Source: Acidobacteriota bacterium
Lineage (GTDB): Bacteria; Acidobacteriota; Terriglobia; Bryobacterales; UBA6623
Length of the DNA: 64,000 nt
Direction: 5' to 3'
Assembly (NCBI GenBank): GCA_016125275.1
Contig: WGMB01000010.1
Span: 248,001-312,000 of the forward strand
In this document: one piece after another, positions 1 to 64,000 of the stretch
Layout of the letters: each line of letters opens with the position of its first letter
Position numbering within the stretch: position 1 is the first letter of the stretch
The notes under the pieces: model-generated
The model's input: only the letters and a program-made list of their open reading frames with translations
Database searches by the model: none
Told to the model about the DNA's origin: nothing
Translations under genes and position numbers: made by a program

Positions 1-387
1 GCTGCAGCGGCGCTGGCATTGACCGGCGCGGCCTACGGGCAGAACGGGGCCCAAACGCAGGCCGGAGATCAGCAGCAGGCGAGGATCCACAAGCCCGCCG
101 ACGGAAAGGGGCTCAACAAGGATCAAGCCAAGGCGGCCCGCAAGCAACAGAAGCAAGCGGAAAAGGCCGCCAAGAAAGCCGCCCGAGCGGAGCGGAAGGC
201 GAACAAGGCGGCGGCCATGAACGGACCCGGCAACGGAACGGGCAACCAAGGCGCCGGCCCCAAGGACGGGACCGGCTATGGCGTCAACACCGGCAAGAAG
301 GCCGGCCCGATGGATGGAACCGGCCCGCAAGTGGGCCAAGGCCAAGCCGGCCAGACCGGCGCCCGCGGCGGTCGCGGCCGCCGCTAG
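1..387 (+). CDS. Small Lys/Ala/Gly-rich exported protein, 5' end outside the window
   Basis: The reading frame is open from the first base and encodes 128 residues ending at TAG 385-387. The first residues (AAAALALTGAAYGQ) look like the end of a Sec signal peptide with a cleavage site near A-A-Y-G-Q, so the true start lies upstream; the in-frame TTG at 19 is probably internal. The mature part has two zones. A very basic Lys/Ala/Arg-rich stretch (about residues 40-70) is probably helical. A Gly-rich tail carries three repeats of the form GP-x-[DN]-GTG (GPGNGTG, GPKDGTG, GPMDGTG). Small secreted proteins with such repeats are found in several phyla but I know of no assigned function. A strong hairpin follows 18 bases after the stop. 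Confidence 0.6.
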   Translation, partial: AAAALALTGAAYGQNGAQTQAGDQQQARIHKPADGKGLNKDQAKAARKQQKQAEKAAKKAARAERKANKAAAMNGPGNGTGNQGAGPKDGTGYGVNTGKKAGPMDGTGPQVGQGQAGQTGARGGRGRR

Positions 388-404
388 CAACGTTTAGATG
401 AGAG

Positions 405-434
405 GGGAACGGCCGCCCCCGGGCGGCCCTTCCC
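405..434 (+). terminator. Strong hairpin, probable terminator
   Basis: The arms GGGAA-C-GGCCGCC and GGCGGCC-C-TTCCC pair around a 4-base loop (12 pairs with one internal C-C mismatch). It lies just after the stop of the first gene and before the helicase gene. There is no U-tract, which is usual for terminator-like hairpins in very GC-rich genomes. Confidence 0.6.
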
Positions 435-458
435 ATTCGGTGGGAAAAGGCTTAGACT

Positions 459-3400
459 TTGGGCCACCCCCCTCTCGATGAGCTCATGACGGACGCCGAA
501 ATCCGATCTCGACTCGAAAAGAGTCGCCTCGAGCTACTGGACCTTACGACCCGCAATCGCCTCCTGCACTGCCCGGCTTCGCGCGTCGGGGGCATTGAGA
601 TCGTGGAGGAGAAGGCATCGGAGGTCTTTCAGATCCTCGCCATCCAAAGGAAGGCGATGACTTTTGACGAAGCTCCGGGACAATCCGAGGCGGAGTCTGA
701 CGGCGATCAGGCGGCCGTGTTCGGTCAGCCGAAAGACTTCGACGTCGACCCAAAGCGCTACACCGATACTCGGCTCCAGACGACGCTCGGCTCGGAAGCG
801 CTCCAGAAGGCTCTGTTGCGCGTGGAGAGGCAAGCCAAGACACTGGTCGAGGAACAGGGCTTCAATACCTTGTATCTCGCACTGGGCTTCCTCCACTGGA
901 AGGACGGAGACAAGTCGCGTCGGGCTCCGTTGCTGCTGCTGCCGGTCGAGCTGAAGCGGAAGGGCGCCGCCTCACGGTTCCAACTGTCGTTGACCGATGA
1001 CGACATCGAGTCCAATCTGTCTCTCGAGGAGAAGATGAAGACCCTGGGAGTGGCGCTGCCGCCCTTTCCAGAGTCCGACGACCTGGACCCCTCGGCGTAC
1101 TTTGACTCGGTCGCGGCCGCGGTTCGGACCCGCGAAGACTGGCACGTTCGTCCTGACGCGATGCGGCTGGCGTTCTTCTCCTTCACGAAGTTGAGGATGT
1201 ATCGTGACCTCGATCCCGCTGCCTGGACCGAGCGACCCCTGGAACGGCACGCCTTGCTGCGCGGACTGATGGGCGCGCAGGAACTGGATCGCGAGCCCGA
1301 GGAGACGGTTCCGGAGTTCCTGGACGATCACTCGCCCGCGGTCGATCTTTCGCCCATTCATGACGCGGACTCGAGCCAGTTGCAGGCGCTACTGCGGGCG
1401 CGAGTGGGCCGCTCGATGATCATCCAGGGGCCGCCGGGCACCGGCAAGTCCCAGACGATCGCCAACCTGATCGGCCAGGCTCTGACCGACGGCAAGAAGG
1501 CGCTGTTCGTGGCGGAGAAACTGGCGGCGCTCGAAGTCGTCATGCGGCGTCTCGAGCAGGCCGGCGTCGGAGACGCCTGTTTGGAGCTCCACAGCCGGAC
1601 CTCCAACAAGCGGGCGGTTCTGGAAGAGCTCGACCGCACGCTGAACCTGGCTGAGCCGCGGCTCCTCGACGCCGCTGAGGATGGCGACCTCGCGCCGGAC
1701 CGGGAGCGCCTCAATGCCTACTGTCGGGCTGTCGGCCAGCCGATCGGGGACTCCGGCGTGCTTCCGCGAGACGCCTTCGTGGCGTGGCATCGCGCCACAT
1801 GGCGGTTGGAACCCGAATCCGCGCCCGCAGTCACGATCCCTGGCGCCGCCGAATGGAACGCCGACCGGCTCCAGGCGATGCGACGCACGGTGCGAGAGCT
1901 GGCGGCGGCGCGAGAAGCATTGGGGATGGCGCCCCAAGCCCATCCTTTTGCCGGTTCGGCGATCCGTTCGTGGACGCCGATGGGCGATTCCGACCTCCGG
2001 ACGCTCCTGCAAGAGGCTCGGTCGGCCGTGGAGCGCGCGCAAGGCGCCGCCGCCCGGGTCGCTGAGCTGGCCGGGGCCGAGCCTGCGACGCAGCGGCGGG
2101 AAGCGCTGGGGCACCTCGAAGCGGCGGCCCAGCGCGCCTCCGCCCCTGACCTCAGCGGCTGCGCCTTGCAGTCGACTCTGTGGGAGGGCGCCGGCGACGA
2201 CATCGCCAAGATGACGGCGCGAGGCCGACGGCTGTTCGAGGTCGAGGCGGCCTGGGGCCCAACCCTGCGTCCGGAGGCCGATGGCGCTCCGGCCTTGGCG
2301 TGGCTGGCCAACGTACAACTGTTGGGCGACAAGTGGTGGCGCTTCCTCTCCGGAACCTGGCGTCGGACGGTGCGGGAAATGCAAACCGTGGTTCGCGGTC
2401 CGCTGCCCCGCTCGAGTGAGGAGAAGATCCGGCTGCTGGAGGCGATCCACGAGCGACAGACGCTGCGGGAGGAGCTGCAGTCCCACCGCTTGCGCTACGA
2501 AGCGCTGTTCGGAGAAGCTCCTTCGAACTGGGCATCGGTGGATTGGGAGCTCCGCGAAACCCAACAGCGTTGGATTCGGGAAGCGCGGGCGAGCGTGGCG
2601 GGCGGACGTCTTCCCGAATGGGCTCTGCGGCTCGACGCGCATCGACTGCCTGCCCTGCAGGCGGCGGCCCAAGACTGCAGCCAGTCTCTCGAAGCATCGA
2701 GCGCGGCGCTGACCGCAGCCGACCACGCCCTGGAGAGTCGCGAGCCGAGCTCGGAGATCCGGTGGGATTCGGCGACTGCCTCCTTGGACCGGATGCGGGA
2801 CAACCTGGCTTCCCTGCCTGTCTGGGCTTCCTACCAGCTCCGGCGGCAGGAAGCCGTCGATCAGGGGCTGGCCGCGTGGGTCGAGGCTTGCGACGCTTGG
2901 CCCGGCCCCGCCGGGCTCCTCCAGCCTCTCTTTGAACGCAGCGTCGCCAAAGCGCTGTTGGAGCGCGTTCTCGCCGAGCGTCCCGCACTCCGGGAGTTCG
3001 AGCGCCTGCGACACGAGCTGACCCGACAGCGCTTCCAGGACGCGGACCGGGCGGCTCTGACCCAGAATCGGCAGAGAGCCGCCTCTGCGCACCACCAGGG
3101 ACTGCCCCATCGCCAAGGAGGCGGGCGAATGGGGCTGCTCAGGACTCAAATGGCTCGTCGGCGCGGGCATTGGCCCGTCCGCAGACTCCTGCAGGAGACC
3201 GGCCCGGCGGTGCAGGCCGTCAAGCCCGTCTTCTTGATGAGCCCGCTCTCCGTCGCCCAGTTTCTTGCGCCCGGCGCGGTCGAGTTCGACCTGGTCGTGT
3301 TTGACGAAGCCAGCCAAGTCAAGGCGATCGACGCCTATGGCGCCATTGTGAGGGCGCGGCAGGCGATCGTCGTGGGCGACAGTCGGCAGTTGCCCCCAAC

Positions 3401-5192
3401 CGACTTCTTCGAGACGCTCACAGCCGGCGACGAGGAGGACGAACAACGCCCCGACGTCGACATCGAAAGCATCCTCAAGCAGTTCGAAGCGCGCGGCGCT
3501 CCGGAAGAGTGGTTGCGCTGGCACTACCGCAGCCGTCACGAGTCGCTGATCGCCTTCTCGAATCAGCGATTCTATGAAGGCAAGCTCTACGATTTCCCGA
3601 GTCCGGTCCGCGATTCCAGCGAGCTGGGACTGAGCTTCGTGCACGTGCCTCACGCCGTGTACAATCGCGGAGCCAAACGAGCCGACAATCCCTTGGAGGC
3701 CCAAGCCGTGGCAACGGCCGTCTTCGAACACGCGCGGCTCCAGCTTCAGCGGTCCTCCGGCGAGCGCGCCAGCCTCCTGGTGGCGACGTTCAGTTCCTCC
3801 CAGCGAGACGCCATCACCGAGCGCCTCGAGATTTTGCGCCGCAAGGACGCTACCTGTGAGGAGTTCTTTGCGGCGGAGGCCGAACCCTTTGACGTCAAGA
3901 ACCTCGAGAACGTCCAAGGCGATGAGCGCGACGTGGTCTTCATCAGCGTTGGCTATGGCCGCGATGCAGAAGGGGCGTTGACCATGAGTTTCGGCCCCCT
4001 CAACCGCGAGGGCGGCCAGCGCCGACTCAACGTCCTGTGCACGCGCGCTCGCCAGCGTTGCGTCGTCTTTTCGAGTCTTCGTAGTCAGGACATTCGGATT
4101 GGGGAACGAACCCCCGAGGGCGTTCAGGCCCTGGCGTCGTTTCTCCACCTCGCTGAACACGGCGCCTTGGACAAGCGAGCCCAGGCGAGTGTGCAGGATC
4201 GAGATTCGCTGGTGGAAGAAGTGGCCGACGCGCTCGCGGTTCGGGGATACGAGACGGTCCGCAACGCCGGCGATTCGACCTATCGCATGGACCTGGCGGT
4301 CGTGGACCCGCAACGGCCGGCCACGTACCTGCTTGGAATCGAATGCGACGGGCTGCGTTATCAGTCCGCTCGGACTGCGCGGGACCGCGAGCGCATTCGG
4401 CCGGCGGTCTTGCGCGGCTTGGGTTGGAGCCTTGCGACGGTGTGGGCGAAGGCTTGGTTCGACAATCCGGCAGGCGAGATCGAGCGGCTCGTCGCGATCC
4501 TCGAGGACTTGCGTCGCGCCCGTGCCGCGGCCCCGGTCCCGGCGCCGACTCCCCCTCCGCTCGCGGCGCCGGTCCGCGAGGAGGTTGATGAACCCGGCGA
4601 TCGACCGGCCCAAGCGGTCGCCGCACCCTATGCGGTTGCCGAGCCGAGCTTGAGCCTACCGGGCTGCGAGCTCCATGAGGCGTCGCCGTCCCTGCTGGCG
4701 GAGTGGCTGGTCTCCGTGGTGGCGATTGAGCAGCCGGTGCATGCCGAGATCGCCTTTCGGCGAATCGCGACAGCCGTGGGCGTGCAGCGCATCGGCGTTC
4801 GGATTCAAAACGCGTTCGAGGAGGCGGCGGCTCACGCGAGACGGCGAGGCTCGATCGAGATCGTTGACGAGTTCTTCAGCCTGCCGGCCGCTGGTCCGGC
4901 CCCGGTGCGAGACCGCTCGGCGCTTTCGGCCCTGGAGAGACGCATCGACCGTATCGCGGCAGCGGAAATCGACGCCGCGATTCGAGGCGTCGTGGAGCGC
5001 TCTCACGGCGTTCATGGGAACGAGATTGCGCCGCGCGCGGCCGGCCTCTTCGGGCTACGAACAGGGAAGCTCGTGCGAGAAGGCATCGATGCTCGGGTCG
5101 CCGTGATGTTGCATCAAGGGCTGTTGCGCCGGTCAGGAAATTTCCTGGAGTGGGCCGGTCCCACGGATTCCGCGGTCGCGGCCCACTCCTGA
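459..5192 (+). CDS. DUF4011 / superfamily-1 helicase / Vsr-like nuclease / DUF3320 protein
   Basis: A 1577-residue multidomain protein. The N-terminus (about 10-270) is a DUF4011 domain (LLDLTTRNRLL motif). Walker A is GPPGTGKS (Lys330) and Walker B is FDEASQ (Asp949, Glu950), followed by VVGDSRQLPP, typical of superfamily-1 DNA/RNA helicases; the roughly 600 residues between them are a helical insertion. A Vsr/MTES_1575-like PD-(D/E)xK nuclease domain lies at about 1245-1360 (MDLAVVD, GIECDG, then RDRERIR and LGW). A DUF3320 domain follows near 1400-1470. This architecture is known from helicase-nuclease proteins found in phage-defence islands; here no methylase or other defence gene is adjacent, so the role is inferred. 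TTG 459 has AAAAGG 8 bases upstream, whereas ATG 486 lacks a Shine-Dalgarno sequence, so TTG 459 is preferred, though either is possible. The gene converges on pyc with 7 bases between the stops. Confidence 0.9.
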   Translation: MGHPPLDELMTDAEIRSRLEKSRLELLDLTTRNRLLHCPASRVGGIEIVEEKASEVFQILAIQRKAMTFDEAPGQSEAESDGDQAAVFGQPKDFDVDPKRYTDTRLQTTLGSEALQKALLRVERQAKTLVEEQGFNTLYLALGFLHWKDGDKSRRAPLLLLPVELKRKGAASRFQLSLTDDDIESNLSLEEKMKTLGVALPPFPESDDLDPSAYFDSVAAAVRTREDWHVRPDAMRLAFFSFTKLRMYRDLDPAAWTERPLERHALLRGLMGAQELDREPEETVPEFLDDHSPAVDLSPIHDADSSQLQALLRARVGRSMIIQGPPGTGKSQTIANLIGQALTDGKKALFVAEKLAALEVVMRRLEQAGVGDACLELHSRTSNKRAVLEELDRTLNLAEPRLLDAAEDGDLAPDRERLNAYCRAVGQPIGDSGVLPRDAFVAWHRATWRLEPESAPAVTIPGAAEWNADRLQAMRRTVRELAAAREALGMAPQAHPFAGSAIRSWTPMGDSDLRTLLQEARSAVERAQGAAARVAELAGAEPATQRREALGHLEAAAQRASAPDLSGCALQSTLWEGAGDDIAKMTARGRRLFEVEAAWGPTLRPEADGAPALAWLANVQLLGDKWWRFLSGTWRRTVREMQTVVRGPLPRSSEEKIRLLEAIHERQTLREELQSHRLRYEALFGEAPSNWASVDWELRETQQRWIREARASVAGGRLPEWALRLDAHRLPALQAAAQDCSQSLEASSAALTAADHALESREPSSEIRWDSATASLDRMRDNLASLPVWASYQLRRQEAVDQGLAAWVEACDAWPGPAGLLQPLFERSVAKALLERVLAERPALREFERLRHELTRQRFQDADRAALTQNRQRAASAHHQGLPHRQGGGRMGLLRTQMARRRGHWPVRRLLQETGPAVQAVKPVFLMSPLSVAQFLAPGAVEFDLVVFDEASQVKAIDAYGAIVRARQAIVVGDSRQLPPTDFFETLTAGDEEDEQRPDVDIESILKQFEARGAPEEWLRWHYRSRHESLIAFSNQRFYEGKLYDFPSPVRDSSELGLSFVHVPHAVYNRGAKRADNPLEAQAVATAVFEHARLQLQRSSGERASLLVATFSSSQRDAITERLEILRRKDATCEEFFAAEAEPFDVKNLENVQGDERDVVFISVGYGRDAEGALTMSFGPLNREGGQRRLNVLCTRARQRCVVFSSLRSQDIRIGERTPEGVQALASFLHLAEHGALDKRAQASVQDRDSLVEEVADALAVRGYETVRNAGDSTYRMDLAVVDPQRPATYLLGIECDGLRYQSARTARDRERIRPAVLRGLGWSLATVWAKAWFDNPAGEIERLVAILEDLRRARAAAPVPAPTPPPLAAPVREEVDEPGDRPAQAVAAPYAVAEPSLSLPGCELHEASPSLLAEWLVSVVAIEQPVHAEIAFRRIATAVGVQRIGVRIQNAFEEAAAHARRRGSIEIVDEFFSLPAAGPAPVRDRSALSALERRIDRIAAAEIDAAIRGVVERSHGVHGNEIAPRAAGLFGLRTGKLVREGIDARVAVMLHQGLLRRSGNFLEWAGPTDSAVAAHS

Positions 5193-5199
5193 GAGGCCT

Positions 5200-8100
5200 C
5201 TACTCGATGACGGCCAGTAGGTCCTTGGCCTCGACCTGGTCGCCCGGCTTGACCAGGATCTCGGTGACCTTGCCGGCGATGGGGGCGTAGATCGTCGACT
5301 GCATCTTCATCGCCTCCAGTGACAGCAGCTTCTCGTTCTTCTTTACCTGCGCGCCCAGCTCCACGAACAGGCCCGTGATGAGGCCCGGCGTCGGGGCGCC
5401 GACTTCGCCGTGCTCGTTCGCCCGGGCTTTGCGCCGGGCCTTGTCTTCCACCTTCAGCGAACGGTCGCGCACAGACACTTGGCGCGGCTGGCCGTTGAGC
5501 TCGTAGAAGACCACTCGGGTGCCGTCCTCGTGCGGGTCGCCCACCGCCAGGAACTTGATGATCAGGCTCTTGCCCGGCTCGATCTCGACGACCGTCTCCT
5601 CGCCCGGCTCCATACCGTAGAAGAACACCGGCGTCGTCAGCACGCTGACGTCGGCGAAGTCCCTGCGCTTGCCGGCGTAGTCGAGAAAGACTTGCGGGTA
5701 GAGCACGTAGCTGAGCACTTCGTCGTGCGTGGGCTCGCGCTCGATCTTCTGCTGCAGCTCCTTGGCGATGGCCTCGAAGTCGGCCGGCGGAAGCGTCGCG
5801 CCCCAGCGTCCGGGCCGCGGCTTCTCGCCGCGCAGCAGGATCTTCTGCACTTCGGCGGGCCAGCCGTCGGGCGGCGCGCCCAGCGAGCCGGCGAACATGT
5901 CGCGCACCGAATCCGGGAAGGCCACGCCGTGGTCGGCGGGCAGGGCCCGCACCTCGTCGCAGGTCATACCTTTGGCCAGCAGGAACAGCGCCATGTCGCC
6001 TACGACCTTGCTCGACGGGGTGACCTTCACGATGTCGCCGAAGAGCTGATTGACTTCGGCGTACATGGTCTCGACCTCGGGCCAGCGGTGGCCCAGGCCC
6101 ATGGCGTTGGCCTGCTGCTGCAGGTTGGTGAACTGGCCGCCGGGGATCTCATGCCGGTAGATGTCGGCCGAGCCGTGGCGCGGCGCGTTGTCGAACGGGA
6201 GGTAGTACGTGCGCACGGTCTCCCAGTAGCGGGCGCAGTCGCTGAGCGCGTCCTGGTCCAGGCCCGGGTCGCGCTCGGTGTGCGCCAGCGAGGCGACCAT
6301 CGAGTTGAGATTGGGCTGCGAGGTCGAACCGCTCATGGTGGAGACGGCGCCGTCGACGATGTCCACGCCGGCTTCGGCCGCCTTCAGCAGGGTGGCCGCG
6401 TTCAGGCCGCTGGAGTCGTGGGTGTGGAAGTGGATCGGCAACCCGACCTCTTGCTTGAGCGCCCGCACCAGCTCGAAGCCGGCGTAGGGACGGCAGAGGC
6501 CGGCCATGTCCTTGATCGCCAGGATGTGCGCGCCCATGCTCTCCATGCGCTTGGCGAGCTTGATGTAGTAGTCCAGCCGGTACTTGGGGCGGGCCGGGTC
6601 GAACAGGTCGCCGGTGTAGCAGATGGCCGGCTCGCACAGCACGGTTTCGGCCTCGAGCGCGGCGGCGACGGCGACCTCCATGTTGTCGACGTCGTTGAGC
6701 GAATCGAAGATCCGGAACACGTCCACGCCCTGGCGCGCCGCTTCGAGGGTGAACTCGCGCACGACGTTGTCGGGGTAGCTGGTGTAGCCAACGGCGTTGG
6801 AAGCCCGCAGCAGCATCTGGAAGCAGATGTTGGGGACCTTCTCGCGCATCTCCCGCAGGCGCTGCCAGGGGTCCTCATAGAGGAAGCGCATGGCGACGTC
6901 GAAGGTCGCACCGCCCCACATCTCGAGCGAGAACAGTTGCGGCAACCGCTGCGCTACGAACTCCGCGGTCTTCATCAGGTCGTGCGAGCGGACGCGGGTG
7001 GCCAGCAGCGACTGGTGGGCGTCGCGGAAGGTCGTGTCGGTAAACAGCAACTGCGGCTGCTGCTTGACCCACTCGGCGAATGCCTTGGGGCCGAGCTCGA
7101 GCAGCTTGGTGCGGGTTCCCGCCGGCGGCTCCACGCCGTGTTGGACCTCGGGCAGGAAGGGCTCTTCGAAGGTCTGCGGGCGCGGCTTGCCGCTGACGGT
7201 GGCGTTGTCGTTGACGATCACGTCGCCGATGTAGCGCAGCAGGCGGTTGGCGCGGTCCCGGCGGCGGGTGAACTGGAACAGCTCGGGGTGCTCGGTCAGG
7301 AAACCCGTGGTCGTCTTGCCGGCTTGGAAGCTGGGGTGCAGAACGACGTTCTCGAGGAACGGAATGTTGGTTTTGACGCCGCGGATGCGGAACTCCCGCA
7401 AGGCCCTGTCCACGCGCAGGCTGGCGCCGGCGAGCGTCGAGTCCCAGCCGGTCAGCTTGACCAGCAACGAGTCGTAATAGGGGACGAGCTGGGCGCCGGC
7501 GTAGGCGGTGGCGCCGTCGAGGCGAATGCCGAAGCCGGCCGGCGAGCGGTAGGTTTGGATGCGGCCGTAGTCGGGCGCGAAGTTGTCTTCGGGGTCCTCG
7601 GTGGTGATGCGGCACTGGATGGCGAAGCCGCGCACCTGAATCTGGTCCTGCGGCGGCAGGTTCAGCGGCGCTTCGTGCAGCTTGGCGCCCTGGGCGACCA
7701 GGATCTGGGAGCGGACGATGTCCACGCCGGTCACCATCTCGGTGACGGTGTGCTCCACCTGCACGCGCGGGTTGACCTCGATGAAGAACCAGTCGTGGGT
7801 GTCGGCGTCGACCAGAAACTCCACCGTGCCGGCGTTGACGTAGCCGGCGGTCCGGGCCAACTTGACGGCGGCTTCGCAGAGCCCGTCGCGGACGGCCGCC
7901 GGTAGGTTCGGCGCTGGGGCGATCTCGACGACCTTCTGGTGGCGGCGCTGCACCGAGCAGTCGCGCTCGAACAGGTGCATCACCTCGCCGTGCGAGTCGG
8001 CCAGAATCTGGACTTCGATGTGGCGCGCGCGCCCGACGAAGCGCTCGATGAAGACCGAGCCGTTGCCGAAGGCCAGCTTGGCTTCCTTTTGAGCCTCTTC

Positions 8101-8643
8101 GATCTTGGCTTCGAGCTCGTCGGCGTTGGTGACGACGCGCATGCCGCGTCCGCCGCCGCCGAAGGCCGCCTTGATGATCACCGGCAGGCCGATCTGCTTG
8201 GCGGCTTCGAGCGCCGCGGCGGGGTCCTCGACGGGTCCGTCGGTGCCGGGAACGATCGGCACGCCGGCCTGTTGCGCCAACTTGCGAGCGGCGACCTTGT
8301 CGCCCAACAGCTCGAGCAGTCGCGGCGCGGGGCCGACGAAGGTGATGCCGGCGGCGGCGCAGGCGCGAGCGAAGTCGGGGTTCTCCGACAGGAAGCCGTA
8401 GCCGGGGTGAATCAGGTCGACCCCGTTTTCCTTGGCCGTGGCGACGATGCCTTCGATGTCGAGGTAAGCCGCCACGGGCCCCTTGCCCTGACCGACCAGG
8501 TAGGACTCGTCGGCCTTGAAGCGGTGCAGGCTGAGGCGATCTTCCTCGGAGTAGATCGTCGACGTTCGCAGCCCCAGCTCGGAGGCGGCGCGCAGGATGC
8601 GGATGGCGATTTCGCCACGGTTGGCTGCCAGAAGCTTCTTCAT
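5200..8643 (-). CDS. pyc: Pyruvate carboxylase
   Basis: Converts pyruvate, bicarbonate and ATP to oxaloacetate (anaplerosis) in the cytoplasm. At 1147 residues it is the usual length for the single-chain enzyme. The order is biotin carboxylase (about 1-450, beginning KKLLAANRGEIAIRIL, with the Gly-rich ATP loop GGGGRGMR), carboxyltransferase (about 525-830, with the metal/substrate motif TTFRDAHQSLLATR), the central linker domain, and a C-terminal biotinyl carrier domain with EAMKM, the lysine to be biotinylated being about residue 1113. The ATG at 8643 starts directly at the conserved N-terminus. It appears to be transcribed alone; the upstream 113 bases hold no gene. Confidence 0.98.
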   Translation of the reverse strand: MKKLLAANRGEIAIRILRAASELGLRTSTIYSEEDRLSLHRFKADESYLVGQGKGPVAAYLDIEGIVATAKENGVDLIHPGYGFLSENPDFARACAAAGITFVGPAPRLLELLGDKVAARKLAQQAGVPIVPGTDGPVEDPAAALEAAKQIGLPVIIKAAFGGGGRGMRVVTNADELEAKIEEAQKEAKLAFGNGSVFIERFVGRARHIEVQILADSHGEVMHLFERDCSVQRRHQKVVEIAPAPNLPAAVRDGLCEAAVKLARTAGYVNAGTVEFLVDADTHDWFFIEVNPRVQVEHTVTEMVTGVDIVRSQILVAQGAKLHEAPLNLPPQDQIQVRGFAIQCRITTEDPEDNFAPDYGRIQTYRSPAGFGIRLDGATAYAGAQLVPYYDSLLVKLTGWDSTLAGASLRVDRALREFRIRGVKTNIPFLENVVLHPSFQAGKTTTGFLTEHPELFQFTRRRDRANRLLRYIGDVIVNDNATVSGKPRPQTFEEPFLPEVQHGVEPPAGTRTKLLELGPKAFAEWVKQQPQLLFTDTTFRDAHQSLLATRVRSHDLMKTAEFVAQRLPQLFSLEMWGGATFDVAMRFLYEDPWQRLREMREKVPNICFQMLLRASNAVGYTSYPDNVVREFTLEAARQGVDVFRIFDSLNDVDNMEVAVAAALEAETVLCEPAICYTGDLFDPARPKYRLDYYIKLAKRMESMGAHILAIKDMAGLCRPYAGFELVRALKQEVGLPIHFHTHDSSGLNAATLLKAAEAGVDIVDGAVSTMSGSTSQPNLNSMVASLAHTERDPGLDQDALSDCARYWETVRTYYLPFDNAPRHGSADIYRHEIPGGQFTNLQQQANAMGLGHRWPEVETMYAEVNQLFGDIVKVTPSSKVVGDMALFLLAKGMTCDEVRALPADHGVAFPDSVRDMFAGSLGAPPDGWPAEVQKILLRGEKPRPGRWGATLPPADFEAIAKELQQKIEREPTHDEVLSYVLYPQVFLDYAGKRRDFADVSVLTTPVFFYGMEPGEETVVEIEPGKSLIIKFLAVGDPHEDGTRVVFYELNGQPRQVSVRDRSLKVEDKARRKARANEHGEVGAPTPGLITGLFVELGAQVKKNEKLLSLEAMKMQSTIYAPIAGKVTEILVKPGDQVEAKDLLAVIE

Positions 8644-8756
8644 GAAACTTCTAGCTTAACGGCGCGAACGCGGACGCGCCTCAGCTCATCGAGACCAAGT
8701 GGCGCGGACGTTTGAAATAGAGCCGACAGCGGGCGTGAAACAGGCTTCAACTACTC

Positions 8757-9032
8757 TCAGTCTCTGTCGGCAATCGATTCCTTGCGATGCCAGGGTTGCC
8801 CGACGCCTTCGCGCCACGCCTGCCAGCCGGGCGACAAGTCCATCACCTCGACGAGCGTCGAGTCTCGATCCACCCAGTGATGCAGGCAGGAAGTCTGCGG
8901 CGCTATCGGTCTGGGGCTCCCGTCGGCGAAGGTCCAACCTTCGGTGCCGTTGAACACAAACAAGACAGCCGACGCTCCCGAAAGAACGTCGGGTTGGGAG
9001 AAGCGCCGTGTGTGCGGATCCGAGTCGAAGGT
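8757..9032 (-). pseudogene. In-frame continuation of the DUF4262 gene beyond a TAG stop
   Basis: The frame of the DUF4262 gene continues after its TAG stop (9035-9033) for 92 more codons without another stop. The product (…DPHTRRFSQPDVLSG…, WTFADG, DLSPGWQAWREGVGQPWHR) resembles a known kind of small domain with a pattern 'W-x-F-x-DG ... D-LPxGWxAWR ... PW'. No ATG or GTG is available in the segment; the first possible start is TTG 8963, which would cut off about 23 residues of matching sequence. The simplest readings are a nonsense mutation in a two-domain gene, decay of a second gene that lost its start, or a sequencing error. Translation from TTG 8963 (68 residues) cannot be excluded. Confidence 0.5.
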
Positions 9033-9593
9033 CTAATCAACCGGCTCGCGGCAGGTGCATGACCCCTCCGACTCCCTCATGGCCTGGATCAACTGGCTGA
9101 GGTGGGCGTCGGACTCGTCCTCACGGTCCAGCATGGGCTGGAACGGCTTCCAATCGGATCGGAACTCCGCCTGCCATGGGTAGAATCCGCTCTTGTCCGG
9201 CCAAACGCACTGCAGCATCGGAAAATCGCGGGAACCGTAAAACCAAAGATCCCAGCCGACCAGCCAGTCGTACCATTTCGGGAGAACAGGCCGTAGCGCA
9301 CAAACGAAGTCCCCTTCAAGCAGGTCCTTGACGACAGATCCGGAGGTGAGGGCAAGCCCCTCTTCCCTCGCTTGCCGGAAGGTCTCGTTGATGACGAACT
9401 GAGCGACGGCCGGCTCGAGACCGAACACAATCAACTCGGGTCCGCCGGTCTGATCATGGCTCCCGACGCTGTAGCACCACGGAGGACTTCCCGTGACGCT
9501 AATGATGTGGCAGCCGTGTTCCTCGATGTCCGCTATCGCGCGAGACTCTTTTGCTTCGAGCCCCCGAGTCTTCCAGAATTCGAGACGGGTCAT
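9033..9593 (-). CDS. DUF4262 domain protein
   Basis: 186 residues. The central part (CHIISVTGSPPWCYSVGSHDQTG, then PELIVFGL) is the DUF4262 signature, a domain of unknown function often found in actinobacteria and seen near toxin-immunity genes. The C-terminal part has an aromatic-rich stretch (WYDWLVGWDLWFYGS and QCVWPDKSGFYPW) typical of the family. The product ends CTCREPVD at a TAG, after which the frame stays open through a second segment (see the preceding entry). It follows the methyltransferase gene by 7 bases on the same strand, so it is probably cotranscribed with it. No function can be assigned. Confidence 0.8.
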   Translation of the reverse strand: MTRLEFWKTRGLEAKESRAIADIEEHGCHIISVTGSPPWCYSVGSHDQTGGPELIVFGLEPAVAQFVINETFRQAREEGLALTSGSVVKDLLEGDFVCALRPVLPKWYDWLVGWDLWFYGSRDFPMLQCVWPDKSGFYPWQAEFRSDWKPFQPMLDREDESDAHLSQLIQAMRESEGSCTCREPVD

Positions 9594-9600
9594 TCCGGGG

Positions 9601-10266
9601 TCAGCTCTTGGCCGTAAACGTAAGGAAGTACTGGTAGGGCAGGAAGTCGTGCTCGGCGGCGAGGGCGAAGCCGGCCTGGCCCAGCTCGGCGATCATCTCT
9701 TCGCGCGAGATCTTCATGGCGACGCCCGGGCCGACCGGCAGCTCCTTCTTGTAGAAGTCCACGATGGCGATCCGGCCGCCGGGGCGCAGCGCCCGGCCCA
9801 GCTTGGCGTAGTAGGCCTGGCGGTTCTCGATGTGGTGCGCCACGTCGCAGATGAAGATGAGGTCCACGGAGGCGGCCGGGAGCTTGGGGTCGTCGGGCGT
9901 TCCCAGAACCGGCTCCATCTGCGTCAGGCCGGCCTCGCCGGCGCGGGCCGTGAGGTGGTCGATGAGGTCCTGCTGGATGTCGACCGCATAAACCTTCCCG
10001 TTCGGCCCGACGGCCTTCGCCAGCCGCACGGAAAAATAGCCTGAGCCGGCGCCGATGTCCGCCGCCGTTTGGCCGGCGTGGAGGTCCAGCGCCGCGACCA
10101 CCTCGTCCGGCTTCTGCCAGGGGTCCCGGTCGGGGCTCTCGAGGATGCGCGCCCACTCCTCGGCCGAGCGGTGGTGGTGGGGGTTGGGATGGTTGCGCCC
10201 GTGGTGAATCTCTTGGGCCGCGACGGGAACTGCTGCGGCGAAGGCGAGCAAACTGCGGCGCGTCAT
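9601..10266 (-). CDS. Exported class I SAM-dependent methyltransferase
   Basis: 221 residues. Residues 1-18 form a short signal-like sequence (MTRRSLLAFAAAVPVAAQ) with an Arg pair followed by hydrophobic residues and A-x-A. A His-rich stretch follows (HHGRNHPNPHHHR). The Rossmann methyltransferase core begins at about 65 with motif I (AADIGAGSGYFSVRLA), then the acidic residue after strand 2 (VYAVDIQ) and a motif IV region (VDLIFICDVAHHIENR). Distant relation to UbiE/ArsM-type methyltransferases is likely but the substrate is unknown. A signal peptide on a SAM enzyme is odd, because SAM is not expected outside the cytoplasm. It lies 9 bases downstream of the GT39-like gene. Confidence 0.85.
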   Translation of the reverse strand: MTRRSLLAFAAAVPVAAQEIHHGRNHPNPHHHRSAEEWARILESPDRDPWQKPDEVVAALDLHAGQTAADIGAGSGYFSVRLAKAVGPNGKVYAVDIQQDLIDHLTARAGEAGLTQMEPVLGTPDDPKLPAASVDLIFICDVAHHIENRQAYYAKLGRALRPGGRIAIVDFYKKELPVGPGVAMKISREEMIAELGQAGFALAAEHDFLPYQYFLTFTAKS

Positions 10267-10275
10267 GCCCTCATC

Positions 10276-11895
10276 CTAGCGCCGGACCGGGCCGACGGCT
10301 CGCGCTTTCTGGGCTTCGAGCCGGAAGACCTCGAAGGTCGGCCGCCCCAGGCGATCCCGCACCAGGGCGAGCGTCACCGGCCGCAGGCCCAGGCTGTGGA
10401 TGTAGCCGTCGAAACGCGGCCGCACGCGCGGAAAGATCCGGCGGCCGGCGGCGTGGTCGACGAAGACCGAGCCGGGCGCGGCGACCCAGGGCGCGGCTTG
10501 GTCGAGCGCGGCGGGATCAGGCGACTCCGGGCTGGAAAAGGGCTCCATGCCGCCGTGGATGGGCAGACGGCCCTCGCCCAGCACGCGCAACGCGTCGTAG
10601 GCGCCCCAGTCGAGCACCCAGATCTGCTCGGGCTCGAGCGCGCGCAGCTCGTCGCGCAGCCCCGTGATGGCGTTGGTCCAGATCACGGCCGCCCCGTGCG
10701 TATAGCCGCGCCCCACGAACAACGCCAGCATGGCCGCATTGGCCGCCAGGCAGACAGCCAGTGCGACGCCCGCGGGCCGGCGCCACGCCCGGCCCCGCGT
10801 CCACAACGAAGCCAGAAAGCCGGCCACGATGAGATGCGGCAGCGGCCACAGCAGCACCACGTGATGCGAGCCGACGCCCACGTCCTTGCCGATCAGCGTC
10901 TGCGGGTAAGCGATCAGGAATGCCACGGCGGCCCAGCGGCGCAAGCGCTGCTCGGGCTCGTCGCCGCGCCACGGGGTCGCCGCCAGGGCGATCACAAACA
11001 GTAGCGGCAGCGGCGTCGTCGGCCAGTCGAACGGCTTCGGCGACGGCTGTGCGGACTCGCCCGGGGGCGGCTCGACCATGGAGTCCAGCAGCGCCGAGCC
11101 GTCGAGCGTGTCATGCAGTAAGGCCAGCCGATAGCGAAGGTGTTCGGGGCCGAGCTGCGGCTCGAAGGCCCCGGCAGTGGCCCCTTGCGTGGAGAGGTTG
11201 TAGACCAGGAAGGGCGACGCCGCCAGACAGAAGCTCGCCATCCCCAGCCCGACGCGCCGGACCGACAGCATCCGCAGAGCCTCCGTGCGATAGACCAACA
11301 CCGTGGCGCCGACGACGCCGGTCAGCATCCACACGAACAGCGCCTTGTCCCACAATCCCAGTCCAAAAGCGGCGCAGCCGCCGGCGAGCCAGAGTTTGCC
11401 GCCGCCCCCGGCGTACCGCGCCCAGGCCCACAGCCCGGCGATCAGCAGCAGGTGCTGCAACACCGTGGGGCCCCAGTCGAAACAGGTGGTGATGACGAAG
11501 CTCGGATCGCAGGCGAGCAGCAGCGCCGCGAAGGCGGCCATTCGCTCGGAGCCGACCCGCCGCGCCCAGCCGTGGAACAGCCACAGCGTCCAGGCGCCGA
11601 GCAGCAGCACAGGCAGCCGGATGCTGAGCTTGGACGGCGCGAAGGCCTGGAAGACGTGGCGGTAGAGCCAGCTCTTGAGCGTGCCCGCGTAGCTGACCTG
11701 CATCAGCGGAGCCTCGCCCAGCGGCGTGGCGACCACGCCCACGGCGCTCTCCGGCGGGTGAAAGGCCCCCACGCTGACCGCTTCGTCGTTCTGAATGCCG
11801 AGCACGGGCAACAACGCCATGCCGAGGCATAGGAAGGCGGCGATTGCCGCGAGGATACAGCTGGGCCGGCCCGTCCGCCGGATGGGTGAGATCAT
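10276..11895 (-). CDS. Multi-pass membrane glycosyltransferase, GT39/ArnT-like
   Basis: About 539 residues. The start is taken as the ATG at 11895 (MISPIRRTG) because the in-frame extension upstream to 12030 is Arg-rich and lacks coding character. After a first membrane segment, the first extracytoplasmic loop has the acidic pair of the family (GIQNDEAVSVGAFHPP), the expected catalytic aspartate site of GT39/ArnT-type lipid-phosphate-sugar transferases. Some ten further hydrophobic segments follow and then a soluble C-terminal part. The acceptor, whether lipid A, glycan or protein, cannot be read from sequence. It is the first gene of a minus-strand run with the methyltransferase and DUF4262 genes. 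Confidence 0.82.
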   Translation of the reverse strand: MISPIRRTGRPSCILAAIAAFLCLGMALLPVLGIQNDEAVSVGAFHPPESAVGVVATPLGEAPLMQVSYAGTLKSWLYRHVFQAFAPSKLSIRLPVLLLGAWTLWLFHGWARRVGSERMAAFAALLLACDPSFVITTCFDWGPTVLQHLLLIAGLWAWARYAGGGGKLWLAGGCAAFGLGLWDKALFVWMLTGVVGATVLVYRTEALRMLSVRRVGLGMASFCLAASPFLVYNLSTQGATAGAFEPQLGPEHLRYRLALLHDTLDGSALLDSMVEPPPGESAQPSPKPFDWPTTPLPLLFVIALAATPWRGDEPEQRLRRWAAVAFLIAYPQTLIGKDVGVGSHHVVLLWPLPHLIVAGFLASLWTRGRAWRRPAGVALAVCLAANAAMLALFVGRGYTHGAAVIWTNAITGLRDELRALEPEQIWVLDWGAYDALRVLGEGRLPIHGGMEPFSSPESPDPAALDQAAPWVAAPGSVFVDHAAGRRIFPRVRPRFDGYIHSLGLRPVTLALVRDRLGRPTFEVFRLEAQKARAVGPVRR

Positions 11896-12011
11896 CCAAT
11901 CAGGTCCTCGAGCGCTTCTCAGGACGCGGGCGGCTTCCTTTTGATACGCCCGGCGGCCACGCGCGGTTGCACGAACTGCGGCCGGGATGGCCGACAATAG
12001 CCGCAGGACGC

Positions 12012-14276
12012 ATGAACGGCGCGGCGACACCGGTCTTGAAGGATCTGGTCCTGGTGGGCGGCGGACACAGCCACGTCTTCGTGCTGAAAGCCTTCGGCAT
12101 GACGCCGCTGCCGGGCGTGCGGATCACCCTGGTCTGCCGCGACGTCCACACGCCGTACTCGGGGATGCTGCCCGGGCTGATCGCCGGGCACTACGACTTC
12201 GACGAAGCGCACATCGACCTGCAAAAGCTGGCCCGCTTCGGCGGAGCCCGCTTCTTCCATGACGAGGTCGTCGGCCTGGACCTGGACAAGCGCGAGGTCC
12301 GCTTCCGCAGCCGTCCGCCGCTGGGCTACGACGTCCTGTCGATCGACATCGGGTCCAACCCTGCCCGCAACGAGGTTCCCGGCGCCGAGCGCTACGCCAC
12401 GGCCGTTAAGCCCATCGGGCGGTTGGTGGCCAAGTGGGAGGCCGTGATCGCCCGCACGCTGGAGGCCAAGGGCGCCTGGCGGATCGGTGTGGTCGGCGCG
12501 GGCGCGGCCGGTGTGGAAGTGACGCTGGCGATGCAGTACCGGCTGCGCGAGCTGTTGCGGGCGGTTCCCGGCGCGGCCGACCCGGAGTTCCACCTGTTCA
12601 GCTCGTCCCCGGACGTCCTACCCAGCCATAACCGCTGGGTGCGCAGCAAGTTCGGCCGTATCCTCGAGGAGCGCGGCGTGCGGGTTCACCCCGCCAGCCG
12701 CGTGACGTCGGTGACGGCGGAAGGCGTGGTGGACCAGGGCGGCGGCTTCCACCCGCTCGACGAGGTGCTGTGGACCACCCAGGCGGCCGCCCAGAGCTGG
12801 CCGGCGGAAGCGGGCTTGCAGGTCGACGAGCGCGGCTTCATCCAGGTCGACGACACCCTGCAGTCGCTGTCGCACCCGAATGTCCTCGCCGCCGGGGATG
12901 TGGCGACGATGGTCAACCACCCGCGCGAGAAAGCCGGCGTGTTCGCCGTGCGGCAGGGCCCGCCGCTGGCCGAGAACGTCCGACGGCTGCTGCTGGGCCG
13001 CCGACCCGAGCGCTTCCGGCCCCAGAAGAGGTTTCTGAGCCTGGTGAGCACGGGCGACAAGTACGCAGTGGCGTCACGGTCGTTCTGGGCTCTCGAAGGC
13101 GGTTGGGTCTGGAACTGGAAGGATTCCATCGACCGCAAGTTCATGGCGAAGTTCGGCGAGGAGCTGCCAAAGACGATGGAGCACCCGCCGGCAACGCTGC
13201 ACACCGGTTTGGCCGACGACGCCAGCCGCCATCTGCTCTCCGCCGGCGGCATGCGCTGCGCCGGTTGCGGCTCCAAGCTCGGCAGCGGCGTGCTCGAGAA
13301 GGTGCTGGCCAAGATCGAGCCGCTCGAGCGCGACGACGTGTTGGTGGGCCTGCGCGGGGCGGATGACGCCGCCGTCTGGCGCGTCCCCTGCGGCAAGGTC
13401 GCCGTGCAGTCGGTGGACTTCTTTGGGGCGATCGTCAACGACCCCTACGTGTTCGGCAAGATCGCCGCCGAGCATGCCTTGAGCGACCTGTACGCCATGG
13501 GCGCCGAGCCGCAGAGCGCTCTGGCGACGGCGATCGTCCCCTACGGCCTGCCGCCGAAGGAGGAGCAGGCGCTGTTCCACTTGCTCTCCGGCGCCAACGA
13601 GGTGCTGCGGGAGGCCGGGGCGGCGCTGATCGGCGGCCATTCGACCGAAGGGACCGACCTGGCCTTGGGGCTGACGGTCAACGGCTTCTCGGACCCCGAG
13701 GACGTCTGGCGCAAGGGCGGCGCGCAGCCCGGCGACCGCTTGATCCTCACCAAGGCTCTCGGGACCGGCACGCTGTTTGCTGCCGAGATGGCCCGCCAGG
13801 CCAAAGGGCGCTGGATCGCCGGCGCGATCGCCTCGATGCTGCGCTCGAACCGCGCCGCGGCGGGCGTGTTGCGGGACCACGGCGCCCGTAGTTGTACCGA
13901 CGTCACGGGCTTCGGGCTACTCGGCCACTTGCTGGGGCTGCTGCGCGCCGACGATCTGGGCGCCGACCTCGCGCTGGAGGACCTGCCGATCCTCGACGGC
14001 GCCCTCGAGACCGCCGCTGCCGGGTTGCTGTCGACCCTCCACCCGGAAAACCTGCGGGCCGAGCAGGCCCTGGTTCCTGCGGCCGGCGACCCCGGTGCCG
14101 CCCTTCGCCTGCTGCTTTTCGACCCGCAAACATCCGGCGGGCTGCTGGCCGCCGTGCCGCCGGACCGAGCCCTCGCCTGCCTGACCGAGCTCCATGAAAA
14201 GGGCTACCCGGACGCGGCGGTCATCGGGACCGTACAACCGACAGGCGGCGTCCGCCTGACGGCGACCGGCGCCTGA
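12012..14276 (+). CDS. selD: Pyridine-nucleotide-disulfide oxidoreductase fused to selenide, water dikinase
   Basis: 754 residues. The N-terminal half (about 1-400) is an NDH-2-like FAD oxidoreductase of the kind known as an N-terminal fusion to SelD (LVLVGGGHSHV near residue 12; second dinucleotide fold GVVGAGAAGVEV; NVLAAGDVATM). The C-terminal half (about 410-754) is selenide, water dikinase, which makes selenophosphate from selenide and ATP. The GAGCGxK site reads CAGCGSK, so the catalytic residue is Cys419 with Lys422; it is the cysteine form and needs no selenocysteine. ATG 12012 begins right before the FAD motif. Other selenium genes (selA, selB, ybbB/selU) are not in the window, so the use made of selenophosphate is not visible here. 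The PIG-L gene follows after 33 bases. Confidence 0.95.
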   Translation: MNGAATPVLKDLVLVGGGHSHVFVLKAFGMTPLPGVRITLVCRDVHTPYSGMLPGLIAGHYDFDEAHIDLQKLARFGGARFFHDEVVGLDLDKREVRFRSRPPLGYDVLSIDIGSNPARNEVPGAERYATAVKPIGRLVAKWEAVIARTLEAKGAWRIGVVGAGAAGVEVTLAMQYRLRELLRAVPGAADPEFHLFSSSPDVLPSHNRWVRSKFGRILEERGVRVHPASRVTSVTAEGVVDQGGGFHPLDEVLWTTQAAAQSWPAEAGLQVDERGFIQVDDTLQSLSHPNVLAAGDVATMVNHPREKAGVFAVRQGPPLAENVRRLLLGRRPERFRPQKRFLSLVSTGDKYAVASRSFWALEGGWVWNWKDSIDRKFMAKFGEELPKTMEHPPATLHTGLADDASRHLLSAGGMRCAGCGSKLGSGVLEKVLAKIEPLERDDVLVGLRGADDAAVWRVPCGKVAVQSVDFFGAIVNDPYVFGKIAAEHALSDLYAMGAEPQSALATAIVPYGLPPKEEQALFHLLSGANEVLREAGAALIGGHSTEGTDLALGLTVNGFSDPEDVWRKGGAQPGDRLILTKALGTGTLFAAEMARQAKGRWIAGAIASMLRSNRAAAGVLRDHGARSCTDVTGFGLLGHLLGLLRADDLGADLALEDLPILDGALETAAAGLLSTLHPENLRAEQALVPAAGDPGAALRLLLFDPQTSGGLLAAVPPDRALACLTELHEKGYPDAAVIGTVQPTGGVRLTATGA

Positions 14277-14309
14277 TACGCTGTCAAGCAACCGCAAGGA
14301 GAATCGATC

Positions 14310-15281
14310 ATGCACAGGCGCAACTTTCTCGGGCATTCCTTGGCCGGCGGCGCGATGGCCGGCGCCTTGCCGGCTTCGGCCGCGGCGGCGCAGGCGCCCA
14401 AGGGCTTCCCCACGGACCAGGAGTCGGAAGTCTTCTTCGAGAAGTCCCAATCCGGCAAGCCGCACCAGGGCAAGGTGCTGGCGGCCATCCAACCGCACTG
14501 CGACGACATCCCGATTTTCGCCGGCGGCACGGTGCTCAAGCTGATCGACGAGGGCTACAAGGGCTACCTGATCCGCACCAGCAACGACGAGATGGCCGGC
14601 CGCGGCGCGACGGTGGGCGAGGTGGTGCTGGCCAACGAGGTCGACACCCACGAGGTGGGCCGCCGGATGGGCCTGGTGAAGACCTACGATCTGGGCTACC
14701 GGAACCACATCATGGACGGCGTGTCCCTGCTGGAGTTTCGGGCGCGGCTGATCTTCCTGTTCCGGCTGCTGCGGGTGGACACGGTGGTCTGCTACGACCC
14801 TTGGGGCCACTACGAGGAGAACCCCGACCACTACGTGACGGCCAAGATGGTCGAGGCCGCCTGCTGGATGTCCGGCGGCCGCTGGGACTACCCGGAGCAC
14901 TTCGAGGCGGGCCTGAAGCCGAAGTCGATCAGCGAGAAGTACTACTTCTCGCGCGGACCGCAGTTGGTGAACCGCGTGGTCGACATCAGCAAGTACATGG
15001 ACCAGAAGGTCCACGTGAACGTGGCGAACGTGACCCAGGGGCCGGCCGGCGAGAACGGTTCGGCGCTGCGCCGCCGCTTGGCCGAGCAGGGCAAGAAGCT
15101 GCCGCTGCTGGGCGATGACGACGACACCGCCAACCGCCAGTACATCAAGCACTTGGTTTTTCACGAAGACGGCGAGCTGGGCAAGCAGTACGGCGTGGAC
15201 TACGCCGAGAAGTTCCACTACATCGGACCCGGCGACGGTTTCGTAGAGGACTACGTCGAGCGCAACGCGGTGCCGCTGTAA
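14310..15281 (+). CDS. Exported PIG-L (LmbE-like) family deacetylase
   Basis: 323 residues. It has a twin-arginine-like signal peptide (HRRNFLGHSLAGG... to A-A-A-A-Q near 28). The zinc site PHCDD (His63, Asp65, Asp66) and a later His174 in the stretch NPDHYVT are the usual metal ligands and catalytic residues of the family, which removes N-acetyl groups from sugars such as GlcNAc-inositol. Exported forms with a twin-arginine signal are frequent in Acidobacteria and Planctomycetes and are thought to act on polysaccharide substrates; this substrate is unknown. AAGGAG lies 8 bases before the ATG. Confidence 0.9.
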   Translation: MHRRNFLGHSLAGGAMAGALPASAAAAQAPKGFPTDQESEVFFEKSQSGKPHQGKVLAAIQPHCDDIPIFAGGTVLKLIDEGYKGYLIRTSNDEMAGRGATVGEVVLANEVDTHEVGRRMGLVKTYDLGYRNHIMDGVSLLEFRARLIFLFRLLRVDTVVCYDPWGHYEENPDHYVTAKMVEAACWMSGGRWDYPEHFEAGLKPKSISEKYYFSRGPQLVNRVVDISKYMDQKVHVNVANVTQGPAGENGSALRRRLAEQGKKLPLLGDDDDTANRQYIKHLVFHEDGELGKQYGVDYAEKFHYIGPGDGFVEDYVERNAVPL

Positions 15282-15312
15282 GGCGGCGGCGATGTAGAGC
15301 TACACTCGTTGG

Positions 15313-16509
15313 TTGCTGACGTTCCTGTTTTGGTTTTTCGTGGGCCCGGCGGCGTTGGCGGCGGCCTTGTCGATCCGCTCCGGCCGCCGTTTCCAGGACT
15401 ACGTCGAGTCCGAGATTCTGGGCGAGCCCGACCCGGACGAGGCGCCCTACCAGCCGCCGGTCACTCTCTTTCTGCCCGTCCGCGGGGCCGACCATGACTT
15501 GGCGGCCAACCTGCGCTCGCTGCAGGCGCAAGACTACCCGGACTATGAGCTGATCGTGGTTTGCCGCGACGCCGACGACCCGGCCGTCGCCGCGGCGCGG
15601 TTGGTGCTGGGCGACGGCTTCCGACTGGTGGTGGCCGGAGCGCCGCCCGACCATACCGGCGAAAAGGTCCACAACCTGCTCGAGGCCGTGCGCCAGGCTC
15701 GGCCGGAGAGCGAGGCCTTTGCCTTCGCCGACTCCGACGGACGCGTCGCCGCGGGCTGGCTGGCGAACCTGATCCAGCCACTGGGGCGCGAAGGCGTGGG
15801 CGCGGCGACCGGCTTTCGCTGGCATTTCCCCGAGGAAGGCGGCTTCTGGCCGCTGCTGCGTAGCGCTTGGGACGCCACCATCGTCGGCTCGATGCGTCCG
15901 GACGGCAAGAACTTCGCCTGGGGCGGCGGCATGGCGATTCGCCGCGAAGTCTTTGAAAGCGCGGAGGTCGCCCGGTACTGGCAAGGGACGGTGAGCGACG
16001 ACTACCGCCTGACGCAGGCGATCCACGATGCCGGCCTCGAGCTCCGCTTCGCCCCCAAGGCCATGGTGGCGACGACCGGCTCCTGCTCGCGCGATGAGTT
16101 CCTGGCGTGGACGACGCGCCAGCTCACCATCACCAAGGTCTACCGCAAGAACCTGTGGACGGCCGGGCTGATCGCGCACATCGTCTACTGCGGCGCGATG
16201 GTCGCAGGGATGGTCGCGTGCCTACTCGGCGAGCCGATCGGCCTGGGCGCGCTGGTGGTGACGCAAGCGCCCGGCATGGCGAAAGGAGCCTCGCGCGGCT
16301 ACGCCGGCCGGCTGATGTTTCCCGACCGCGAGGACTGGTTCGACCGCCACGGCTGGTGCTACTTCTGGCTGACGCCGATCGCCACCTGGATTTGGCTCTA
16401 CGCCTTCCTGACCTCGGCGGCTACACGGACGATCCGCTGGCGCGGCTACGTCTACGAGCTGCCGTCGGCGGAGACCACCCGGCTGGTCGAAGGGCCGGCC
16501 TCGTCCTGA
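15313..16509 (+). CDS. Membrane-bound family 2 glycosyltransferase (ceramide-glucosyltransferase/HpnI-like)
   Basis: 398 residues with a TTG start at 15313 and one N-terminal membrane segment (FLFWFFVGPAALAAAL). The catalytic domain has VTLFLPVRGAD, the nucleotide/metal motif ADSDGR (DxD-like), the acceptor region WGGGMAIRREVF and TVSDDYRLT. The LTITKVYR region stands where the family's (Q/R)xxRW motif would be, so it is diverged. Two or three membrane segments follow. The arrangement fits the GT21-like ceramide glucosyltransferase/HpnI group. There is no hpn (hopanoid) gene nearby, so the lipid acceptor is open. It converges with the small secreted-protein gene. Confidence 0.8.
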   Translation: MLTFLFWFFVGPAALAAALSIRSGRRFQDYVESEILGEPDPDEAPYQPPVTLFLPVRGADHDLAANLRSLQAQDYPDYELIVVCRDADDPAVAAARLVLGDGFRLVVAGAPPDHTGEKVHNLLEAVRQARPESEAFAFADSDGRVAAGWLANLIQPLGREGVGAATGFRWHFPEEGGFWPLLRSAWDATIVGSMRPDGKNFAWGGGMAIRREVFESAEVARYWQGTVSDDYRLTQAIHDAGLELRFAPKAMVATTGSCSRDEFLAWTTRQLTITKVYRKNLWTAGLIAHIVYCGAMVAGMVACLLGEPIGLGALVVTQAPGMAKGASRGYAGRLMFPDREDWFDRHGWCYFWLTPIATWIWLYAFLTSAATRTIRWRGYVYELPSAETTRLVEGPASS

Positions 16510-16519
16510 AAAATGGGAA

Positions 16520-16549
16520 ACCCGCCGACATGGGGGCCATTCGGCGGGT
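16520..16549. terminator. Hairpin between convergent genes
   Basis: Perfect 9-base arms ACCCGCCGA / TCGGCGGGT with a 12-base loop, starting 11 bases after the glycosyltransferase stop. It is placed as a bidirectional terminator between convergent genes. Confidence 0.6.
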
Positions 16550-16581
16550 CGCGGAGGCGCCAAACTCCAAGATTTCGCCCG

Positions 16582-16603
16582 GGCGGGGACTGGAGCCCCC
16601 GCC
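16582..16603. terminator. Second hairpin between the same convergent genes
   Basis: GGCGGGG pairs with CCCCGCC across an 8-base loop, about 30 bases beyond the first hairpin and 29 bases beyond the stop of the minus-strand gene. It probably serves the minus-strand transcript. Confidence 0.45.
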
Positions 16604-16631
16604 GGAGCAGCGAGAGCGACGGGCTGACTGC

Positions 16632-17021
16632 TTAGTCGTCGCTGAGGGTCACGCCCGTCGGGGCGGACTCGTGGCCCGGAGCCGGCAACTCCACGGCGGC
16701 GTCGCTCATCCAGACCTTGTCGAGCGACATGACGGCGCCCATCTTGCGGAACTCCACGTGCGGCTTGACCGAACGGTTGTAGGCGTCGATGGGCAGGGCG
16801 GCGACGGCGCGCTGCTGTTCATTGTCGAGATTGCGCAGCGTGACGACGCCGGTCATCTGGTCCGCGGAAATCTCATAGGACCCGGCGGGCATGTGGACGT
16901 TGCCGGCTACGAACGCGAAAGGCGCGTACACGCGAACGGCATTCTCCGAGGGAGCCGCCAGCAAGGGCAGCGAGCACAGCGCGGCGATTAGCAGCGACTT
17001 GGCGAGATTGTTCATGAGCAT
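16632..17021 (-). CDS. Small secreted protein of an Acidobacteria-type family
   Basis: 129 residues from ATG 17021; AGGAGG stands 12 bases upstream, and the ATG six bases further in (17015) is an alternative. A signal peptide (LAKSLLIAALCSLPLLAAPSE) is followed by a compact beta-rich part: 'VRVYAPFAFVAGNVHMPAGSYEI' style, with conserved F-x-[AV]-G-N and L/M-PAG-[SE]-Y. Proteins of this pattern are numerous in Acidobacteria, but no function is established to my knowledge. A good sigma70 promoter precedes it. Confidence 0.75.
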   Translation of the reverse strand: MLMNNLAKSLLIAALCSLPLLAAPSENAVRVYAPFAFVAGNVHMPAGSYEISADQMTGVVTLRNLDNEQQRAVAALPIDAYNRSVKPHVEFRKMGAVMSLDKVWMSDAAVELPAPGHESAPTGVTLSDD

Positions 17022-17090
17022 CTTGGTCTTGAACCTCCTGACTTGGGAAGCGAGATAACTGTAACGAGGACGACGTTGGCCCCCATAAAA

Positions 17091-17119
17091 ATTATTGATT
17101 GGGCGAATCAACTTGTCAA
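17091..17119 (-). promoter_or_regulatory. Sigma70-type promoter of the small secreted protein gene
   Basis: On the minus strand TTGACA (17119-17114) is followed after exactly 17 bases by AATAAT (17096-17091). This is five of six matches at -10 and six of six at -35, and transcription would begin about 60 bases upstream of the ATG at 17021. Confidence 0.7.
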
Positions 17120-17195
17120 AGAGACGCCCGGCGAGCGGGTTTCGATAACGCCGCTCGGCAATTTCTTGGCTGGAAGTGTGTGAAAAGACGCCGAT

Positions 17196-18026
17196 CTAGT
17201 CGCTCACCGCACCAGCGGCGTCGATGAGATCCTGGCTCAGCACGGTCGGGCACCAGAAGCGCTCGATGTGCTCAATCACGAGCTGCGTGCCTTGTTCATG
17301 CGTCACGTACGGCCGGTCGCGCGGGTCGTACATGGCGTCGGTGAGGTCGCGGACGAGCATCACGTTCATGCCGAGGCGGGTCTGCTGGCGAATGCCGAAC
17401 GGCCGCCCCAGCACGCACATGTTGGCGTGCACGCCCATGAGCAGCACGTTCTTCACGCCTTCGCGGGCGCAGTAGTTGTAGATCTCTTGCCCGTCGTCGG
17501 AGATGCCGTCCTGCGGCGCGATGACCAGCCCGGGATGTTCGCGGTTGTAGAAGCGGACCTTGGCGCGCGGCACCTCGTCGTCGCAGGCCTCGGCGTCGTC
17601 GATCGGCAGGGCGGCTTCGGACTTGGGGTCGAGGTAGCACCAGCGCTCGATCGGGACCGGCGGCTTGGAGGGTTCCACGGCCTGCATCGCCAGCCGCTGG
17701 GGAGCGTCGCGATAGAAGTCCATGGTGCCGCTGGGCGCGTGGATGACGTGCACGCCGAGGGCTCGCGCCGCGTCGAGCGTCTGATTCATGCGAGGGACCA
17801 AGGCTTCGAGCCGCCGCACCGACGAGCGGCAGTAGTGGTCGTCCCACATGTCGCAGATGATGATGAGCGTTTGGCGCGCGGCCAACGCCTGGGACTGCTC
17901 AATCGGACCGGCCGCCGTGCGGCGACGGGTGTGGAAGCCGATGCTCGCGGCCGCGCCCGGACGGGCGGCGTAGGCGCCGGCGACGGAGGCGAGAGAAGCG
18001 GCGAGCAGACGGCGGCGGGTGAGCAT
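17196..18026 (-). CDS. Exported isochorismatase-like cysteine hydrolase
   Basis: 276 residues. The N-terminus is a twin-arginine-like signal (TRRRLLAASLASVAGAYA). The isochorismatase-like fold starts near 53 with the conserved acid (LIIICDMWDDH, Asp59) and continues to the nucleophile region (GVHANMCVLGRPFG, Cys204) with the cis-peptide pattern preceding it. Members hydrolyse amide or ether bonds (nicotinamidase, carbamoylsarcosine amidase); this substrate is unknown. It is read after, and possibly together with, the HMA-like protein gene, whose stop lies 15 bases upstream of its start. Confidence 0.85.
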   Translation of the reverse strand: MLTRRRLLAASLASVAGAYAARPGAAASIGFHTRRRTAAGPIEQSQALAARQTLIIICDMWDDHYCRSSVRRLEALVPRMNQTLDAARALGVHVIHAPSGTMDFYRDAPQRLAMQAVEPSKPPVPIERWCYLDPKSEAALPIDDAEACDDEVPRAKVRFYNREHPGLVIAPQDGISDDGQEIYNYCAREGVKNVLLMGVHANMCVLGRPFGIRQQTRLGMNVMLVRDLTDAMYDPRDRPYVTHEQGTQLVIEHIERFWCPTVLSQDLIDAAGAVSD

Positions 18027-18041
18027 GTCGCCGTCAGGATA

Positions 18042-18497
18042 TCACCGCTCTTTGGGATCGGGACGCCATTTCTCGAGCTCGAACCGGCCGTCCAGAATCC
18101 GGCCCGCCGCCTCGCCGTGAGCGCCCGCGGGCGGAAGCTCGGCTCCGGCGAGCGGCAGAGCCTCGGTGAGACCGTCGGGCTGCAGGCTCGGTCCGCCGTC
18201 GCCGCCGACGACCGCACCGCGGCAGACCGCCTCGATCGAGGCGATCTTGGTCCCGTCCTGCGTGATGCGAGCTTCCAGCGGCCCCAGCCGCACCTTGTTG
18301 CCGACGGCGAGGGCGAGGCGAATCGTCGAGGTCTCCAGGTCGAGCTCGACCTTCTCCACCCCACGCACGCGAGCCAGCCGCGGCTCGAGCGATTCGGCGC
18401 ACGAGAGACAATCGGTCCCCTCGAAGACGATGCGGAGCTCGAGGAACTCGGCGGGCGCCGCCGCGACCGCGGCCAACAGGAGAATTGCCAAGCGCAT
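18042..18497 (-). CDS. Exported HMA-like (heavy-metal-associated) domain protein
   Basis: 151 residues from ATG 18497 (another ATG lies at 18506). A signal peptide (LAILLLAAVAAAPAEF) precedes a ferredoxin-like fold with a metal-binding CxxC (Cys30 and Cys33 in TDCLSCAESLEPRL), then GVEKVELDLETSTIRL, the standard HMA helix-strand pattern. The C-terminal 70 residues do not suggest a family. Copper or zinc binding in the periplasm is a reasonable but unproven guess. It is divergent from the helicase gene. Confidence 0.65.
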   Translation of the reverse strand: MRLAILLLAAVAAAPAEFLELRIVFEGTDCLSCAESLEPRLARVRGVEKVELDLETSTIRLALAVGNKVRLGPLEARITQDGTKIASIEAVCRGAVVGGDGGPSLQPDGLTEALPLAGAELPPAGAHGEAAGRILDGRFELEKWRPDPKER

Positions 18498-18607
18498 CGG
18501 CCTCATTCGAGCAGACCGGCCGCGCCTCGAGCAAGGTCGCCGCGCCGCCGGGCGGAACCCGCGCCTCGGATCAAGCGGTCCTCGCACGCTACACTGACCC
18601 TTGGCGC

Positions 18608-21073
<2,466 letters not shown>

Positions 21074-21090
21074 AGGGTAAGCCCCAGGAG

Positions 21091-21113
21091 GGTACTGCAA
21101 TTTCGGTAGTACC
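21091..21113. terminator. Short hairpin after pcrA
   Basis: GGTACT pairs with AGTACC around an 11-base loop, 18 bases after the pcrA stop. A second downstream copy (CAGTACC, 21121-21127) can pair with GGTACTG instead, so two alternative structures are possible. It may be a terminator, but it also overlaps the AGTAC element described next. Confidence 0.35.
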
Positions 21114-21154
21114 TTCCGGTCAGTACCAAAGAACTACGATCTCAGTAGAAAACC
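21108..21154 (+). promoter_or_regulatory. Spaced AGTAC element before the Tad genes
   Basis: AGTAC occurs at 21108-21112 and 21122-21126 (14-base repeat), then TCT at 21140-21142 and AGAAA at 21147-21151. The same four blocks with the same spacing occur at 31350-31393 upstream of the secreted-protein pair. The element may be a promoter or a regulator site for the three Tad-like genes that start at 21224. Only two copies were seen. Confidence 0.35.
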
Positions 21155-21223
21155 GGGAATGCTCCTCGTAGACCCCTTAGGCCTCCGTCGCGGAGACTTA
21201 GGGTGGATACACGAGAGGCCCCG

Positions 21224-21712
21224 ATGAAACCGAACCCAGCGCTGCGAGGCGGACGTCGCGAACGAGGCCGAAACGGTCAGGCGATGGTCGAGTTCGCCCT
21301 TTCGTTTCTGCTATTTCTGAGCGTCGTCCTCGGTTTTGGCCAGCTCGGGCTGGGGCTCTGGATCAAGACGACGCTGCACCACGCCGTTCGGGAAGGCGCC
21401 CGTTTCGCCATCACCGGGAAGACCCTAGACGGACTGGGACACGACGCCTCGATCCGTTCGGTGGTGCTCGACAAATCCGTAGGTCTGATCAGGCCGGCCG
21501 ATGCTGACAGCCTGATCACCATCCAGTATTACGACGGCGCCGGCGCGGCCACCGAGTCGAACGCGGGCGGCAACACGCTGGTGCTGAGCGTGGCGAGCTA
21601 CCCGATCCCGTGGCTGGTGCCCCTACCGTTGTCGGCGGTGGGCGACGGGTTCAATGTCACAGTCAGCGCCGTCGACCGGCTCGAGCCGTTCCCGACGCCT
21701 CCCACTCGCTAG
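21224..21712 (+). CDS. TadE-like pilus assembly protein
   Basis: 162 residues from ATG 21224, with AGAGG 5 bases upstream. A single N-terminal membrane segment follows the basic start: NGQAMVEFALSFLLFLSVVLGFGQLGLGLW, the TadE-type signature (G-Q/N-x-[AM]-VE-F-A-L). The rest is extracytoplasmic. Such pseudopilins belong to Flp/Tad pilus systems, but no tadA, tadB or tadC is in the window. It is the first of three genes, at 14 and 31 base spacing. Confidence 0.8.
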   Translation: MKPNPALRGGRRERGRNGQAMVEFALSFLLFLSVVLGFGQLGLGLWIKTTLHHAVREGARFAITGKTLDGLGHDASIRSVVLDKSVGLIRPADADSLITIQYYDGAGAATESNAGGNTLVLSVASYPIPWLVPLPLSAVGDGFNVTVSAVDRLEPFPTPPTR

Positions 21713-21726
21713 AGGAGCTTTCCGTC

Positions 21727-22332
21727 ATGCGCCCCATCCGCCATCTGCTTCGCAACAACCGCGGCAACGCCTTCGTCGAACTTGCTCTGACGCTGCCGGT
21801 TCTCACGTTGATGCTGTTTGGCGTGATCACTGGCGGGCTGGTATTCGACCGCTACATGACGGTCGTGCAGTTGTGCCGTAACGCCGCCGGGATGATGGCG
21901 CGCGGCGCCAACTTCGCTCTGGCGACGAACAAGCAGCTACTGCTGACCGGCCAGAACCTCGAGATTACGGCCAACGGCGGCAACGGCGTGATCTACCTGA
22001 CACGCGTCACCGTGGCGCCTCCCGGGACGGCCAACGAGGGCGAAATCGTCATCGCCGAACGGCATGTGATCGGCAACCCGAACTTTCGGCCCAGCGTGCT
22101 GGGCTCGCCGGCGTCGGCCATCTGGCCCAACCCTGACAAGCCCGCTCCGACCGGCGACGTAAAGGACTTCAACGAGGAGCCCTCGGCCGTCGCCAACGTC
22201 CCCGCCGCTCTCAGCACCCTGCCGCTGGGCGAGAGCATGTACGTTGCCGAGATCTACCACTCGGCCGAGTCGATCCGCTTCGGGCGCGCTTGGCGAGATC
22301 CGCTACAGATGTCGTCGGTGACCTACTTCTAG
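21727..22332 (+). CDS. TadE-like pilus protein, second copy
   Basis: 201 residues. It has the same signature (RGNAFVELALTLPVLTLMLFGVITGGLVFDRYM) followed by an extracytoplasmic part of unknown structure. ATG 21727 has AGGAG 9 bases upstream. It is very likely cotranscribed with the genes on both sides. Confidence 0.78.
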   Translation: MRPIRHLLRNNRGNAFVELALTLPVLTLMLFGVITGGLVFDRYMTVVQLCRNAAGMMARGANFALATNKQLLLTGQNLEITANGGNGVIYLTRVTVAPPGTANEGEIVIAERHVIGNPNFRPSVLGSPASAIWPNPDKPAPTGDVKDFNEEPSAVANVPAALSTLPLGESMYVAEIYHSAESIRFGRAWRDPLQMSSVTYF

Positions 22333-22363
22333 GGGCTCCGAGCATCGCAAGGGGGGAACAATC

Positions 22364-23716
22364 ATGAAGCGTCTCGAGCAAATCCGCCGACGCGGGCAGA
22401 TTCTGCCGCTGTTTGCGATCTTTCTGGGCTTCTTGCTCGGCTTTGCGGCTTTGGCTTTCGACATCGGCTATGCCATGGTGGTGCGCACGCAACTGATGGC
22501 GGCGCTCGACGCCGCCACCCTGGCCTCCATCCGCTACGCCCCGCAAGGCGCGGCGGCGATGGAAGCGGCGGCGCAGCGGACCTTCGCCGCCAACCTCCCG
22601 GCCGGCAAGCTGATGATCAGCAACCCCACCGTGACGACTCCGGCGTTGACCGAGGAGCAGGGCGCGCTGCGCGTCGCTCTGTCGGCGTCGGCCGATATCC
22701 CCATGTTCTTCGCGCGCTGGTTCCGCGCGGACGGCATGACGATTCGGGCGAACTCGGCGGCGGCGCGGCGCGACCGGAACATCATTCTGGTCCTCGACTA
22801 CTCGGCCTCGGTCGGACCGGTGCTGGGAGACATCAAAGACGCCGCCAAAGCGTTCGTGAACTCCTTCTCGGACCAGTATGACCAAGTCGGATTGGTTGTC
22901 TTCAGCACCTCGGGCGCGATCGCCTATCCGCCGCAGAGACCCTTCAAGGCCGACCTCACCGGCGTGATCAACGGGGTGCAGCAGGAGCTGTTCACCAACC
23001 ACGCGATTGGTCTCTACTACGCCTATCGGGCTATGGCCGAGCTCAACGATCCGCTCAAGGACCTGAAAATGAACGAGATCGTGCTGTTCACCGACGGCCG
23101 CGCCAACTGGTTCCCGGGGCGGTTCAACGTGCGGACCGGCTCGGGGCGCTGCAACACGTCGCCGGCGGAAGGCGTGTTCGGCATCACCGGCAGGAGCTAC
23201 TACAACAATCGGATTCTGTCGCTGCAGGCTTCGGCGATGCCGAACGCACCGGCCCTCTCCCCCGATTGCTCAGGGCTGGCGACGGGCACGAACCCGGTGC
23301 TGTCGATCAACCCGTCTTGGATTCCGCCCTCGTCGCCCACCGCCGGAGCGATCTTTCCGGAAGGCGTCTCGCTGCTGGGATTCAAGAACAACAGCACGAC
23401 GATCCTCAACAAGTCCAATCCCTCGACCACCGAGCGGGAGCAAATTGCGGCGAACGTGACCGACAGCCTGGCGCGGCTGATCCGCAAGGACCCGATGGGG
23501 ATCCGGCTGCACGCGATCGGCTACGAGGGCACCGAGACACTCGAGATGGACGTGCTCGAGCGCATCGCCAACTGCCAGGATTGCACTCGCGTGGACGCAG
23601 CCGACGCTGCTGACACAACCCAGGCCAAGGGCCGCCTGGTGATGGCCCAGACCCAGCAGGAGCTACTGCAGGCGTTTCTCGACATCGCCGGCTTCATCGG
23701 CCGGATCACTGACTAG
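22364..23716 (+). CDS. TadG-like protein with von Willebrand factor A domain
   Basis: 450 residues. The N-terminal 60 residues match the Tad-type membrane leader (RGQILPLFAIFLGFLLGFAALAFDIGYAM...AALDAATLA). A VWA domain starts near 139 with a MIDAS motif (LVLDYSASVG, DxSxS) and continues past LFTDGRAN. Such proteins are thought to help anchor or adhere the pilus. It is followed by a 10-base-arm hairpin. Confidence 0.82.
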   Translation: MKRLEQIRRRGQILPLFAIFLGFLLGFAALAFDIGYAMVVRTQLMAALDAATLASIRYAPQGAAAMEAAAQRTFAANLPAGKLMISNPTVTTPALTEEQGALRVALSASADIPMFFARWFRADGMTIRANSAAARRDRNIILVLDYSASVGPVLGDIKDAAKAFVNSFSDQYDQVGLVVFSTSGAIAYPPQRPFKADLTGVINGVQQELFTNHAIGLYYAYRAMAELNDPLKDLKMNEIVLFTDGRANWFPGRFNVRTGSGRCNTSPAEGVFGITGRSYYNNRILSLQASAMPNAPALSPDCSGLATGTNPVLSINPSWIPPSSPTAGAIFPEGVSLLGFKNNSTTILNKSNPSTTEREQIAANVTDSLARLIRKDPMGIRLHAIGYEGTETLEMDVLERIANCQDCTRVDAADAADTTQAKGRLVMAQTQQELLQAFLDIAGFIGRITD

Positions 23717-23731
23717 CGGCGCGGCTCTTCT

Positions 23732-23776
23732 GGCGGGGCGGCGAACACGGCTATCATGGAGCCTTTCCGCCCCGCC
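23732..23776 (+). terminator. GC-rich hairpin between tadG-like and nhaC
   Basis: GGCGGGGCGG (23732-23741) and CCGCCCCGCC (23767-23776) are perfect 10-base arms with a 25-base loop. It lies after the tadG-like stop and ends seven bases before the nhaC ATG, so it is either a terminator or a structure limiting translation of nhaC. Confidence 0.5.
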
Positions 23777-23783
23777 CGCCTCT

Positions 23784-25220
23784 ATGAGCTCACCGCCGCC
23801 TAGCGACGCCGCCCCCAGCCTGCCGCCGCTGTGGGTCTCCTTGCTGCCGGCCGGGGCCCTGGTGGCGCTGCTGTTCTTCTCCATCAAGGTGTTGGGCTCG
23901 TCGGGGCACATTCCGCTGATCGCCGCGACGGCGGTGGCGGGGTTGACCGGCACGACGATCCTCAAGCGACCCTGGCGGGAGCTCGAGGCGGGCCTGATCC
24001 AAAGCATCTCCCACGCCCTGCCGGCGATCCTCATCCTGATGGCAGTGGGACTGCTGATCGGCGTCTGGATCGCCTCGGGCGTAGTCCCTTTGCTGATCTA
24101 CTACGGCCTCCAGATCCTGGCGCCGAGCTACTTTCTGGCGGCCGCCTGCGCCGCCTGCGCGTTGATCTCGCTGGCAATCGGGTCCTCGTGGTCCACGGCG
24201 GCGACGGCCGGGCTGGCTTTGATCGGCGTCGGCCAGGCGCTGGGCGTGCCGGAAGCGATGACGGCCGGGGCGGTGGTCTCCGGGGCGTACTTCGGCGACA
24301 AGATGTCTCCCCTGTCCGACACCACGAACCTGGCCTCGGCGACCGCCGGCGCGGACCTGTTCGAGCACATCCGGCACATGCTCTACACCACCATGCCGGC
24401 GCTGGCGATCGCATTGTCGATCTACCTGTTCATGGGCTTTCAGGCGAGCGTGACGGGCGACCGCACGGCGCCGGCCTATCTAGAGATGACGCAGGGGCTG
24501 GAGGGCGGCTTCGACCTGACGGTCTGGCTGCTGGCGGCGCCGGTGGTGACGCTGGCGCTCATCGCCCGGCGGACCTCGCCGCTGCCGGCGCTGCTGGCCG
24601 GCGTGTTCGTGGGCTGCGTCCTGCTGCTGGTCTTTCAGCCGCAGAACGCGCCTGAGGGAGTGGGCTCGGTGATCGCGATCCTCTACGGAGGGTTCCAGAG
24701 CCATTCCGGGACGGCGGCGGTGGACGAGCTGCTCTCGCGCGGCGGCCTGACGAGCATGCTCGAGACGATCGCGCTGATCATTTGCGCCTTCGGCTTTGGC
24801 GGCGTGATGGAGGCCTCGGGCATGCTGGCGCGGCTGACCCAGGCGATCCTCTCCGGCGCCCGCTCGAGCGCGGCGCTTGTGACGGCGACGGTACTCAGCG
24901 GCGTGGGCCTGAACTTCCTGACCGCCGACCAGTACCTGGCCGTCGTGCTGCCAGGGCGCATGTACCGCGCGGCCTACGCCGCCCACGGTCTGCACCCCAA
25001 GAATCTCTCCCGCGCCATCGAAGACTCCGCGACGCTGACCTCGCCGCTGGTGCCGTGGAACACCTGTGGGGCCTACATGGCGAGCGTGCTCGGCGTGGCG
25101 ACGTTCGCTTATCTGCCCTACGCCTTCCTCAATCTGCTGGGGCCGGTGATCTCCATCGCCTATGGCTTGACCGGGTTCACTATTGAAAAAATAGAACGAA
25201 CCGCGCCGCCGAAGCCGTAG
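23784..25220 (+). CDS. nhaC: NhaC-type Na+/H+ antiporter
   Basis: 478 residues, about 11-12 hydrophobic segments. The family motif region SSWSTAATAGLALIGVG...GAYFGDKMSPLSDTTNLAS is clear and puts it in the NhaC group of the ion-transporter superfamily; it exchanges Na+ for H+ across the inner membrane. Substrate could also be an organic anion in related members. It precedes tlyA by 17 bases. Confidence 0.88.
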   Translation: MSSPPPSDAAPSLPPLWVSLLPAGALVALLFFSIKVLGSSGHIPLIAATAVAGLTGTTILKRPWRELEAGLIQSISHALPAILILMAVGLLIGVWIASGVVPLLIYYGLQILAPSYFLAAACAACALISLAIGSSWSTAATAGLALIGVGQALGVPEAMTAGAVVSGAYFGDKMSPLSDTTNLASATAGADLFEHIRHMLYTTMPALAIALSIYLFMGFQASVTGDRTAPAYLEMTQGLEGGFDLTVWLLAAPVVTLALIARRTSPLPALLAGVFVGCVLLLVFQPQNAPEGVGSVIAILYGGFQSHSGTAAVDELLSRGGLTSMLETIALIICAFGFGGVMEASGMLARLTQAILSGARSSAALVTATVLSGVGLNFLTADQYLAVVLPGRMYRAAYAAHGLHPKNLSRAIEDSATLTSPLVPWNTCGAYMASVLGVATFAYLPYAFLNLLGPVISIAYGLTGFTIEKIERTAPPKP

Positions 25221-25237
25221 ACTTTGAAAGCGCCGCC

Positions 25238-25993
25238 ATGGCCAAGGTTGAATCCATCCGCCTCGACCAACTGCTGGTCGACCGCGATCTGGTCGAGTCG
25301 CGACACAAGGCGCAAGCGCTGATCCTGGCCGGCCAGGTGTTGGTGGAGGAGCAGAAGGTCGACAAGCCGGGGCGGCGGGTTTCGGCCGAAGCGGCCGTTC
25401 GATTCCTGGGTTTGCCGGCGAAATTCGTCAGCCGCGCCGGCTACAAGCTCGAGGCGGCTCTGGAGCGATTCTCGGTGGATCTGATGGGAACGACGTGCCT
25501 CGATGTCGGCGCCTCCACCGGCGGCTTCACCGACTGCATGCTGCAGCGCGGCGCCGCCAAAGTCTACGCGGTCGACGTCGGAACCAACCAGTTGCACTGG
25601 AAGATTCGCCAGGACCCGCGAGTGGAGGTCCGGGAGCGCGTGAACGCCCGCTACCTGGGGCCGCCGGACGTGCCGGAGCCGTGCGACTTCGCCTGCTGTG
25701 ACGTCAGCTTTATCTCTGTTACCCTGATTCTGCCGGCTGTCGTCGCACTTCTGACCCCCTCGGCCCCGATGATCGTCCTCGCGAAACCGCAGTTCGAAGT
25801 CGGCCGGGCGGACGTCGGCAAGGGCGGCGTCGTGCGCGATCCCGCTTTGCGCCAGGCCGCCGCCGACCGAGTCGCCTTGTCGTTGCGCGAGCTCGGATTT
25901 CGCAAGGTTGAGCAGATGGAGAGCCCTCTTGCGGGCGCTGAAGGGAATCGCGAGCTGCTTTTGCTCGCCGCCGAGCGCGAGCGCGTTCCATGA
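25238..25993 (+). CDS. tlyA: TlyA family rRNA 2'-O-methyltransferase
   Basis: 251 residues. An N-terminal S4 RNA-binding domain (RLDQLLVDRDLVESRHKAQALILAGQVLV) is followed by a short linker and an FtsJ-like methyltransferase with motif I DVGASTGGFTDCML. Ribose methylation of 16S/23S rRNA is the known role of TlyA. The gene's stop overlaps the nadK start by 4 bases (ATGA); tlyA-nadK pairing is common, so the call is firm. Confidence 0.92.
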   Translation: MAKVESIRLDQLLVDRDLVESRHKAQALILAGQVLVEEQKVDKPGRRVSAEAAVRFLGLPAKFVSRAGYKLEAALERFSVDLMGTTCLDVGASTGGFTDCMLQRGAAKVYAVDVGTNQLHWKIRQDPRVEVRERVNARYLGPPDVPEPCDFACCDVSFISVTLILPAVVALLTPSAPMIVLAKPQFEVGRADVGKGGVVRDPALRQAAADRVALSLRELGFRKVEQMESPLAGAEGNRELLLLAAERERVP

Positions 25994-26847
25994 TTCGAAA
26001 ATTGGGCATCGTTTCCAAGCCCGGGCGTGAAGATATCCCGGAGCTTCTGAGCCAGGTTCTGCCCTGGCTCGAGAGTCGCGGCGTGCTCTACGCCTGCGAC
26101 CGCGTGACCGCCGGCTATCTCGGCCGCAAGGACGGCTTCGAGCGCTCGCAACTCGACGAAGACTTCGACTTGATGCTGGTGCTCGGCGGCGACGGGACGC
26201 TGCTGTCGGTGGCGCGGGGCGTGGGCGTACGCGAGACGCCGCTGCTGGCGGTCAACCTCGGCGGGCTGGGCTTCATGATGACCACCGGCCCGGAGGAGAT
26301 CTTCACGGCGCTCGAAAAGGTGATCGCCGGCGACTACCGAGTGCAGCGCCGCATGGTCTTGTCGGCTCGTGTGCGGCGCCAAGGCGAGCTGGTGGCCAGC
26401 CACCATGCGCTCAACGACGTGGTCGTGAACAAAGCGGCCATCGCCCGCCTGCTGCACCTGGAAGTCTTCATCGACGAGGAGTTCATGTGCGGCTATCGCG
26501 CCGACGGCCTGATCCTCTCCACGCCGACAGGCTCGACGGCCTACTCGCTGGCGGCCGGAGGGCCCGTGATCTCGCCGGCGGTGGCCAGCGTCTGCGTGAC
26601 GCCGATTTGCCCGCACACGCTCTCCAACCGGCCCGTCGTGGTGCCGGACTCGGCCAAAATCGAGATCATCTTCGCCGGCGGCGACGACTCGACCTTTCTT
26701 ACGGTCGACGGGCAGGTCGGCGTGAACCTTCGCATCGACGACCGCATCGAGGTTTCTCGCGCGGCGCACGCGGTGCGCGTGGTCCAGCCGGACAAGCTCG
26801 GGTTCTTCGACGTGCTGCGCGCGAAGATGCAGTGGGGAGGCCGGTGA
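25990..26847 (+). CDS. nadK: NAD kinase
   Basis: 285 residues. It phosphorylates NAD+ to NADP+. The motifs LVLGGDGTLLSVARG, VNLGGLGF, ALNDVVVNK and a TPTGSTAYSLAAGGP stretch are all in place. It follows tlyA with a 4-base overlap and precedes the ABC exporter genes by three bases. Confidence 0.96.
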   Translation: MIRKLGIVSKPGREDIPELLSQVLPWLESRGVLYACDRVTAGYLGRKDGFERSQLDEDFDLMLVLGGDGTLLSVARGVGVRETPLLAVNLGGLGFMMTTGPEEIFTALEKVIAGDYRVQRRMVLSARVRRQGELVASHHALNDVVVNKAAIARLLHLEVFIDEEFMCGYRADGLILSTPTGSTAYSLAAGGPVISPAVASVCVTPICPHTLSNRPVVVPDSAKIEIIFAGGDDSTFLTVDGQVGVNLRIDDRIEVSRAAHAVRVVQPDKLGFFDVLRAKMQWGGR

Positions 26848-26850
26848 CCC

Positions 26851-27999
26851 ATGGGCAAGTTCTTTCCACTGGTGGCGAAGAGCTTGCTCCGTAACGTCCG
26901 GCGGACGGTGTTGACGGCGCTCAGCGTCGCCGTGTCGCTGTTTCTGCTCGGCTCCCTGCTGGCGGTCTACGCCGCTTTCTACCATCGGCCGGAGGGCGCG
27001 GACAAAGCGTTGCGTTTGGTCACCCGCCACAAGGTGTCGCTGGCGCAGTCCCTGCCGGCCTACTACGGCCGTCAGATCGCCCAGGTCGAGGGGGTGGAGG
27101 CCGTGGCCGGCGCAAGCTGGTTCGGCGGCGTCTACATCGACAGCCGTCCGGAGCACTTCTTCGCCCGCTTCGCCTGCGACCCTGACGTCATCTTCGACGT
27201 CTATCGCGAGTTCGACGTGCCGCCCGACCAGCTCGAGGCTTTTCGGAACGATCGCCAAGGCATGGCTGTCGGCAGTACGACGGCCGAACGCATCGGTCTG
27301 AAGCTCGGCCAGCGCATCACGATCCAGGGCGACATCTATCCCGTCGATCTCGAGCTCACGATTCGAGCCATCTTCAGCGGGCCTGACGACGACACCAGCT
27401 ACTTTCACCACAAGTACCTCGATGAGTCGATTCCGGAGGGCCGCCGCGACCGCATCGGTTTCTACGGCATCCGGGTGGCGAGCACGGACGACGTGCCGCG
27501 GGTGGCGCGCGCCGTCGACGAGATGTTCCGCAACGCTCCGGCGCCGACCAAGACGGAGACTGAGGCCGCCTTCAATCTCTCCTTCATCAATCAGATGGGG
27601 AACGTGAAGATGTTTCTGCTGTCGATTGCCGGCGCGATCGTGTTCACGATCATGCTGGTCTCGGCCAACGCCATGGCGATGTCAGTGCGCGAGCGCATCC
27701 GCGAGGTAGGCGTGCTCAAGACGCTGGGCTTCACGACCAGCGGCGTGCTGGGGCTGATCCTGAGCGAGGCCTTGCTCGTGGCAGGGGCCGGCGGAGCGCT
27801 GGGCGTCACGGGCGCCTACTTCGCCACCAAGCTCATGGACAAGCTCGCGGCAGGCTTCATCAGCGGCTTCGCGCTGCCCCTGTGGGGAGTGCCGATCTGT
27901 ATGGCGGCGGCGCTGCTGATCGGTCTGGGCAGCTCGTTCCTGCCGGCCCTGGCGGCTTCGCGCACATCGATCGTGGAGGCGCTGCGCCACAACGGCTAG
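26851..27999 (+). CDS. FtsX/MacB-type ABC transporter permease
   Basis: 382 residues. One membrane segment near the N-terminus (VLTALSVAVSLFLLGSLLAVYAAF), a periplasmic MacB-like part to about 250, and three C-terminal segments (FLLSIAGAIVFTIML..., LGLILSEALLVAGAGGALGV, CMAAALLIGLGSSFLPALAA) in the FtsX pattern. It is the first of two non-identical permeases of one exporter together with the adaptor and ATPase downstream. Confidence 0.85.
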   Translation: MGKFFPLVAKSLLRNVRRTVLTALSVAVSLFLLGSLLAVYAAFYHRPEGADKALRLVTRHKVSLAQSLPAYYGRQIAQVEGVEAVAGASWFGGVYIDSRPEHFFARFACDPDVIFDVYREFDVPPDQLEAFRNDRQGMAVGSTTAERIGLKLGQRITIQGDIYPVDLELTIRAIFSGPDDDTSYFHHKYLDESIPEGRRDRIGFYGIRVASTDDVPRVARAVDEMFRNAPAPTKTETEAAFNLSFINQMGNVKMFLLSIAGAIVFTIMLVSANAMAMSVRERIREVGVLKTLGFTTSGVLGLILSEALLVAGAGGALGVTGAYFATKLMDKLAAGFISGFALPLWGVPICMAAALLIGLGSSFLPALAASRTSIVEALRHNG

Positions 28000-28022
28000 C
28001 ACGCCGCAGGCTGAGACGACCC

Positions 28023-29198
28023 ATGGCCATCCCCCTCGCCTACAACCTGCGCAATCTTCGGGTCCGCCTGACGACCACGCTGATGACGGCGTTGGGCATT
28101 GCTTTGACCGTGGCGGTGCTGCTGGGTGTGATGGCGCTGGTGAACGGGCTGCGCGGCGCCTTGGAGGTGACCGGTCGCCCGGATCAGGTGATCGTCATGC
28201 GGCAGGGCTCGACGGCGGAGCTCGTCAGCGCGGTACAGGCCGAGAAGTTCCGCGACATTGCTCTGCTCGACGGCATCGCCCAGCGCGACGGTCAGCCGAT
28301 GCTGTCGCACGAGATCGTCTCCGTGGTGTCGCTGCGGCTGCGCGACGAGCCCGACAATCCGGAGACCGAGGGCAACGTCAACATCCGGGGCGTCTCGCCG
28401 ATGGGGCGCTACCTGCGCGACGACTTGAAGCTCACCGAAGGCCGTTGGTTCGAGCCCGGCAAACGCGAGGTTGTAGTCGGCCAGGGCGTGCATGCCATCC
28501 GCGCCAACTCGGACATCGGCGACAAGATCACCTTCGGGCGCGATGAATGGGAGGTCGTCGGGGTCTTCGAGGACGGCCGCTCGGCCTACAACAGCGAGAT
28601 CTGGTGCGACGGCAACTTGGCGACGCTCGACCTGGGGCGCAACGGCACGCGCAGCTCGGTGCTGCTGCGGGCGACCGACGAGGCCGCCGCGCAGGCGATC
28701 ATCCGGAGGGTCCAGCAGGATCAGCGCCTGCTGCTGGAAGGGCAGCTCGAGCGAGAGTATTACGCCAAGCAGATGAGCTCGGCGGGGCCGGTACAGGCGC
28801 TCGGGGTCTTCGTGGCGATGATCATGGCGGTGGGGAGCTGCTTTGCCGCCATGAACACGATGTATACGGCGGTCGCGCGGCGCTCGCGGGAGGTCGGCAC
28901 CCTGCGGCTGCTGGGCTTTTCGCGGGCCAGCATCCTGCTGAGCTTCGTGCTCGAGTCGCTGTTCCTCTCACTGACCGGTGGGCTGCTGGGCTGCCTGCTG
29001 GTGCTGCCCCTCAACGGGCTGCAAAGCCGCATCGGCAACCAGCTCACCTTCAGTGAGACGACATTCTCGTTTCAGATCACGCCGGAGAGCGTCGCGATGG
29101 GGCTGGGATTTGCCGCCGTGATGGGCGTTGTGGGGGGACTGCTGCCGGCTCGCCTGGCCGCGGGACGCAGCATCCTGGCTTCGTTGCGCGGCGGTTAG
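28023..29198 (+). CDS. FtsX/MacB-type ABC transporter permease, partner
   Basis: 391 residues from ATG 28023. The same one-plus-three membrane pattern, with TTLMTALGIALTVAVLLGVMALVNG at the N-terminus and VARRSREVGTLRLLGFSRASILLSFVLESL at the C-terminal FtsX core. It and the first permease are likely to form a heterodimer. A longer frame upstream to 27882 overlaps the previous gene and is not used. Confidence 0.85.
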   Translation: MAIPLAYNLRNLRVRLTTTLMTALGIALTVAVLLGVMALVNGLRGALEVTGRPDQVIVMRQGSTAELVSAVQAEKFRDIALLDGIAQRDGQPMLSHEIVSVVSLRLRDEPDNPETEGNVNIRGVSPMGRYLRDDLKLTEGRWFEPGKREVVVGQGVHAIRANSDIGDKITFGRDEWEVVGVFEDGRSAYNSEIWCDGNLATLDLGRNGTRSSVLLRATDEAAAQAIIRRVQQDQRLLLEGQLEREYYAKQMSSAGPVQALGVFVAMIMAVGSCFAAMNTMYTAVARRSREVGTLRLLGFSRASILLSFVLESLFLSLTGGLLGCLLVLPLNGLQSRIGNQLTFSETTFSFQITPESVAMGLGFAAVMGVVGGLLPARLAAGRSILASLRGG

Positions 29199-29211
29199 GG
29201 GACGCAGAACA

Positions 29212-30582
29212 ATGGCGAACGAATCCAACCTGGGAGCGGACCTCTCGCGCCTCAAGATCGACCGGGGCCGCCGGCAGCGGAACGAACGGCCGCTGTGGGC
29301 TCGCTGGTGGGCTCCGGCCGGCCTGGTGTTGTTGCTGGCGCTGGGGCTGTGGAGCTTCTTTGGGGCCGCGGGCGAGCCGGTGGTGGCGATCCAGCGCGTG
29401 GAAGCGGCTCGAATCGGCGGCGATCAGAATGAGCCCGGCGCGGCCGTCGTGCTCCAGGCTGCCGGCTATGTGGTGCCGCATCACAAGATCGAGGTCGCCT
29501 CCAAGGTGTCCGGCCGGGTGGCCTGGATCGGCGTCGAGAAGGGCGACCACGTCGAGAAAGGGCAGGTGCTGGTACGGCTGGAGGACAACGAGTTCCGCGC
29601 CCGGGTGAAGCAGTCCGAGGGTGAGACGGCGGCGCTGCGGGCGAGCCTGGAAGAGCTGGAGACCGGCTCCCGGCCCGAGGAGGTGCAGCGCGCCAGCGCG
29701 GACCTCGAAGAGGGCAAGGCGGATCTCGAAAAAGCTCGATTGGACCTGGAGCGGGCCAAGAAGTTGGTGTCCGAACAGGTCTGGGCGCGCCAGGAGCTCG
29801 ACAACGCTCAGGCCGCCTTCGACGCGCGCCAGGCCCGCGTCGAGGCGCTCGGCCGCAGCTTGGAGCTGCTCCGCATCGGACCCCGCAAAGAGGTCATCGA
29901 AGCCATGCGCGGCCAACTCCAGCGGGCGCAGGGTCAGCTCGACTTCGACCGCACACAGCTCGACGCAACGATCATCCGGGCTCCGGTGACGGGCACCATC
30001 CTGGAGCGCAACGTCGAGACCGGCGAGTTCGTGACCACCAGCTTCGTGGGCGAACGCGGCGCCAAGGGCTACGTCGTCTCGCTGGCCGACCTCAACGACT
30101 TGCAGGTGGAGCTCGACATCAGCCAGGACGACTTCGCCAAGCTCTCCATGGGCCAGAAAGCCATCGCCACAACCGACGCCTACCGGGATCGCGAATACAA
30201 GGGCGAGATCGTGGAGATCTCGCCCGAGGCCGACCGCCAGAAAGCGACCGTGCAGGTGAAGGTGCAGATCCTGGAGCCGGATTCCTTTCTGCGGCCGGAG
30301 ATGAACGCCAACGTGGCATTCCTGGCGCCGCCGCAAGCGGCCGCTTCCGGAGGAGGACCCGCTCCGGCTCCGGCGATCCGCGCACCGTCTTCGGCGGTCC
30401 GCAACGGCAAGGTCTTCCTGTACGTGAGCGGCAAGGTCATCGAGAGGGCCGTCGAGACGCGGCCCGGCCGTTCGGGCGATGTGGAGGTGGTCAGCGGTCT
30501 CTCCGGCGGCGAGGACTTGGTGGTCAATCCTCCCGAAGGGCTGACCGACGGGCAGAAGGTTCGACTGGAGGGAGAGGAATGA
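29212..30582 (+). CDS. HlyD/MacA-type periplasmic adaptor
   Basis: 456 residues from ATG 29212. One N-terminal membrane segment near 27-50, then a lipoyl/barrel-sandwich half-motif ([43 protein letters not shown]), a long coiled coil (about 130-240), the second lipoyl half ([22 protein letters not shown]) and a beta-barrel region. It couples the inner-membrane permease pair to an outer-membrane exit route. Confidence 0.9.
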
Positions 30583-31280
30583 GCGCGGCCAACGCCATCC
30601 AACTGCAGGGTTTGACCAAGGAGTTCCGGCGAGACGACTTCGTGGTGACGGCGCTGCACGAGGTCGATCTGGAGATTCCCACGGGCGAGTTCTTCTGCCT
30701 GATGGGCCCTTCGGGCTCGGGCAAGTCGACGATGCTGCACCTGATCGCGGGCATCGACCGGCCGACGGCGGGCAAGATCCTGGTGCTCGGTCAGGATGCC
30801 TCGTCGCTGGGCGAGAAGCAGCTCGCGGCCTGGCGCAGCGAGAACATCGGCTACGTCTTCCAAACCTTCAACCTGATCCCGGTGCTGACGGCGATCGAGA
30901 ATGTCGAGCTGCCGCTCCTGCTTACCGGCTTGAGCAAGAAGGAGCGCCGCGAGCACGCCCGCACGGCGCTGGAAGTGGTCGGCCTGGGAGACCGGCTGCA
31001 GCACTACCCGCGGCAACTCTCCGGCGGTCAGGAGCAGCGCGTCGCCATCGCCAGGGCCATCGTCACCGATCCTTCGATCCTATTGGCCGACGAGCCCACC
31101 GGCGATTTGGACGCCGTCTCGGCCAAGCAGATCCTCGAGATCCTGACCGAGCTGAATCGCAAGCACGGCAAGACCGTCGTGATGGTCACCCACGACCCGC
31201 ACGCGGCGCAATACGCCCACCGTACGCGTTACCTGGAGAAGGGCGACTTGCTGCAAGAAGCGCCCCCCATGCCGGCCTGA
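30579..31280 (+). CDS. ABC transporter ATP-binding protein (MacB/LolD type)
   Basis: 233 residues. Walker [11 protein letters not shown]-loop near [10 protein letters not shown], signature [14 protein letters not shown], Walker [13 protein letters not shown] and H-loop [10 protein letters not shown] are all intact. The group includes LolD, MacB and FtsE-type ATPases. It overlaps the adaptor gene by 4 bases. With the two permeases and adaptor it forms a four-gene exporter; the cargo is unknown. Confidence 0.93.
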
Positions 31281-31281
31281 G

Positions 31282-31304
31282 CCGGCGCGAGCCCGGCGCG
31301 CCGG
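31282..31304 (+). terminator. Hairpin after the ABC exporter operon
   Basis: CCGGCGCG and CGCGCCGG pair perfectly around a 7-base loop, one base after the TGA of the ATPase gene. It has no U-tract. Confidence 0.5.
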
Positions 31305-31349
31305 AACTCCCATTTCGGCGTCATGCGAGACCCTCTAAACGAAAGAAAT

Positions 31350-31395
31350 AGTACACGAGTTCTAGTACTTTTGTTTTGTGGTCTAGGAAGAAACC
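31350..31395 (+). promoter_or_regulatory. Spaced AGTAC element before the secreted-protein pair
   Basis: AGTAC at 31350-31354 and 31364-31368, TCT at 31382-31384 and AGAAA at 31389-31393: the same blocks and spacing as at 21108-21151. Both AGTAC copies here are preceded by T (TAGTAC). It may be a promoter or a regulator site for the gene at 31474. Confidence 0.35.
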
Positions 31396-31473
31396 TGTTA
31401 ACGTCGGCTTGATCGACGGCCGATGCGCTGGAGTATGGAGCTGCGCACGGCCGCGACTCAGGTGGATATCGGA

Positions 31474-32610
31474 ATGCTTCGACTTCTTACCGCTACACTT
31501 GCGGTCTTCGCGGCCGCCGGGATGGGCTTAGGCCCGCCCGCGAACGCGCAAACTCAAACCCATATCTGCGCAGACGGTTCGGTGAGGGCGCTGACGCCTT
31601 TCAATCAGAACCCCTGCGGCAGCATCGGCAGGGCCTCGACTGACGCTCCCGCGCCCACCCAGGAGCCTCAGCCCAGTCCCGCGCCCGCGGAGCCGGCGCC
31701 GTCGTCGCCCACGGCCCCGACCACTCCGCCCACGCCCGCGACGGCTTCGAACACGGTCACCTGCGACTACGGTCGAGTCGTCTACCGGACGCCGTTCAAC
31801 CCCAACCCCTGCGCGGTGGCCGCGCCGGCCGAACCCAAGGAAGTGCCGGACGACTTTCTGCTGGTGTTCGGCGGCGATCCGCCCGCGACGGGACTCGCGC
31901 TGGAGGACCGCCTGGCTCAGGAGGTTCTGCACGCGCGCTTTGACAGCTTCGTGACCTCGATCGCGGCGCCGGACTCGTTCCAAGACGGCGCGGCGGCCTA
32001 CGAGCGTTGGGGTCTGGGCGAGCCCGTCTTCTACCGCGACAGCGGCGGCGAACGCGTCCGCTGGCCTTCGGCGGCCTTCGAGCCGGCCGAGGCGGCGCTG
32101 GCTGACGCTGTCGAGCGGCCGGACGCCGTGGTGGCGGCTTGGCAGACGCGGGTGATCCTGCGGGGCGGCGTGCTGCCGGAGCTACACCCGGACGTTCCCG
32201 CCAACGTCGCAAAGTTGCATGAGGCCCGGGTTTCGGAAGAACCCGGGGATGCGCCGGATGTTCCGGCGATCCTGACCTGGGCGTCGACGACCCAGGCTGC
32301 GGCGGCGTTGCACGAGCCCGGCCCGGACTTGGCGGCGTGGGGCCTGTCGAGCGCGCTGAGCTCGCCGGCTCGGCCCGGCGACTGGGTGCGGTTGTACGTC
32401 GCCGGCTTGGCCGCCGACGAAACTGTTTCGGTGCTGCTGGGCGGCGTGCGCCTGGCGCCGGAGGACTTTTCCGTGCTAGAGCTCGCTGGAGGCCTGCATT
32501 GCCTGGCCTTCCAGATTCCCGCCAACGCCAACAGCGGCGACCAGCAGGTCTACGTGGAGACGGCGCGGGCCTCCTCGCAGCCCGGACCCTATTTGTCGGT
32601 GGAGAGGTAA
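31474..32610 (+). CDS. Secreted protein of a new PFNxNPC family, with a Solibacter-type C-terminal domain
   Basis: 378 residues from ATG 31474, preceded by AGGTGG 9 bases upstream; an in-frame start at 31423 would only lengthen the signal peptide. A signal peptide (about 1-25, ending ANAQ) is followed by two copies of C-x2-G-x-V-x4-PFNxNPC (Cys32-Cys48 and Cys97-Cys113) joined by a Pro/Thr/Ala-rich linker. Next comes a core of about 125 residues (PDDFLLVFG, YERWGLGEPVFY, WQTRVILRGGVLPELH). The last 90 residues resemble the Solibacter C-terminal domain (TIGR03437), a likely Ig-like beta fold. No function is known. The next gene encodes its homologue, four bases away. Confidence 0.7.
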   Translation: MLRLLTATLAVFAAAGMGLGPPANAQTQTHICADGSVRALTPFNQNPCGSIGRASTDAPAPTQEPQPSPAPAEPAPSSPTAPTTPPTPATASNTVTCDYGRVVYRTPFNPNPCAVAAPAEPKEVPDDFLLVFGGDPPATGLALEDRLAQEVLHARFDSFVTSIAAPDSFQDGAAAYERWGLGEPVFYRDSGGERVRWPSAAFEPAEAALADAVERPDAVVAAWQTRVILRGGVLPELHPDVPANVAKLHEARVSEEPGDAPDVPAILTWASTTQAAAALHEPGPDLAAWGLSSALSSPARPGDWVRLYVAGLAADETVSVLLGGVRLAPEDFSVLELAGGLHCLAFQIPANANSGDQQVYVETARASSQPGPYLSVER

Positions 32611-32613
32611 GTC

Positions 32614-33198
32614 ATGTTCTATCGCTATCTGCCCTTGCTCCTGCTGATCGGCGGGGCGGCCTACGCCCAGCCCGTCACGCAGACCTGCGCGGACGGTCGC
32701 GTCATTGCCGTCTCGCCGTTCAATCCCAATCCCTGCCGCGTGGGCGTTCCCGCCGTGCGTGAGCAGGTCGAGGCCGAGGCCAGCTCGATGCCCGACGGCT
32801 TCCTCAAGGCCTTCGGTCCGCCGCCGATCAACAGCGGCAACAGCCTGATGGACCGTGTGGCTCGCGTCGAATACGAGCAGGCCATGGAGCACTTCGCCGG
32901 ACTGGTGGAGGAGCCCGAAGGCTTTGAGAAGATGGCCAGCTTCTACTCCCGCTGGGGTCTGGGCGAGCCGGTCTTCTACAAAGGCCGCTACGGCGAATAT
33001 TGCCGGTTCCCGAACGCTCCCTACCGGCCCATGCAGACGACGATGTTCACGGCGACGCACGGCGCCGGCGTGGCGGTGGCTTCCTGGCAGGCGCGCCTGA
33101 TCTTGGAAGGCCACGTCCTCAGCGATCTGCACGCCTTCGTTCCGCCGTGGCTGCAGGCCATCAACAGCGAACGCTTGCAGGCGGCCAACCAGCAGTAG
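32614..33198 (+). CDS. Secreted PFNxNPC-family protein, short paralogue
   Basis: 194 residues. A signal peptide ends near AYAQ (residues 16-19). One Cys-bounded motif (Cys25-Cys41) follows, then the core shared with the previous gene: PDGFLKAFG, YSRWGLGEPVFY (111-122) and WQARLILEGHVLSDLH (158-173). It lacks the linker and the C-terminal Ig-like domain. The pair is a tandem duplication, separated by only 3 bases and so almost certainly cotranscribed. The identical Cys positions suggest a disulfide between the two motif cysteines. Function unknown. Confidence 0.7.
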   Translation: MFYRYLPLLLLIGGAAYAQPVTQTCADGRVIAVSPFNPNPCRVGVPAVREQVEAEASSMPDGFLKAFGPPPINSGNSLMDRVARVEYEQAMEHFAGLVEEPEGFEKMASFYSRWGLGEPVFYKGRYGEYCRFPNAPYRPMQTTMFTATHGAGVAVASWQARLILEGHVLSDLHAFVPPWLQAINSERLQAANQQ

Positions 33199-33208
33199 CG
33201 ATCCTGTT

Positions 33209-33253
33209 CCGGCCGGTCGGCGCCCCGCGGCTTGGGGCGCTTCGACCGGCCGG
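33209..33253 (+). terminator. Long hairpin after the secreted-protein pair
   Basis: Arms CCGGCCGGTCG + GCGCCCC and GGGGCGC + CGACCGGCCGG form 18 pairs with a two-base bulge (TT) and a 7-base loop, starting 11 bases after the stop. A very stable structure, most likely a terminator, though it could be a palindromic repeat. The rest of the 187-base gap holds nothing else I recognise. Confidence 0.65.
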
Positions 33254-33385
33254 GCTTCCCCCTCCGGCCGGTGGGAAAGTTTTCCCTGGGCGCCGAGGTT
33301 CTCCGTCCGCTGTCGCTTTCCCTTCTAGTAAGACGATTGCGCCCGCGATCCGCCCCTCAGAGGGCCACCGGACAGGAGATCCCCC

Positions 33386-34219
33386 GTGCTCACCCCCTTT
33401 CAATACGTCAAGCGCTACCACGATCTGTGGAGCCCCCAGTTCATGCCCTGGATCGCGCCGGCCGGCTTTTACGGCATCGGCGCGGTGCAGACGCCCGTCA
33501 AGGAGTACAGCAACCTTCGCTACAAGAACAAGGCAGGCAAGTCGCCCTCCGAGCGGCTCGGCTTCAAGGACGATCTGCTGCGGTTTTTCCACCAGCGGGC
33601 GAAGGAGAGCGACTCCGGCGTCAGCTATGACAAAGGCGACGGCTACTCCCTGAGCGGGTCACTGACGATCCGGCCGATCTACGACTTCAAGAAGAGTAGC
33701 TTCATGAGCAGCTTCAGCGGGAAGGCCAGCCCGGAGGTCCTTGCGGACATGATTCAGCTCATCAGCTACTGGCGCTACTGGCAGACGGCCAAACTGGGCA
33801 AGACCGTAGCGCCGCTGGCTACGATCGTCGAAAGCTACCTGGGCGCGGACTGCAACGGCTTCATCGGCAACTATCTACGCGCCAAGTACGCCGGCAACTC
33901 GCTCGGTCCCAGCTCCACCGAGTACACCTATCACGTCAAAGGCAAGCACACCCGCCGGACGAAGTTCAGCGAGATCCGCATGGACGACGTGATCGTCTGG
34001 GAGGGCTACGGCCACGTGACGATCATCCAGGAGCTGATCGACTGGGGCGACGATTGGGCCGTGGTCGAGATCTGCGAATCCCGCAGCAAGGACTACGGCG
34101 GGCCGCAGTGGGCGATCGACGAGCTGACGTGGCAGACGAAGAACGGCAAGCCGAAGCCCGGCAGCTTCCGGATGAGGGGCCAGGATATCGCCTCGATCTC
34201 CGACGTGCGGTACGTGTAG
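33386..34219 (+). CDS. Hypothetical protein with NlpC/P60-like Cys and His motifs
   Basis: 277 residues, GTG start with AGGAG 8 bases upstream; no signal peptide. I do not recognise the N-terminal 140 residues (aromatic-rich, FQYVKRYHDLWSPQF). In the second half ADCNGFIGNY (Cys156) resembles the DCSGxx nucleophile motif of NlpC/P60 peptidases, and VWEGYGHVTII (His210) resembles the GH(V/I) motif that follows. A third polar residue could be Glu228 or Glu231. This suggests a papain-like amidase or peptidase, but the similarity is short. It lies alone after a terminator and converges with the sigma54 activator. Confidence 0.5.
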   Translation: MLTPFQYVKRYHDLWSPQFMPWIAPAGFYGIGAVQTPVKEYSNLRYKNKAGKSPSERLGFKDDLLRFFHQRAKESDSGVSYDKGDGYSLSGSLTIRPIYDFKKSSFMSSFSGKASPEVLADMIQLISYWRYWQTAKLGKTVAPLATIVESYLGADCNGFIGNYLRAKYAGNSLGPSSTEYTYHVKGKHTRRTKFSEIRMDDVIVWEGYGHVTIIQELIDWGDDWAVVEICESRSKDYGGPQWAIDELTWQTKNGKPKPGSFRMRGQDIASISDVRYV

Positions 34220-34228
34220 GCCGAGGCG

Positions 34229-35305
<1,077 letters not shown>

Positions 35306-35553
35306 GGATGAGTTGAGTCTGCGTGCAGGGGACGGTTTGGAGCAATAGCCTGGCGGATTCAATTTAGGAACGGTACCGGAGTCGTACAAGAGTCGTATGA
35401 CCATTCGGGCGATGGCATATAGGTCCCGGTTCGCCTCAGGTTGCCCGGCCTGTAAGCGACGTGGAATCAAATTCTTGTGGTCGTCTTTGCGGTCCCGGCG
35501 GCTGGGGTTCTTCCTGAGGCGACGATAGTACGAAAGTCCCGCCTCGGGCCGAC
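35306..35553. other. Intergenic region upstream of the sigma54 activator
   Basis: 248 bases without a supported gene. It holds two near-identical 9-base units, GAGTCGTAC (35379-35387) and GAGTCGTAT (35390-35398), spaced 11 bases apart, about one helical turn, a spacing typical of tandem regulator sites. GGTACC lies just upstream. No clear -24/-12 or -35/-10 pair was found. Confidence 0.4.
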
Positions 35554-36345
35554 CTAGGCATCAGGAAAGCCTGCGAAAAGGTGCAGGGGTCCGTGTCCGG
35601 CGCCGAGTCCCGGCGCCTCCCGGATCGCCGCCGCGACGAAGGCTTTGGCCCGGCGCACGGAGACTTCTAAAGACAGCCCCTGCGCCAAGCCGGCGGCGAT
35701 CGCCGCGGCCGTGACGCAACCGGTTCCGTGGGTGTGCTTGGAGTCCACCCGGGGAGCGCTCAGCCAGACCTCCCCGCCCTCGTCGAGCAGCAGGTCGACG
35801 GCTTCTGGGCCCGGCAGGTGTCCGCCTTTGAGCAGGACGGCCGGCGCGCCGAGGGTTCGCAAGCGGACCGCCGCCGCCCGCATTCCGTCACGGTCTTCCA
35901 CCGCCAGCCCGGTCAGACGCGCCGCTTCCGGGGCGTTGGGCGTCAGTAGCGTGCAACGGGGCAGGAGTTGGTCGAGCAGAGCCTGGCGAGCCTCCTCGGC
36001 CAGCAGCGAGGCGCCGTGCTTGCTGATCATCACCGGGTCCACGACCAAAGGGACGCCGCTCTGCCGCGCCCAGTCGGCCACGACGCCGATGATTGCCGCC
36101 GAGCCCAGGGCGCCGGTCTTGGCCGCGCCCGGCAAGATGTCGGTCGTCACGGCTTCGAGTTGGCGCCGCACCAGCTCCGGCGAAACCAGCTCCACGGCGT
36201 CGACCGACACCGTGTTCTGCACCGTCAACAGCGACACCACGGCCATGCCATAGCAGCCGAACTGATGGAACGTCTTGAGATCCGCCTGCAGGCCGGCGCC
36301 GCCGGAGGGGTCCGAGCCGGCGATGGTGAGGGCGACGGGCGTCAC
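35554..36345 (-). CDS. thiD: Hydroxymethylpyrimidine/phosphomethylpyrimidine kinase
   Basis: 263 residues; phosphorylates hydroxymethylpyrimidine and its monophosphate in thiamine synthesis. Motifs ALTIAGSDPSGGAGLQADLKTF, VVDPVMISKHG, LTPNAPEAARLTG and the anion-hole/catalytic region DSKHTHGTGCVTAAAIAAGLAQG are intact. Its start overlaps the stop of the Uma2 gene by 4 bases, so they are cotranscribed. No thiamine riboswitch is seen upstream. Confidence 0.95.
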   Translation of the reverse strand: MTPVALTIAGSDPSGGAGLQADLKTFHQFGCYGMAVVSLLTVQNTVSVDAVELVSPELVRRQLEAVTTDILPGAAKTGALGSAAIIGVVADWARQSGVPLVVDPVMISKHGASLLAEEARQALLDQLLPRCTLLTPNAPEAARLTGLAVEDRDGMRAAAVRLRTLGAPAVLLKGGHLPGPEAVDLLLDEGGEVWLSAPRVDSKHTHGTGCVTAAAIAAGLAQGLSLEVSVRRAKAFVAAAIREAPGLGAGHGPLHLFAGFPDA

Positions 36346-36857
36346 TGGACCGAATCGAAGAGCCGCTCAGCGGTGATCCGGGCGCCGATCTCGGGCGCTT
36401 CGAGCGCCTCGGTCTCCCGCAGGGTCTTGCCTTCGAACGCGAGCAGCCGGCGTCCCGAGGGCTGCACCAACCAGATGTGCCTCACGCCCCAGGCGCGATA
36501 GTCGTCCAGCTTGTTGAGCACGTCGTCCATGCGGTCGTCCGGCGAAAGGATCTCAATGGCGATCGCCGGCGGGTTGGTGGGGATCTGCCCGTTCGGCTTG
36601 TCGTCTACGTACACGGCTACGTCGATGATGCGGATGCGGTCGGCGCCGACCCGGACATGGAGCTCCGGGCGGCCGAAGATGGCGCGGCCTGCACGGATCT
36701 CCCAGAAATAGGCGCCCAAGCGCCATTGAATATCAGAGTGGGTCTCTCCGGGCATCGGTCTCTCGACCAGGCGGCCGTCGACGTACTCGGCGGAACGATC
36801 CTCGGTCGACTCCAGGTAGGACTCGAGGGACAGAGGGCTGAGGGCTTGGGACGCCAT
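36342..36857 (-). CDS. Uma2 family restriction-endonuclease-fold protein
   Basis: 171 residues. The conserved Uma2/DUF820 pattern is present: EYVDGRLV near 24, then a PD-(D/E)xK-like core (RIIDVAVYVDDKPN, AIAIEILSPDDRMDDVLNKLDDY with the terminal acidic and lysine residues) and GVRHIWLVQP. These proteins are abundant in Acidobacteria and cyanobacteria and their role is not established. Upstream of it the sulfatase gene ends 21 bases away on the same strand. Confidence 0.85.
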   Translation of the reverse strand: MASQALSPLSLESYLESTEDRSAEYVDGRLVERPMPGETHSDIQWRLGAYFWEIRAGRAIFGRPELHVRVGADRIRIIDVAVYVDDKPNGQIPTNPPAIAIEILSPDDRMDDVLNKLDDYRAWGVRHIWLVQPSGRRLLAFEGKTLRETEALEAPEIGARITAERLFDSVQ

Positions 36858-36878
36858 CTCGATGCTTAGTCTAGCGCT

Positions 36879-38501
36879 TCAGCCGACGGACGGCGGCGCC
36901 TGACTGCGATCCTTCCAGGCCTTCCACAGCGCCTCGAGCTCGGCGGCCTTTTCCGGCATGTCCGTGGCGAGGTCGTGTAGCTCCGTACCGTCGGACTCCA
37001 TGTCGTAGAGCTCCCAAGGTCCCTTATCGGCGGAGACGAGCTTCCACTTTCCCTGGCGGACTGCGCGGCCATGGTTCCACTGCCAGTACAGCGCCGAGGG
37101 CGGCTCGCGGCGTCCGCCCCGCAGCACCGGCGCCAGACTGCGACCGTCCATCGGCAGGGCCGGGCGGCCGTCGACCGTGGAGGGAGGCTCGACACCGGCG
37201 ACGTCGAGAAAGGTCGGCGCTAGATCGGTGACGTGCCCGAGCTGATCCGTGATCGACCCCGGCTCGATCACGCCGGGCCAGTGCGCGATCAGCGGCGTCA
37301 TCACGCCGCCCTCATGATCGTATTGCTTGAACAGCCGGAACGGCGTGTTGGAGGCGTTGGCCCAGCCGTGGCCGTAGCTCTGGAAAGTGTCCGCCGGGCC
37401 GGGCATGATGTCGGGCAGATTGCCGCGCCGAATGGGCCGCCCGTCCTTGGTGGCCGGCGGGAGGAAGTCGCCGGTGCGATCGGGAGTGTACTCGACGTGG
37501 CAGCCGCCGTTGTCGATCTGAAAGCAGATCAAGGTGTTGTCGAGCCTTCCTTGGCGCTCCAGCTCGTCGAGAATGCGGCCGACGCCGCGGTCCATCACCG
37601 AGACCTGCGCCGCGTAGACTTCCATGCGCCGCTGTTGCCACTCCGGGTGGGGTTCGTCCTCCCAGGCCGGGACGGCGGCGTGGCGCGGCGATAGGGGCCA
37701 GTCCGGGTTGATGACGCCGAGCTCCTTCTGGCGGACGTGTCGCTGCTCGCGAAGGGCGTCCCAGCCGGCGGCGTAGCGGCCCTTGTGCGGTTCGATGTCC
37801 TCCGGGAAAGCGTGCAACGGCCAATGAGCGGCGGTATAGGCGACGTAGAGGAAGAAGGGCTTGTCCTGCGCCGAGGCTTCCTCGATGTAGGCGACTGCGT
37901 TGTCCGTGATGGCGTTGGTGAAGTAGTAGTCCGGCGCCGCCATCTCTTCGGGGACCTCCTGGTTCTGCCGGACCAGGGCCAGCGGCTGAAAGTAATGCGC
38001 CGTGCCGAACAGCATGCCGTAGTAACGGTCAAAACCCTTCTGGCATGGGTAGGTCTCGAGGTCTCCGATCGCGCCGGCTAGATGCCACTTGCCGACCATG
38101 TAGGTCCCGTACCCGGCGTCGCGGAGAGCCTGGGGAACCGTCGCCGCCCGAGGGTGGAGAACGGTCTGCCCGGGGCCCTTGAAACACGACACATCGCTGT
38201 GGATGCCGGTCATCAAGGCCGCCCGCGTGGGCACGCACATGTTGTTGGTGTGGTGGTTGGTAAAGCGCAGTCCGCCGTAGCCCAGGCGGTCGAGGTGAGG
38301 CGTGGGGATCTCCCCGCCGTAACAACCCAGGTCCGAGTAGCCCATATCGTCGGCCAGGATCATGACGATGTTGGGCCGGCGGCCGGAGTCCTCCGGGGCC
38401 GCAGGTCCCGAGGCCCCGGCGCAGCCCATCCCGGCGAGAGAGGCCGAGGCGCCGAGGGCTCCTCCGAGGAAGGTTCTGCGGGAAAGAGAGGAGTCCGACA
38501 T
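36879..38501 (-). CDS. Exported sulfatase (formylglycine type)
   Basis: 540 residues. Twin-arginine signal (SRRTFLGGALGASASLAG) followed by Gly-Cys (GMGCAG), a weak lipobox. The alkaline-phosphatase-fold metal site NIVMILADDMGYSDLGCYG and the sulfatase signature CVPTRAALMTG (Cys89, CxPxR) show a cysteine-type sulfatase that needs conversion to formylglycine by a maturation enzyme. TGIHS and the later GxK...HGRAVRQGKWKL region fit. It hydrolyses sulfate esters of an unknown substrate, probably a glycan. Confidence 0.9.
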   Translation of the reverse strand: MSDSSLSRRTFLGGALGASASLAGMGCAGASGPAAPEDSGRRPNIVMILADDMGYSDLGCYGGEIPTPHLDRLGYGGLRFTNHHTNNMCVPTRAALMTGIHSDVSCFKGPGQTVLHPRAATVPQALRDAGYGTYMVGKWHLAGAIGDLETYPCQKGFDRYYGMLFGTAHYFQPLALVRQNQEVPEEMAAPDYYFTNAITDNAVAYIEEASAQDKPFFLYVAYTAAHWPLHAFPEDIEPHKGRYAAGWDALREQRHVRQKELGVINPDWPLSPRHAAVPAWEDEPHPEWQQRRMEVYAAQVSVMDRGVGRILDELERQGRLDNTLICFQIDNGGCHVEYTPDRTGDFLPPATKDGRPIRRGNLPDIMPGPADTFQSYGHGWANASNTPFRLFKQYDHEGGVMTPLIAHWPGVIEPGSITDQLGHVTDLAPTFLDVAGVEPPSTVDGRPALPMDGRSLAPVLRGGRREPPSALYWQWNHGRAVRQGKWKLVSADKGPWELYDMESDGTELHDLATDMPEKAAELEALWKAWKDRSQAPPSVG

Positions 38502-38529
38502 TCGGAGGGCTAGTATAGTGCGTAAGCGA

Positions 38530-38558
38530 TCGACGCATCGCAGAGATCGCGATAGAAT
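38530..38558 (+). promoter_or_regulatory. Possible sigma70 promoter of higBA
   Basis: TCGACG (38530-38535), a 17-base spacer and TAGAAT (38553-38558). Four of six bases match TTGACA and five of six match TATAAT. Between it and the higB ATG lies a direct repeat ACACGTTACACGTTACG (about 38569-38585), which might bind HigA. Confidence 0.4.
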
Positions 38559-38591
38559 TGGCCCGCGACACGTTACACGTTACGCTCGCCT

Positions 38592-38870
38592 ATGATACGG
38601 AGCTTCGCTCACAAGGGTCTGAAGCGGCTCTATGAACGGGATGACGCCAGCGGCATCGGTTCGGACTTAGTGGACAAGGTTCGGACGATTCTGCTGCAAC
38701 TCGATGAGGCTCAGAGCATAGACGACATGCGCATGCCGGGCTTCCGGCTGCATGGGTTGAAGGGAGACAAGAAAGGGTACTGGTCGGTCACGGTCAAGGC
38801 CAACTGGCGCATCATCTTCAAGTTCGACGATGCGGAGGCCTCGGATGTCGAATTGCTCAACTACCACTGA
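38592..38870 (+). CDS. higB: HigB-like toxin
   Basis: 92 residues in the RelE/HigB fold: IRSFAHKGLKRLYERDD at the start and NWRIIFKFDDAEASDVELLNYH at the end, with the basic RxxF/W region expected of an mRNA interferase. The toxin-first order with the antitoxin 24 bases downstream is the hallmark of higBA. Role: ribosome-dependent mRNA cleavage under stress, by family. Confidence 0.93.
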   Translation: MIRSFAHKGLKRLYERDDASGIGSDLVDKVRTILLQLDEAQSIDDMRMPGFRLHGLKGDKKGYWSVTVKANWRIIFKFDDAEASDVELLNYH

Positions 38871-38894
38871 TAGAGACTGGAAGGACGAAGCCTC

Positions 38895-39191
38895 ATGCCG
38901 ATGAAGAATCCTCCCCACCCGGGCCTTTCCGTGCGCCTCAATTGCTTGGAGCCCTTGGGTCTGAACGTGACGGAAGGCGCCAAGGCCCTCGGCGTCAGCC
39001 GCCAGGCGCTGTCACGGCTGATCAACGGACAGGCCGGAATCTCAACCGAGATGGCGATTCGGCTCTCGAAGGCCTTTGGAACTACGCCGGATATCTGGAT
39101 TCGGATGCAGGCGGCCTACGACATTGCGCAGGCCAAGAAGACCGAGGATGAGATCCTGGTGGATCGCTTTCATCCCCGGTCTGCGGCTTGA
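38895..39191 (+). CDS. higA: HigA-like antitoxin
   Basis: 98 residues, an Xre-type helix-turn-helix protein of the HigA group ([56 protein letters not shown]). AAGGA lies 12 bases before the ATG. It would neutralise HigB and repress the operon. Confidence 0.94.
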
Positions 39192-39207
39192 TTCGCCGTA
39201 TTGCAAA

Positions 39208-39244
39208 GGTGGCCGAGCGCATGCTGCGCTTGCCGCCGGCCACC
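39208..39244. terminator. Hairpin between higA and the enolase-family gene
   Basis: GGTGGCC (39208-39214) pairs with GGCCACC (39238-39244), with an inner AGCGC/GCGCT pairing around ATGCT. Positioned as a bidirectional terminator between convergent genes. Confidence 0.45.
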
Positions 39245-39269
39245 CTCGGGCGCGGATCAAACCGGCCCG

Positions 39270-40484
39270 CTACCAGTCGATGACCGAACCGTCGTCCTTG
39301 TCGAACCTCGGCAGATAGGGCTGCGGCTCGCCGACCTCCGCCATCAGCTTGTCCTCGTCGATCGTGATGCCCAGGCCCGGATCGGTCGGCAGCGGACGGT
39401 AGCCGCCCGTAACGGCCGGCAGCGGCTTGGCCAGCAGCTCGTGCTCGCGGTCGCCGCGCTCCTGAATCAGGAAGTTCGGCACGCACCCGGCGAGCTGCAG
39501 GCTGGCCGCCAACGAGCAGGGGCCGTTGGGGTTGTGGGGCGCGATCGGGTAGTAGTAGGACTCGGCCATGCCCGCGATGATCTTGATCTCGGTGATGCCG
39601 CCGGCGTAGTTCACGTCCGGCTGCAGGATCTGCGCGGCGCCCTTCTCGAGGATCTCGCGGAAGCCCCATTTGGTGAAGATGCGCTCGCCGGTCGCCAGCG
39701 GGATGTGGGTCTTCTTGGCGATGTCGGCCATCACGTCCACGTTGAGCGCCTGCACGACTTCTTCGTAGAACCAGGGGTTGTAGGGCTCGAGGGCGTGCAC
39801 CAGCAGCATGGCGGTCGCCGGTTGGACGGCGCCGTGGAAGTCGATGGCGATGTCCACGCCGTCGCCGTACTTCTCGCGCAGCGCCTTGAAGCCCTCGGCC
39901 ACGGCGGCCACGGACTTGGCGCTCTCGATGTACTTGGTCGGTTGCCGGTCATGCACCCGCGGGCCCACCTTCATGGCGTTCACGCCGGTCTTCTCGCTGA
40001 CTTCGCCGTAGACGCGCACGCGGTCGCGGACCGGACCGCCGAGCAGCTTGTAGACGGGCACGCCGTAGACCTTGCCCTTGATGTCCCACAGGGCCTGATC
40101 AATGCCGCTCGAGATGGCGGTCTTGATCGGGCCGCCGCGGTAGAACGCGCCCCGGTGGATCGCCTGCCAGTGGAAGACGACCCGAGTGGGGTCCTGGCCG
40201 ATCAAATAGTCCCCGACCTCGAGGGCGCCGGCGGCGCACGCCTTGGCGTCGTCCTTGAGCATCTCCCCCCAGCCGGTGATGCCGGCGTCGGTGGAGATCT
40301 TGACGAAGACCCAGGTGTTCTTGAGAACGAAGGTCTCGATCTTGGTGACCTTGATCTTGTCGTTGGGCCCGATGGCGGCGGCGTCCGTGCGCTCGCACGT
40401 GAACATGGCGTCGAGGCCGGCGAGCGAGCCTGCGCCGAGGGCGGTGCGCAGCCAGGAGCGGCGGGTCATAGTGGATTGCGGCAT
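39270..40484 (-). CDS. Exported mandelate-racemase/galactonate-dehydratase-like enolase superfamily enzyme
   Basis: 404 residues. A twin-arginine-like signal (MTRRSWLRTALGAGSLAG) is followed by the N-terminal capping domain (FVLKNTWVFVKISTDAGITGWGE) and the barrel. Barrel markers include DIAIDFHG (metal-binding acid), LEPYNPWFYEE, ATGERIFTKWG, LQPDVNYAGGITE and the His of PHNPNGP, as in D-galactonate dehydratase. The sugar-acid substrate is inferred by family only. An exported version of a normally cytoplasmic enzyme is unusual but seen in Acidobacteria. Confidence 0.82.
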   Translation of the reverse strand: MPQSTMTRRSWLRTALGAGSLAGLDAMFTCERTDAAAIGPNDKIKVTKIETFVLKNTWVFVKISTDAGITGWGEMLKDDAKACAAGALEVGDYLIGQDPTRVVFHWQAIHRGAFYRGGPIKTAISSGIDQALWDIKGKVYGVPVYKLLGGPVRDRVRVYGEVSEKTGVNAMKVGPRVHDRQPTKYIESAKSVAAVAEGFKALREKYGDGVDIAIDFHGAVQPATAMLLVHALEPYNPWFYEEVVQALNVDVMADIAKKTHIPLATGERIFTKWGFREILEKGAAQILQPDVNYAGGITEIKIIAGMAESYYYPIAPHNPNGPCSLAASLQLAGCVPNFLIQERGDREHELLAKPLPAVTGGYRPLPTDPGLGITIDEDKLMAEVGEPQPYLPRFDKDDGSVIDW

Positions 40485-40602
40485 GGCGATTCTGAGAATA
40501 GACTCCCGCGCTATTGTACGTCACCGGCCGGAGACGCAGCTTGGCTTGGTCCTGGTACGTTTCGCACCTCTGGGGCGCTGCGTGCGGGCCGGCGGAGAGA
40601 CG

Positions 40603-43314
40603 TCAGTCGTCCCGCAAGACTTCCGACGGGTCGACGGCGACGGCGCGGCACACCGGGATCCAGGCCGCGCCGAACGCTGTCACGGCCAGAAGCACGCAGC
40701 CGGCTGCCAGGGTGGAGACGTCGTTGGGCCCGATGCCGAACAATAGAGACTCGGCGTAGCGGGACAGCGCGACCGAGCCGGCCAGCCCGATCGCCAAGCC
40801 GATCGCCGTCAGCCGTCCGACCTCCCCCAGCACCAAGGCCCGGATCGCCGAACCTTGCGCTCCCAAAGCCATTCGGACACCGATCTCCTTGCGTCGCCGG
40901 GCCACCATGTACGCCATGACGCCGTACAGGCCGAGCGTCGACAGCAGCGCCGCCAGGATCCCGAAGCCACTCGACAGGCCCGCCATCAGCCGTTCGGTCA
41001 TCACCGACCGCTCCACTTGCACCGCCAACACGCTGAACTCCACCTTGAGACCGACGTCGACCTGGGCCAGCTCGCTCCGGAAGCCCTCCATGGCGCCTTG
41101 GAGGGGGCCTCGCGCCCGCACCACGAAGCTGAGCTCGTTCTGCACGCCCTCCAACTGGGCGACCGGAACGTAGGCGATGGCGCGCCGTTCCTCGCGGAGG
41201 CCGGAGTACTTGGAGTCCTTGACGAGGCCGACGATCTCGAAGACCGGGTCGGTCTCTCCGAGCGCGCCCGGGTAGCGAAAGCTCCTGCCGATGGGGTTGT
41301 CGGAACCGAACAGGCGCTCGGCAAAGCGCTGATTCACAATGGCGACCGAGGGCGAGCCGCGGTCGTCCCGTTGCTGAAAGTCGCGGCCCGCAAGCAGAGG
41401 CGTCCGCATGGCTTCGAAATAGCCGGGGCCCACGCCGTTGAACCAGACGTTTACACCCTCGCCCGGATCCGGATCGTCGGCGGCATGGACGTGCTCGTTC
41501 CAGCCGCTACCGCTGAACGGGGTGAAGAGCGCGAAGGCGGCGGACTCGACCTCGGGCCTGGCGGTCAGCCGGTCGCCGAGCTGCTCCAGCGCGATGAGCC
41601 GGCGCTCCGGCGCGGCGACGGACGAGCGAGCGTCGACGGCGGCGACCAGGACGCCCTCGGCGTCGAGCCCCGGATCGGTCGCCAGCAGATTCTGCAGGCT
41701 CCGCCCGAACAGCAGCGCGCCGACCAGCAGGATCAGCGAAAGAGCGATCTGCGCCGCGGCCAGCGCCCGCCGCGGGCCGCTCTGGTCGCTGCCCGCCGTG
41801 GAGGTCCGGCCGCCGCGCATCGCGTCCGCCGGGGCGGCGCGAGTGGCCCGCAAGGCCGGCGCCAACCCGAACAGGAGGCAGGTCGCCACCGCCAGGCCCG
41901 CGGTGAAGGCGAAGACGCGCCAATCCACGCCCAGCTGGATCTCCAGGCCCGCCTCACCGGCCTGTAGGAACGCCACCATCGCGCGACTCAATGCCCCGGC
42001 GATTCCCGCCCCCAGCCCGGCGCCAAGGAGCGCCAGCGGCGCGCTCTCTGCGATCAGCTGGCTCACCAAGCGGGCGCGCGAAGCCCCCAGCGCGGTCCGC
42101 ACGGCGATCTCCCTCTCCCGCGAACAGGCTCTTGCCAGCAGCAGATTCGCTAGGTTGGCGCAGGCGATCGCCAGCACCAGCCCGGTGCTGGCCAGCAGAA
42201 TCCAAAGAGGGTTCTCGTACTGGCTGCGGACGGAGGAGACGCCGGCCGGGGCGGATTCGGCGCGCAAGCGGTTGGCGAGATAGCGCTCGGCGGAGTCGGG
42301 GCGGTAGGACTCCGGCAGGCTCTCGCGCAGGATGGCCGGCGAGATGTCCCGCAGATGGGCTGACGCACGCTCCGCCGACCAGTCGGGGCGAAGTCGACCG
42401 ATCGGCGTCAGCCACCAGAAGGTCTTGTCCGCCAGGCGGCCCCGACCGTCTTCGGCGAACAGCGCTTGGGCGCAGACGGGCAGAGCGATGTCGAAGCGCC
42501 GGGCCGGCTCCACGCCGAAGAACGACGGGGGCGTGACGGCTGCGACCGGGAACGTCCGACCGTCAATGGCGATCTCGCCTCCGACGGCGTTGACGTCTCC
42601 GCCGAGCTCGCGCAGCCAAAACTGGTAGTTGACCAGGGCGCCGGCTTGCGAACAGTCCTCGGCGTTGGTCCGTGGATCGAGCCAGGCCCCCAGCGTCGGC
42701 TGCACGCCGAGGACGTCGAGGAAGTTCGGCGTCACGTAGAGCCCCTCGGCGTAGCGAGCCTCGCCGCTGGGGCTGAGATTGAAGCGCGTCGTTCCGAAGG
42801 CCATCACGCCGGTGAAGGCTTTCTGGCGGAGCTGAATCTGCCGGAGCTGCGCGAAGGTGAAGCGGCTGTTGCGCCCGCCGAAGGAGCCCATGCCGTGGAA
42901 GTTCGGCCCCCACTCCACGGCGGCCAGGCGCGCCGGCTCTTCCACCGGCAGGCCGCGGAACCGTAAGGCGTTGATCAACTGAAACATCGCGGAGTTGGCG
43001 CCGATGCCGAGCGCCAGGGACAGCGTCGCGACTACGGTGAAGGCCGGGTTCAGCGCCAGTTGGCGCGCCCCGTAGCGAAGGTCCTGCAGCAGCGATTCCA
43101 GCCAACGGGCCATATCGGCGTCTCCTGTCTCCTCGCGCGTCCGCGTGTAGCCTCCGAACCGGCGCCGGGCCTCTCGCTCAGCCTCCCGTGGGCTCAATCC
43201 CGCGCCGATGAGGTCGTCGATGCGTTCGGCGAGGTGAAACTCGAGCTCCTCGTCGAGCTCCCGGCGGAGGCGGGCGGCCCGGAAGACGTTGGCGATTCGT
43301 TGGAGCCGGAGCAT
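40603..43314 (-). CDS. Acidobacterial duplicated orphan permease (ADOP)
   Basis: 903 residues. A cytoplasmic N-terminus with a coiled/arginine-rich region (ARLRRELDEELEFHLAERIDDLIGAGLSPREAEREARRRFGG) is followed by MacB/FtsX-type permease halves, each with a membrane segment before a large periplasmic loop and three segments after (FTVVATLSLALGIGANSAMF and the later RRALAAAQIALSLILLVGALLFGRSL). Such proteins have no dedicated ATPase nearby and are a hallmark of Acidobacteria. The gene follows the PadR gene by 15 bases in one operon. Confidence 0.93.
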   Translation of the reverse strand: MLRLQRIANVFRAARLRRELDEELEFHLAERIDDLIGAGLSPREAEREARRRFGGYTRTREETGDADMARWLESLLQDLRYGARQLALNPAFTVVATLSLALGIGANSAMFQLINALRFRGLPVEEPARLAAVEWGPNFHGMGSFGGRNSRFTFAQLRQIQLRQKAFTGVMAFGTTRFNLSPSGEARYAEGLYVTPNFLDVLGVQPTLGAWLDPRTNAEDCSQAGALVNYQFWLRELGGDVNAVGGEIAIDGRTFPVAAVTPPSFFGVEPARRFDIALPVCAQALFAEDGRGRLADKTFWWLTPIGRLRPDWSAERASAHLRDISPAILRESLPESYRPDSAERYLANRLRAESAPAGVSSVRSQYENPLWILLASTGLVLAIACANLANLLLARACSREREIAVRTALGASRARLVSQLIAESAPLALLGAGLGAGIAGALSRAMVAFLQAGEAGLEIQLGVDWRVFAFTAGLAVATCLLFGLAPALRATRAAPADAMRGGRTSTAGSDQSGPRRALAAAQIALSLILLVGALLFGRSLQNLLATDPGLDAEGVLVAAVDARSSVAAPERRLIALEQLGDRLTARPEVESAAFALFTPFSGSGWNEHVHAADDPDPGEGVNVWFNGVGPGYFEAMRTPLLAGRDFQQRDDRGSPSVAIVNQRFAERLFGSDNPIGRSFRYPGALGETDPVFEIVGLVKDSKYSGLREERRAIAYVPVAQLEGVQNELSFVVRARGPLQGAMEGFRSELAQVDVGLKVEFSVLAVQVERSVMTERLMAGLSSGFGILAALLSTLGLYGVMAYMVARRRKEIGVRMALGAQGSAIRALVLGEVGRLTAIGLAIGLAGSVALSRYAESLLFGIGPNDVSTLAAGCVLLAVTAFGAAWIPVCRAVAVDPSEVLRDD

Positions 43315-43329
43315 CCCCGAGGCCTCGCT

Positions 43330-43668
43330 CTAGGCGCCGGCGCCCAGCACGAGGGCGACGCCTTGGGTCAACTGGGCCCAGCTCCGCTTCTCGTCGGCGA
43401 GTTGCCGCCGTCCGAGGTCGGTGATCTCGTAGAACTTCGCGCGGCGGCCCTTCTCGGTCTGTCCCCAGCTCGCCCTTAGCCAGCCGGCCTGCTGCATGCG
43501 GTGCAGGGCCGGATACAGCGAGCCCTCTTCCACCCGCAGCAGCTCGGTGGAGGCGGCCTGGATGTGGCCGCAGAGGCCGTAGCCGTGGCAGGGTCCACGC
43601 GTGGAGAGGGTGGCGAGCACGAGCAGCGCCAGCGTCCCTTGGAGGATGTCGTTCTTTCCGGCCCCCAT
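43330..43668 (-). CDS. PadR-family transcriptional regulator
   Basis: 112 residues. The PadR winged helix-turn-helix is complete: LQGTLALLVLATLSTRGPCHGYGLCGHI, then LLRVEEGSLYPALHRMQQAGWLRASW and YEITDLGRRQL. It is expected to repress its own operon. It is divergent from no gene; the operator described next overlaps its start codon. Confidence 0.95.
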   Translation of the reverse strand: MGAGKNDILQGTLALLVLATLSTRGPCHGYGLCGHIQAASTELLRVEEGSLYPALHRMQQAGWLRASWGQTEKGRRAKFYEITDLGRRQLADEKRSWAQLTQGVALVLGAGA

Positions 43669-43687
43669 GCCTATCTAGCTAGGTATG
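43666..43687 (-). promoter_or_regulatory. Imperfect palindrome overlapping the PadR start codon
   Basis: A 22-base inverted repeat, centred on the CTAG core CTAGCTAG (43676-43683), pairs in 9 of 11 positions. It begins at the CAT that is the reverse complement of the ATG. PadR operators are palindromes, so this is likely an autoregulatory site. On the minus strand a TAGATA-like -10 lies a few bases before the ATG, which suggests a leaderless or very short leader mRNA. Confidence 0.55.
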
Positions 43688-43736
43688 TTCGCCGCAACTC
43701 GTGGCCTCTGTCAAGAGCCGCGATGGGGGGAGGGCT

Positions 43737-44705
43737 TCAGTTGTGGTGCGGCTCGTAGCGGACCCCGAGGGTGCGGGCCGCGATGCCGCAATGGAAGGCG
43801 GCGGCCTTGAGCGCTGCTACGGCCCCGGAGCGGGCCTCGAGGCTTCCCAGGCCTCGAATCGAAAGCACGGTGATGCGCGCGGCGGCCCGCAGCAGCCACC
43901 AAGCGAACGAGAGCCAGCGCAGGGGGAACGGCGTCCTCGCGCTGAGGATCCAGCGGCGGTAGACCTTGTAGTAGGTGACTCCCTCGCGGAACGACCGCCG
44001 CAAGATCCAGCGCAGATTCACGCGATCGGGTGACACCGACTCGTCCACCTGCGCCTCGCGGCACCAGACGATCTTGAACCCGGCCTGTTGCAGGGAGTGG
44101 AACAGCTCGGTGTCCTCGCCGCCAGTGCGGCCGTAGTCGGGCCGAAACGGGACCGGCCGATGCGTCGCGGCCCTCCGACGCAACAGGGAGTTGGCAGTAT
44201 TGAACACCAACCACTCAGTCGAGCCGGTGGGAGGGTTGTAGAGGTCGAAGACGCCGCTGCCGGCGATCTGCGGAGGCGTCTCGGAGGGTAGCACCCGGCG
44301 AACGGCCCCAAAGACCACATCGGCTTGATAGGCCTGGGCGGTCTCCACCAGCGTGGCCAGCCAGCGCGGGGAGGCCTGGGCGTCGTCGTCGATGGTGGCG
44401 ATGAAGTCCGCGTCGGCCGAGACGTGGGAGAAGCCGCGATTGCGAGCCAGCGATATGTTCTGGATGGGCTCGGCGTCGTAGAGCAGCTCCAGCCCGCTCT
44501 CCCGCAAGACCGCTACGACCGGCTCGGCGCTGCGTTCGTCATCGTTGTCCACCACGATGACCCGGAAGCGCAGGCCGGGCGAAAGCTCCTGCCGGGCCAG
44601 GGAATCCAGCAACTTACGCAGCAAGACCGGCCGCCTGCGCGTGGCGATGCAGACATCCACTCGGATCGAAGCCGGTCGACCCGGCTCAGGCCCCGGGGAA
44701 ATCAC
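43737..44705 (-). CDS. Family 2 glycosyltransferase
   Basis: 322 residues. The GT-A domain begins VDVCIATRRRPVLLRKLLDSL, has IATIDDDAQASP (metal-binding DxD) and SLARNRGF. The second half has YGRTGGEDTELF, the ED motif of the acceptor site, and a C-terminal membrane-associating segment (WLSFAWWLLRAAARITVLS). It follows the GT39-like gene by 15 bases in a minus-strand pair. The sugar cannot be told from sequence. Confidence 0.88.
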   Translation of the reverse strand: MISPGPEPGRPASIRVDVCIATRRRPVLLRKLLDSLARQELSPGLRFRVIVVDNDDERSAEPVVAVLRESGLELLYDAEPIQNISLARNRGFSHVSADADFIATIDDDAQASPRWLATLVETAQAYQADVVFGAVRRVLPSETPPQIAGSGVFDLYNPPTGSTEWLVFNTANSLLRRRAATHRPVPFRPDYGRTGGEDTELFHSLQQAGFKIVWCREAQVDESVSPDRVNLRWILRRSFREGVTYYKVYRRWILSARTPFPLRWLSFAWWLLRAAARITVLSIRGLGSLEARSGAVAALKAAAFHCGIAARTLGVRYEPHHN

Positions 44706-44720
44706 CGCCCCAATTGTCGC

Positions 44721-46442
44721 TCACGGCTGGGCCAATTCGCGCAAAGAAGGATTGGGGGAGGCTTCGAGCGCGTGGCCGAGACGGCGGCTCATGTCCACGC
44801 GGATCGGTCCACGGGGGCGAACGTCCGGCGCAGTGGAGCGGTAGGCGAAGACCTGAAAGGGCTGATTCGAGCTCGAAGCCTCGGCGATCCGCCGCCACCG
44901 CTCGGGATGCTCCTCGATGGCGCCGCGTAGCAACGCATCGTGAGCAAGGTCTTCGAACTGGCCGCGCTCGAGCACCAGGACCGCGACGGGCTGGGACTCC
45001 AGATACTCTTCCAGCGACTCGGCCGTTTCGAAATAAGGCTCGTAGTAGCCGCCGCCGCGCCAGTTGACCCAGGCCAGCGATTTGGTCGCCCGCAGCACGA
45101 ACCAGCGTGGGTCGGGCGCCAGACGGGCGGCCTCCGCGATGAAGGCTCCCTCGGCGGTCCCGTTCGACGAGACCAGGAACACCGAGCCGTCGAGGCTATG
45201 GTCGGCGGCGAGGCGCTCGGCCAGATCAATGAGCGCGAAGTCCGGCTTCTGCGGCCAGTCGTGCGGCCAGGCCAGCCGACCCAGCGCCAATAGCGCCAGC
45301 GCGAACCGGGCCGGCGGAGCGGTCCAAGCGGGCAGGCGCTCCGCCAGCGCCCCCGCCGCTAGCGCCACCACGGCGATGAACACCGGAGTCAAGTGGAACA
45401 GGTGGCGGGGCTCGGCGCTCTCTGGCAGCGCCACGTGCAGAAACAGCGAGGCGACCGCGTAGGCGCCGATGACAGCGACCATCGGCGAGCAGCGCCCGCG
45501 CAACGCCGGACCTAGAAACACGGCGGCCAGGGCCAGGGCGGCGACAATCGTGGCCGCCGGACCCAGCAGGTTCACCACGAAACCGGCGCGCTCGCTCGAG
45601 TCGACCAGGCGCGTAAGCGTGAGCCGGTGCATGGGGCTGCCAAAGGCTGTGGGAATCAGCGACCCCTGGAGGAGGTACCAGGGCCCGGCCAGCAGCAGCA
45701 CCACGCCGGCGGGCAGCCAGAAGTCCCACCGCTTCAACAACGAGAGGCGGCCGCAGGCGAGCACGCCGAGCGGCGGCAAGAACGCCAGGACGATGCCGAG
45801 ACCCTTGATGAGCAGCGCCGCCGCCGCGGCCAGGCCGAACAGGAGCGCCGAGCCGAGCCCGGGCCGCTCCAGGTACGAGATGTAGGCCAGCACCGCGGCC
45901 AGACAACACAGCGTCAGGGGCACCTCCGTCATCACCGACGACGTGAGTATCTGCGTCGGCGCCTGGAACAGGATCCACCAGACCACCGCCCCCGCCGCCA
46001 GCCAAGCCGAAGCCCCTCGGCGCACGAGCAGATACAGCAGTGTCGCCGTCGCCGCGCCCAGCAGAGCCATCAGCGTGAACACCGAGCCCCGGCCCGGACC
46101 GAACAGCAGAAACCAGCCGCCCAACGTGGCCGGAAACAGCGGCGGCCAATGGCCGATGGCCAACCGAGGGTAGCGGATGTAGTACTGCTCGGCGAAGCGT
46201 AGCGGGCTCGTGGGCGCTCCGTCGCGGATGTACTCCGACACCATCACGCCGGTCACATAATGCGCGGACTCGTCCGGGTGAAACCCGAACTCACGCTCCC
46301 ACGCGCCGGTACGGTTTTGGACTGCAAATAGGACGAGCAGAGCGCCGAGGAACAGAGCCAGGATCTCGGCGGCGGCGACGGTGCGAGCGGGCCGGATCGC
46401 GGTTCCCGGGCGATTGATCCGGAACCCGTCGTTTGTCATCAT
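44721..46442 (-). CDS. Multi-pass membrane glycosyltransferase, GT39/ArnT-like
   Basis: About 573 residues from ATG 46442. The first extracytoplasmic loop carries FGFHPDESAHYVTG, the Asp-Glu of the GT39 family, and at least nine further hydrophobic segments follow before a soluble C-terminus. It uses a polyprenyl-phosphate sugar. Its start is divergent from the ABC-2 permease gene, and the two open frames overlap by about 10 bases. Confidence 0.82.
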   Translation of the reverse strand: MMTNDGFRINRPGTAIRPARTVAAAEILALFLGALLVLFAVQNRTGAWEREFGFHPDESAHYVTGVMVSEYIRDGAPTSPLRFAEQYYIRYPRLAIGHWPPLFPATLGGWFLLFGPGRGSVFTLMALLGAATATLLYLLVRRGASAWLAAGAVVWWILFQAPTQILTSSVMTEVPLTLCCLAAVLAYISYLERPGLGSALLFGLAAAAALLIKGLGIVLAFLPPLGVLACGRLSLLKRWDFWLPAGVVLLLAGPWYLLQGSLIPTAFGSPMHRLTLTRLVDSSERAGFVVNLLGPAATIVAALALAAVFLGPALRGRCSPMVAVIGAYAVASLFLHVALPESAEPRHLFHLTPVFIAVVALAAGALAERLPAWTAPPARFALALLALGRLAWPHDWPQKPDFALIDLAERLAADHSLDGSVFLVSSNGTAEGAFIAEAARLAPDPRWFVLRATKSLAWVNWRGGGYYEPYFETAESLEEYLESQPVAVLVLERGQFEDLAHDALLRGAIEEHPERWRRIAEASSSNQPFQVFAYRSTAPDVRPRGPIRVDMSRRLGHALEASPNPSLRELAQP

Positions 46443-47254
46443 CGTGGTTTCTACACCCGCTCCGACGCCGCCCAATTTTGGGCCTCAAAGTGTATCAAAG
46501 AAGCCAGATCGACTTGCTGCGCGAGCTCGCGATCGCGCAGTACAAGCTCAAAGACCAGAGTACCGTTTTCGGGTTCCTGTGGAGCTTCCTGCATCCCTTG
46601 GCGCTGCTGTTGGTGCTGTTTGTCTTCTTCAACGGCGGCTTCGGGGGACAGATCGAGCACTACCCGATTTACATGCTCTTGGGCCTGGTCCATTACACGC
46701 ATTTCGCCAACACGACCGGGGCGGCCCTTCGCACGCTACGCGACATGCGGGAGCTGACGGCCGAGGCCGTATTTCCCAAGGAACTGCTGGTCTTCGCCAA
46801 CGTCGTCTCCGGCAGCATCGAGTTCGTGATCTCCATGGCGATCTGCCTCGGGCTGGCGGCGGCGGCCGGCGTTCCCCCGTCAGCGGCTTGGCTGTGGGTT
46901 CTGCCCGCGATGGCGTTGCAACTCCTGCTGGCGGCCTGGGTCGGCTTGGGCCTCGCCAGCCTCTATCCGTTCGCCGGAGACATCGACCACATTTATCAGA
47001 TCGTCCTGCGGATGCTCTTTTTCGGAACCCCCATCTTCTATGACTCGAAGTTTCTGGGCAACAGCCCACTGGCCCAGACGGCGCTCGAGATCAATCCGTT
47101 GGCGCAGATGATCGGGATCTCCCGCGACGCCGTTCTGCATGGCGAGCTTCGGCCCGGGGTTCTGGCGGTGTTCACCGCCGTCAACCTCGCCGGCGGAGTG
47201 GTGGCTTTGTGGCTGTTCAAGAAGCTCGAGCCGAGGTTCGCCGAAAATGTCTAG
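46433..47254 (+). CDS. ABC-2 type polysaccharide/lipopolysaccharide exporter permease
   Basis: Up to 273 residues. The start is uncertain: TTG 46433, TTG 46478 and GTG 46490 are in frame and none has a good Shine-Dalgarno; the conserved part starts about residue 22 (QRSQIDLLRELAIAQYKLKDQSTVFGFLWSFLHPL), the typical entry of Wzm/TagG-type permeases, then six membrane segments. It exports an undecaprenyl-linked glycan with the ATPase gene that overlaps it by 8 bases. Confidence 0.85.
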   Translation: MSSSWFLHPLRRRPILGLKVYQRSQIDLLRELAIAQYKLKDQSTVFGFLWSFLHPLALLLVLFVFFNGGFGGQIEHYPIYMLLGLVHYTHFANTTGAALRTLRDMRELTAEAVFPKELLVFANVVSGSIEFVISMAICLGLAAAAGVPPSAAWLWVLPAMALQLLLAAWVGLGLASLYPFAGDIDHIYQIVLRMLFFGTPIFYDSKFLGNSPLAQTALEINPLAQMIGISRDAVLHGELRPGVLAVFTAVNLAGGVVALWLFKKLEPRFAENV

Positions 47255-47981
47255 CGGACGCATTCTGGCGACGTCTCTGTCGAAGGAGTTCGTCGAGCGA
47301 TCCGACTCGACGGTCCTGCAGCGGCTGGTGGGAGCCTTCGGAGTGCGCGGCTCGGGCAGGCAACGCCTGGCGGTCTGCGACGTGAGCTTCGAGGTCGGCC
47401 CGGGCGAGATCGTCGGGCTGATCGGCTACAACGGCGCCGGCAAGACGACGCTGCTCAAGACGCTGTCCGGGCTGTACGCGCCCACGGCCGGTTCCGTCGA
47501 GATCACCGGCCGCCTGGTCTTTCTGGCGGGCCTAGGCATCGGCATGATCCCGAACCTGTCCGTCAAGCAGAACGCCTACATCTACGGCACGATCTGCGGG
47601 CTGACCCGGCGACGCATCGAGCAAGTCTTCGACCAGGTGATCGAATGGGCCGAGCTGTCTTCCTACGTTTCGGCCCCCCTGCGCACGCTCTCGCAGGGCA
47701 TGAAGGCGCGGCTCGCCTTCGCCGTGGCCCAGCACATCGAAGCCGACGTGATCCTATTGGACGAAGCGTTTGCCGCCGGCGACCGCCGCTTTCGCATCCG
47801 CAGCGACGATTTCTTCGAGCGGTCTCGCCGGCAGGGGCGGGCGATGATCGTCTCCACGCACAGTCTGGAGTTCGTCGAACGGACCTGCACGCGGGCTCTC
47901 TGGCTGCGCAAGGGAGAGATCGTGGCGGACGGCGCGCCGGAGCTCGTGCTTGCTCGCTACCTGGAGGAGCAGAACGGCTAA
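47247..47981 (+). CDS. ABC transporter ATP-binding protein, polysaccharide exporter type
   Basis: 244 residues. Walker A GYNGAGKTTLLKT, signature-like region LSQGMKARLAFAVA, Walker B DVILLDEAFAAGD and the H-loop VSTHSLEF place it with Wzt/TagH-type ATPases. It has no C-terminal sugar-binding extension, so chain-length or cap recognition would be elsewhere. The stop overlaps the radical SAM gene stop by 4 bases. Confidence 0.9.
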   Translation: MSSGRILATSLSKEFVERSDSTVLQRLVGAFGVRGSGRQRLAVCDVSFEVGPGEIVGLIGYNGAGKTTLLKTLSGLYAPTAGSVEITGRLVFLAGLGIGMIPNLSVKQNAYIYGTICGLTRRRIEQVFDQVIEWAELSSYVSAPLRTLSQGMKARLAFAVAQHIEADVILLDEAFAAGDRRFRIRSDDFFERSRRQGRAMIVSTHSLEFVERTCTRALWLRKGEIVADGAPELVLARYLEEQNG

Positions 47982-49261
47982 GCCTCGGCGCCGGCGGGCA
48001 ACAGCTCGGCCAGCTCCGGAAAGGTCTCGGGAAAGCTCTCGCGGCGCATGCGGTCGAGCTCTCGAGTGCGCCGCCGGAACTCGCCGAGATGCGAAGAGGT
48101 GTCACGCGAATCCATGAAGTCGAGCGCCTCGCGAAACCGGGATCGCAGCACGTCTTCCGGTCCGGAAGAAGCCAGTTTTGCCATGCGGTCCTCGTAGAGC
48201 GCCCGCACGCGAGCCTTGAGCCGGGGAGACAGAGACGTCAGCGAGAGGTAGACGGGGTCCTGGATGGGGTTGAGGGCGATCTGGTCCGCCGCAACCAGCC
48301 CTTCCGCCAGAATCTCATCGCAGAAATCCGGCAGATGCAGGGCGTTCATCAACCCGATCGTGTAGTTGATCTGGAGCCCGGCGTGCGGCAGCTCCCGCCG
48401 AATGCGCCGACAGCTCTCCAGCACCCTCGACCACTTCATGCCCTTGCGGATGTACTCGCCCCGCGGGCCGGAGCCGTCGACGCTGGCCATGATGAAGACC
48501 TTCGAGAAGCGCTTCCACAGCTCGACGGCGTCCCAGTGACGATGAGTCCACTTGGTGGCGTTGGTGTTGTAGGTCAGGGCTACATCGGTCCGGCCCAGCG
48601 CCAGCAGCTTTTCCAGCGTATGGTAGGTCTCGTCCATCATCATCGGCTCGCCGCCGGCGAAGTGCATCTTCTCGGCGCGAGGCAGCAGCGGCTCGATCTG
48701 GGCCCAGAGCTCTTCCGGGTTCTTGCCGGGCCGCAGGATGCGGAAGTCCGCGGGCGCCGTGGCCGAGTCGTCCTGATACCAGGCCGTGCTGGAGTGCGAC
48801 CCACAGCTCCGGCAACGGAGGTTGCAGAGGTTGGAGAAACGGATGTCGATGTAGACGATCCGATCGCTGTCGACGCTGCCGTCCGGGGCGGTATTCTCTA
48901 CTTCTGGAACGTGGTCTGCAAATTCGCGGTTGAACACCTGCCGCAACGACGAGCCGCCGGCGTCGTCGAGGGCGTAGCAGCGGCGGCAGGCCGGATTCCG
49001 GACGCCGGCGAGCATGTCCAGCCGGAGCATCCGCATGGTCTCGGAATTGAACAGCTCGACGGCCGACTGCGTGTGCAGGGACCCCAGCGGGCTCGCCTCG
49101 TCAGCCACGCAACACGGCAGGGCCATGCCGTCGGTTCGCGCATGCAGGTGAATCCAGGGCAGGATGCACAGCGCTTGTTCCCGCGGGCCGGCGCGCAGCT
49201 CGCGAACCTTGCGGTGGAGCCGTTTGAGCCGCTGCAACAGAGGCGGGGGCAGAAAGCTCAC
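47978..49261 (-). CDS. Twitch-domain radical SAM protein
   Basis: 427 residues. The radical SAM cluster motif is CNLRCRSC (Cys146, Cys150, Cys153, CX3CX2C) followed by a TIM-barrel-like pattern (MHFAGGEPMMM; NTNATKW; VDGSGPRGEYIRKGMKW). An N-terminal Cys-rich region (LCILPWIHLHARTDG, PCC, NPACRRCYALDDAGGSSLR) is a 'twitch'-type auxiliary-cluster domain placed before the barrel, the arrangement called N_Twi_rSAM. The substrate is unknown. It lies among glycosyltransferases and could modify a sugar or a peptide. Confidence 0.85.
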   Translation of the reverse strand: MSFLPPPLLQRLKRLHRKVRELRAGPREQALCILPWIHLHARTDGMALPCCVADEASPLGSLHTQSAVELFNSETMRMLRLDMLAGVRNPACRRCYALDDAGGSSLRQVFNREFADHVPEVENTAPDGSVDSDRIVYIDIRFSNLCNLRCRSCGSHSSTAWYQDDSATAPADFRILRPGKNPEELWAQIEPLLPRAEKMHFAGGEPMMMDETYHTLEKLLALGRTDVALTYNTNATKWTHRHWDAVELWKRFSKVFIMASVDGSGPRGEYIRKGMKWSRVLESCRRIRRELPHAGLQINYTIGLMNALHLPDFCDEILAEGLVAADQIALNPIQDPVYLSLTSLSPRLKARVRALYEDRMAKLASSGPEDVLRSRFREALDFMDSRDTSSHLGEFRRRTRELDRMRRESFPETFPELAELLPAGAEA

Positions 49262-49305
49262 CTAGAACAGAGCGTAGCACCGAAGCTCGCAAGGACCGCC
49301 CGCCG

Positions 49306-50277
49306 ATGAGAGACGCTCCTTTGGTCTCCGCCGTCATCCCGGCCTGCCGTCGCCCCGCTGCCGCCGCCCGCGCCGTCCGCAGCGCGCTGGCGCAGTCCTG
49401 GTCCTCGCTGGAGGTAATTGTCGTGCCGGCTTGCCCGGACACGGACTTGGGCGGTGAACTCGCCTCGATCGCGGATCCACGCCTGCGCATTCTGGAGCCG
49501 CGGAGATTGGGCGCCTCGGAGGCCCGCAACCGCGGAGTGCGCGCCGCGGCGGGGCGCTGGGTGGCCTTCTTGGACGACGACGACGAATGGTCGCCCCGCA
49601 AGATCGAGCTGCAAGCGGCGGCGGCCGAGGCGTCGCCCCAGGCCCGCCCGGTAGTCTCCTGCCGGCTGCGCGCCCGCTGGAGTCAGGGGGAGCTGGTGTG
49701 GCCGCGGCGGGTTCCGGCGCCAGGCGAGGCGATCGGCGACTACCTGTTTCGGCGGCAGTCGCTGTTCGGCGGCGGGGGCCTGGTCCAGACTTCCACGCTG
49801 TTTGCTCCGCGCGAGCTGCTGCTGGAGCTGCCGTTCCGCGAGGATCTGCGGATCGCCGAAGACCTCGACTGGGTGCTGCGGGCGGAGCGGGCGGGCTCGC
49901 GCGTGGAGTTCGCCGGAACCGAGCCGCTGGCGCTGTGGGATATCGAGGACGACCGGCCCCGCTTGAGCTCCGCGCCCGGCGCCTGGCGCGAGGCGCTGGC
50001 CTGGATTCGCGACGAGCGGGAGCTGGTCAGCCCGGAGGCCTACGCCTCGTATTTGCTGACCTGGGTCAGCGCGGAAGCGGCCCGCGAGGGCGGCGGCTGG
50101 AAGTCTTGGCGGGAGCTGTGGCGGGAAGCGCGGCGCGGCGGGCGGCCGAGCTTGCTCGACGCGGCCGTCCACGCCGGCCACTTTCTGGCGCCGCCCAAGC
50201 TACTGCGGCGACTGGCGACCTGGGCCACGGGGCGCGGGCGCCAAACCGCCCGGTCGGCTAGCCTGGAAAAGCCGTGA
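49306..50277 (+). CDS. Family 2 glycosyltransferase
   Basis: 323 residues. VSAVIPACRRPAAAARAVRSAL opens a GT-A fold; GASEARNRGVRAA and WVAFLDDDDEWSP carry the metal-binding DDDD stretch, and RIAEDLDWVLRAE the ED motif. The C-terminus has a long helical tail. It is the first of five plus-strand genes joined by 4-base stop/start overlaps. Confidence 0.9.
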   Translation: MRDAPLVSAVIPACRRPAAAARAVRSALAQSWSSLEVIVVPACPDTDLGGELASIADPRLRILEPRRLGASEARNRGVRAAAGRWVAFLDDDDEWSPRKIELQAAAAEASPQARPVVSCRLRARWSQGELVWPRRVPAPGEAIGDYLFRRQSLFGGGGLVQTSTLFAPRELLLELPFREDLRIAEDLDWVLRAERAGSRVEFAGTEPLALWDIEDDRPRLSSAPGAWREALAWIRDERELVSPEAYASYLLTWVSAEAAREGGGWKSWRELWREARRGGRPSLLDAAVHAGHFLAPPKLLRRLATWATGRGRQTARSASLEKP

Positions 50278-51111
50278 CGAAGCCCCTCGTCAGCATTGTG
50301 GTGCCGACTTACAATCGAGCCCGCCTGATCGGCCGGTCCTTGGCCAGCCTGCTGGTTCAGACGGAGCCCCGGTTCGAGGCGCTGGTCGTCGACGACGCTT
50401 CTCACGACGATACCGAGGCGGTGGTGCGGGCGATCGGCGACCCGCGCATCCCGCTACCTGCGTGTGGACCGGAACCGGGGCCCGGGGGGCTGCCGTAATG
50501 TCGGCGTCGGAGAGGCCCGCGCCGAGTTGCTGGCCTTCCAGGATTCCGATGACGAATGGGGGCCGCAGAAGCTCGAGCGCCAGCTCTGCTTGCTGGAGGC
50601 CCGCGGGCCGGACGTGGGCGTCGTCTACTGCGACATGCTGCGCGTCCGCGCCGACGGCGTCGGCGAGCCGCACCATAGCCCGCCGGTCCGGAAGGGCCGC
50701 TGGATCGACCCGGAGACGGGCTTCTACTCGCCCTACGGGCTGGGCATCCAGACCTGTCTGATCCGGCGCGTCGCCTACGAGCGGGCAGGCGGCTTCCGCG
50801 AGGAGCTCCGCTGCTTCGAGGATTTGGAGCTGTTCTTGCGGCTGTTGCTCGACTGGGAGTTCGCGCTGATCCCCGAAGCGTTGGTGCGCTACCACGAGAC
50901 CGTCGGCGGCCAAACGACGAAGTGGCGCGAGGAGCTCAAGACGCGCCGCCGGATCGTCTGGGAGAGCCGCGCCTTGCTGCTGCGGGAATCCCCTTCGTTC
51001 TGGTTCCGCGAGGCGGCCCTGGTCGGCCTGCGAACGCTGCTCGGGCCCGGCGGCGGCCGACTTCCGGGCCGTCCCTTCGGCCCTCCCTTGCGGAAACCCG
51101 CCGAGGCATGA
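50274..51111 (+). pseudogene. Family 2 glycosyltransferase broken by a one-base insertion
   Basis: The first frame (50274-50498, 74 residues) reads VSIVVPTYNRARLIGRSL and FEALVVDDASHDDTEAVVRAIGDPRI, then loses homology. The second frame (50464-51111) reads RNRGPGGCRNVGVGEAR, LLAFQDSDDEW and CFEDLELFLR. Removing one C from the CCC at 50450-50452 gives a single continuous protein of about 278 residues (…GDPRIRYLRVDRNRGPGG…). This is a clear frameshift; whether it is a true mutation or a sequence error cannot be told. Its 4-base overlaps with both neighbours suggest it was active recently. Confidence 0.9.
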
Positions 51112-52424
51112 CGCCGCCGCGCATCAGCGTTCTGACGCCGGCTCACAATGCCGCCGGGACCCTCGCCGAGGCCATCGAGTCGGTGCTGGCGCAGGCGCGC
51201 GAGGACTGGGAGCTGGTGATCGTGGACGACGGCTCGACCGACGGGACCGCCGAGGTCGCGGCAGGCTTCGCCGACGCCCGCATTCGGTTGTTTCGCCAGC
51301 CCCGCCAAGGCGTCTCGGCGGCCCGCAACCGGGCGTTCACGGAAAGCCGCGGCGAGCTGCTGGCGTTTCTGGATGCCGACGACCGCTTCGCCCCCAACAA
51401 GTTGGCCGTGCAGGCCGCCACGCTCGACCGCCGCCCGGAGGCCGGATCGGTCTACTGCGCCCATCGGCGGGTGGATTTGGCCGGAGACCCTTGGACGATG
51501 GCGGCGCCGCCCGAGGAGGTCGACTACAGGGACCTCCTGCTGGGGTTCCCCTTCAACCCCAGCGCGCAGATGATCCGAAGGGAGTGGCACGAGCGCAGCG
51601 GCGGGTTCCGGCCGGGTCTCGAGATCCACGAGGACCGCGACTACTGGCTGCGCTGCCACGAGGCCGGCTGCCGCTTCGTCCGCGCGCCGGGCGTGCTGGC
51701 CGACTACCGCCTCGGCCCTCCGCGGCGGCTCGCCGATCCGGCTGCCAAAGCGGAGCAGGCCCTGGGGGTGTTGCGTCGCGGCCTCGACACGGCGTCGGGA
51801 CACCGTATGGCCCCGGCGGACACTGAGAAGGCGTTTTGTGAGATCTATCGGGAGTGGGCGTTCCAGTCCGCGCTCAGCGGCCGCGCGGATCAGGCGGCGG
51901 TCTACTTTGAGGAGCTCCGGCGGCGGACGCAGGGACTGACAGACGATCCCGCCGCGCGGGATGATTTCTTGCAGGCGGTCGTGGATTTGGGAGTTCGGAC
52001 GAGGGGAGAACACGAACCGATCCTGCGGGCGATCTTCGCGGCCCTGCCGGACTCGTTGGCGACGTTGCGAGATTTCGAAGGTTGGGCGATCGGGTGCGGC
52101 GCCGTCCAGCAGGGGGCCAGGGAGCTGCTGTGGGGCCGGAGCGCGCCCGCCCGCGAGCGCTTCGCCTATGCGGCATCGCTGGGCGCGGGGCTGGATGAGC
52201 GGACCGCTCGGCTGCTGCGGCATCAGCTCCGGCAGTTCGCTGACGCCGTCTCGGAAGAGGCCTTGGACGACGTGCTGCACGATCTTCTGCCGGAGCTCAC
52301 CGCGCTGGCGTCCCCCCGTGCCGCGGCGGACTTCCGGCGCTCGCTGCGCCCGTCCGGCGCGACCGGCTTCGCGCGGGGCGCCCTGGCGCGGCTGACGGGC
52401 TGGGCGCGAAGGGGCCGGCCGTGA
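51108..52424 (+). CDS. Family 2 glycosyltransferase with C-terminal helical extension
   Basis: 438 residues from ATG 51108. GT-A core: ISVLTPAHNAAGTLAEAIESVLAQ, VIVDDGSTDGT, GVSAARNRAF, LLAFLDADDRFAPNK (DAD) and IHEDRDYWLR (ED). The last 200 residues are helical (ALSGRADQAAVYFEELRR and so on), a separate domain I do not recognise. It overlaps the broken gene by 4 bases and the next by 4 bases. Confidence 0.9.
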   Translation: MTPPRISVLTPAHNAAGTLAEAIESVLAQAREDWELVIVDDGSTDGTAEVAAGFADARIRLFRQPRQGVSAARNRAFTESRGELLAFLDADDRFAPNKLAVQAATLDRRPEAGSVYCAHRRVDLAGDPWTMAAPPEEVDYRDLLLGFPFNPSAQMIRREWHERSGGFRPGLEIHEDRDYWLRCHEAGCRFVRAPGVLADYRLGPPRRLADPAAKAEQALGVLRRGLDTASGHRMAPADTEKAFCEIYREWAFQSALSGRADQAAVYFEELRRRTQGLTDDPAARDDFLQAVVDLGVRTRGEHEPILRAIFAALPDSLATLRDFEGWAIGCGAVQQGARELLWGRSAPARERFAYAASLGAGLDERTARLLRHQLRQFADAVSEEALDDVLHDLLPELTALASPRAAADFRRSLRPSGATGFARGALARLTGWARRGRP

Positions 52425-53668
52425 AGGTCGCGTTCCTGCTCAACAAGTTTCCGCTCCTGTCGGAAACCTTCGTGCTGAACCAGATCACGGGCTTGATCGA
52501 CCGTGGCTGCGCCGTCGATGTCTACGTGCGGGGCCGGGTGCGGGAGGAGAAGGTCCACGCCGATGTGGAGCGCTACGGCCTCTCCGCCGTCGATCTTCAC
52601 CAGGATCGCCTCGCGCCCGACGAGAAGCTCGGTCTGCTGGCGCATACGCTGAAGACCGCTCTGTGGCGTGGCCGCTCCACTGGGCTACTCGGGGCCTGCT
52701 TGCGAAAAGTCCGCCCGGGCCGGGTCCACGACGCGCTGGTGGAGCTCTACCCGGCTGCCGCTCTGCTCGAGCGAGGTCCCTACTCGATCGTGCACGCCCA
52801 CTACGGGATCAACGGCAACTGGGCGACCGCGCTACGGTCGCTGGGAGGCTCTCGAGCCAAGGTGGTGACGACCTTCCACGACGGCTTCGACCTTTCGGCG
52901 TATCTGGCGCTGCACGGGCGGGACGCCTATCGCCCGGTTTTCGAGCACGGCGACCTGATTCTGCCGATCAGCGAAGCCGTGCAGCGCCGGCTGCTCGACT
53001 TGGGCTGTCCCGCCTCGAAGCTCGCCGTGCACCGGGTGGGCGTGGATCTGCGGCGATTTCCCGCGCAGGCTCCGGCTCCGCGAACCGACGGAATCGTGCG
53101 AATCTGCTCTGTAGCGCGCCTGGTGGAGATGAAAGGTGTGGAACACGGTATCCGGGCAGTGGCGCGCCTACTGCGAGAGGGCGCGGCGGTGGAATACCGG
53201 ATCGCCGGCGACGGTCCCTTGCAGGCCGAGCTGCGGGCCTTGATCAGCGAGTTGGGGGTAGAGGAGAAGGTGCGGCTGCTCGGTTGGCAGGAGATGCGGG
53301 AGGTCGAACGCCTGCTCGCCGAGAGCGACGTCTTTCTGGCGCCCAGCGTGACGGACGCACAGGGCTCGCAGGAAGGCATTCCCACCGTGCTGATGGAGGC
53401 CATGGCGAACCGCATGCCGGTCGTCTCGACGGCCTATAGCGGCATTCCCGAGCTGGTGCGCGACGGCGTTGACGGCTACCTGACGGCCGAGGCCGACGTG
53501 GAGGCGATCGCCGACCGTCTGCGGCGGCTGGCCGAAAGCCCGGCTCAACGGCGCGCGATGGGAGAGAAGGGGCGCGAGCAGGTGGAAGCCTTGCACGACA
53601 TCGAACGACTCAACGACCGGCTGCTGGACCGCTACCGCGCGCTGGCGCGGGGAGAAAGCGGCCGATGA
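52421..53668 (+). CDS. Family 4 glycosyltransferase
   Basis: 415 residues, GTG start overlapping the previous stop. A GT-B fold: VAFLLNKFPLLSETFVLNQI at the N-terminus, IVHAHYGINGNWA, then the C-terminal domain with VARLVEMKGVEHGIRA, RIAGDGPLQAEL, DVFLAPSVTDAQGSQEGIPTVLMEAMANRMPVVS (EGIP motif with the catalytic Glu pair) and STAYSGIPELV. Family GT4 usually transfers mannose, galactose or glucose residues from nucleotide sugars. Confidence 0.93.
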   Translation: MKVAFLLNKFPLLSETFVLNQITGLIDRGCAVDVYVRGRVREEKVHADVERYGLSAVDLHQDRLAPDEKLGLLAHTLKTALWRGRSTGLLGACLRKVRPGRVHDALVELYPAAALLERGPYSIVHAHYGINGNWATALRSLGGSRAKVVTTFHDGFDLSAYLALHGRDAYRPVFEHGDLILPISEAVQRRLLDLGCPASKLAVHRVGVDLRRFPAQAPAPRTDGIVRICSVARLVEMKGVEHGIRAVARLLREGAAVEYRIAGDGPLQAELRALISELGVEEKVRLLGWQEMREVERLLAESDVFLAPSVTDAQGSQEGIPTVLMEAMANRMPVVSTAYSGIPELVRDGVDGYLTAEADVEAIADRLRRLAESPAQRRAMGEKGREQVEALHDIERLNDRLLDRYRALARGESGR

Positions 53669-54678
53669 GCGTTGAAATGGCGGCTCCGCCTCCCATTGCT
53701 CCGTTTGAAGGCTCCGGACCGCGGCCGTTCTGGTCGGTGATGCTGCCGACCTACCGCCCAGACCCCGGCTACCTGGAGCAGACGCTCCGGAGCGTGCTCG
53801 AACAGGACCCCGGTCCGGAGGCGATGCAGATTCGCCTCATCGACGACGGCTCGCCGGAAGATCCGCGGCTCGAAAAGCTCGTCGAACGGCTGGCTCCGGG
53901 GCGCGTGGAGATCGAGCGGCGGGCTACCAACGCCGGTATGGCGGCCACCTGGAACGCCGGCGTCACGGCGGCCCGGGGGCATTGGGTCCATCTGCTGCAC
54001 CAGGACGATCTGGTCCTGCCGGGGTTCTATGAACGTCTGCGGGCCGCGATCGAAGCCCATCCGGAGCTCGGCGCGGCCTATACACAGCAGGTGCTGATCG
54101 ACGGAGAGGGCCGCCGTCGCCGCCTGATGTCGCACAATCCGGCCACGGAGCCGGGCGTCGTCGCGGATTGGCGGCGCTATGTGTTCGAGGAGCTAACGAT
54201 CCAGACTCCTTCGATCGTGGTCCAACGAGAGGCCTATGAGCGGCTGGGCGGCTTCCGGCCCGAGATGCGCTACGCCTTGGACTGGGATATGTGGAAGCGG
54301 CTCGCCGCGGCCTACCCGATCTGGTTCGACCCAACGCCATTGGCCTGCTACCGCCGGCACAACGAGGGCGCCTCGATCGACTTCTTCGCCTCCGGAGAAA
54401 ATATGGCGGAGGTGCGCCTGAGCATCGAGGCGGCCAAGGCCTACCTGCCGCCCGCTGAGGCCGAGGAGTCGGCCCGGGCTGCGATGTGCCACTATGCCGG
54501 CGACGCGGTGGACACGGCGCTCCATGGGCTCTTCACCATGCACAGCCCGCGGGTGGCGGCGGCCCAGCTGCGCGAGGCGCTCCGGTTCGGCGTGGGTTGG
54601 CGGATCGCTCCGCTGATCGCCGATCGTCTGGCCGACGGCATCAAGCGCTGGAGAGAAGATCGCCGGGCCGCGCCATGA
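53665..54678 (+). CDS. Family 2 glycosyltransferase
   Basis: 337 residues. WSVMLPTYRPDPGYLEQTLRSVLEQ, IRLIDDGSPED, NAGMAATWNAGVTAA, HLLHQDDLVLPGF (QDD at the metal site) and ALDWDMWKRLAAA. A distal helical end follows. It ends the overlap chain, and the next gene starts 118 bases later. Confidence 0.9.
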   Translation: MSVEMAAPPPIAPFEGSGPRPFWSVMLPTYRPDPGYLEQTLRSVLEQDPGPEAMQIRLIDDGSPEDPRLEKLVERLAPGRVEIERRATNAGMAATWNAGVTAARGHWVHLLHQDDLVLPGFYERLRAAIEAHPELGAAYTQQVLIDGEGRRRRLMSHNPATEPGVVADWRRYVFEELTIQTPSIVVQREAYERLGGFRPEMRYALDWDMWKRLAAAYPIWFDPTPLACYRRHNEGASIDFFASGENMAEVRLSIEAAKAYLPPAEAEESARAAMCHYAGDAVDTALHGLFTMHSPRVAAAQLREALRFGVGWRIAPLIADRLADGIKRWREDRRAAP

Positions 54679-54796
54679 AGGATGCGCCGGGCCGGAACGG
54701 GCTTGGACGCGTGCTATCTTGGACGGACCAGGGCCGAGCCCCGCGGCTCCCGACGACCGGCAGGAAACGTCCGACGGAAGACCGTCGAGGATCGCC

Positions 54797-55822
54797 ATGG
54801 GCGAATTTTCGCAAGGCCTACCAGCTGTGAGGGCCGATTCGGGCCGCGAGGAGGCGGACTGCCTGCTCACTGTCGTCGTCCCGACCCGCAACCGGGGTGA
54901 TCTGGCGGCGCGCACGGTCGCGTCGATCCTCGAGGGTTCCGAACGCCGGATTCGCCTGATCGTCGTCGATCAGAGCGACGCCCCCGATACCAAACGGGCG
55001 CTGGAGCCCTTTCAGGCCGACGCGCGTTTCCGTTACGTCAGCTCCAGCTCGGCGGGAATCTCCGCGGCGCGCAACGAAGGCGTGGCTTTGGCTCGGACGG
55101 CCCTGATCGCGCACACTGACGACGACTGCGAGGCTCGTCCTGACTGGTGCCGGCAAGTGATCGACGCCTTCGAGCGCTTCCCGCAGGCCGAGCTGCTGTT
55201 TGGAACCGTGGAGCCGGGCGAGCATTCGATGCCCGATCGTGGCTTCATCCCTTCGTACCTCGTGCACCAGGAACGGCTGATCGTCGGCCTGCGCCGGAAG
55301 ACGGAGACCGAGGGCATCGGCGCCTGCATGGCGTACCGCCGCCGCTTGTGGGATGAGCTGGCGGGGTTCGACGAGTCGTTGGGCGTGGGGACGCCGTTGG
55401 GCTCGGCAGAGGACGTGGATTTTGCCGTCCGCACGCTGGCGGCCGGTCACGGGGTCCTGGAGACCCCCCAACCGCGCGTCGTGCACTACGGTTTTCGGAC
55501 CTGGGAACAGGCCAATCCCCTGCTGCGGCGGTATCTCTACGGCATCGGCGCGGCCTGCGCCAAGCAGCTTCGCGTCCAGGGCGTCCCTTTCTTGGCGGTC
55601 TTGGCGCGGCTGGGCCTGCGCTGGGCCTTCGCCCAGCCAGTGGCGGACTTCGAACATCGTCCGAGTCGGCGGCTGCGGCTGTTCGCCTTTGCGCGCGGCT
55701 TCACGGCCGGCTTCCGGATGAAGATTCGCGGAGACTTCTTCACGCTCACCAGCGCGCCGCCCCGGCCGTCGCCGGGACCGGCTCCGACGTCTCCGCTGGA
55801 GACCGACTGTACCCCGAAATAG
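54797..55822 (+). CDS. Family 2 glycosyltransferase
   Basis: 341 residues from ATG 54797; the frame stays open upstream to 54719 without homology. CLLTVVVPTRNRGDLAARTVASIL, GISAARNEGVALA, LIAHTDDDCEARPDW (DDD) and GSAEDVDFAVRTL (ED) are the core motifs. It converges with the PHP-domain gene, 12 bases between the stops. Confidence 0.88.
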   Translation: MGEFSQGLPAVRADSGREEADCLLTVVVPTRNRGDLAARTVASILEGSERRIRLIVVDQSDAPDTKRALEPFQADARFRYVSSSSAGISAARNEGVALARTALIAHTDDDCEARPDWCRQVIDAFERFPQAELLFGTVEPGEHSMPDRGFIPSYLVHQERLIVGLRRKTETEGIGACMAYRRRLWDELAGFDESLGVGTPLGSAEDVDFAVRTLAAGHGVLETPQPRVVHYGFRTWEQANPLLRRYLYGIGAACAKQLRVQGVPFLAVLARLGLRWAFAQPVADFEHRPSRRLRLFAFARGFTAGFRMKIRGDFFTLTSAPPRPSPGPAPTSPLETDCTPK

Positions 55823-55834
55823 GCTTCCCGCCGC

Positions 55835-58702
55835 TCAGCGCGAGATCCAGATCGGCGAGCTCCAGGCCAACTGCTGGTCCGGGTCGCTTTGGCGTAAGCG
55901 CACGTAGTAGAACGATGCTTCTTCGCCCGGCGGCGTGTTGTCTTCGTACTCGAACTCGACCTGTTTCCGGTTGGGTTCGAGCGAGTAGACGACCTCGTTG
56001 TTCTTGATCAGATCGACGGTTGCGATGGGAGTCGTGCCGATCAGCCGGACCCGAAATCGTGCCGGGCCGGTGATCCTGGCGTCGTCGCCCATCAGTAGCT
56101 CGCGCTCGCCGTCGAGCAGGCGGAAGTCGACGATGATGTTGTCGGTGGCGGCGTAGGCGTGACGGGCCCGTATGGCGTCGAGCAGGCCTTGGCGGGTGTT
56201 GTCTTCCGACAGGACCATGGCGTAGGCGGCGTGGGTCCCCATGTGGTCGGAGCTGGCTTGCACCCCCAGCCGGTAGCCCTTGGCCCAGGCCTGCGAGACC
56301 ATGCCGTCAGGACGATAGCCGCCGTGCTGGGTGCGCTTGTCGGCTGGGTCGGCGGAACGCCAGGCTCCCGCCGCCTCATAGCTGTTGCGGTCGCTCTGGT
56401 AGATCTCCACCAAGGGCTCGAGCTCCCCGCCCCAGTCGCGCCAGTCGGTCCCCATGTTGGTGCCGGTGGTGTGCGGCATGGAGATGCCGTTGTTGCGCCG
56501 GATGTAGGCGAACAGGCTGGACGATCCCAGCCGCAACCCGCCATAGGCGTCCATCTCGTTCATCTGGATGTCGAAGTCTTCCACGCCGCGCTGGGCGAAG
56601 ATGATGTTGCGGTGGCCATTGGGGTAGGTCACCGACCGTTCGTACCCGAATAGCGGAGTGAAGCGCATGCCGACGTGATACAGATCGACCGCCTTCTGGG
56701 CGCGCCACCAGTCATAGGGGTGCTGGCCGCCCCAGGCGTGTTCGGTGACGGCGAGGTAGTCCAAGGCGGCGGCGTCGATGGCGTAGCGATAAACGTCCTC
56801 CAGTGAGCCGTCGTTGTAGCCGTCCCAGGACAGCTCCGTATGGCGGTGCATGTCGCCACGCCGGATGCGGTAGCGCTTGCCGCCGAGCTCGTACTCGTAA
56901 GCCCGGATCGCGGCGACGTCCGAGGCTTCGTCCGGGTGGACGGGCGGCGTCGAGAGCGGCCGGTCGAGAGGCGCGACCAGCCTCGGCTGGTCGACCTCGC
57001 CGGTTCGAGGCAGCTTCGCGGCGAAGACGTCCGGCAGCAGCGTCGAGAAGTCCCGAAAGTCGCGCCGGTCGCTGGGCCAAGCGGCGACGATGGTTCCGTT
57101 CGGACCCCGCGCGGCCCGCATGCGCTGGTCGTTCAGGCCGGTGGAATACGGAAGCAGCATCGGCTGGGACCAGCGTTCGCCGTCGAACCAGGACGCCTGG
57201 ATCTCCCACAGGGCGTAGTGTGAAGGCACCCGCGGCGGCACGTTGATCTCGTAGTTCGTGCGGTGGCGATAGAAGCACCACAGGCGCCCGTCGCCGTCGA
57301 CGGCCAGCTCGGGCAGCTCGTAGAAGTTGTTCGGGTCGTCGGGCAGGGCGTCGGCCAACTGCCGGGCCGGCTCCCGCAGGCGGCCGTTCTCCCAGACCGC
57401 CAGGTGGATCCGGCGGGACTGGTAGAGTCCTTCGCCGGGGACCGTGATGTCGCGCGGATAGCCGAAATCCTTGCCCCAGTTCGGCCCGGCCTCGTGCCAG
57501 GCGAACCAGACGCGGCCGGCCGGGTCGGCGACGGCCGAGACCTGCGCTTCGAAGCGAGCCGTCGCCGCCAGAGGAGTCTCCTGGGACCACTCGGCGCCCC
57601 GCAAGGAACGCATACGGACGTCATAGCCGTTGGGGCCGTACTGATCCCATGCCACGAACACCGCGCCGTCCGGCGTGACGGCCAGCGCCGGCTCCCAGCA
57701 GTTGTCGGCTTGCGGAGACGAGACGCGCTGTTCGGAGCTCCAGCCGTCGGCCGGGTCGTAGCGCTTGTAGTAGACGCCGGCGACGCCCTCGCGCCAGCCC
57801 TGCCACGCCAGATGCAACGAGCCGTCGGCCGCCGCGGCGAGCCGATGCTGGGCGTCGGGTTGCGAGGCCCGGGTGAGGCGCTCGATCCGCGACCAGCCCA
57901 GGCCGTCGAAGCTGCGACCGAACAGATCCCAGTTGTCGCTCGCGCGCTCGGACCAGACCACCCACAGCTTGCCCTCGCCGTCGAAGGCGGCAGCCGTGCG
58001 ATAGACGTCCCGGCCCGGTCCGGCGACTTCATGGACCGTGTCGCCGCCGACCTGCTGTGCGAGCACGCGGTCGGTCTGGCCGTCCCAGGCCTGCCAAGCC
58101 ACCCAGGCCGGGCCGCTCGCGCCGATCGCCACGGAAGGGTAGTCGTGATCGGCGCGCCTCTGTTCCGAACCACGCCGGGAATCCAGGGAGGGCCGGCCCG
58201 TCAGCGCCGGCGTCACCAGCCGCTCGACCTGCACGCGGCCGTCCAGATGGGCGCTCCGGTCGCCGACGGCGAAGTCCTCGGGCCGGAACGAGAAACGGCC
58301 CTGAGTGGTCACCAGATCGACTTGGGTGGCCGGCGAGGCCGCCAGAAAGAGCAGCAGGCGCGGCGCCAGGAGCCCGCCGTCGGTCACCGGTTGGAAGCGA
58401 TCCTCGTACAGCGTTCGCGGCGGAACCTGATAGCCGGCTCGCGTGCGGGCTTCCCAGCGGCGCCGAGGGTGCACCAGATCGCCGTAGCTCAGCTCATAGC
58501 CCGTCAGACGTACGAGCTCGCCTTGTCGCACCGAGACCGAACCGTCCCAAACCGTTTCCTCTCGGTCTCCTACCCCCAATGTGACCAAGAACAGGGCGTC
58601 GGCCCCGGCGGGAGGATCGAGCGAGGTGGTTAGAGTGACGCTTTGTGCTGCGGCGATCCCGTTCAGCAGAAAGGTGAGGGAGACGAGGGTCAGCAGACGC
58701 AT
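55835..58702 (-). CDS. Secreted beta-propeller plus PHP-type phosphoesterase protein
   Basis: 955 residues from ATG 58702, with GGAG seven bases upstream. A signal peptide (LLTLVSLTFLLNGIAAAQ) is followed by about 570 residues with sialidase-like repeats (LHLAWQGWREG, VFVAWDQYG, VWFAWHEAG, LWCFYRHR) indicating a beta-propeller. From about 600 the PHP-like domain begins with GDMHRHTELSWDG (His619, His621). Later motifs (VTEHAWG, GYERS, SMPHTTGTN and SSDHMGTHAAYA) supply the metal-site His and Asp residues, as in DUF3604-type proteins. The domain pairing is known but the substrate is not. Confidence 0.78.
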   Translation of the reverse strand: MRLLTLVSLTFLLNGIAAAQSVTLTTSLDPPAGADALFLVTLGVGDREETVWDGSVSVRQGELVRLTGYELSYGDLVHPRRRWEARTRAGYQVPPRTLYEDRFQPVTDGGLLAPRLLLFLAASPATQVDLVTTQGRFSFRPEDFAVGDRSAHLDGRVQVERLVTPALTGRPSLDSRRGSEQRRADHDYPSVAIGASGPAWVAWQAWDGQTDRVLAQQVGGDTVHEVAGPGRDVYRTAAAFDGEGKLWVVWSERASDNWDLFGRSFDGLGWSRIERLTRASQPDAQHRLAAAADGSLHLAWQGWREGVAGVYYKRYDPADGWSSEQRVSSPQADNCWEPALAVTPDGAVFVAWDQYGPNGYDVRMRSLRGAEWSQETPLAATARFEAQVSAVADPAGRVWFAWHEAGPNWGKDFGYPRDITVPGEGLYQSRRIHLAVWENGRLREPARQLADALPDDPNNFYELPELAVDGDGRLWCFYRHRTNYEINVPPRVPSHYALWEIQASWFDGERWSQPMLLPYSTGLNDQRMRAARGPNGTIVAAWPSDRRDFRDFSTLLPDVFAAKLPRTGEVDQPRLVAPLDRPLSTPPVHPDEASDVAAIRAYEYELGGKRYRIRRGDMHRHTELSWDGYNDGSLEDVYRYAIDAAALDYLAVTEHAWGGQHPYDWWRAQKAVDLYHVGMRFTPLFGYERSVTYPNGHRNIIFAQRGVEDFDIQMNEMDAYGGLRLGSSSLFAYIRRNNGISMPHTTGTNMGTDWRDWGGELEPLVEIYQSDRNSYEAAGAWRSADPADKRTQHGGYRPDGMVSQAWAKGYRLGVQASSDHMGTHAAYAMVLSEDNTRQGLLDAIRARHAYAATDNIIVDFRLLDGERELLMGDDARITGPARFRVRLIGTTPIATVDLIKNNEVVYSLEPNRKQVEFEYEDNTPPGEEASFYYVRLRQSDPDQQLAWSSPIWISR

Positions 58703-58768
58703 CGAGGGCTCCGGCGGCAAGTGTTCCACAAGGTACCGCACTCGCCGCCGGGCGGGCCGCCGCGCAGA

Positions 58769-59623
58769 TTAGGCGGCCAGGCGGATCAGCAGAATGGCCG
58801 TTGCGATGGCGGCGGCTGGGGGATCGATGTGGCTGTCCCCGCCGTTGAGCAGCAGCCGCGCCGCCGCTTCGCCCAGAAAGGCGCCGAGGATTCCGGCCAA
58901 GCCGCCGGCGATCAGGCAATCGAACGACAGCGCCGCGGCGGCGGCCGGCAGCGCGATGTGGTGCGTCACCGGCATCTTGGCTCCGCCGTAGAGGAAGGTC
59001 AGCGAGGCGGCGGTCAGGCCGAAACCCACGACCGCGCCGCCGCCCTCCGCGCCCATCGCCAGCGCCGCCCAAGCCGACGGCAGCCCCATGCCCAGGCCGG
59101 CCAGAACCAACAGGGCGGGCTTGCGCTGCCAGGGCAGCCAGACGTCTTCGTCCGTGGCGGCAAAGCGTGCGGCGAAGAGCCCCCGGCGCCCGAAGGCCAG
59201 ACGCGCCAGCACGGCTGAGACCACCACCGTGAGCGCGATCGTGTCCGTCCAGTCGCGCAGCCCCATAGCGCCCCAGCCGGCTTCGAACAGCGCTCCGAAG
59301 GCGCCGAACGCACCGCCGACCGCCAGCACGTCAGCGCGCTCCAGCCCCATCAGCGAGGCCGAGACGTCGCGGCCGGTGGGCAGCAGGCCGCGACGGGCGG
59401 CGTAGGCGGCCGCTCCCACGCCGCCGCCGAAGGCGATATGCGGCCCGAGAAACGGCCCGAAGGCGACCTGATCGAGCACGACCGCGCCGCCGCCGGAGGC
59501 CTGGATCGCCGCTCCGACCAGGGTCGCGAAGCCGCACAGAATGAATGCCGGCAAAGCGCCGATCGAGGCCCCGAAGACGCCGCCGCCAAACGCAGCAAGC
59601 AGCAGGTAAGGGTCCAAATCCAT
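58769..59623 (-). CDS. Multi-pass membrane protein of unknown function
   Basis: 284 residues from ATG 59623; the longer frame to 60088 covers the deoxynucleoside kinase gene antiframe and is not used. About seven hydrophobic, Gly/Ala-rich segments (YLLLAAFGGGVFGASIGALPAFILCGFATLVGAA and others) and no signal or catalytic motif that I recognise. It starts five bases after the kinase stop and is probably translated with it. Confidence 0.6.
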   Translation of the reverse strand: MDLDPYLLLAAFGGGVFGASIGALPAFILCGFATLVGAAIQASGGGAVVLDQVAFGPFLGPHIAFGGGVGAAAYAARRGLLPTGRDVSASLMGLERADVLAVGGAFGAFGALFEAGWGAMGLRDWTDTIALTVVVSAVLARLAFGRRGLFAARFAATDEDVWLPWQRKPALLVLAGLGMGLPSAWAALAMGAEGGGAVVGFGLTAASLTFLYGGAKMPVTHHIALPAAAAALSFDCLIAGGLAGILGAFLGEAAARLLLNGGDSHIDPPAAAIATAILLIRLAA

Positions 59624-59628
59624 CGCGG

Positions 59629-60261
59629 TCAGGAGCTCAGCGGGAGGAAGTACTGCGTCCCGTGGACCGGACGACTCAGCTCCTGGAGCAGCTCTTCGAG
59701 ATCCTTGCGGTTGTGCACGAAGTCCACCTTGGTGGTGTCGACCACCAGCACGTCGGCGGCCTTGTAGTGCGCGAAGAAGTGATCGTAGGCGCGCACGGCC
59801 TCCTGCAGGTAGCTCATCGCGATCTTCGACTCCGACGGCACGGCCTTGCGCGCGATCCGCTCCTTGAGCACCTCTGGCGTCGCCTTGAGATAGATCACCA
59901 GATCCGGCGTGGCGATGCGCTCCTTGAAGTGCTGGTAGTAGAGGTCGTAGATGGAGACCTCTTCGTCGGTGAGGTTCAAGTAGGCGAAGAGCTTGTCCTT
60001 CTCGAACAAGTAGTCGGCGACGATCGGCGTATGGGAGGTGTCGAGCTTGGATTCGCTGAGCTGACGATAGCGCTCGAGCAGGAACCACATCTGGGCGCGA
60101 AACCCGGCGCCGGGAGCGCCCTTGTAGAACTCTTCGAGAAAGGGATTGCGCTCGGTGTCCAGCACCGTTCGCGCATGGATTCTTTCAGCCAAGGCCTGCG
60201 CCAGGCTGGACTTACCGACCCGCAGCGGGCCTTCGATCGCGATGTAGCGGGCAGCGGTCAC
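59629..60261 (-). CDS. Deoxynucleoside kinase family protein
   Basis: 210 residues. P-loop IEGPLRVGKSSLAQALAERI, then a TERNPFLEEFYKG region and DLVIYLKATPEVLKERIARK, with the ERIARK LID-type motif. It phosphorylates a deoxynucleoside (dAK/dGK-like group) for nucleotide salvage. It is cotranscribed downstream of ruvB, 26 bases away. Confidence 0.88.
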   Translation of the reverse strand: MTAARYIAIEGPLRVGKSSLAQALAERIHARTVLDTERNPFLEEFYKGAPGAGFRAQMWFLLERYRQLSESKLDTSHTPIVADYLFEKDKLFAYLNLTDEEVSIYDLYYQHFKERIATPDLVIYLKATPEVLKERIARKAVPSESKIAMSYLQEAVRAYDHFFAHYKAADVLVVDTTKVDFVHNRKDLEELLQELSRPVHGTQYFLPLSS

Positions 60262-60287
60262 ATCCGGTCCTCAACTTCCCCAGTGTC

Positions 60288-61316
<1,029 letters not shown>

Positions 61317-61322
61317 AGGAAA

Positions 61323-61913
61323 CTATGAGCGAACCAGCTCCAAGGCCATCCGGAACAGCGGCTCGAATTCCGCCGGCGCGCCCTTCCGCCGTGCCAAATC
61401 CACCGCCTTGTCCGCCGCCGCGGGCGTGCAACCGAGGTTGATCAGCGCCGAGACGACTTCCTTGTCGATGGCCCCTCCCGGGGTGCCGGCCGCCTTCTCG
61501 GGCGCCTCCAGAGCCCCCAGCTTTTCGCGCAACTCCAGGATAATCCTTTCGCCTGTCTTTCGCCCAATGCCGGGGATGCGTTGCAGCCTCTGGCCGTCTC
61601 CGGCGCGGATGGCGTCGAGCAGTTCCGGCGCAGGCAGGCCCGACAGAATCGTGACCGCCAGTCGCGGCCCCACGCCGTTCACGGTGATCAGGTGCTCGAA
61701 CAGCTTCCGGTCGGTCTCCTCCAAGAAGCCGAACAGCGCCAGCACATCCTCGCGGACGTGCGTGTAGGTGAACAGGCGCACCTCCTTGCCGAGGTCAGGC
61801 AAGTGCGGGAAAGCGGAGATCGGGATGGTGAGCCCATAGCCCACGCCTCCGACATCGACCACGGCGTAGTCGGTTCGCTTTTCGAGCAGGATTCCGCGAA
61901 GACGGGAGATCAT
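61323..61913 (-). CDS. ruvA: Holliday junction DNA-binding protein RuvA
   Basis: 196 residues: N-terminal OB fold (ISRLRGILLEKRTDYAVVDVGGVGYGLTIP), two helix-hairpin-helix motifs (LITVNGVGPRLAVTILSGL, LQRIPGIGRKTGERIILEL) and the C-terminal domain that contacts RuvB. ruvC is not in the window. Confidence 0.97.
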   Translation of the reverse strand: MISRLRGILLEKRTDYAVVDVGGVGYGLTIPISAFPHLPDLGKEVRLFTYTHVREDVLALFGFLEETDRKLFEHLITVNGVGPRLAVTILSGLPAPELLDAIRAGDGQRLQRIPGIGRKTGERIILELREKLGALEAPEKAAGTPGGAIDKEVVSALINLGCTPAAADKAVDLARRKGAPAEFEPLFRMALELVRS

Positions 61914-61974
61914 GGGGCGAAAGCGGTATTCTACCGCGCCGGCTGGCCCGCGCCCGGTCGAAGACGCCGGCGCC

Positions 61975-62532
61975 CTAGGCGGCTAGGGCTTTCTCCACCA
62001 GAGCCAGCAGGTTCGGCGGCAGCGTCAGCCCCAGGGCGGCTTGATGCCCGCGGTCGCTCATTTTGACCCAGGTTCGCCGCAGGATGAAGACCAGCTTGTC
62101 CTCGGGGTGCTTGGCGGCGAACTCGGCGAAGTAGCTTTCGAGGAAGACCAGGCAGATCACGTCCTCCAGGGTTTGGCACTCGGGGTCGGTCTTGAGGTTC
62201 TTCTTCTTCAGCAGCGACTCGACGCGTGCGATCGTTTCGTCGTCGTAGCCCACGCCTTGCAGGATCTCGGCGGTCGTGCGGGCGTGAAAGTCCGCCAGCT
62301 CGGTGCGCCAGCGCTTGTAGCCGGCGCGGTCCATCGGGTAGTTTTCGCGGGGGGAGGTCCAGCGCTCGATGTGCTGGGCTCGGGCGGCCAGCCGCAGGGC
62401 CTCGGAGGCTTCGGGCTCGAGCTTCGCGAGCCAAGCCGTCATCCGCTCGGAGTACGGCAGCTCCTTGCCGAACGGGTCCCGCCGATTGTAGTCGTCAATG
62501 CGCTCGACAGCGCGCTGGAAGCGGTCGCTCAT
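61975..62532 (-). CDS. DUF4202 domain protein
   Basis: 185 residues from ATG 62532. The DUF4202 pattern is clear: RFQRAVERIDDYNRRDP at the start, RAQHIERWTSPRENYPMDRAGYKRWRTELADFHA, and a later LEDVICLVFLESYFAEFAAKH. An HD-like metal-site arrangement is plausible but not shown. Function unknown; it lies 7 bases after the binding-protein gene and 61 bases before ruvA. Confidence 0.85.
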   Translation of the reverse strand: MSDRFQRAVERIDDYNRRDPFGKELPYSERMTAWLAKLEPEASEALRLAARAQHIERWTSPRENYPMDRAGYKRWRTELADFHARTTAEILQGVGYDDETIARVESLLKKKNLKTDPECQTLEDVICLVFLESYFAEFAAKHPEDKLVFILRRTWVKMSDRGHQAALGLTLPPNLLALVEKALAA

Positions 62533-62539
62533 CCCGCTC

Positions 62540-63511
62540 CTATTGTCCGCCTTCCAGCCACGCCGCGATGCCGGGATGCAGCACGGCCTGCATCTCGGGC
62601 GTGTCGACATTCTCCGGGGTGATCAGGTAGGCGCCGGAGTCGATCTGGCGGTCCGGCGTCCGTCCGGCCAACTGCTCGCCGACGGCTTTGGTCGCCAGGT
62701 AGCCCATCTTGAAGGGGTCCTGCACGACGATCGAGTCGATCTTGCCGGCCTTCATCGCCGCCAGGAGCTCCTCGGAGGCGTCGAAACCCACCACCTTCAC
62801 ATTGGCGCCCCGCTGTTGCACGGCGCGGACCGTGCCGTCCGTGGAGGATTCGTTGTCGGCAAAGAGTCCCGCCAGGTCCGGGTGCGCCGTCATCAGATTC
62901 TCGGCCTCGGCCAAGGCCTTGGCGCGGTCGGCCATGTTGAAGCGCACACCGAGCACTTCGATGCCGCCGAAGGATTCCTTCATCTCATCGAGAAAGCCCT
63001 GCTCCCGCTGCATCGTCGAGGCCGAACCGGGCATGAAGCCGATGACGCCGACCTTGCCCTTGCCCTGCAGGATCTCGCCCATGCGGCGGGCGCCCATGCG
63101 GCCGGCTTGGTAGTTGTCGGTGGCGACGAAGCTGAGGATCTTGTCCGTCTTGATGCCCGAGTCGAAGATGGAAACCGGAATCCCCTGCCCGGAAGCCCGC
63201 TCGACGACGCCCACCAGCGCCTCTTCGTCGACCGGGGCCAGCACGATCCCCTGCACGCGGCGCGCGATGAGGTTCTCGACGATGGCGATCTGGCGGCTGG
63301 CGTCGATCTCGAGCTGCGGAGCGTTCCACAGGATCTCCATGCCGTACTCGGAGCCAGCCTTGCGCGCGCCGGCGTGAATCGTCTGCCAGAAGATGTGATT
63401 GGTCCCCTTGGGGACGACGCCGACCACGGGCCGGCCGTCCCCAGGCTTCCCGCAGCCCACCCACGCGGCGGAGAAGGCGGACAGGCTCAGGAACTCGCGG
63501 CGGCTCGGCAT
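62540..63511 (-). CDS. Periplasmic sugar-type substrate-binding protein
   Basis: 323 residues from ATG 63511. A twin-arginine-like signal with a cysteine (PSRREFLSLSAFSAAWVGCGK) suggests a lipoprotein, though the lipobox is atypical. The ribose-binding-protein fold: VVGVVPKGTNHIFWQTIHAGARKAG, VQGIVLAPVDEEALVG, FVATDNYQAGRMGARRMGE, and AGLFADNESSTDGTVRAVQQRG. No permease or ATPase gene is adjacent on this side. The ABC partners may be elsewhere, or the protein may feed a chemosensor. Confidence 0.83.
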   Translation of the reverse strand: MPSRREFLSLSAFSAAWVGCGKPGDGRPVVGVVPKGTNHIFWQTIHAGARKAGSEYGMEILWNAPQLEIDASRQIAIVENLIARRVQGIVLAPVDEEALVGVVERASGQGIPVSIFDSGIKTDKILSFVATDNYQAGRMGARRMGEILQGKGKVGVIGFMPGSASTMQREQGFLDEMKESFGGIEVLGVRFNMADRAKALAEAENLMTAHPDLAGLFADNESSTDGTVRAVQQRGANVKVVGFDASEELLAAMKAGKIDSIVVQDPFKMGYLATKAVGEQLAGRTPDRQIDSGAYLITPENVDTPEMQAVLHPGIAAWLEGGQ

Positions 63512-63567
63512 GCACGAAGAGTGTCGCACAACCGGACACGGCCTCCCGACGGCGCCATGATGAGTGG

Positions 63568-64000
63568 ATGGCGACTCCCATTTACACCGTCGACGCCTTC
63601 GCCGAGCGGCCTTTTCAGGGCAACCCGGCGGCCGTCTGCCTGTTGGACAAGGGGGCAGAAGCCTCCTGGATGCAGGCGCTTGCCGCTGAGATGAATCTCT
63701 CCGAGACGGCCTTTCTGGTTCCTTCGGGCGAGGCATTCGGCCTACGCTGGTTCACTCCGGCCGTCGAGGTCGACCTGTGCGGCCATGCCACCCTGGCTTC
63801 GGCGCACGTGTTGTGGGAGAGCGGCCGGCTGGCGTCGGACCGTCCGGCGCTGTTCGACACGCGCAGCGGGCGGCTGACCTGCACCCGCCGCGGCGACTGG
63901 ATCGAGATGGATTTCCCGGCCTCCCCGCCCCGCCCGGAGGCGGCTCCGGAGGAACTGCTGACGGCGCTGGGCGCCCAGGCCGTTTGGACCGGCAAGACGC
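63568..64000 (+). CDS. PhzF family isomerase-like protein, 3' end outside the window
   Basis: The first 144 codons of a gene that runs off the end. ATPIYTVDAFAERPFQGNPAAVCLL and a later AAEMNLSETAFL (with the catalytic-type Glu), LRWFTPAVEVDLCGHATLASAHVL are the PhzF-family N-terminal motifs. The family includes phenazine-pathway isomerases and many uncharacterised enzymes; function here is unknown. The start is the ATG at 63568; it is divergent from the binding-protein gene with a 56-base gap. Confidence 0.85.
   Translation, partial: MATPIYTVDAFAERPFQGNPAAVCLLDKGAEASWMQALAAEMNLSETAFLVPSGEAFGLRWFTPAVEVDLCGHATLASAHVLWESGRLASDRPALFDTRSGRLTCTRRGDWIEMDFPASPPRPEAAPEELLTALGAQAVWTGKT

Follow-up and report, generated by a model that had tools for sequence, protein, structure and literature searches.

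Two tandem genes in the window, the whole 64,000-nucleotide stretch of acidobacterial DNA that was analyzed, belong to a family whose members are mostly carried by phages, prophages or phage-like clusters. The original prediction had taken them for a family of secreted proteins; a chromosomal family of this sort is not supported. Homology of the members, their location in phages, the clade structure of the family, an exchange of cysteine for aromatic residues and the lack of conserved catalytic residues are direct observations. We tentatively favor the explanation that the family is a nonenzymatic accessory module mobilized by phages, of which the window pair is a Sec-exported and probably disulfide-closed version; its task is what we infer. 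In tailed phages and in a phage-like head-tail cluster of Acidobacteriota, the gene lies within or beside tail and fiber genes or close to those for lysis. The product would be a binding or assembly module, of the fiber or tail accessory type, that acts outside the cytoplasm. Host copies may then have gained export signals, and the window pair would be a domesticated phage gene that was duplicated in tandem.

Architecture and distribution of the family

Both predicted open reading frames are real; they lie on the same strand, 3 bases apart (Table 1). Judged by reading and hydropathy, each protein has a putative Sec signal, namely, a positive start, a hydrophobic stretch and an A-x-A cleavage site at the N terminus (MLRLL...ANA-Q in P0001 and MFYRYLPLLLLIGGAAYA-Q in P0002). 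The pair hence looks secreted, as had been proposed, but a signal peptide is missing from most relatives, and secretion cannot be claimed for the family. The shared core of the two proteins is homologous, with 42% identity over P0002 residues 22-187 (E = 8e-34). Three extras had been claimed for the long protein: the second motif and the Pro-rich linker are present, whereas the Solibacter-type domain matches TIGR03437 (E = 6.4e-6) at 26.1 bits, under the curated cutoff of 29.05 bits.

Table 1. Features of the tandem pair and of the gene that follows it, in window positions
Feature	Position	Strand	Basis
P0001, long protein, 378 aa: Sec signal, motif 1, Pro-rich linker, motif 2, core, Soli_cterm-like C-terminal region	31474..32610	+	
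Putative Sec signal peptide of P0001, residues 1-25, cleavage after A-N-A	31474..31548	+	sequence and hydropathy
Motif copy 1 (P0001), Cys32-Cys48, without a core of its own	31567..31617	+	
Motif copy 2 (P0001), Cys97-Cys113, precedes core	31762..31812	+	
Core domain of P0001, residues 120-250	31831..32223	+	family profile match, E=3.9e-50 (G000:C20:279729-280226)
Soli_cterm-like region of P0001 (TIGR03437, under curated cutoff)	32263..32601	+	
P0002, short protein, 194 aa: Sec signal, single motif, core	32614..33198	+	
Putative Sec signal peptide of P0002, residues 1-18, A-Y-A before Q	32614..32667	+	sequence and hydropathy
Motif copy 3 (P0002), Cys25-Cys41; predicted N-terminal strands 21-24 and 30-34	32686..32736	+	
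Core domain of P0002, residues 57-185; mean pLDDT >90 in most 10-residue blocks	32782..33168	+	AlphaFold2 model
Gene with weak CHAP-like match (E=0.01, under cutoff), 187 bp downstream of pair	33386..34219	+	

The product of the gene downstream of the pair has a plausible Cys/His pair (DCNGFI, GHVTII) beside its CHAP-like match. One of 20 relatives has a match to this protein, a weak one (30% identity), and tblastn found none in phages.

Family members measure about 180 aa; a hairpin motif rich in aromatic residues and proline comes first, and an alpha/beta core comes after it. A search of the 7.55-Mb genome of the window (G000) with P0002 gave four further convincing loci, and a ten-member family profile found six copies there, the pair plus four. 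The count among Acidobacteriota that the original prediction had proposed placed the family in 4 of the 257 genomes of the order. Across the phylum, a sample of 396 genomes gave G000 and one doubtful match; we discounted a profile match in G626 (E=3.9e-5, 60 positions), which is probably due to chance. When 84,980 species genomes were scanned, two contigs matched, both from acidobacterial MAGs and identical with the contigs of G002 and G007. Phage contigs in IMG/VR yielded three loci with the first profile and nine with a Cys-free profile, some contigs being common to both sets. Single-sequence scans of viral data recovered the query itself or nothing, and tblastn against annotated phages and plasmids gave no match.

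Is this a known family under another name? No Pfam family is common to 10 members, stray matches being confined to one member each (TPR_23, E=0.00084; Bcr-Abl_Oligo, E=0.21). PHROGs gave a single match (E=0.02) in one member, and NCBIfam, with P0001 and P0002 as queries, gave Soli_cterm alone; neither covers the core. Two family profiles found nothing convincing among PDB sequences. The profile search proposed at the outset thus produced no strong match to a characterized family. The proposed structure prediction gave confident AlphaFold2 models: the mean pLDDT was 86.6 in that of P0002 and 89.1 in that of phage protein L042. Foldseek found no match at E <= 0.001 in the PDB with either model or in BFVD with the L042 model, and second looks with VIA-align reached a Z of at most 3.6; structure therefore gave no function. 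The claim that the family is undescribed has stood up in all these searches, of Pfam, PHROGs, PDB sequences and folds. It adds a family to acidobacterial phages, in which most genes are unnamed, and none of our searches matched its confident models to a solved fold.

Neighborhoods of the gene and competing explanations

Two of the G000 copies lie in phage-like surroundings. That at L029 occupies a lysis-region position in a Mu-like prophage with a Mu-like transposase, a terminase and a portal, and that at L028 lies in a head-tail cluster with a second terminase/portal set (all by PHROGs). On phage contigs, the gene is found among tail genes (L038, L042, L043, L045 and L047), near lysozyme-like genes, so named by reading, or endolysin genes (L037, L049 and L046, the last with endolysin phrog_315), or, at L036, with a head maturation protease on one side and a virion structural protein on the other (PHROGs). 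Within the head-tail cluster, a variable slot holds the family gene in G000, in G007 and at IMG/VR loci L038, L042, L043 and L045; in four other IMG/VR copies of the cluster that were read, this slot is empty or occupied by a different gene, and hence the family gene is accessory in the cluster. That its position varies across phages, from the tail module to the lysis region to a site between protease and capsid, weakens the case for a virion role.

A separate observation concerns signal peptides of other phage genes. Several consecutive tail/fiber-like genes of acidobacterial phages start with Sec-type signals (a hydrophobic stretch and A-x-A), which is unusual for virion proteins; examples are L036 89-7421, L037 1045-7403 and, in the Mu-like prophage of G000, L059 8139-13772 and 18349-19887.

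The two other copies that G000 has outside the window have host neighbors. The L026 copy (9458-10270) and a type III cluster are transcribed divergently; the cluster encodes FliK and, by Pfam, YscJ/FliF, an EscN-type ATPase, YscD-like FHA plus FliN, and FHIPEP, and the L027 copy (9651-10418) directly follows flgL and flgK (Pfam: flagellin-type FlgL, FlgK). The type III cluster (L026, L056; G000 C3, about 62-81 kb) is nonflagellar, has a YscD/FHA-FliN fusion and TPR chaperone-like genes, and is separate from the flagellar genes on C18. In G002 and G007, which belong to different genera, the copies (L030, L031) lie beside dapF, the only conserved host neighborhood seen.

All four host copies without a Sec signal have an extra, disordered-looking N terminus. 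The pattern F...[LMF] falls at residues 30-34 in the three of them with clear starts and at 31 in L027, given a GTG start; a like motif is found at residue 41 of the FliK-type protein encoded in the type III cluster. In Salmonella FlgD, the gate recognition motif comprises residues 36-40 (PMC8983047). In the copies beside type III and flagellar operons, the F-x3-[LMF] of the extension, near residue 30, may resemble the flagellar gate-recognition motif. Since 16-34% of shuffled single sequences contain F...[LMF], the pattern is weak evidence copy by copy.

These locations allow a bolder proposal, which we regard as possible though somewhat unlikely: a single phage-derived module of no recognized fold may be carried across the envelope of one bacterium by three routes, namely, phage particles, type III/flagellar export and Sec, with the Sec form bearing a swap of aromatic residues for a disulfide. 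If true, a phage tail part would have been turned into a general envelope-acting tool.

Could the gene be a moron that excludes superinfection or modifies the host? Prophages would then express it to shield or change the envelope of the host, and the Sec-exported and other copies would be kept on the chromosome to the same effect. Scattered positions over several phage backbones, accessory status in the head-tail cluster and the Sec-exported form in phage L036 are all consistent with such a role. We nevertheless consider it unlikely, because phage-type members lack a signal peptide in all but one case and because a moron leaves the location beside type III and flagellar operons unexplained.

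A cell wall-acting protein, whether a peptidoglycan hydrolase or its helper, might open the wall for the phage tail, for lysis, for the flagellar rod and for the type III channel, and be sent out by Sec in the window. Its neighbors lend this some color: the lysozyme-like and endolysin genes at L037, L049 and L046, the lysis region of the Mu-like prophage, the weakly CHAP-like gene after the window pair and dapF in G002 and G007. Moreover, the flagellar cluster of G000 has just a short FlgJ-like gene (99 aa, by reading). A hydrolase was in fact our first idea from these neighbors, and it was demoted when no catalytic set of Asp, Glu, Cys or His proved to be conserved in 18 aligned members. Their near-invariant positions are G, P, F, W and Y plus one H and one Q, with no D, E or C among them; the His and the Gln are each lost in one of the 18 members, the His being Ala in L036. 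Conservation dominated by Gly, Pro, Phe, Trp and Tyr speaks for a module that binds or has a structural role rather than for an enzyme. In addition, the phages with a lysozyme-like neighbor already own a lysin, the Mu-like prophage has an M15-like candidate elsewhere (by reading), and no hydrolase family or fold was matched. We conclude that a cell wall-acting protein is quite unlikely.

The direction of transfer could also be reversed, with a substrate or regulator associated with host type III/flagellar export captured by phages and the window pair a paralogue rerouted to Sec. In G000, the two chromosomal copies that are not phage borne and not of Sec type do directly adjoin type III or flagellar operons, and F...[LMF] near residue 30 recurs in the host copies. 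However, FliP, present twice in G000 and once in G007, was not found in 12 other genomes tested, including G002, and FHIPEP has no match in G002 either, although G002 has a family copy with an N-terminal F...L motif. G007 has a flagellar cluster, yet its copy adjoins dapF. Given these cases and the frequency in shuffled sequences, we treat type III export as a lead only, and with the majority of members phage borne, an origin from such a system seems improbable.

Cysteine and aromatic forms of the motif

The pattern C-x2-G-x-V-x4-PFNxNPC is present in both proteins as predicted, with identical spacing in all three copies. These three, all inside the window pair, are the only occurrences in G000; PFNxNPC likewise occurs there exactly three times, all in the pair, and so the pattern is not due to chance. 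Across the remaining 256 genomes of the order, the PFNxNPC DNA pattern gave six matches versus five for a reversed control pattern; all six were in short frames lacking the remainder, and the full motif was found in none of these genomes.

In relatives without a Sec signal, alignments give the motif as x-G-G-x-W-W-x3-P-F-x3-P-W, where x is Tyr, Phe, His or Ser (L033, L037 and L038 deviate), and a conserved G-P-Y-R-Q-A-P precedes it in most of them. The first Cys corresponds to the residue preceding GG and the second to the last Trp. Both cysteines occur in P0001, P0002 and phage protein L036, which too has a Sec signal; both are missing from the other 15 members of the alignment, where Trp occupies the second of the two positions. 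The three Cys-paired members form one clade with support of 100/100. Within it, P0001 and L036 have long branches, and their pairing is unsafe; the deep branches of the tree, the Cys clade excepted, are poorly supported, and the tree thus does not fix a direction from phage to host.

Judged by the alignments, the two motif cysteines are a derived, not an ancestral, state. A small disulfide-closed module had been suggested; it cannot be a family trait, since most relatives lack the cysteines and the Cys version derives from the aromatic-rich motif. A self-standing secreted family built around such a module is highly improbable: the Sec signals and three identical Cys-Cys spacings of the pair are set against a majority of Cys-less, nonsecreted relatives that align over their full length and an exact motif found nowhere else in 256 genomes.

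Under the phage-mobilized module that we favor, the Cys clade is probably exported via Sec, with its hairpin closed by a disulfide; this bond is a reasonable inference because both cysteines were gained jointly and solely in exported members. The simple reading would be that a contacting aromatic/Trp pair was swapped for a disulfide in exported members: aromatic...Trp would have become Cys...Cys in the window pair and L036, and the disulfide would close the hairpin in the oxidizing periplasm or outside the cell. This suggests a route by which a signal-less phage protein may come to be exported, namely, a signal peptide plus a paired aromatic-to-cysteine exchange.

A WW domain was also considered for the sequence GGxWWxVNPFTGxEPW. 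It was rejected for want of a Pfam match, because the Trp residues are missing in the Cys clade and because WW domains have a shorter Trp-Trp spacing than this motif.

The head-tail cluster and likenesses to known systems

Copies of the head-tail cluster were seen in G000 (L028; C6:84000-103500), in G038 (L191-L192) and at IMG/VR loci L086-L165, and IMG/VR lists many contigs of this kind as viral. From terminase to tail, the cluster spans about 15-18 kb, and a reading of its genes found no integrase, replication or lysis genes. Of the 257 genomes of the order, 204 encode its 1310-aa tail protein, mostly once per genome, and they cover 76 of 84 genera; identity is 41-61% among the matches listed. 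In IMG/VR, at least 549 stretches match the major capsid protein. In G000, G021, G051, G057, G188 and G038 (near-complete, single contig), which represent two families, the cluster has dnaB as a neighbor at a distance of up to about 12 kb. In two same-genus pairs, purifying selection acts on most of the cluster genes (dN/dS mostly <0.3), while one 55-codon gene has too few changes to tell; the capsid protein had dN/dS values of 0.02 and 0.06, and the terminase had values of 0.04 and 0.13. On these sequence features, the cluster is unlike an ordinary prophage and is a candidate for an order-wide gene transfer agent of Acidobacteriota. The passages we found in the literature on gene transfer agents and Acidobacteria describe no such cluster. 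This phage-like cluster, conserved across an order of Acidobacteriota, is a more consequential lead than the family itself.

How does the family compare with known systems? The C-terminal half of both models has the same element order as the alpha-beta-beta-beta-alpha folds of dsRBD and HicB-like proteins, and VIA-align gave weak matches to RDE-4 (Z 2.7, rmsd 4.0, 69 aligned), YfiA (Z 3.6, rmsd 4.1, 76 aligned) and HicB (Z 2.4, rmsd 4.1, 64 aligned). However, these Z scores are at background level and there is no sequence similarity, and we do not propose nucleic acid binding. The C-terminal 113 residues of P0001 align to positions 99-224 of the 225 of Soli_cterm, which is named after Solibacter; this match lies outside the core and the Cys motifs and is absent from P0002. 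The host copies beside type III and flagellar operons may resemble early flagellar and type III export substrates with a gate recognition motif, by their disordered-looking N terminus and F...[LMF] near residue 30, whereas the family core is unrelated to the Pfam rod, hook and effector families and the window pair uses Sec signals. From the tail-fiber accessory and assembly genes of tailed phages, the family differs in having no PHROG or Pfam match and in lying also at lysis-region and type III/flagellar sites; like them, its genes are small, lie among tail, fiber, LamG or beta-helix genes and vary among related phages.

Follow-up and report, generated by a model that had tools for sequence, protein, structure and literature searches.

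What kind of enzyme is encoded at positions 33386 to 34219 of this window (the whole 64,000-nucleotide stretch of acidobacterial DNA that was analysed), and in which compartment would it act? The gene lies on the forward strand and encodes a protein of 277 residues. Its GTG start codon falls at the N-terminal motif of the family alignment and is preceded by AGGAG at 33374-33378, 7 nt upstream. The gene is present as a single copy in the window's genome (G000, 7.55 Mb), in which the window is located in contig C20. The sequence-only reading had singled out the motifs ADCNGFIGNY, with Cys156, and YGHVTII, with His210, and had proposed that they form the core of an NlpC/P60-like amidase in a protein with no other recognisable domain and no signal peptide. 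Both motifs are present as it described them.

Conserved residues of the family

An alignment (A3) of 33 sequences, the window protein and 32 relatives which are 14-40% identical to it, was prepared from 42 listed sequences by leaving out fragments and near-duplicates. Tyr41, Gly112, Lys113, Gly153, Asp155, Cys156, and His210 are invariant across the 33 rows, while Pro116 is found in 32 and Phe159 in 31. The predicted nucleophile Cys156 (forward strand, codon 33851-33853) lies in a G-x-D-C-N-G-F motif and is followed by the predicted general base His210 (forward strand, codon 34013-34015). A third conserved polar residue, overlooked by the sequence-only reading, is Glu231 (forward strand, codon 34076-34078), which is Glu in 28 rows and Gln in the remaining 5 and is predicted to complete the triad. 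N-terminal to the predicted catalytic Cys, residues 112-116 form the sequence GKASP (33719-33733, forward strand), a GKxxP signature of the family. In two alphaproteobacterial sequences (L113 and L114) DCNCLVGN is found instead of DCNGFVGN.

The family is named by no Pfam, NCBIfam or PHROG model, and no description of it was found by title or start of abstract in the open-access literature, where subscription papers are mostly missing. It is apparently undescribed. The window protein gave no NCBIfam or PHROG match, and outside the predicted catalytic core the claim that there is no recognisable domain holds for all three libraries. Against Pfam, the window protein alone has no NLPC_P60 (PF00877) match, and its CHAP match over residues 153-219 stays below threshold (E 0.01; 16.8 bits, cut-off 26). 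PDB sequence searches returned three chance matches (E 0.34-0.87), and none for the window protein alone.

Relationship to NlpC/P60 and CHAP enzymes

Profile comparison, one of the checks proposed together with the original claim, supports it. The family profile aligned to a profile of MepS, NlpC, and lambda K with a probability of 87.2 (E 3.8e-6), placing Cys156 opposite MepS Cys94 and His210 opposite MepS His145 (precursor numbering). When the family profile was ranked against 26 single proteins taken from four sequence stretches, MepS (82.9) and NlpC (77.2) came first and second, and the best protein from outside the superfamily, btuE, reached 2.6. Three other members of the superfamily scored poorly in the same set, with 8.1 for the phi11 lysin, 0.5 for lambda K, and 0.4 for the cell wall hydrolase of phi11. 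With both residues retained in every row of the alignment and MepS and NlpC at the top of the ranking, the Cys/His motif is not a chance resemblance.

The second relationship is to CHAP domains. The family profile matched a profile of two phi11 CHAP domains with a probability of 41, and Pfam searches with the 33 rows (E≤1) detected CHAP (PF05257) in 12 (best 2e-6) and NLPC_P60 in 9 (best 1.6e-4). Together, the profile scores and the Pfam matches indicate that homology is clearest to canonical NlpC/P60 peptidases, with CHAP enzymes second, and by sequence comparison the window protein very probably belongs to the NlpC/P60-CHAP superfamily. As in the canonical group, Cys stands in a DC-[NS]-G-F type motif and is followed by His and then by a third polar residue, Glu231. 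AlphaFold models were of too low confidence for the geometry to be read (pLDDT 31.2 for an input of two rows, the window protein and L008, and 33.2 for L008 alone); the two-row input was also poor, as it paired His210 with H184 of L008, whereas H224 is the invariant His in the relatives of L008.

The order of the motifs bears on the substrate. According to a 2026 paper (PMC12994826), canonical members of the superfamily cut peptidoglycan and permuted members act on lipids. As Cys precedes His in the window family, which is the unpermuted order, peptidoglycan is the likelier target.

The PHROG searches also raise the possibility of a phage endolysin or a tail-associated hydrolase left behind in the chromosome. 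Weak matches to a minor tail protein family were seen in 4 of the 33 rows (best 8.9e-5) and to three endolysin families in 2-3 rows each (best 0.012), none of them for the window protein. Set against this, no relative was found in viral-contig scans or in phage records (two queries), and by eye no phage genes stand beside the window copy. Phage ancestry is very improbable. A phage or plasmid origin was likewise rejected after viral-contig scans and tblastn searches of phage and plasmid records returned no relative.

Absence of an evident signal peptide

That the protein has no signal peptide, as the sequence-only reading claimed, agrees with a rough hydropathy test carried out without a signal-peptide predictor and with start codons chosen close to where the profile match begins. 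No 13-residue stretch within the first 45 residues has a mean hydropathy of at least 1.6 in 32 of the 33 rows, and one row is borderline at 1.62. Three signal-bearing controls scored 1.94-2.49 in the same test. Judging from the co-occurrence with type VI genes described below, this absence would be best explained by type VI delivery.

Distribution and transfer between phyla

The family is sparsely distributed. Counting the window's genome in each case, relatives were found in 6 of the 61 genomes of the relatives search, the profile search detected the family in 29 of 257 genomes of the window's order, and a sample of the phylum contained it in 3 of 392 genomes (3 of 396 in another run), the two others being G069 and G236. 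One relative belongs to a named Reyranellaceae MAG, and in the alphaproteobacterial order of that MAG 7 of 76 genomes possess the family. Some genomes have several copies, up to 7.

The tree does not separate the two phyla. The clade of the window copy, with support 99/99, includes L002, L034, L035, and two rows from Alphaproteobacteria. Overall the alphaproteobacterial rows are found in five places, three of them nested in well-supported groups that include sequences from the window's order. One such protein, L108, shares 82% identity with an enzyme from the window's order and has the same partner gene. The simplest reading is transfer between phyla, the alternative being wrong contig binning in draft genomes. 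Such mixing of rows from two phyla fits mobile weapon genes.

Co-occurrence with type VI secretion genes

The type VI sheath gene VipB is more frequent in genomes that carry the enzyme, although all the p values that follow are inflated by shared ancestry. In the window's order VipB was found in 157 of 257 genomes, comprising 27/29 carriers and 130/228 non-carriers (one-sided Fisher p 5.3e-5). At the genus level all 12 carrier genera have VipB, as against 50 of 72 (p 0.019). In the alphaproteobacterial order VipB was found in 25 of 76 genomes, with 6/7 carriers against 19/69 others (p 0.0044), and permutation within genome-size thirds gave p 0.022. Both other carriers of the phylum sample, G069 and G236, possess VipB. 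Within the window's own family (18 genomes), G000 is the sole carrier of VipB and also the sole carrier of the enzyme. Of the 157 genomes of the order that have VipB, 130 are without the enzyme family.

VgrG was found in 30 of the 32 carriers in which it was searched for, the exceptions being G606 and the VipB-positive G542. VipB was not detected in 3 of 38 carriers: G049, where VgrG is present; G606, which is 82% complete; and G716, where of these two genes only VipB was searched for. The presence of the gene in G606 and G716 would suit a toxin that leaves the cell by some other route (lysis, a killing type IV system, or a contractile injection machine of another kind) and is linked to type VI secretion only indirectly. 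Lipoprotein immunity partners, of the kind that may be present in one subclade (see below), occur with killing type IV systems as well. With VipB or VgrG in 36 of the 38 carrier genomes, export by such a route is unlikely.

In G000, the type VI genes covered by the search (sheath, spike, ClpV, and several baseplate genes) were seen on two contigs. VipA and VipB are near the end of contig C17, and contig C4 carries VgrG, ClpV, TssG, TssF, a gp25-like TssE, an FHA protein, and a TssA-like protein. All of these are on different contigs from the enzyme gene. G000 has a further VipB-like gene at G000:C14:1677487-1678356, within L121. It is divergent (179 bits, compared with 455 for the first one) and possibly represents a second contractile system. 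Among the positions listed, the genes come close on one contig, G505:C224, where the enzyme is found at 10.9 kb and is followed by VipB (27 kb) and VgrG (36 kb). This was not counted as linkage, because the intervening genes are by eye unlike type VI genes.

Neighbouring genes

Reading frames up to 4 kb from the enzyme were compared at 47 loci and the window, and later at L122, which belongs to the window's clade. The flanking genes were called by a simple GC-position script which failed in places and missed partner genes that a profile search recovered. Directly beside the enzyme, the only neighbour that recurs in more than four loci is a secreted protein of about 200 residues, mostly a lipoprotein, in the subclade whose enzymes start with MPT[PA]. 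It is encoded just upstream in all 12 full-length loci of this subclade, a count that leaves out an unplaced contig-end fragment in G546. The spacing is 9-36 bp in the 11 loci where it was measured; in the twelfth (L018) the partner is cut by the contig end. A lipobox after a hydrophobic stretch was detected by script in 7 of 11 partners and by eye in three more (L026, L028, and L050), while the L108 partner has a signal-like start and no lipobox. Two of the partners were checked against Pfam and matched no family. In G513, where the enzyme copy is broken, no partner could be recognised in the 3.2 kb of the locus.

By analogy, the partner looks like an immunity lipoprotein, although the effector-first gene order is the more usual one. 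Over 11 loci, pairwise identities average 73% among the enzymes and 50% among the partners, and the enzyme is the more conserved in all 55 pairs.

Other recurring neighbours are more scattered. A large protein whose family was not identified recurs in nine loci, mostly 1-2.4 kb from the enzyme. A protein which by eye is kinase-like is encoded 0.06-0.9 kb upstream in four loci, L045 and L054 both have an NnrU-like gene directly upstream, and there are smaller recurring sets besides. In another subclade, a lipoprotein-like gene of 281 residues is found directly upstream of the enzyme (L082, 9950-10795; L085, 6253-7098). It has no match to the profile of the MPT[PA]-subclade partner and is a candidate for a second immunity protein.

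The window copy, which belongs to a clade other than the MPT[PA] subclade, has no specific neighbour in common with other carriers across the 47 loci and L122; it is linked to them only through ABC-transporter, sulfatase, and similar common families, and in the same comparison no immunity gene is evident beside it. The gene directly upstream (32614-33198, forward strand) has a Sec-type signal by eye and ends 187 bp before the enzyme gene, making it a weak candidate for a partner. It is not favoured as an immunity gene, since it has multiple homologues in G000 (four other places besides the neighbouring gene) and is absent beside the enzyme in other carriers. Searches of 100 genomes found a match in 4, G000 included. 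The adjacent gene at 31423-32610 (forward strand) is related to it; both products begin with a signal-like stretch and contain the motif C-x-[DY]-G-[RS]-V...PFN-x-NPC repeatedly, and neither has a Pfam match.

Further away, three genes at 27882-31280 (forward strand) resemble by eye those of a MacAB-like exporter (ABC permease, membrane-fusion protein, ABC ATPase). The genes at 38592-38870 and 38895-39191 (forward strand) resemble a HigB/HigA-type toxin-antitoxin pair. At 36879-38501 on the reverse strand is a gene that looks sulfatase-like by eye and whose product has a leader of the twin-arginine type. Related frames occur near the enzyme in four other carrier loci, which probably reflects how common the sulfatase family is.

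Rather than leaving the cell, a canonical NlpC/P60-fold hydrolase might work in the cytoplasm of its own cell, for instance on recycled muropeptides or on another gamma-glutamyl or amide substrate, the association with type VI secretion being a by-product of lineage and lifestyle. The missing signal peptide and type VI linkage, the lack of a specific conserved neighbour for the window copy, and the strong conservation in one subclade would all suit such an enzyme. A housekeeping role agrees poorly with the sparse presence, the up to 7 copies, the mixing of phyla in the tree, and the enrichment of VipB in two orders, and a cytoplasmic enzyme would hardly need the secreted partner of the MPT[PA] subclade. 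A cytoplasmic role is therefore rather unlikely, though it is the strongest of the alternatives.

Proposed function

The family occurs mostly in bacteria that possess the type VI "harpoon" and has no evident export signal; it may therefore be a weapon injected into rivals. The favoured reading, to which a probability of about 0.5 is given, is that the protein is a peptidoglycan amidase of the canonical NlpC/P60 type which reaches its target through type VI secretion. The predicted cysteine amidase or peptidase (Cys, then His, then Glu) would be made in the cytoplasm, loaded onto the type VI secretion system of its own cell, and injected into the periplasm of neighbouring Gram-negative cells, where it would cut an amide bond in the stem peptides of peptidoglycan. 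The secreted protein encoded next to the enzyme in the MPT[PA] subclade, in most loci a lipoprotein, would confer immunity.

Several observations count against type VI delivery. The window copy is not linked to type VI genes and has no specific common neighbour, whereas according to a review (PMC5471719) linkage to vgrG or hcp holds for almost every effector known. VipB was not detected in 3 of the 38 carriers, most VipB-positive genomes of the window's order do not have the family, and at the genus level the association weakens to p 0.019. The mean enzyme identity of the partnered subclade is unusually high for an arms race. If delivery is confirmed, this would be a new effector family from environmental bacteria, a group for which few descriptions of type VI arsenals seem to exist. 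Effector screens based on domains would miss it, because no domain library searched names it. The conserved enzyme-lipoprotein pair is a ready-made toxin-immunity candidate.

Comparison with known systems

MepS and NlpC of E. coli have in common with the window family the order Cys-His-polar residue, the G-x-D-C-[NS]-G-F motif, and the His motif. Unlike them, the family has no evident signal peptide or lipobox, and its N-terminal region of about 150 residues, with the invariant Tyr41 and GKxxP, falls outside the aligned part. The third residue also differs. In MepS this role belongs to His157, which is invariant in alignment A8, whereas the window family has Glu or Gln; a Glu in this position resembles CHAP. 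CHAP amidases (PF05257) are matched by 12 of the 33 rows, but the window protein itself stays below the cut-off, and the profile probability to the phi11 CHAP domains is 41%.

Among type VI effectors, the family has features in common with Tae1-4, members of the amidase effector superfamily that was reportedly introduced by Russell et al. in 2012. Tae enzymes, which include Tse1, are likewise NlpC/P60-like Cys/His enzymes without an evident secretion signal. The window family is found in mostly type VI-positive cells, and one of its subclades has a secreted partner, a candidate immunity protein. As with Tae-type effectors, type VI genes (sheath, spike, ClpV, and several baseplate genes) are present in the same genome, G000, but the window family, unlike Tae1-4, is not linked to them. 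No effector family was found among the Pfam (E≤1) or NCBIfam matches of the 33 rows, a comparison made at the level of these models and not with Tae sequences directly. The window protein is about twice as long as Tse1. According to PMC3391265, Tse1 has only a Cys-His dyad and cuts the gamma-D-glutamyl-meso-DAP bond; the window family differs in its third polar residue, Glu/Gln231.

TseH and Tox-Act1 are described in PMC12994826 as NlpC/P60-superfamily toxins delivered by type VI secretion. These are circularly permuted and act on lipids, whereas in the window family Cys precedes His. Tentatively, and with odds a little short of even, the family would add a new, fifth type to the amidase effectors of type VI secretion. 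Its members would be NlpC/P60 enzymes with the unpermuted motif order and an N-terminal region of their own (Tyr41, GKxxP), which may be used for loading. They would have been exchanged between Acidobacteriota and Alphaproteobacteria, and would be paired with an immunity lipoprotein in one subclade while the copies outside it are orphans.
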